A stretch of 18,286 bases of DNA, from positions 1 to 18,286 of the forward strand of contig JAHLKH010000348.1 in NCBI GenBank assembly GCA_025526915.1, read 5' to 3'. The translations under genes and the position numbers were made by a program. The stretch comes from Entophlyctis helioformis (taxonomy: Eukaryota; Chytridiomycota; Chytridiomycetes; Chytridiales; Chytriomycetaceae). Below, one piece after another: positions 1-18,286 of this stretch. The notes beneath the pieces are model-generated. The model was not told where the DNA came from, did no database searches, and was given only the letters and a program-made list of their open reading frames with translations. Positions within the stretch are counted from its first letter, which is position 1, and every line of letters starts with the position of its first letter.

Positions 1-1540
1 CGAGGAGCAAAGCAACAGCCTCATCGACCGTAGCTTCTTGGCCTAATTCGATAACCATCGCGTAGATGCCATTGTCGCGCCCGGTGATCGTCCTCTTGGC
101 CGCGCGGTTGCGCACACCTTGCTCGACGAACATGCAATCATCATCACACTGAGTGTGCTGCTTGTCCATTTTAGAATCTGTCAATGGGATATGGTCCATC
201 ACGCGGTAGTTTTGAACAGAAACAGAGTACAGAGGAGTCAGTAGACGCGTTAGATCAATGCATGGCTGTGGGATGTAAAAGAGCGGCATTGACGCTCATG
301 CAGCCAGGTGCATGGACAGCATACGGCATTGTACAAACACAACCGCATCTGTATCCTACCAGGATCAAACAGAGTAGCTTGCAACTTGCGCGCTCCATCC
401 CAAACGAGTCGGCACTGCTCCGTAGTCAGCTTGCCAGCAAACAGATCGGCCAGACTGACGTTTGGAGGCCAGTGGTGGATCATGATGTTTGAAGATGGAT
501 TGGGCTCGCAACCAGACGTTGTTGTCGCGATCCTGTTGGCGTTGGTCAAGTTGAAGATTCGCGTTCCATCTGCTCAATCAAGCAATGCATTGTGAGTAGA
601 AAGGTTGCGGCAAACAATCATAAAGGCGGATACACAGTAACAGACAGCAATGCAGGTAGGATGAGGCGAGCCACGTACCATGAACAAGCACTCTCAGAAA
701 AAGGAGACAGTGCTCATTGAATTGCTCAACCGTCATTGATTCCGTTGGCGTTGCGAGCATTCGCGCACGTGTTGTATTGCGAAGGGATTTCCACAGCGTA
801 AGCACTATACGGAGTGATTCGTAGAGTTGAGAGGTCGAGCGGTGAGTGCCAAGCAATCAGGACGCAAACAGACATCAGGATGATCACATAAAACACGGGC
901 ATAGACACGCTCAGCCTTACTCTGCTGGTAGCTAGCTGAGAAATTCTTGTTTGTAAAGCATTCGCGACTATGCATCTGCAGTTCCGTTACAAACTTATCG
1001 AAAGTCCACTTGAGATTCGCATTGAGAATCTGGCTGGGGCTTTGTTGCTTAGAGAACGAGATTGCTCTTTCGATCCCCGTGCTGCAGATCATTTGGTGAT
1101 GATTGCTACCCTGCCCGTGAAAGTCCGTGCGGTAAAGAAAGGTGGCCATCTGCCAGCATCCGCCAGTAGCCAGCTCGATATCGGACGTTATCTCGCGAAT
1201 CAGGTTGACTTGAGTCGTAATGAACTTTTCGATGTCCTTGTCGCTGGTTAATGCCGGCAAAGCCATGCGGCGCTGCTGGTTTTCAGCATTTGACATGCAC
1301 ACGGCCTCGTTGTAAAGGTGGTCGGGAAGATGGGGGAGCACGAAAGCTGCAACCTTTGGTGCCCATGACGCGTCGAGACCCAGAGCTTTCAGCGACACTA
1401 ATGACTCGCACGGCCATGAATGTGTCAATGACTTGTTTGGGGCCAGCAGACACATGCATACACACCATTACAGGCAGACGATATTGACGTGAAGTACCTT
1501 TGAGCAGTGCTTGAATACGATGGAATACGTTGGATGGCAT
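1..1540 (-). CDS. Unrecognised spliced gene, 5' part, possible mitochondrial protein (3' end off the window)
   Basis: I do not recognise this protein. A phase-consistent model on the minus strand joins exons 1540-1462, 1397-921, 804-679, 569-360 and 177-1, giving about 355 residues before the window edge. Introns are GT-AG, 64 to about 180 nt; donors include GTATGC, GTAAGG and GTACGT. The reading frame stays open through all four joins, which is the main evidence that it is real. The N-terminus (MPSNVFHRIQALLKG, then SRQYRLP) is basic, has no acidic residue and could be a mitochondrial presequence; this is inference. The body has no transmembrane segment or repeat that I can see. A 48-codon upstream ORF ends 10 nt before the chosen ATG, so the 5' end is the least certain part; a further 5' exon is possible. 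The last visible exon (1-177) is hydrophilic and still open at the edge. Confidence 0.55.
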
Positions 1541-1549
1541 GCTGCTCTA

Positions 1550-1696
1550 TCAAGGCAAATGGTGGGTGTGGATCACTTGCACGGTGGCCAACGAGACGGC
1601 CGACGAAAGACGACTTTGACGCGCGGCAAGACCTTGCACAAGGCGTCGGCTGTTGACGACACAGCGGTTCAGGCAATAGAGCGTAGTGGACACCAT
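1550..1696 (-). other. Upstream ORF (48 codons) or alternative 5' exon of the left-edge gene
   Basis: An ATG at 1696 opens a 48-codon frame that stops at TGA 1552-1550, just 10 nt before the ATG chosen for the left-edge gene. It begins MVSTTLYCLNRCVVNSRRLV and is rich in Arg and Ser with no acidic residue, so it looks like a mitochondrial presequence in its own right. It may be a regulatory upstream ORF, or a first exon spliced by a donor I could not place. No good GT donor that restores frame was found. Confidence 0.25.
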
Positions 1697-1699
1697 TAG

Positions 1700-2580
1700 C
1701 TATTGCCAGGCAGACTATCATGCCACTCAAGCCATGCATGCAGGAAGAGAGACAGGCCGACAGGAAGGCAGGAAGCGGCCATGGTCGGTCTCTGCAGAAC
1801 GCGGTGTTGTCGCCTACAACATGGGTTCATGCAACAAAGCAACGTCGGAACGTACAAATGAGCTGGCTTGAGGACGAGAGAGGGGGGCGTTTGGCCGTGA
1901 ACGCGGGAGAGGGCAGTTTGCGAGGAGAGCGACAGTGCTGGCGCTATCTCAGAAGGTTGGCGGGTTGCTGCTGGCGGCTGAGGATAAGCCCCACGAGTGG
2001 TCTTGGTCTTTGGTGTTGTCGCAGATGCCGCGCAGGTGGGCCAGCAACCGCGGCGACGAAGATCTGGCGGCTTGTGGGTTGCGTTGTGAGTGCCTTGCAC
2101 GCAAGAGGCAAGAGAGGACAGGCCAGAGTGACCAACCTCGGCAGAAACGCCTGGCTGCCTGGACGAGCGCTGTGGTCTCTGACTTGGAGGCGGTCGTGGC
2201 ACTTGTGGCGAGAGGGGGCTGGCAGCCAAGCCGACCTTGAGAACGGCTGTGTTGTTGGGCGGACGGATGCAAACAAGTCAGTGGCGGGCGGGGAATGGCT
2301 GACTGAGCAGCTCCAAGGGTGGCACATGGGGGTCGGAGAGTCGAAGGGTCGGAGGGCAGACGCGTGTCGCGATGAAGTGATCAGATCCGGCCCTTCCGCC
2401 AGCAAACAAACAGAAGGGACAGCGTGGTGTTGGCGACACGAGGGCGGCACGAGCACGACACGGGCCCAGCAACTGGTGCCAGCATGCCACACGGTCACGG
2501 TGCCGCCATCTCCAGATCCCAGTGCGTTGGAGCGGCGGGAGTGGGAGAAGGTCTGAACCCAAAGTGGCGGCAACCGGCGG
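1700..2580. other. GC-rich intergenic stretch with no supported gene
   Basis: Long open frames exist on both strands (1720-2556 plus; 1944-2717 minus), but they overlap each other, are rich in Trp/Arg/Gly or Pro/Ser/Arg as expected of GC-rich noncoding DNA, and show no recognisable domain or convincing splice structure. I treat the stretch as intergenic and as the probable 5' flank of the left-edge gene, with low certainty. Confidence 0.4.
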
Positions 2581-2586
2581 CACCCA

Positions 2587-2640
2587 AACCAGGCCGAGCC
2601 GAGCCGACCCGAGCCGAGCCGAGCCGACCCGAGCCGCCCA
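2587..2640. repeat. GAGCC pentanucleotide tandem repeat
   Basis: About ten imperfect copies of a CCGAG/GAGCC pentamer with an occasional CCC variant (GAGCCGACCC). It directly precedes the hairpin cluster. Confidence 0.8.
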
Positions 2641-2650
2641 GCAGCCCCTG

Positions 2651-2752
2651 CCCAGCAGCGGAGCTGCTGGGTGCGCGCGGAGCGCGCTGGCAGTGCCGCA
2701 GGCACTGCGCGTAGCAAAGGGGGTGCCCCTCGAAGAGGGGCAAACCCTTTGC
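2651..2752. repeat. Cluster of four perfect hairpins with GNA triloops
   Basis: Four inverted repeats lie end to end. The arms are 2651-2659/2663-2671 (9 bp, loop GGA), 2673-2678/2682-2687 (6 bp, loop GGA), 2690-2697/2701-2708 (8 bp, loop GCA) and 2724-2731/2735-2742 (8 bp, loop GAA). The last is nested inside a further 8-bp stem, 2714-2721/2745-2752. Every triloop is GNA closed by a C-G pair. Single-stranded DNA hairpins of the form C-GNA-G are known to be unusually stable. Double-hairpin elements are known in mitochondrial DNA of some zoosporic fungi; whether this is related is only a guess. Confidence 0.8.
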
Positions 2753-2815
2753 CAAATGGACTCTCGTATGGGGGGTAGTATAGTAGACCCTTCCTGCGGT
2801 TCTCATACCATTACC

Positions 2816-2957
2816 CCTGGTGGAATATTCCTGATTGGTCAATCCTGGTGGAATCGCTGTGATTGGTCAACTCCTGGTGGAATCGCTGTGATTGGTCAAC
2901 TCTGGTGGAATCGCTGTGATTGGCCGATCCTGGTGGAATCGCTGTGATTGGTCGATC
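2816..2957. repeat. Five-copy 28/29-bp tandem repeat, each with an inverted CCAAT box
   Basis: Copies start near 2817, 2845, 2874, 2902 and 2930. The core is CTGGTGGAATCGCTGTGATT followed by GGTC plus a variable AAC/GAT end; the first copy is the most divergent. Each unit contains ATTGG, the reverse complement of CCAAT, at a fixed phase. CCAAT is the site of the HAP/NF-Y complex in fungi, so the array could be an upstream activating region for a gene to either side. It could equally be a simple minisatellite. Confidence 0.75.
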
Positions 2958-2969
2958 TAGAGAGCCCTT

Positions 2970-2989
2970 GCGCAGTGCTGACACTGCGC
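2970..2989. repeat. Inverted repeat, 8-bp arms
   Basis: GCGCAGTG, a four-base CTGA loop and CACTGCGC form a perfect hairpin 12 bp after the CCAAT repeat array. A part of the arm (CAGTG/CACTG) also appears in the third hairpin of the cluster at 2690-2708. Confidence 0.65.
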
Positions 2990-2990
2990 G

Positions 2991-4153
2991 ATGCGAGCAC
3001 AGCAACAACGCGCCATGCCAGATCCAGACGCTGCTGCACTTGCCGCCCAACTGCACACAAGCAACAACGAGCCAAACGACAACGACGCACGACGCAGGCG
3101 ACAGCACGGATATGGGACAGCACTCGCTTGCTGGACGAGTCCTTCGGGGAGACTGCGAGGCTCACTGCTCAAGGTGGCATGCAGCAGGCATCCAGCAGGC
3201 CATGCAGCAGAGCAGCGTGGTCGTGGCCGTCTGAGAGGCGTGCCCAACAAGGCGGGCGGACAGAAGGCAGGCTGCAGACAGGCAAGCAGGTGCGTTGACT
3301 CGCTGTCTGTCCAGGCATGCTCCATTGCCATTGACGACGACGGCACAGCAGTCTGACGGCCGTGTCTGTGTTGTCTTGGCACTGACTGCGTGCTGTCTGA
3401 TGGCTCCAAACAGCAAGGACGTTGGCAAGACGGCCGTGAACAGGGCGATCTGGTTGTTGTTCAAGAGGACAGCGAGAGCATTGGCATCGCAGGACTGAGC
3501 TGCCTGGTGCTTTCCGACTGCGACATGGGATGCAGCAGCAGCAATGAGCAGCCACTGAGACGTGCTCAATGGACCGATCCTTGGAGTTGGCTGCAGGAAC
3601 TGCTTGCTGGACAGCTGGATTGGCATGCCGACTTGGATGCCAAACAAGACAGTGGCAGCACACTCGGCGAGCGCACACTCGACGACACTGATCCAGGCGA
3701 GATTGGTGAGGAGGACGCGAGTGCTGGCAGGCGTGTCTGGCCACATTGCACTTGGTGTGATGGCATCTTGGATGCGATCCACTGAGCAGCACATGGAGTG
3801 GCCAGACAGACAGACCATGCACTCTCCATTCATTCAACAACCACAATGACGATGATGATGGCGATGATCCTGACGATCACAGTCTTGCATGCACTGTGTT
3901 TGTTGACAAGGACAATCCAGAGCAGAGGGGCGATGCAGGCAGTGCGCCAACGGCCAAACTGTCCATGGACCAGCTGGCCAGTCAGGCAACACCAACTGCA
4001 TCACACTGGGTCACAATGCAGATGCATATCAGGACGATTGTTGGATGCAGTGGGACATTGACTGAGAAGACGACACTCGGAGAGAGGCTCGCTGCAATGC
4101 AGCTCATGACACGCAGAGTGATGCTGCACAGTGCATATCAAGCTGCGCACTGA
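2991..4153 (+). pseudogene. Possible decayed coding region, unrecognised
   Basis: Three stretches look more protein-like than their surroundings. From the ATG at 2991 or 3015 there is a hydrophilic N-terminus (MPDPDAAALAAQLHTSNNEP). From 3390 there is an open frame of 131 codons with an acidic region (DDTDPGEIGEEDAS). From about 3800 a different frame carries a poly-Asp stretch (NDDDDGDDPDDHSLA) and stays open to a TGA at 4151-4153. The step from the second frame to the third needs one missing base near 3780. The same kind of 1-nt loss is seen repeatedly in the genes downstream. No domain was recognised. It may be upstream exons of the nuclease gene at 4900, an independent gene remnant, or noncoding DNA. 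Confidence 0.25.
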
Positions 4154-4381
4154 GTGGCATCACATCAATGACTGTGCCAGCAACGCATGACCACACCTTG
4201 AACGCCTGGCTGTTGGCTGTGCTCGCTGCTCCCTTGATGGCTGTTGGACAGTGGGCGGCGAGTGCCAGACTGCTCGCTCTCTATCCACTCACTCTCTGTT
4301 TTCATGCAATGAAAGTTCAACTCTGCCCATCAGATCTGATCAAAGCGCGCCACTTTGGAACGCGCCGTGTTTGCTGCCCAG

Positions 4382-4390
4382 ACACACACC

Positions 4391-4463
<73 letters not shown>

Positions 4464-4471
4464 ACACACAC
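4382..4471. repeat. CA dinucleotide microsatellite
   Basis: About 90 bp of near-pure CA, interrupted by AA near 4391 and by CC twice (ACCACA). It is read as poly His-Thr in two frames, which is an artefact. Confidence 0.95.
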
Positions 4472-4832
4472 GCCCCATCACACGCACCAGCACCACACAA
4501 CATGACGGTCCGCTACTACTTGAAAATGCTCAAGCTAGGCTGTGCCGTCTGGCTCTACCTTGCTGGCACAGCACTCAGCCAGGTCGTGCAGCACGTGGTC
4601 CACAGCACACTGCAGCAACAGCAACCAGCAACAACAGCAACAGCAACAGCCACCGCAGCAACAGCGACCAGCAACAACAGACGACTCATCAGCAGCATGT
4701 ACACATTGACGTTGTAGCACTGGGTTCCAGGCGGACTTGCGGGGTGCAGGGGCAGTGAGTATGCACGCGAGGAAGGGCGGGCAGACGATGCAAGACGGGG
4801 CAACCAGAGCGGGGGACCGGGCGATGTCTGTC

Positions 4833-4855
4833 CGGTCACGTGGATCACGTGACCG
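4833..4855. promoter_or_regulatory. Perfect 10-bp-arm palindrome with two CACGTG E-boxes
   Basis: CGGTCACGTG, the spacer GAT and CACGTGACCG form a perfect inverted repeat, giving two CACGTG sites at 4837-4842 and 4846-4851. CACGTG is bound by basic helix-loop-helix factors such as fungal Cbf1 and Pho4. The pair lies 45 bp before the first supported exon of the nuclease gene, so a promoter or intronic regulatory role is possible. The function is inferred. Confidence 0.45.
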
Positions 4856-4899
4856 ACCGAGCATCCGTTACAGACGTGCTAAGCGTATTCTACTTGCAG

Positions 4900-7624
4900 C
4901 TCATTGCCACAGCATCGTTCAGCTTGCCCAACTCCAAGGATGCCTGGAAGGCCATTGTCAAGCCGGCCGTCGAGCTGTTCATGGTGTCAGTCGGCGACGG
5001 CCACACCATCAAATTCCATGTCGACGGTCGCTGCGGAGACGTGGGAATCAAGATTGAGCACCGACACCGCGCACTCAAGATGCTGCATGCGGCGGTCAAG
5101 GTCCTGCGGTATGCGTTCCGCCGTCAAGAATACAAGCAGATTGGGTTGATGACCAAGTAGGTTTGCTACTCTCTACTGTGTGGCTGCCTTACTAACCATC
5201 TTCTGCTGTTGGCCACTCAGAAAGGAGACCCATGCTCTCGGCCGATTTTTCACATTGACGCAGACAGATAAGCGGCACATCGTTGAGGCCCTCAACGAGC
5301 TTGTTGGCAAAAAGAAGGGATGCATGGTCTGCTGGTGTGATATGAGGCTGATGTATGCATTGCCCGCCATGTTCACAAGCCAAGGTAACATTGCCTTGGA
5401 TCATTCTGCCATGACTGATGGCTCACAGTCTCCATTTCATGACAGTGACAAGCCAGTCGTTGTTGTCTCCAATGACTCTGATCTGGTTGCTCATTGTGCT
5501 GGTCAATGTGGTGTCGTTGTGACCCACTTGCAGCATGGGCGGTTAACCAGCCTCGCTCATACAACCATGGCGGTATCGCCTCAACCGCGTCTGCATTGGG
5601 CGTGCGGGATTTTTGCGGTGCATGTCAGGGTGTTGCAGCGTTTTCTCATACAGACTTTTTTGGCCGCAATCGCCATGGTGAGTTGCTGCGCCTGTTTTGT
5701 TGTCTGTCATGACTCACATGCCATTTGTTGTCTTCATGTGTGATTCTGCTTGTATTGCCTTCAGGGATCGCGGCCGCTGCCAAGTTCATTAACGCGTGGT
5801 TCAATCGCAAGGCGGCCAAGTTGGATGGCAAGGAGGCCGAGCTCTATAGAAAACTCGAGACTCCTGAAGAGGCCAAGGTGTTCATGTATGACCTCAGGGA
5901 CGCGTACATCAAGGACTTGGCCAAGAGTCATGACAAGAGCCTCATACCAATGTTCAAGAACACATTCTCGGTCTTTGTCGACCAAATCGAGCCCAAAGTG
6001 CCAGTTGGCACGACTGCAGCCCCGATTGTCGCAAGGCAAGTCTATTCTGAAGGATTTATGGACATATTGGCATTGACACGATTGCATGCCTTGCACAGAT
6101 CTGGGCCTCAACAAGGCAATGCCAACCACATGTATGTCAACGTGACAGCCTCGGCTGGAGCCAAGTATGCATGCATGCCATCTGTGGTGTTTCTGCAAAA
6201 ACTGACATGGCTTTCCTGTTTCTGATGCTGCGATCTTGTTATTGTGCAGGTGCTCATCGCCTGGTTGCTGTTTGATCCATACCGCACAGCAGCTGCAGCA
6301 GCAAGCCAAGACTGGTGTCCCACCTGTCCACTTGACGAGCGATCGCGTCAAACAGCTTGCCAATGGCATTGTTGCCAGCAGGCGGCTGGATGTGGCATTC
6401 AAGGAGGTCAATGGCTGCCACGTGGCATTGGACGCCATCATAGAGCAAACAGTTGATCTCCTTGCGAGCAAGTATGATGGAGTCACTAGCCGTGACATCC
6501 TCGCAGCCATCTGCAGGGCGGCTAGTGCACAGCTGCTGCAGATTGTGCGCGAGCAGTCCATCGAGCCAGATGATTACATGGTGCTCAGTAAGGCGGATCA
6601 GATGATTTGGCATGCTTTTGTAAGTTGCTGCACGGCTTGGATGCATGCCGTTGCTCTTGCACCACACACAGTTGTTGATCTTGAATGTGACTGACTCGAT
6701 CCATTGCTCCTGGACAGACTGTTGCTCCAAGAATGAAGACGCAGCTGGATGAGATCGTGCATCCACAAAATGCCCCCTTCCGGCATACAGCCACTCCAAG
6801 TATATTCTGCTTGCATTGAAATGGTTGATGCAATCCACTCACAGTGCCGTTTTTGTTGAATGTGCTATTGCAGATACAGGCAAGAAGAAGACCGAGTACC
6901 GCGGACGGATCAGCACAAGAGTGGCGCCGGCAGACACGTTTGCAGTTATCCATGATGAGGCCACAAACCTGCTGAATGACTTGAATGGCCTCAAGAATCG
7001 ACGTATCAGCAAGGGCAATTCAATCACCTCGTCAATCAGCGGCAAACGGCCATTGCCCTGCTGCAGAAAGTCATTGAGCAAGCCGCCGTGCGTCTCATCT
7101 TCCACTGACAGTGTGTGCCTGTACTGATTTGGCACGATTGCTGATCATTCTACTCCCAGGCTGGTCCTCCTCCACCGCTGCCCAAGTCATCTGACAACGA
7201 TCGCCCTGAACAAGCAAACCGCAAGAAACTTCTCGTTGGTGTACTTGATGACACTAATACGACGGTAGGTTACAGGGCACCGTTGGTGATTGTGACTGTG
7301 TTGCGTGCACAAGGAAGGGATGCCTGATGCTGCATCCAACCACGGCAGGCGCCATTCCAATTCTCTGAGGAGACAGAGGCTGCACATGCAAAGGAGAATG
7401 CCGAGCGAGCTGAGAAGGCTGCGACCGAGAATACCATCAAGAAAAACAAGAAGAAGTCAGGGCGACGCCACCGGAAGGCCCCATCTCCAACAACGACAAG
7501 CACGTAAGTGGCAGATGGCATGCTGCGAGCCCTGATTGTGCTTGCTGACATGGATTCTGCTGGTAGACACGAATATCATGATAGATGGGCACACATCTGG
7601 ATGTTGCGGGCAATTGCTGCGTGA
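4900..7624 (+). CDS. FEN1/XPG-like (PIN-like) nuclease gene upstream of Fanzor; 5' end unresolved, two apparent frameshifts
   Basis: Exons 4900-5156, 5221-5677, 5765-6035, 6099-6164, 6250-6619, 6718-6799, 6874-7087, 7160-7264, 7349-7503 and 7567-7624 (stop TGA) join in phase, about 610 codons. The intron after 6035 is GC-AG (AG/GCAAGT); the intron after 5156 has a CTAAC branch site. Motifs in order: FHVDGRCGDVGIKIEHRHRA, like the FEN/XPG N-region (FDG..P..K..E..R); CMVCWCDMRLMYALPAM, at the place of the I-region EAD motif; VVVVSNDSDLVAH, like the acidic DSDL strand; then ALGVRDFCGAC, like the GCDY/H3TH region. The C-terminal third is helical, ending in a Lys/Glu-rich, coiled-coil-like exon. 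Two joins need a lost base: between 5490 and 5550 (a 32- or 38-nt intron is the alternative) and near 7010-7018. The first exon begins at a splice acceptor, so the start lies upstream. The last two exons recur before the second Fanzor. Family assignment is by motif only. Confidence 0.55.
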
Positions 7625-7725
7625 CATCAGGGCCAGTCCAGACAGTCAATGGGGTCCTCAAAGTCAAAACACCAGACAGTCGGAAAAACGTGCAGCATCA
7701 TCGCAAAGCACCAAAGTACAAGGAT

Positions 7726-7839
7726 GAGGACAAGAGCAACAGCAAGGCAAGCAAGAGCAAGAGCAAGAGCAAGAGCAAGAGCAAGAGCAAGGGCAAGGCA
7801 AGGGCAAGGGCAAGGATGAGGATGAGGATGAGGATGAGG
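7726..7839 (+). repeat. Coding microsatellite: AAGAGC and GATGAG hexamers
   Basis: About seven AAGAGC units, then AAGGGC variants, then four GATGAG units, within the first Fanzor exon of the plus copy. One unit is 5 nt rather than 6 (about 7790-7804). It switches the frame from poly Lys-Ser to an Asp/Glu run (DEDEDEDEAQHNS), which is the frame that joins the next exon. The minus copy has no such repeat. Confidence 0.85.
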
Positions 7840-10800
7840 CACAGCATAACAGCCGTGTTATGATTGTGGATCTGGCGGTATGGGGTTTGGTTGCCATGTT
7901 GCTCTGGATGCTTGGTGTTGTGAGGCTGACTGGTGCACTCGTGAAATGAGCAGGAGATGCTGTCAAACAAGCCAGAGTATACAAAGTATTTGGGACCCAT
8001 ACCAAGACACCACTGGCCAAGCAGACGGCCATTTCAGTCAGAAAGGACGCCCTCCTGACGGTGTACGATTACACAGCCGGCCTCTTGTGTGCTGTCCTCG
8101 CATTGATCGGCGCGATAGTCGAGGTTCTTGTCAAGCTCAGCCCAGATGCGCCACTGCCACTTGACTACTGCGTGATGCAAGTCACTAGTGGCAGTGTGAA
8201 AACATACTACTACATCAACCCAGACGACCTCGGCGAGGGCAAGGGCACGATGCAGACAACGGGCAGGTGCATCCTCCAAGAGCGCATCGATGCATGGCTG
8301 ATGTATGGCACAGGACCACATAGCAGCGACACGAAGATCCTCGCTATGGCAGTTTGGTGCCTCTCGAGTGCGACACGGTGCTTGAGATCTGCACCTTTGC
8401 AAATGCATCGCAGACTGTGGCAGCAACAGCAGCAACAGCAGCCAGCAGCGCCGGTGCACCATTGCCAGCCGCCCAGCCGCCAGCAGTCCCAACTGCAAAT
8501 GAGCTGCTCACGGCGCTCACCAGCAGCACGTCTGGTGGCGAGGGTGCTTTGGACATGCTGCTATATCACATTGGATACATCATGGCGGATGATAAGATGG
8601 TCCAGCCGCATGCGATCAAGTACCCTGTCCACTGCTGGATGTCACCGTGATGCAGCTGATCATACATCGGACATGGAGACGGAAGGAGGGGCAGGTGGAC
8701 GCAACACAGCAGGCATCCGCAGCACAGAAAACCACACGGCAAGCAGCGACATGGAAAGCAGGCACGCGGAAGTCAATCTCACGGACAGCACGCGTGCAGC
8801 AGACAGCGACAACCAAGGCCAATAAGTTCCAGTTGGCTGTGGAGCAGGCAAATGCAGATCTGTCTGCCTTGATGCAGAAGAGTGCACCAACGGCAGACGC
8901 TGCGCACGCGGACACTATGGAGGCTGTCCTGCCCTACAGGCTTGATAGCAGCCTTTGTGCAAAAGCAAGGCATGACATCTACAGCAACCTTGCATGCGAC
9001 GTCGGCCGCATGCTGGCCACCCATTTTATGACCAACCAGTCCAAGCTGTTGGTTGATGCAGCTCACAGCCTGGTGCAGGGTGCGTCTGCCAAGGATGTTG
9101 ACAGGTGGATCGGGATCATTAAGAAGGCCGCCGAGGATGCCAAGCATGCCGCCGCCGAGGATGCCAAACGCACTGCTGCCGAGGTCGCCACACCAAGCCC
9201 ACCGACACGCAAGAAACAAAGGCGCAAAGGGCCAGCATCAACCACACCACCGGCCACTGAGGACGCCTCACTAGACGCTGCTCAAGACGCTGCCCCTCCT
9301 GCCTCGGGTCTCAAGCACGACCGGTCCACCTCTTCATCAGCCACCAACAGTGCCAAACCCAAGAGGCAACGGCGCAGGAGGGACAAGGCCACCACCGCGG
9401 CCGCGACACCCAGCACTCTGCCAGCCACAGACAACGGCGGTCTTGATACAATCCCGCAAGCATTGCATGTGCTTGTGCCAATCTTGAGCAATGCGTCACT
9501 CTCAGAGATCAGGATCTTTTACGAGCTGCGCAAGCTTGCTGTTGGCACAACAATCAAGTTGTGCCCTGAGGCGGCGAGCCGCGACCCGTTCATCCTCATT
9601 ACTGAGGCCACCCTCTTTTGGGCGGTAATGGGGACCACGGATGAGCGCAAGAATGGCAAGCAGAGTAATGCTTTGCAGACATTGCGACTGCAGCTTCTGG
9701 ATGCACTCAGTAGGTCGCACTTGTTTATGTCATGTTTACATGATATGATGCTGACACTGCACTTTTATCCAAGACTACAAAGATGAAGACTTGGAGCTTG
9801 AGACGCCCAATAGCATGATCCAAGACGCATTCAGCATAAGTCAAGAGCTCTGTGTTCTCGACGTCCTGCTTCCCGGCCTCCGCCCCGAGAAAGGTCGCTT
9901 CCAGACCCCTGCACAAGCCAAAGATGAGATGGACGCGGTTGCCAAGGCCACAGCCAAGGCGACGCAAGAGGCTGACAAGCAGGGGTTGGTTGGCAAGGAG
10001 CGCGAGGAGCATATCAAGGCTGCGATTGATGCGGCACGTCCAGCAAAACGGACCAAGGCAATCCTGACAGGCAGCGTCAGGACGGATGGATACAGCATCT
10101 TTCAACTGGCTCTCAATGGCCGCACAGACCGTCCAGAGTCACCTTGCTGTATGTGGCGTGCTTGGATGCGATGGCGCACACATGGATTCTGACTGCCGCC
10201 TTGCTCTGCATGCTCCAATCTGGTGTCTTCAGGCCAGCAGCCGTGGGTTGATGATGATGATTCTGATTCTGATGATGATGATGATGGGCATGATGGGCAT
10301 GATCACATGGATGGCACATGTGAGTTGCTGTGCCATTATGACGCACACTTGGCACCAGCAGCAACTGACATGCCATCCACAGCCACCAAGCCAAAAGCAA
10401 CCAATCCTGTAAGCCACTTGCATGCCAACCTCGCGCATTGGTGCACATGCATTGCCCATTCCTCACTCATGTCATGACACGACAGGCCCAGCGCAACTTT
10501 TACGCCTCGCAGCGACTGTGCAACATCATCAACGCCAACAATCTGTTCACTGACCAAGGCTACCAGACTGTTCGCGTTGTCAGCTTTGATTGGGGCCAGC
10601 GGTACCTGTATGGCGCATCCAGTATCTTGGTTGATCTCAGAGACTTTTCGTATAAGCTCGAGTCCAACTATGTGCTCGCCTCTGGCATGGCACATGCTGA
10701 GCGCATCTTTCAGGACTGGTATGCATGCAATGACTCTGCCACACACACTCTTGACCAGATCAACTCACAGTGCCTGCCTCCTGTGCCAGGTTCAACAATC

Positions 10801-11323
10801 GATATGCCAAGGCAGCCGACGTCCAGGCGGCCATTGCATTCAAGACAGCAAAGCATGCTGATCCAGGCGTCTCAGCAGGCGAGAGAGCGTTTTGGGATCT
10901 ATGCTGCCGTGCGTACTGCTCGCCATTCCTGAATGCACGGGTACGTTTTCTCTGTATCTGGATGCCCATTGCCATGGCCGCCATGCTGCTTGATCGCCTG
11001 CTGATTGCACTGGACGGCATGGCATGGCATGGCATTCCACAGAAGGTCAAGGCCAAGCGGTTCACCAAGCGCAGCAACAGCACGTCTATTCGCGGAAACG
11101 CTCTTGAGGGCATCATGAAGCTGGCAGGCTCGACCACTGGAGAGCGCGCATCTGCTGCGTCTCAAGGCCGCTGTGACAAGCCAACAGAGAAGGACATTCC
11201 CGTTGTCTGGGCATTTGGCATCAACTTTACAGGTCAAGGTGGCCGGCACGCTGTGTTTGAGAGGTTTCTCATCAGGCATCTGCGGTCGTCTGGATATGCC
11301 TATGTGCGTCTGATGCCACGCTG

Positions 11324-11344
11324 TCCATCCATCCATCCATCCAT
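11324..11344 (+). repeat. CCAT tetranucleotide repeat in Fanzor intron 8 (plus copy)
   Basis: Five CCAT units lie in the last intron (11304-11388), followed by a CA run that ends directly in the splice acceptor CACACACAG, with no pyrimidine tract. The minus copy has the same arrangement at 14715-14736, so the repeat predates the duplication. Confidence 0.85.
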
Positions 11345-11658
11345 CTGTGCACCAACTGACACACACGATCATGCACACACACACACAGATCTACCGCTGC
11401 AACGAGAACCTCACCAGCCAGATGTGCCCGCAGTGCAAGCAGCGGATCCCATACAAGAACCGCACCAACCTGCGACGCTACGAGTGCACAGCATGCAAGG
11501 CCGTCTACCACCGAGACGTGCTTGGAGCCACCAACATCGGGATGGTCGCACTGGGGCATCTGCTCTATGGACAACGGCCTCTCTACTTGACGCACACGCC
11601 AGTCAATCCGCCTGTCAACAGCGTGCCAGCAAGTCAAGTGCCACTCCACATGCTCTGA

Positions 11659-11887
11659 CTTCCAGCACAACCACTAACACTTTGAATCGGGGGACCTCCC
11701 GATCGACCTAACAGGTCACTTTTTCTAACAATATAGGTGAGCACTTCGTTGGATGTGCCTCGCCCACTTGTCGTCGCATGCTCGTTGCTGACTCGAACCT
11801 TCAATCACGTGATATGCGGGCATGCATTCGTCGCTTCTCGGGTCGAATCCAATTCCAAAACGCTTGGCAATTGTTTGAATGTCGGGC
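11659..11887 (+). ncRNA. Candidate Fanzor omega-RNA / right-end region, plus copy
   Basis: This block directly after the Fanzor stop is strongly conserved with 14179-13988 on the minus strand and then the similarity stops abruptly near TCGGGCC. It begins with a hairpin (ATCGGG 11686-11691, CCCGAT 11698-11703), followed by a divergent 40 bp and a well-conserved core containing CGTTGGATGTGCCTCGCCC and GTTGCTGACTCGAACCTTC. In characterised Fanzor and TnpB loci the guide RNA scaffold is transcribed from the 3' end of the gene and its downstream flank, ending at the element boundary. By position and conservation this is the best candidate; transcription is not shown by sequence alone. It also carries a CACGTG at 11806-11811. 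Confidence 0.35.
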
Positions 11888-11997
11888 CATTTGCCGGCGG
11901 TTTGCCGGCAATCCCTCGCCCTATTGCCCACCCCTCGGTCAGGTTGATCGAAATCGTTGCCAATGGCACAAATGCCACTTGAAAGATGATCTCACGT
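11888..11997. other. Short spacer between Fanzor right end and Brr6/Brl1 stop, with hairpin
   Basis: A perfect 8-bp inverted repeat (TTGCCGGC 11891-11898, GCCGGCAA 11904-11911, 5-nt loop) lies just past the end of the shared Fanzor block and about 90 bp beyond the Brr6/Brl1 stop codon. It may act as a transcript end signal or mark the element boundary. It is absent from the other copy. Confidence 0.5.
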
Positions 11998-13873
11998 TCA
12001 TTCACTGTCACTTCCGAGATCGTCAAGACGTCTGCGGCCACTGCTGCTTCCGTGCCGTCTATGAGAAGTATGCGGTTCACCTGCCAAACGCCTGGCCAAG
12101 CCGCGATGTTCTCCTGGATGGCCAGCAAACGGAGACCGAGAAGGAGATGCAGCAGACCGTGACGATCCGTATCTCAGTGCCTGCCGTGAACTGAGCGGCG
12201 ATTCATATGGAGACAAGGCTGGCGGGTGGTGGTGGTGGTGGATGGTTGCGGGCACAAATGGTGGCGTGCCTAGATGCGTGCCCATGCTGCTGTCCATTCC
12301 AAGAGCCAGACCCGACGTGTTCGTCCCGGCGACCAAAGTGCCGTGCGCTGACGGAGATGGGCGAGCACGAAGGAACGAGAGCGCTGAGCTTGTGAGCATC
12401 AGCGTGCCGAATAAAGTCAGTGTGCCAAAGATCTAGGCGGGAACAGGCCAAACGCAGCAACGTCAGCAAGCCAGCCAGCCACGAACGCACTGAAATGGAC
12501 CAACGCAGCATCACAAAAGGAATGTGCACGCACCATGGTTTTGTATGACAATGGCTCGACAAGCTTGTTAAGAATCTCAGCGAGCGTTTCAGCGCCGACT
12601 TTCAGCCTGCAAGCCCGTTGCGAAGGTGTCAGCGGTCGGCTCGAGTCAAGTCGGAATACATTCGAGCGAGCTCTACCGGCCTTACCGCCCCACTTCCTTG
12701 GGATCGCGGCCCATACAAATCTCCCATTCCTTGCAAAAGGCTTCCACGGCAGGCACGCGCTCGCCAGGCATGCATCGATTGGTGTAGTACGCCTTTGTGC
12801 ATTCAGCAACCTGGTGCGTAATTTCTGCAGGTAGAGCGTTCAATGATAAGGATCAGCGAAAGAGCAGTTGACTGGCTGTGCATTCTGCACCATCATTGCA
12901 ACTTACCTATCGAATATTCCTCGGCCTTGAGCTGAAGGTCGTGCTGTACGGATGCCATAAACTGGATAACCAAGTATGTCACGATGCCCACAACAAAGAG
13001 CGTAAAGGTCACTTGAATGTATCCAGTGATGAGGAACGGCAAGTGGATCCAGTGCACGCCTATCGATACGGCTGGCTTTGCTCCCTGATCTTCTGTTGCA
13101 AAGCTGTGACGACTCGGGCCACGGCTCCATCCGATCCACTTGGGATGGCGAGCATCATCTTCAACGGCCAGGTCGTCGCTGCTGTAGCCGTTGTCGCTAT
13201 GGCGGCTGGATGCGAGGACCTTTTTGCGTTTTCGGCTGCGTGACGGTGTCGCTTCGTGATCTTGCTGATCGTGGCCATCCAGTGGGGCAACGGACGGCTT
13301 GTCAGACTCAATCTTGGCGGCTGGCGTTGGTGATAACGCTGACGCCGATGCTGGTGCCGATGACGCCTTTGGCGCCGAATGCGCCAGTCGATCCTGCCCA
13401 GCGCCGACGCTCGTCTTGGTGCTGGCAGTGTTGCTTGCACCAAAGCGAAACACGCTTGCTGCGTTGGGCGAGACCCATGTGCCGCCGGTTGACGAGAACA
13501 GTTCGCCGGCCTGTGTCTGGTTGAGAGCCGCAGCCCCACGGATCGGAGAGGCGAACTGCATCTGCTGCATCTGTTGCTGCTTCTGTTGCTGCTGCTTCTG
13601 CTGCATCGTCACAGCCATGAGCCAAGGCTTGTGCTCGTCGACCGTCAAGTCCGAAGTGTTCTCAAAGTCCATCGGCGCCTCGGTGCCTCTGCTAAAGGTG
13701 CCGCCAAAGCCAGCAAACGACTTTTGCGGAGTTGCTTCCAGCCTTGCGCCATGGCCCATAGTGGCTTGCTCTGTCCTGTATGTGGTGCTGTATGTGGTGC
13801 CCAGGGCGGCCGCCTGCTGGTGGGCCAGTTGGTGCTGCCGCTGGCGTTTGGCGGTGTCTGAAGACGAGAGCAT
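11998..13873 (-). CDS. Brr6/Brl1-family nuclear envelope protein
   Basis: Brr6/Brl1 proteins span the inner nuclear membrane, act in nuclear pore assembly and affect membrane lipid composition; they occur mainly in organisms with closed mitosis. Exons on the minus strand are 13873-12907, 12824-12686, 12606-12534 and 12432-11998 (stop TGA), in phase, 537 residues. The first 260 residues are polar and low-complexity with a Gln-rich run (near 13570-13605). Then comes the domain: first membrane segment with LITGYIQVTFTLFVVGIVTY; the lumenal loop with four cysteines typical of the family (ECTKAYYTNRCMPGERVPA, then EAFCKEWEICMGRDP); then ETLAEILNKLVEPLSYKTM and a second membrane segment starting IFGTLTLFGTLML. 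The C-terminal tail (about 110 residues) is Ser/Arg/His-rich with a His run. The gene shows no disruption, unlike the Fanzor units on both sides. I cannot tell Brr6 from Brl1 by sequence alone. Confidence 0.9.
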
Positions 13874-13987
13874 TGTGGATCGCGGCCCGGTTCACATACC
13901 TGCACCAACGACGCACAGCACGACATCTAGTCACGTGTGCTATCACGTGATTCGGATTCCACTTGGCTCTTTCCAAAAAACTTTTTC
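13874..13987 (-). promoter_or_regulatory. Brr6/Brl1 5' flank with paired CACGTG E-boxes
   Basis: Two CACGTG sites (13932-13937 and 13944-13949), each as TCACGTG and 12 bp apart, lie about 60-75 bp upstream of the Brr6/Brl1 start codon. They are likely binding sites for a Cbf1/Pho4-like bHLH factor in its promoter. The spacer between this gene and the Fanzor right end on this side is only about 115 bp, so the promoter is either contained here or overlaps the Fanzor downstream block. Confidence 0.5.
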
Positions 13988-14179
13988 GGCCCGATAAAGA
14001 TACAATTACCAAGCATTTTGGAGTTAAATTCGTCGCGAGAGGCGTCGAATAGATGCCCGCACATCACACGATGGAAGGTTCGAGTCAGCAACCAGCATGC
14101 GACGACAGGCGGGCGAGGCACATCCAACGAGATGCTCACCTTGCACCATTGTTTGAACAATGATGTGATAAGTGACCCG
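13988..14179 (-). ncRNA. Candidate Fanzor omega-RNA / right-end region, minus copy
   Basis: Reverse-strand counterpart of 11659-11887. After the stop codon the two copies share a conserved core (CGTTGGATGTGCCTCGCCC, then GTCGTCGCATGC and TTGCTGACTCGAACCTTC) and diverge at TCGGGCC. The ATCGGG/CCCGAT hairpin (14188-14193 and 14200-14205) is here inside the last codons of the longer Fanzor frame, so the candidate RNA would overlap the coding end, as known for TnpB and Fanzor guide RNAs. Conservation outside a reading frame is the evidence; the RNA itself is inferred. Confidence 0.35.
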
Positions 14180-14285
14180 TTAGGTCGATCGGGAGGTGCC
14201 CCGATTCAAAGTGTTGGGGGTTGTGCTGGAAGTCAGAGCACGTGGAGTGGCACTTGACTTGCTGGCACGCTGTCTGCGTGTTGGA

Positions 14286-14456
14286 CGCTGCTGGACGACA
14301 GGCGGATCCGGTGCTGGACGCCGCTTGATGGCACGTCTTGGGCGCTGCTGGTCGACCGTCGGATCTGGTTCTAGACGTCGCTTGATGGCGTGTCTAGAAC
14401 GCTGCTGGACGACAGGCGGATCTGGTGCTGGAGGCTGCTGGACAACAGGCGGATCG
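14286..14456 (-). repeat. 57-bp tandem repeat encoding the Fanzor C-terminal tail
   Basis: Units start at 14286, 14343 and 14400 (on the plus strand each begins CGCTGCTGG), so each unit is exactly 19 codons. The encoded unit reads like PDPPVVQQRxRxAIKRR: a Pro/Gln stretch then a basic patch, which may bind nucleic acid or act as a nuclear localisation signal. The third unit is incomplete. The plus copy has lost this array. Confidence 0.8.
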
Positions 14457-14714
14457 ACTGGCGTGTGCGTCAAGTAGAGCGGCCGTTGTCCAAAGAGCAG
14501 ATGCTCCAGTGCGACCATTCCAATGTTGGTGGCTCCAAGCACGTCGCGGTGGTAGACGGTCGTGCATGGTATGCACTCGTAGCGTCGCAGGTTGGTGCGG
14601 TTCTTGTATGGGATCCGCTGCTTGCACTGCGGGCACATCTGGCTGGTGAGGTTCTCGTTGCAGCGGTAGATCTGTGTGTGTGTGTGCATGATCGTGTGTG
14701 TCAGTTGGTGCACA

Positions 14715-14736
14715 GATGGATGGATGGATGGATGGA
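14715..14736 (-). repeat. CCAT tetranucleotide repeat in Fanzor intron 8 (minus copy)
   Basis: Same position in the last intron (14756-14672) as in the plus copy, again with a CA run against the acceptor. Shared position supports common descent of the two units. Confidence 0.85.
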
Positions 14737-17700
14737 CAGCGTGGCATCAGACGCACATAGGCATATCCAGACGACCGCAGATGCCTGATGAGAAACCTCT
14801 CAAACACAGCGTGCCGGCCACCTTGACCTGTAAAGTTGATGCCAAATGCCCACACAACGGGAATGTCCTTCTCTGTTGGCTTGTCACAGCGGCCTTGAGA
14901 CGCAGCAGATGCGCGCTCTCCAGTGGTCGAGCCTGCCAGCTTCATGATGCCCTCAAGAGCGTTTCCGCGAATAGACGTGCTGTTGCTGCGCTTGGTGAAC
15001 CGCTTGGCCTTGACCTTCTGTGGAATGCCATGCCATGCCATGCCGTCCAGTGCAATCAGCAGGCGATCAAGCAGCATGGCGGCCGTGTCAATGGGCATCC
15101 AGATACAGAGAAAACGTACCGTGCATTCAGGAATGGCGTGCAGTACGCATGGCAGCGCAGATCCCAAAAGGCTCCCTCGCCTGCTGTGGCGTTTGGATCG
15201 GCATGCTTTGCTGTCTTGAATGCAATGGCTGCCTGGACGTCGGCTGCCTTGGCATATCGATTGTTGAACCTGGCACAGGAGGCAGGCACTGTGAGTTGAT
15301 CTGGTCAAGAGTGTGTGTGGCAGAGTCATTGCATGCATACCACCGCTGAAAGTCACGCTCAGCTTGAAACATGCCAGAGGAGAGCACGTAGTTGGACTCG
15401 AGCTTATACAAAAAGTCTCTGAGATCGACCAAGATGCTGGACGCGCCATACAGGTACCGCTGGCCCCAATCAAAGCTGACAACGCGAACAAAGTCCTTGT
15501 CAGTGAGCAGCTTGTTGGCATCAGCAACATCGGGCAGCCACTGGGATGCATTAAAGTTGCGCTGGGCCTGTCATGCCATGGCATGAGTGAGGAATGTGCA
15601 ATGCATGTGCACCAATGCGCGAGTTTAGCATGCAAGTAGCTTACAGGATTGGGCGTGTATGGCTTGGCGGCTGATGGGTCGGCTGGATCGGCGGCTGTGG
15701 ATGGCATGTCAGTCGGTGTGGACAACAAGTGCGCGTCTGGATTGGCACAACAACTCACATTCGCCGTTAATGTAATCGGGCTCGCCATCAGCCTCGTCAA
15801 CAAGCCACGGCTGCTCGCCTGAAGACGCTGCGTTGGGATCTGCAGATCAAGGCGGCAGTCAGAATCAATGTGTGCACCAAAGCATCCAAGCATGGCACAT
15901 ACTGCGAGGCGACTCTGGACGGTCTGCGCGGCAGTCCAGAGCCAGCTGGTAGATGCTGTATCCATCCGTCATGATGCTGCCAAGTAGGATCGCCTTGGCT
16001 GGTCTTGCTGGACGCACAGCATCAATCGCAGCCTTGATATGCTTCTCGCGCTCCTTGCCATCCAGACCCTGCTCATCGGCCTCTCACGTCGCCTTGGCTG
16101 TGGCCTTGGTAACCGTGTCCATCTCATCTTTGGCTTCTGAAGATGTCTGGAAGCGACCTTTCTTGGGGCGGAGACCTGGGAGAAGGATGTCAAAGATGGA
16201 AACCTCGCGACTTGCGCTGAATGCGTCTTGGATGTCCTTGTTGGATGATGCAAGAGCTGACTTGGCATCTTCATAGCCTTGGAGAAAAGTGCAGAGTCAG
16301 CATCAAATTGTGTACACATGGCATATACAGGCAGTGCGACCAACCAAGTGCAGCCAGAAGCTGTAGTCTCAATGCCTGCAAAGCAGGATCCTGATTGCCA
16401 CGGATGCGCTCATCCTTTGTCCTCATCACCGCCCAAAAGAGGGTGGTCTCAGTAATGAGGACAAACGGATCGCGGCCTGCAGGCTGTGGACACAACTTGA
16501 GGGATGAGCCTGCGAGATCACACAACTGCTTGAACTTGCCGGCCTCTGACAGCGACTTGTTGCGCACGACCGCCGTGAGCCTGTGCAGTGCTTGTGGGAT
16601 CTTGACAATGCGTCCGTCTTGTCTGGTCGACAGTGGCGTGCCAGACGTGGCATCCCCAGTGGCTGTATCCATTGCCTTGGCAAATTCCGCTGCCTTGTCA
16701 GCAGATATACCAGGAATCAGTCGGTGGATTGCCCAGTCAATGAGCATCGGCTGGTGGGTCATGAAGTGCACAGCAAGCATGCCACAGATGCCCCGTGCCA
16801 GATTTTTGTAGATGTCGTTCCGAGCAGCTGCACACAAACTGTCGTCAAGCCTGCCAGGCAAAACGGCATGCATCATGCTTGCGTCCATGTGAACAATGGC
16901 TGACAGCAATGAGCCGGCCTGCGTCGCGTCCATCTTGGCTGCCCGCGCCACACCAGCTCGCATCTTGGTCATGCTGTCCCGGATCATCTGCTGCGTCCAT
17001 TCGCGGTTGATGATCATCTGCATGACCGTCACGATCCACGAGTGGGCCACATGCTTTGTTGCCCGCGGCATGACCGACTCCTGACCGGTGAGAATGTAGC
17101 CCAGGTATCGCAGAAGCATCGTGACGGCTCCCTCGCCACTAGAGGTGCTGTTTGTGAGCACCTTGAGCAGATCATTTGCCGATGGTACTGCCCGTTGTAG
17201 TGGTGGCTCGATGGCTGGTGGTTGGGCATCGGTGCTGCTGGATGCGGCGGCTACTGCTGCTGGTGCTGCTGTTGCTACTGCTGGTGCTGTGTCGTCGGTG
17301 AAGGTGCAGATCTTGACCATTGTGCCCACCTCAAGTCTCACCAAGTCGCCATAGTGAGCAATGTCGGTGTTGCTGCAGAGCGGGCCTTCGCCATACATGC
17401 GCCGGGCATTAACTGGCCATCTGAGGACGCATCCAGCGGCGTAGAGCCATGCGCTCTCGTCCTTGAGGTCATCAGGATCAATAAAGACATATTCCATCTC
17501 ACCATTCCTCCTGGCCTCCATGATGCAGAACTTGAGTGGCAGCGGTGCATATGGGTCGAGTGCGATGAGCTCTTTGACGATGGCGCCAATCATAGTGATG
17601 CATGCACGCCGCACGTCGGCCGTGTATCGGTACACGCCATTGAAGATGCTTTCTGAGACCGAACCGCGGGTCTGTGTTGCCGGCGCCGTCTTGGCCTGGT

Positions 17701-17913
17701 GTCCAAAATACTTTGCAAGCATTGGATCTCCAGAGAGCATTTCCTGTATGTAGCACAAGTCAACATACACAAAGCCAGACATGCAGAGCAACATGGCAAT
17801 CCAAACTCATACCTCCATTTTGACAATCTGCTCAGGGCGATCGTATGTGCTCTCCACTGGCCTTGCCTCATTGCCATGGATGGCAGCAGCAGCTGTCATG
17901 ACTGGCAATGCCA

Positions 17914-18286
17914 TCATCGGTGGATCTTTTCAAGCATCTGCTCTATCGCCGATCTTTCACCACGCTCATATCTGTCAAAGAACGCACCAGTCAGCACACA
18001 CACTCAAGGCACATTCCATGCCATATGCCACTTACGCCCGTGTCTCGTCCTCAGATGGAGCCTGGCGGGCTTGCCTGCTTGCATCCTTCTTGTGCTCCTG
18101 GATGAACTTCTTGGTCTTGGCCTTCTCAGCTTGCTCAGCTCGCTCCTTATCACGCTCAGCCCTGCATGGCCGGTGTGGACCAGGTATGGATCCTGCCGTG
18201 GTTGAATGCAATGTTAGGCATGCATCTTGAATGTGCACAAGATGCTCGCAATCACAAGCCTGCAGTTCAACTCACAGTCGTCCTTT
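17914..18286 (-). CDS. FEN/XPG-like nuclease gene, second copy, 3' end only
   Basis: Two full exons and part of a third are visible on the minus strand: 18286-18276 (partial, followed by a GTGAGT donor), 18192-18036 and 17971-17914 (stop TGA 17916-17914). The middle exon encodes a Lys/Glu-rich helix (AERDKERAEQAEKAKTKKF) matching the coiled-coil-like exon at 7349-7503 in the plus unit, and both are followed by a GTAAGTGG donor. The last exon ends QMLEKIHR, aligned with the plus end WMLRAIAA. The nuclease domains themselves would lie beyond the window, so the family name is carried over from the plus copy. The stop codon overlaps the Fanzor start as ATGA. Confidence 0.5.

Follow-up and report, generated by a model that had tools for sequence, protein, structure and literature searches.

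In the chytrid Entophlyctis helioformis (Chytriomycetaceae), a gene with FEN/XPG-like motifs lies directly upstream of a Fanzor gene, on the same strand of contig C348, and the question raised by this locus is whether the two nucleases belong together and, if so, in what kind of unit. The window studied here is that whole contig (18,286 nucleotides), and the genome searched comprised 29,569,594 bases in 482 contigs. The motifs quoted in an earlier, sequence-only reading were found in the window, and the same reading was right in placing the last exons of a homologous nuclease upstream of a second Fanzor, which is on the minus strand and cut by the contig end. Both Fanzors score above the cut-off of PF07282, at positions 11353–11538 (+) and 14522–14707 (−). 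The window carries one kind of multicopy transposon twice, with the two copies arranged tail-to-tail.

The unit originally proposed, 4900–11887, proved too small. Alignment with three other copies sets the left boundary of element 1 at about 2797 and the right boundary at 11888, or at about 11935 with the longer of two right-end types. On the plus strand, the element opens with the inward portion of its terminal inverted repeat (2797–2817; alignment and genome count); other copies have a GGCC outside this portion, which is not intact here. Subterminal repeats of 28 bp adjoin this end (2813–2951, +; repeat search); the 28-bp unit was present at all eight other left ends read and was repeated in seven of them. 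A leader follows (2818–4501, +), in which no gene was recognised by alignment or by a Pfam scan of its ORFs. At the other side, the longer right-end type extends about 47 bp further (11889–11935, +; alignment); element 1 has this type, together with the common left end, and element 2 has the shorter one. Element 2 (13988–18286, −) has its right end at 13988, followed by the Fanzor, the linker and the last nuclease exons.

The terminal inverted repeats are imperfect (GGCCCGGTTCTCATACCATTACC at the left end against GGCCCGATATTCATACAATTACC for the complement of the right end). Allowing up to two mismatches, the left terminus occurs at 86 places in the genome and the right terminus at 175, whereas the reversed control patterns gave 0 in each case. 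Pairing all 86 left ends with the 100 of the 175 right ends that were listed yielded 35 intervals, 24 of 7.2–9.8 kb, one of 2.2 kb and ten of 10.7–20.6 kb. Among 20 elements for which both flanks were available, a word of at least 8 nt was common to the two sides in 11, as against one of 380 mismatched pairs; as read, seven of the 20 showed an 8-bp duplication, three an 11-nt match, one an offset match and nine no match. Terminal inverted repeats and a target duplication, marks of a TIR DNA transposon, are both present. In a separate comparison, the leader (2849–4327) was 93% identical to that of L042, though the nuclease region was only 76% identical, which suggests an exchange of ends between families. 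A long CA repeat (4379–4470) stands immediately before the nuclease start.

Nuclease loci were sought by exon 3 (best 150 of 158 candidates scored), giving at least 146 distinct loci, and Fanzor loci by the RuvC-I exon (best 150 of 202) and the zinc-finger domain (best 150 of 205), giving at least 196 together. Of the 146 nuclease loci, 93 are followed on their own strand by a Fanzor marker less than 9 kb away, and none shows the reverse order. Nuclease exon 3 and the zinc-finger exon were 5.1–6.7 kb apart in 59 of 62 pairs. A nuclease was found up to 4.5 kb inside 65 of the 86 left ends and outside none, leaving 21 left ends without a nuclease after the exon 3 search. The pairing is thus real and far beyond chance, and the recurrent adjacency inside one mobile element that had been predicted is borne out. 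We give next to no credence to an origin of the adjacency by nested insertion or by misassembly of unrelated repeats: disturbed elements do exist (C25) and many copies are close to the end of a contig, but order and spacing are constant in many copies, the ends are shared, the controls are at 0, and the genome-wide counts contradict it.

Single Fanzors without this neighbour in relatives had been named in advance as evidence against the pairing. In this genome, 103 of the 196 Fanzor loci have no nuclease in reach, and 53 of the 146 nuclease loci are unpaired. Contig ends, matches beyond those listed, the disturbed element C25 and short deletion derivatives explain some of the unpaired loci, an explanation that covers the minority looked at. 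In C25, 1.8 kb was inspected by eye; it contains no nuclease, and its sequence departs from the usual leader. Two short derivatives retain their left and right ends and the RNA-like 3′ segment. In one, at C199:20584–22748 (L090; 2.16 kb), the junction was placed by eye where CA repeats stand in the leader and in the intron that precedes the zinc-finger exon; the other, on C35 (L007; 989 bp), has flanks that are alike at seven of eight bases. C436 resembles a short derivative by its coordinates. In the window, the corresponding intron carries a shorter CA repeat (11340–11388). A class of elements seemingly devoid of the nuclease (35 left ends without match) was considered and dropped: three were read (C141, C18 and C7), and all three have a divergent nuclease.

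With its splice sites placed by eye, the nuclease part in element 1 begins on the plus strand with exon 1 (4502–5156), which holds the start, a Q-rich stretch and the HVD and HVDG motifs in a frame that is disturbed in this copy, followed by exon 2 (5221–5384; D-x-EADxC motif) and exon 3 (5446–5677; NDSD motif), both frameshifted here, so that the EADxC motif is among the places affected. The C-terminal half (5765–7503, +) comprises about seven more exons, at 5765–6035, 6099–6164, 6250–6619, 6718–6799, 6874–7087, 7160–7264 and 7349–7503. Across 30–35 loci, six acidic positions are almost always kept, so ordered that the active-site residues of a FEN/XPG enzyme appear to be present; from the motifs, we take the six to be equivalent to those of FEN1. 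The seventh FEN1-type acidic residue (D233) was not located in the nuclease copies. The dN/dS ratio is mostly low, and the nuclease part, as judged from its codons, is under purifying selection.

Profile searches gave fainter signals. Pfam XPG_I_2, the commonest match, was hit by all seven members examined, but weakly (best E 3.6e-4), and the scores listed, 11.3–16 bits, lie below the curated cut-off of 24.2. In the genome, the XPG_I_2 and XPG_I profiles matched only outside these elements, at two and three places, respectively, and are therefore blind to this nuclease family. NCBIfam returned weak unrelated matches only (best recR, E 0.02). In a PDB sequence search, two nuclease queries had no match and another had weak rows only, none of them FEN enzymes. 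Structure prediction, which the sequence-only reading had proposed as a check, gave a divided answer: model 1 resembles EXO1 and FEN1, but model 2 (more rows; a gene model ten residues short) is ambiguous, with weak FEN support and no FEN chain among 50 second-look rows. Proteins of the FEN/XPG superfamily typically start with M-G-[IV]-x-G; this start occurs in the F1, C10 and C7-type families, whereas the family of the window has M-T-[VF]-x-G. In sum, the upstream part looks FEN/XPG-like. It resembles the superfamily (FEN1, EXO1, XPG/Rad2, T5 FEN, T4 RNase H) in the order of its acidic motifs and in the predicted fold of model 1, and differs from it in that some families have a Q-rich insert close to the N-terminus, in the probable fusion to Fanzor, in listed Pfam scores that lie below cut-off and in a helix-hairpin part whose H3TH motif was not recognisable.

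Proteins matching XPG_I_2 include non-catalytic members, such as the Mkt1/Asteroid-like ones, and the upstream part could by analogy be a nucleic-acid-binding domain or scaffold that mainly anchors Fanzor or its RNA. That XPG_I_2 is the commonest match and the helix-hairpin part is unrecognised would fit such a role, but acidic positions kept in nearly every copy, under purifying selection, argue for a working nuclease, and we regard the scaffold as unlikely. For relatives outside this genome, searches of proteins, of contigs from prokaryote genomes and of viral contigs gave only E. helioformis or nothing; in the protein searches the roughly 8,000 candidates that shared most words with the query were scored each time, and two of these searches covered proteins up to about 758 and 548 aa. 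One deposited protein, P0006, has the nuclease start followed by what appears, by eye, to be a retrotransposon polyprotein.

Downstream, the Fanzor of element 1 begins with an N-terminal region (7954–8787, +) that has frame changes in this copy, and continues with eight exons that are open (8788–11658, +), at 8788–9709, 9774–10148, 10233–10319, 10383–10408, 10486–10718, 10790–10940, 11043–11303 and 11389–11658. Spliced, the eight exons encode 774 residues without an internal stop, and a query containing this part matched PF07282 (TnpB-type zinc-finger/RuvC-III; E 9.9e-11, 42.1 bits against a cut-off of 26.3). According to an earlier report, Fanzor1 proteins have a moved catalytic Glu in the pattern ExxxxxxCxxCx(12,18)CxxCx(4,8)D and a TDG motif in the WED domain (PMC10711439). 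The moved-Glu pattern was found in the spliced Fanzor of the window, and the TDG tripeptide also occurs there, as a bare match independent of any WED placement. By these sequence signatures the downstream part is Fanzor1-like; the PDB sequence search with a Fanzor piece gave three weak rows only. From the Fanzor stop to the right end, about 230 bases (11660–11888, +) form a conserved non-coding 3′ segment, a candidate omega-RNA scaffold together with the right inverted repeat, with 75% mean column identity in an alignment of 24 copies. Such strong conservation is as expected for an omega-RNA. None of the 35 pairs in the consensus fold of the segment showed compensatory changes, and an Rfam scan of the window gave no match; the segment is presumed to be an omega-RNA.

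Are the two parts separate genes? In element 1 they are joined by a linker exon (7567–7877, +; by eye), lysine-rich and then acidic, which is broken in this copy. At 12 junctions we marked the linker exon by eye, together with the last intron of the nuclease and the first of Fanzor, and at each of them a GT-AG intron could be fitted on either side of the linker (62–64 and 64–76 bases). The frame runs continuously through a linker of 54–92 residues at five of the 12, in three families: L039, L040 and L041 (one family), L043 (the family of the window) and C10 (a third), with 70, 92 or 54 codons. The linker of L043 is open and in frame; those of L039–L041 and C10 are differently composed but open. 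For random codons, by our own arithmetic, the odds of an open, in-phase linker are roughly 1%, 0.4% and 2.5% for 70, 92 and 54 codons, respectively, figures that are not simply to be multiplied because the families are related. The seven broken linkers (L044, both window copies, C5, L042, C141 and C66) are off phase or, in L044, have stops in the repeat, and the breaks fall at several different places.

The two-gene unit of the sequence-only reading holds as a recurrent unit, but in the copies with an open frame its parts are exons of one reading frame, connected through the linker exon. Because these copies have a single frame and the linker introns stand at matching positions, we prefer one fusion gene to a two-gene unit, and the nuclease and the Fanzor are probably one fused gene. 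Two genes, or a two-cistron transcript, travelling together, with a nuclease stop close to where the last nuclease exon ends and a separate ATG for Fanzor, are a minority possibility that we take seriously. In window copy 2 the nuclease frame stops right at an ATG of the Fanzor frame, the linker of window copy 1 also has stops, and several copies have ATGs ahead of the Fanzor exon. The overlap of stop and ATG in copy 2 had suggested a two-cistron design, which was not adopted, since C10 lacks that stop and has an open linker that otherwise differs little from the one in copy 2; the open, in-phase linkers in three families and the flanking introns at 12 of 12 junctions also speak for the fusion.

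No transposase was recognised by eye in the elements read, including eight leader and two antisense ORFs scanned in the window copy. In a Pfam scan of the eight leader ORFs, seven had no match and one only weak matches below cut-off, among them Aldolase_II (E 0.003), which was taken as chance. Elsewhere in the genome, KDZ transposase gave four matches at three places (C334, C271 and C396). A MULE search of the genome found no match while its controls matched; a hAT search found none either, but its controls were silent as well, and it is uninformative. Inverted repeats flanked by 8-bp duplications are a usual mark of DDE transposases. This argues against the idea that the fusion protein alone mobilises the element, moving or copying it by RNA-guided cutting and 5′ flap processing with no DDE transposase, as do the KDZ sequences in the genome and the SpuFz1 elements, likewise without a transposase, for which help in trans is discussed (PMC10432273). 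Even with no transposase recognised in the elements and no MULE match in the genome, we consider such self-mobilisation quite improbable. It is also doubtful that the fusion, with its own FEN-type resection enzyme and omega-RNA in place of a classical transposase, drives the copying of the element, in that it cuts the target and determines how the break is repaired.

The reading that we favour, with a probability of roughly 0.6, is that of a TIR DNA transposon, mostly of 7–10 kb, whose only recognised gene would be a FEN–Fanzor fusion in which the FEN part trims the breaks made by Fanzor. What carries it at the level of sequence is the element ends, the recurrent pairing, the conserved acidic residues, the purifying selection and the fused frame open in three families. 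The transposon, with its terminal inverted repeats and usually an 8-bp target duplication, would encode, from the N-terminus, a FEN/XPG-like nuclease, a helical basic region, a charged linker and a Fanzor1-like RNA-guided nuclease. The presumed omega-RNA would come from the conserved 3′ end of the element and take flanking host sequence as its guide. RNA-guided cleavage is reported for Fanzor (PMC10432273). Here Fanzor with its RNA may, like TnpB, cut the site that matches the guide, namely the flank of the element, at a donor site that has been re-joined or on the sister. The tethered FEN domain could then trim the 5′ strand at the break, or a displaced flap or R-loop strand, favouring repair from the element-bearing copy or an intact sister over simple re-joining; such a bias would keep or raise the copy number. 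The sequence-only reading, too, had suggested that the nuclease may process the ends or flaps made by Fanzor. For transposition itself, a transposase would probably be supplied in trans, KDZ sequences being present in the genome.

Among the closest known systems is SpuFz1 of the chytrid Spizellomyces punctatus, a Fanzor between inverted-repeat ends with no transposase between them and with RNA-only 'ghost' loci (PMC10432273). Our elements share the Fanzor within inverted-repeat ends and the lack of a recognised transposase, and the ghost loci recall the short derivatives on C199 and C35 (and, by coordinates, C436), but SpuFz1 is described as one ORF, with a locus size of about 2.1 kb, whereas here there are many exons, mostly 7–10 kb and an N-terminal FEN-like domain. 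Bao and Jurka (2013) described Fanzor in DNA transposons, some without transposase, and the position inside such transposons is shared; the companions differ, and include GIY-YIG nucleases and methyltransferases as separate proteins (PMC3627910), and a word find for XPG, FEN and flap in the main text gave 0 occurrences. Gains are reported for engineered fusions of T5 exonuclease to Cas12a or IscB (PMC11471210). These also tether an RNA-guided nuclease to a FEN-type enzyme, but they are man-made, while the element described here is natural, lies inside a transposon and is known from sequence alone. No Fanzor–XPG or Fanzor–FEN fusion was found in the literature searched, the 2023 Science Advances Fanzor survey lying outside its scope, and nothing was found there on transposon, XPG and chytrid together; none of the papers listed bore the name E. 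helioformis, and a word find in PMC12730594 gave no match. The probable FEN–Fanzor fusion, from one species, appears new to the literature searched. If selection keeps a second nuclease in one polypeptide with Fanzor, the Fanzor break would seem to need a set processing, which is testable, and the fusion bears on what Fanzor does for its transposon. If the joint protein is made, nature would have its own equivalent of the engineered Cas/exonuclease fusions. About 146 related nuclease loci can be compared within this one genome.

The tails of the two Fanzor elements in the window face each other across a host gene for a Brr6-like nuclear-envelope protein (12893–13891, −, continuing to about 12536); the hand-spliced protein matched PF10104 with E 2e-37.
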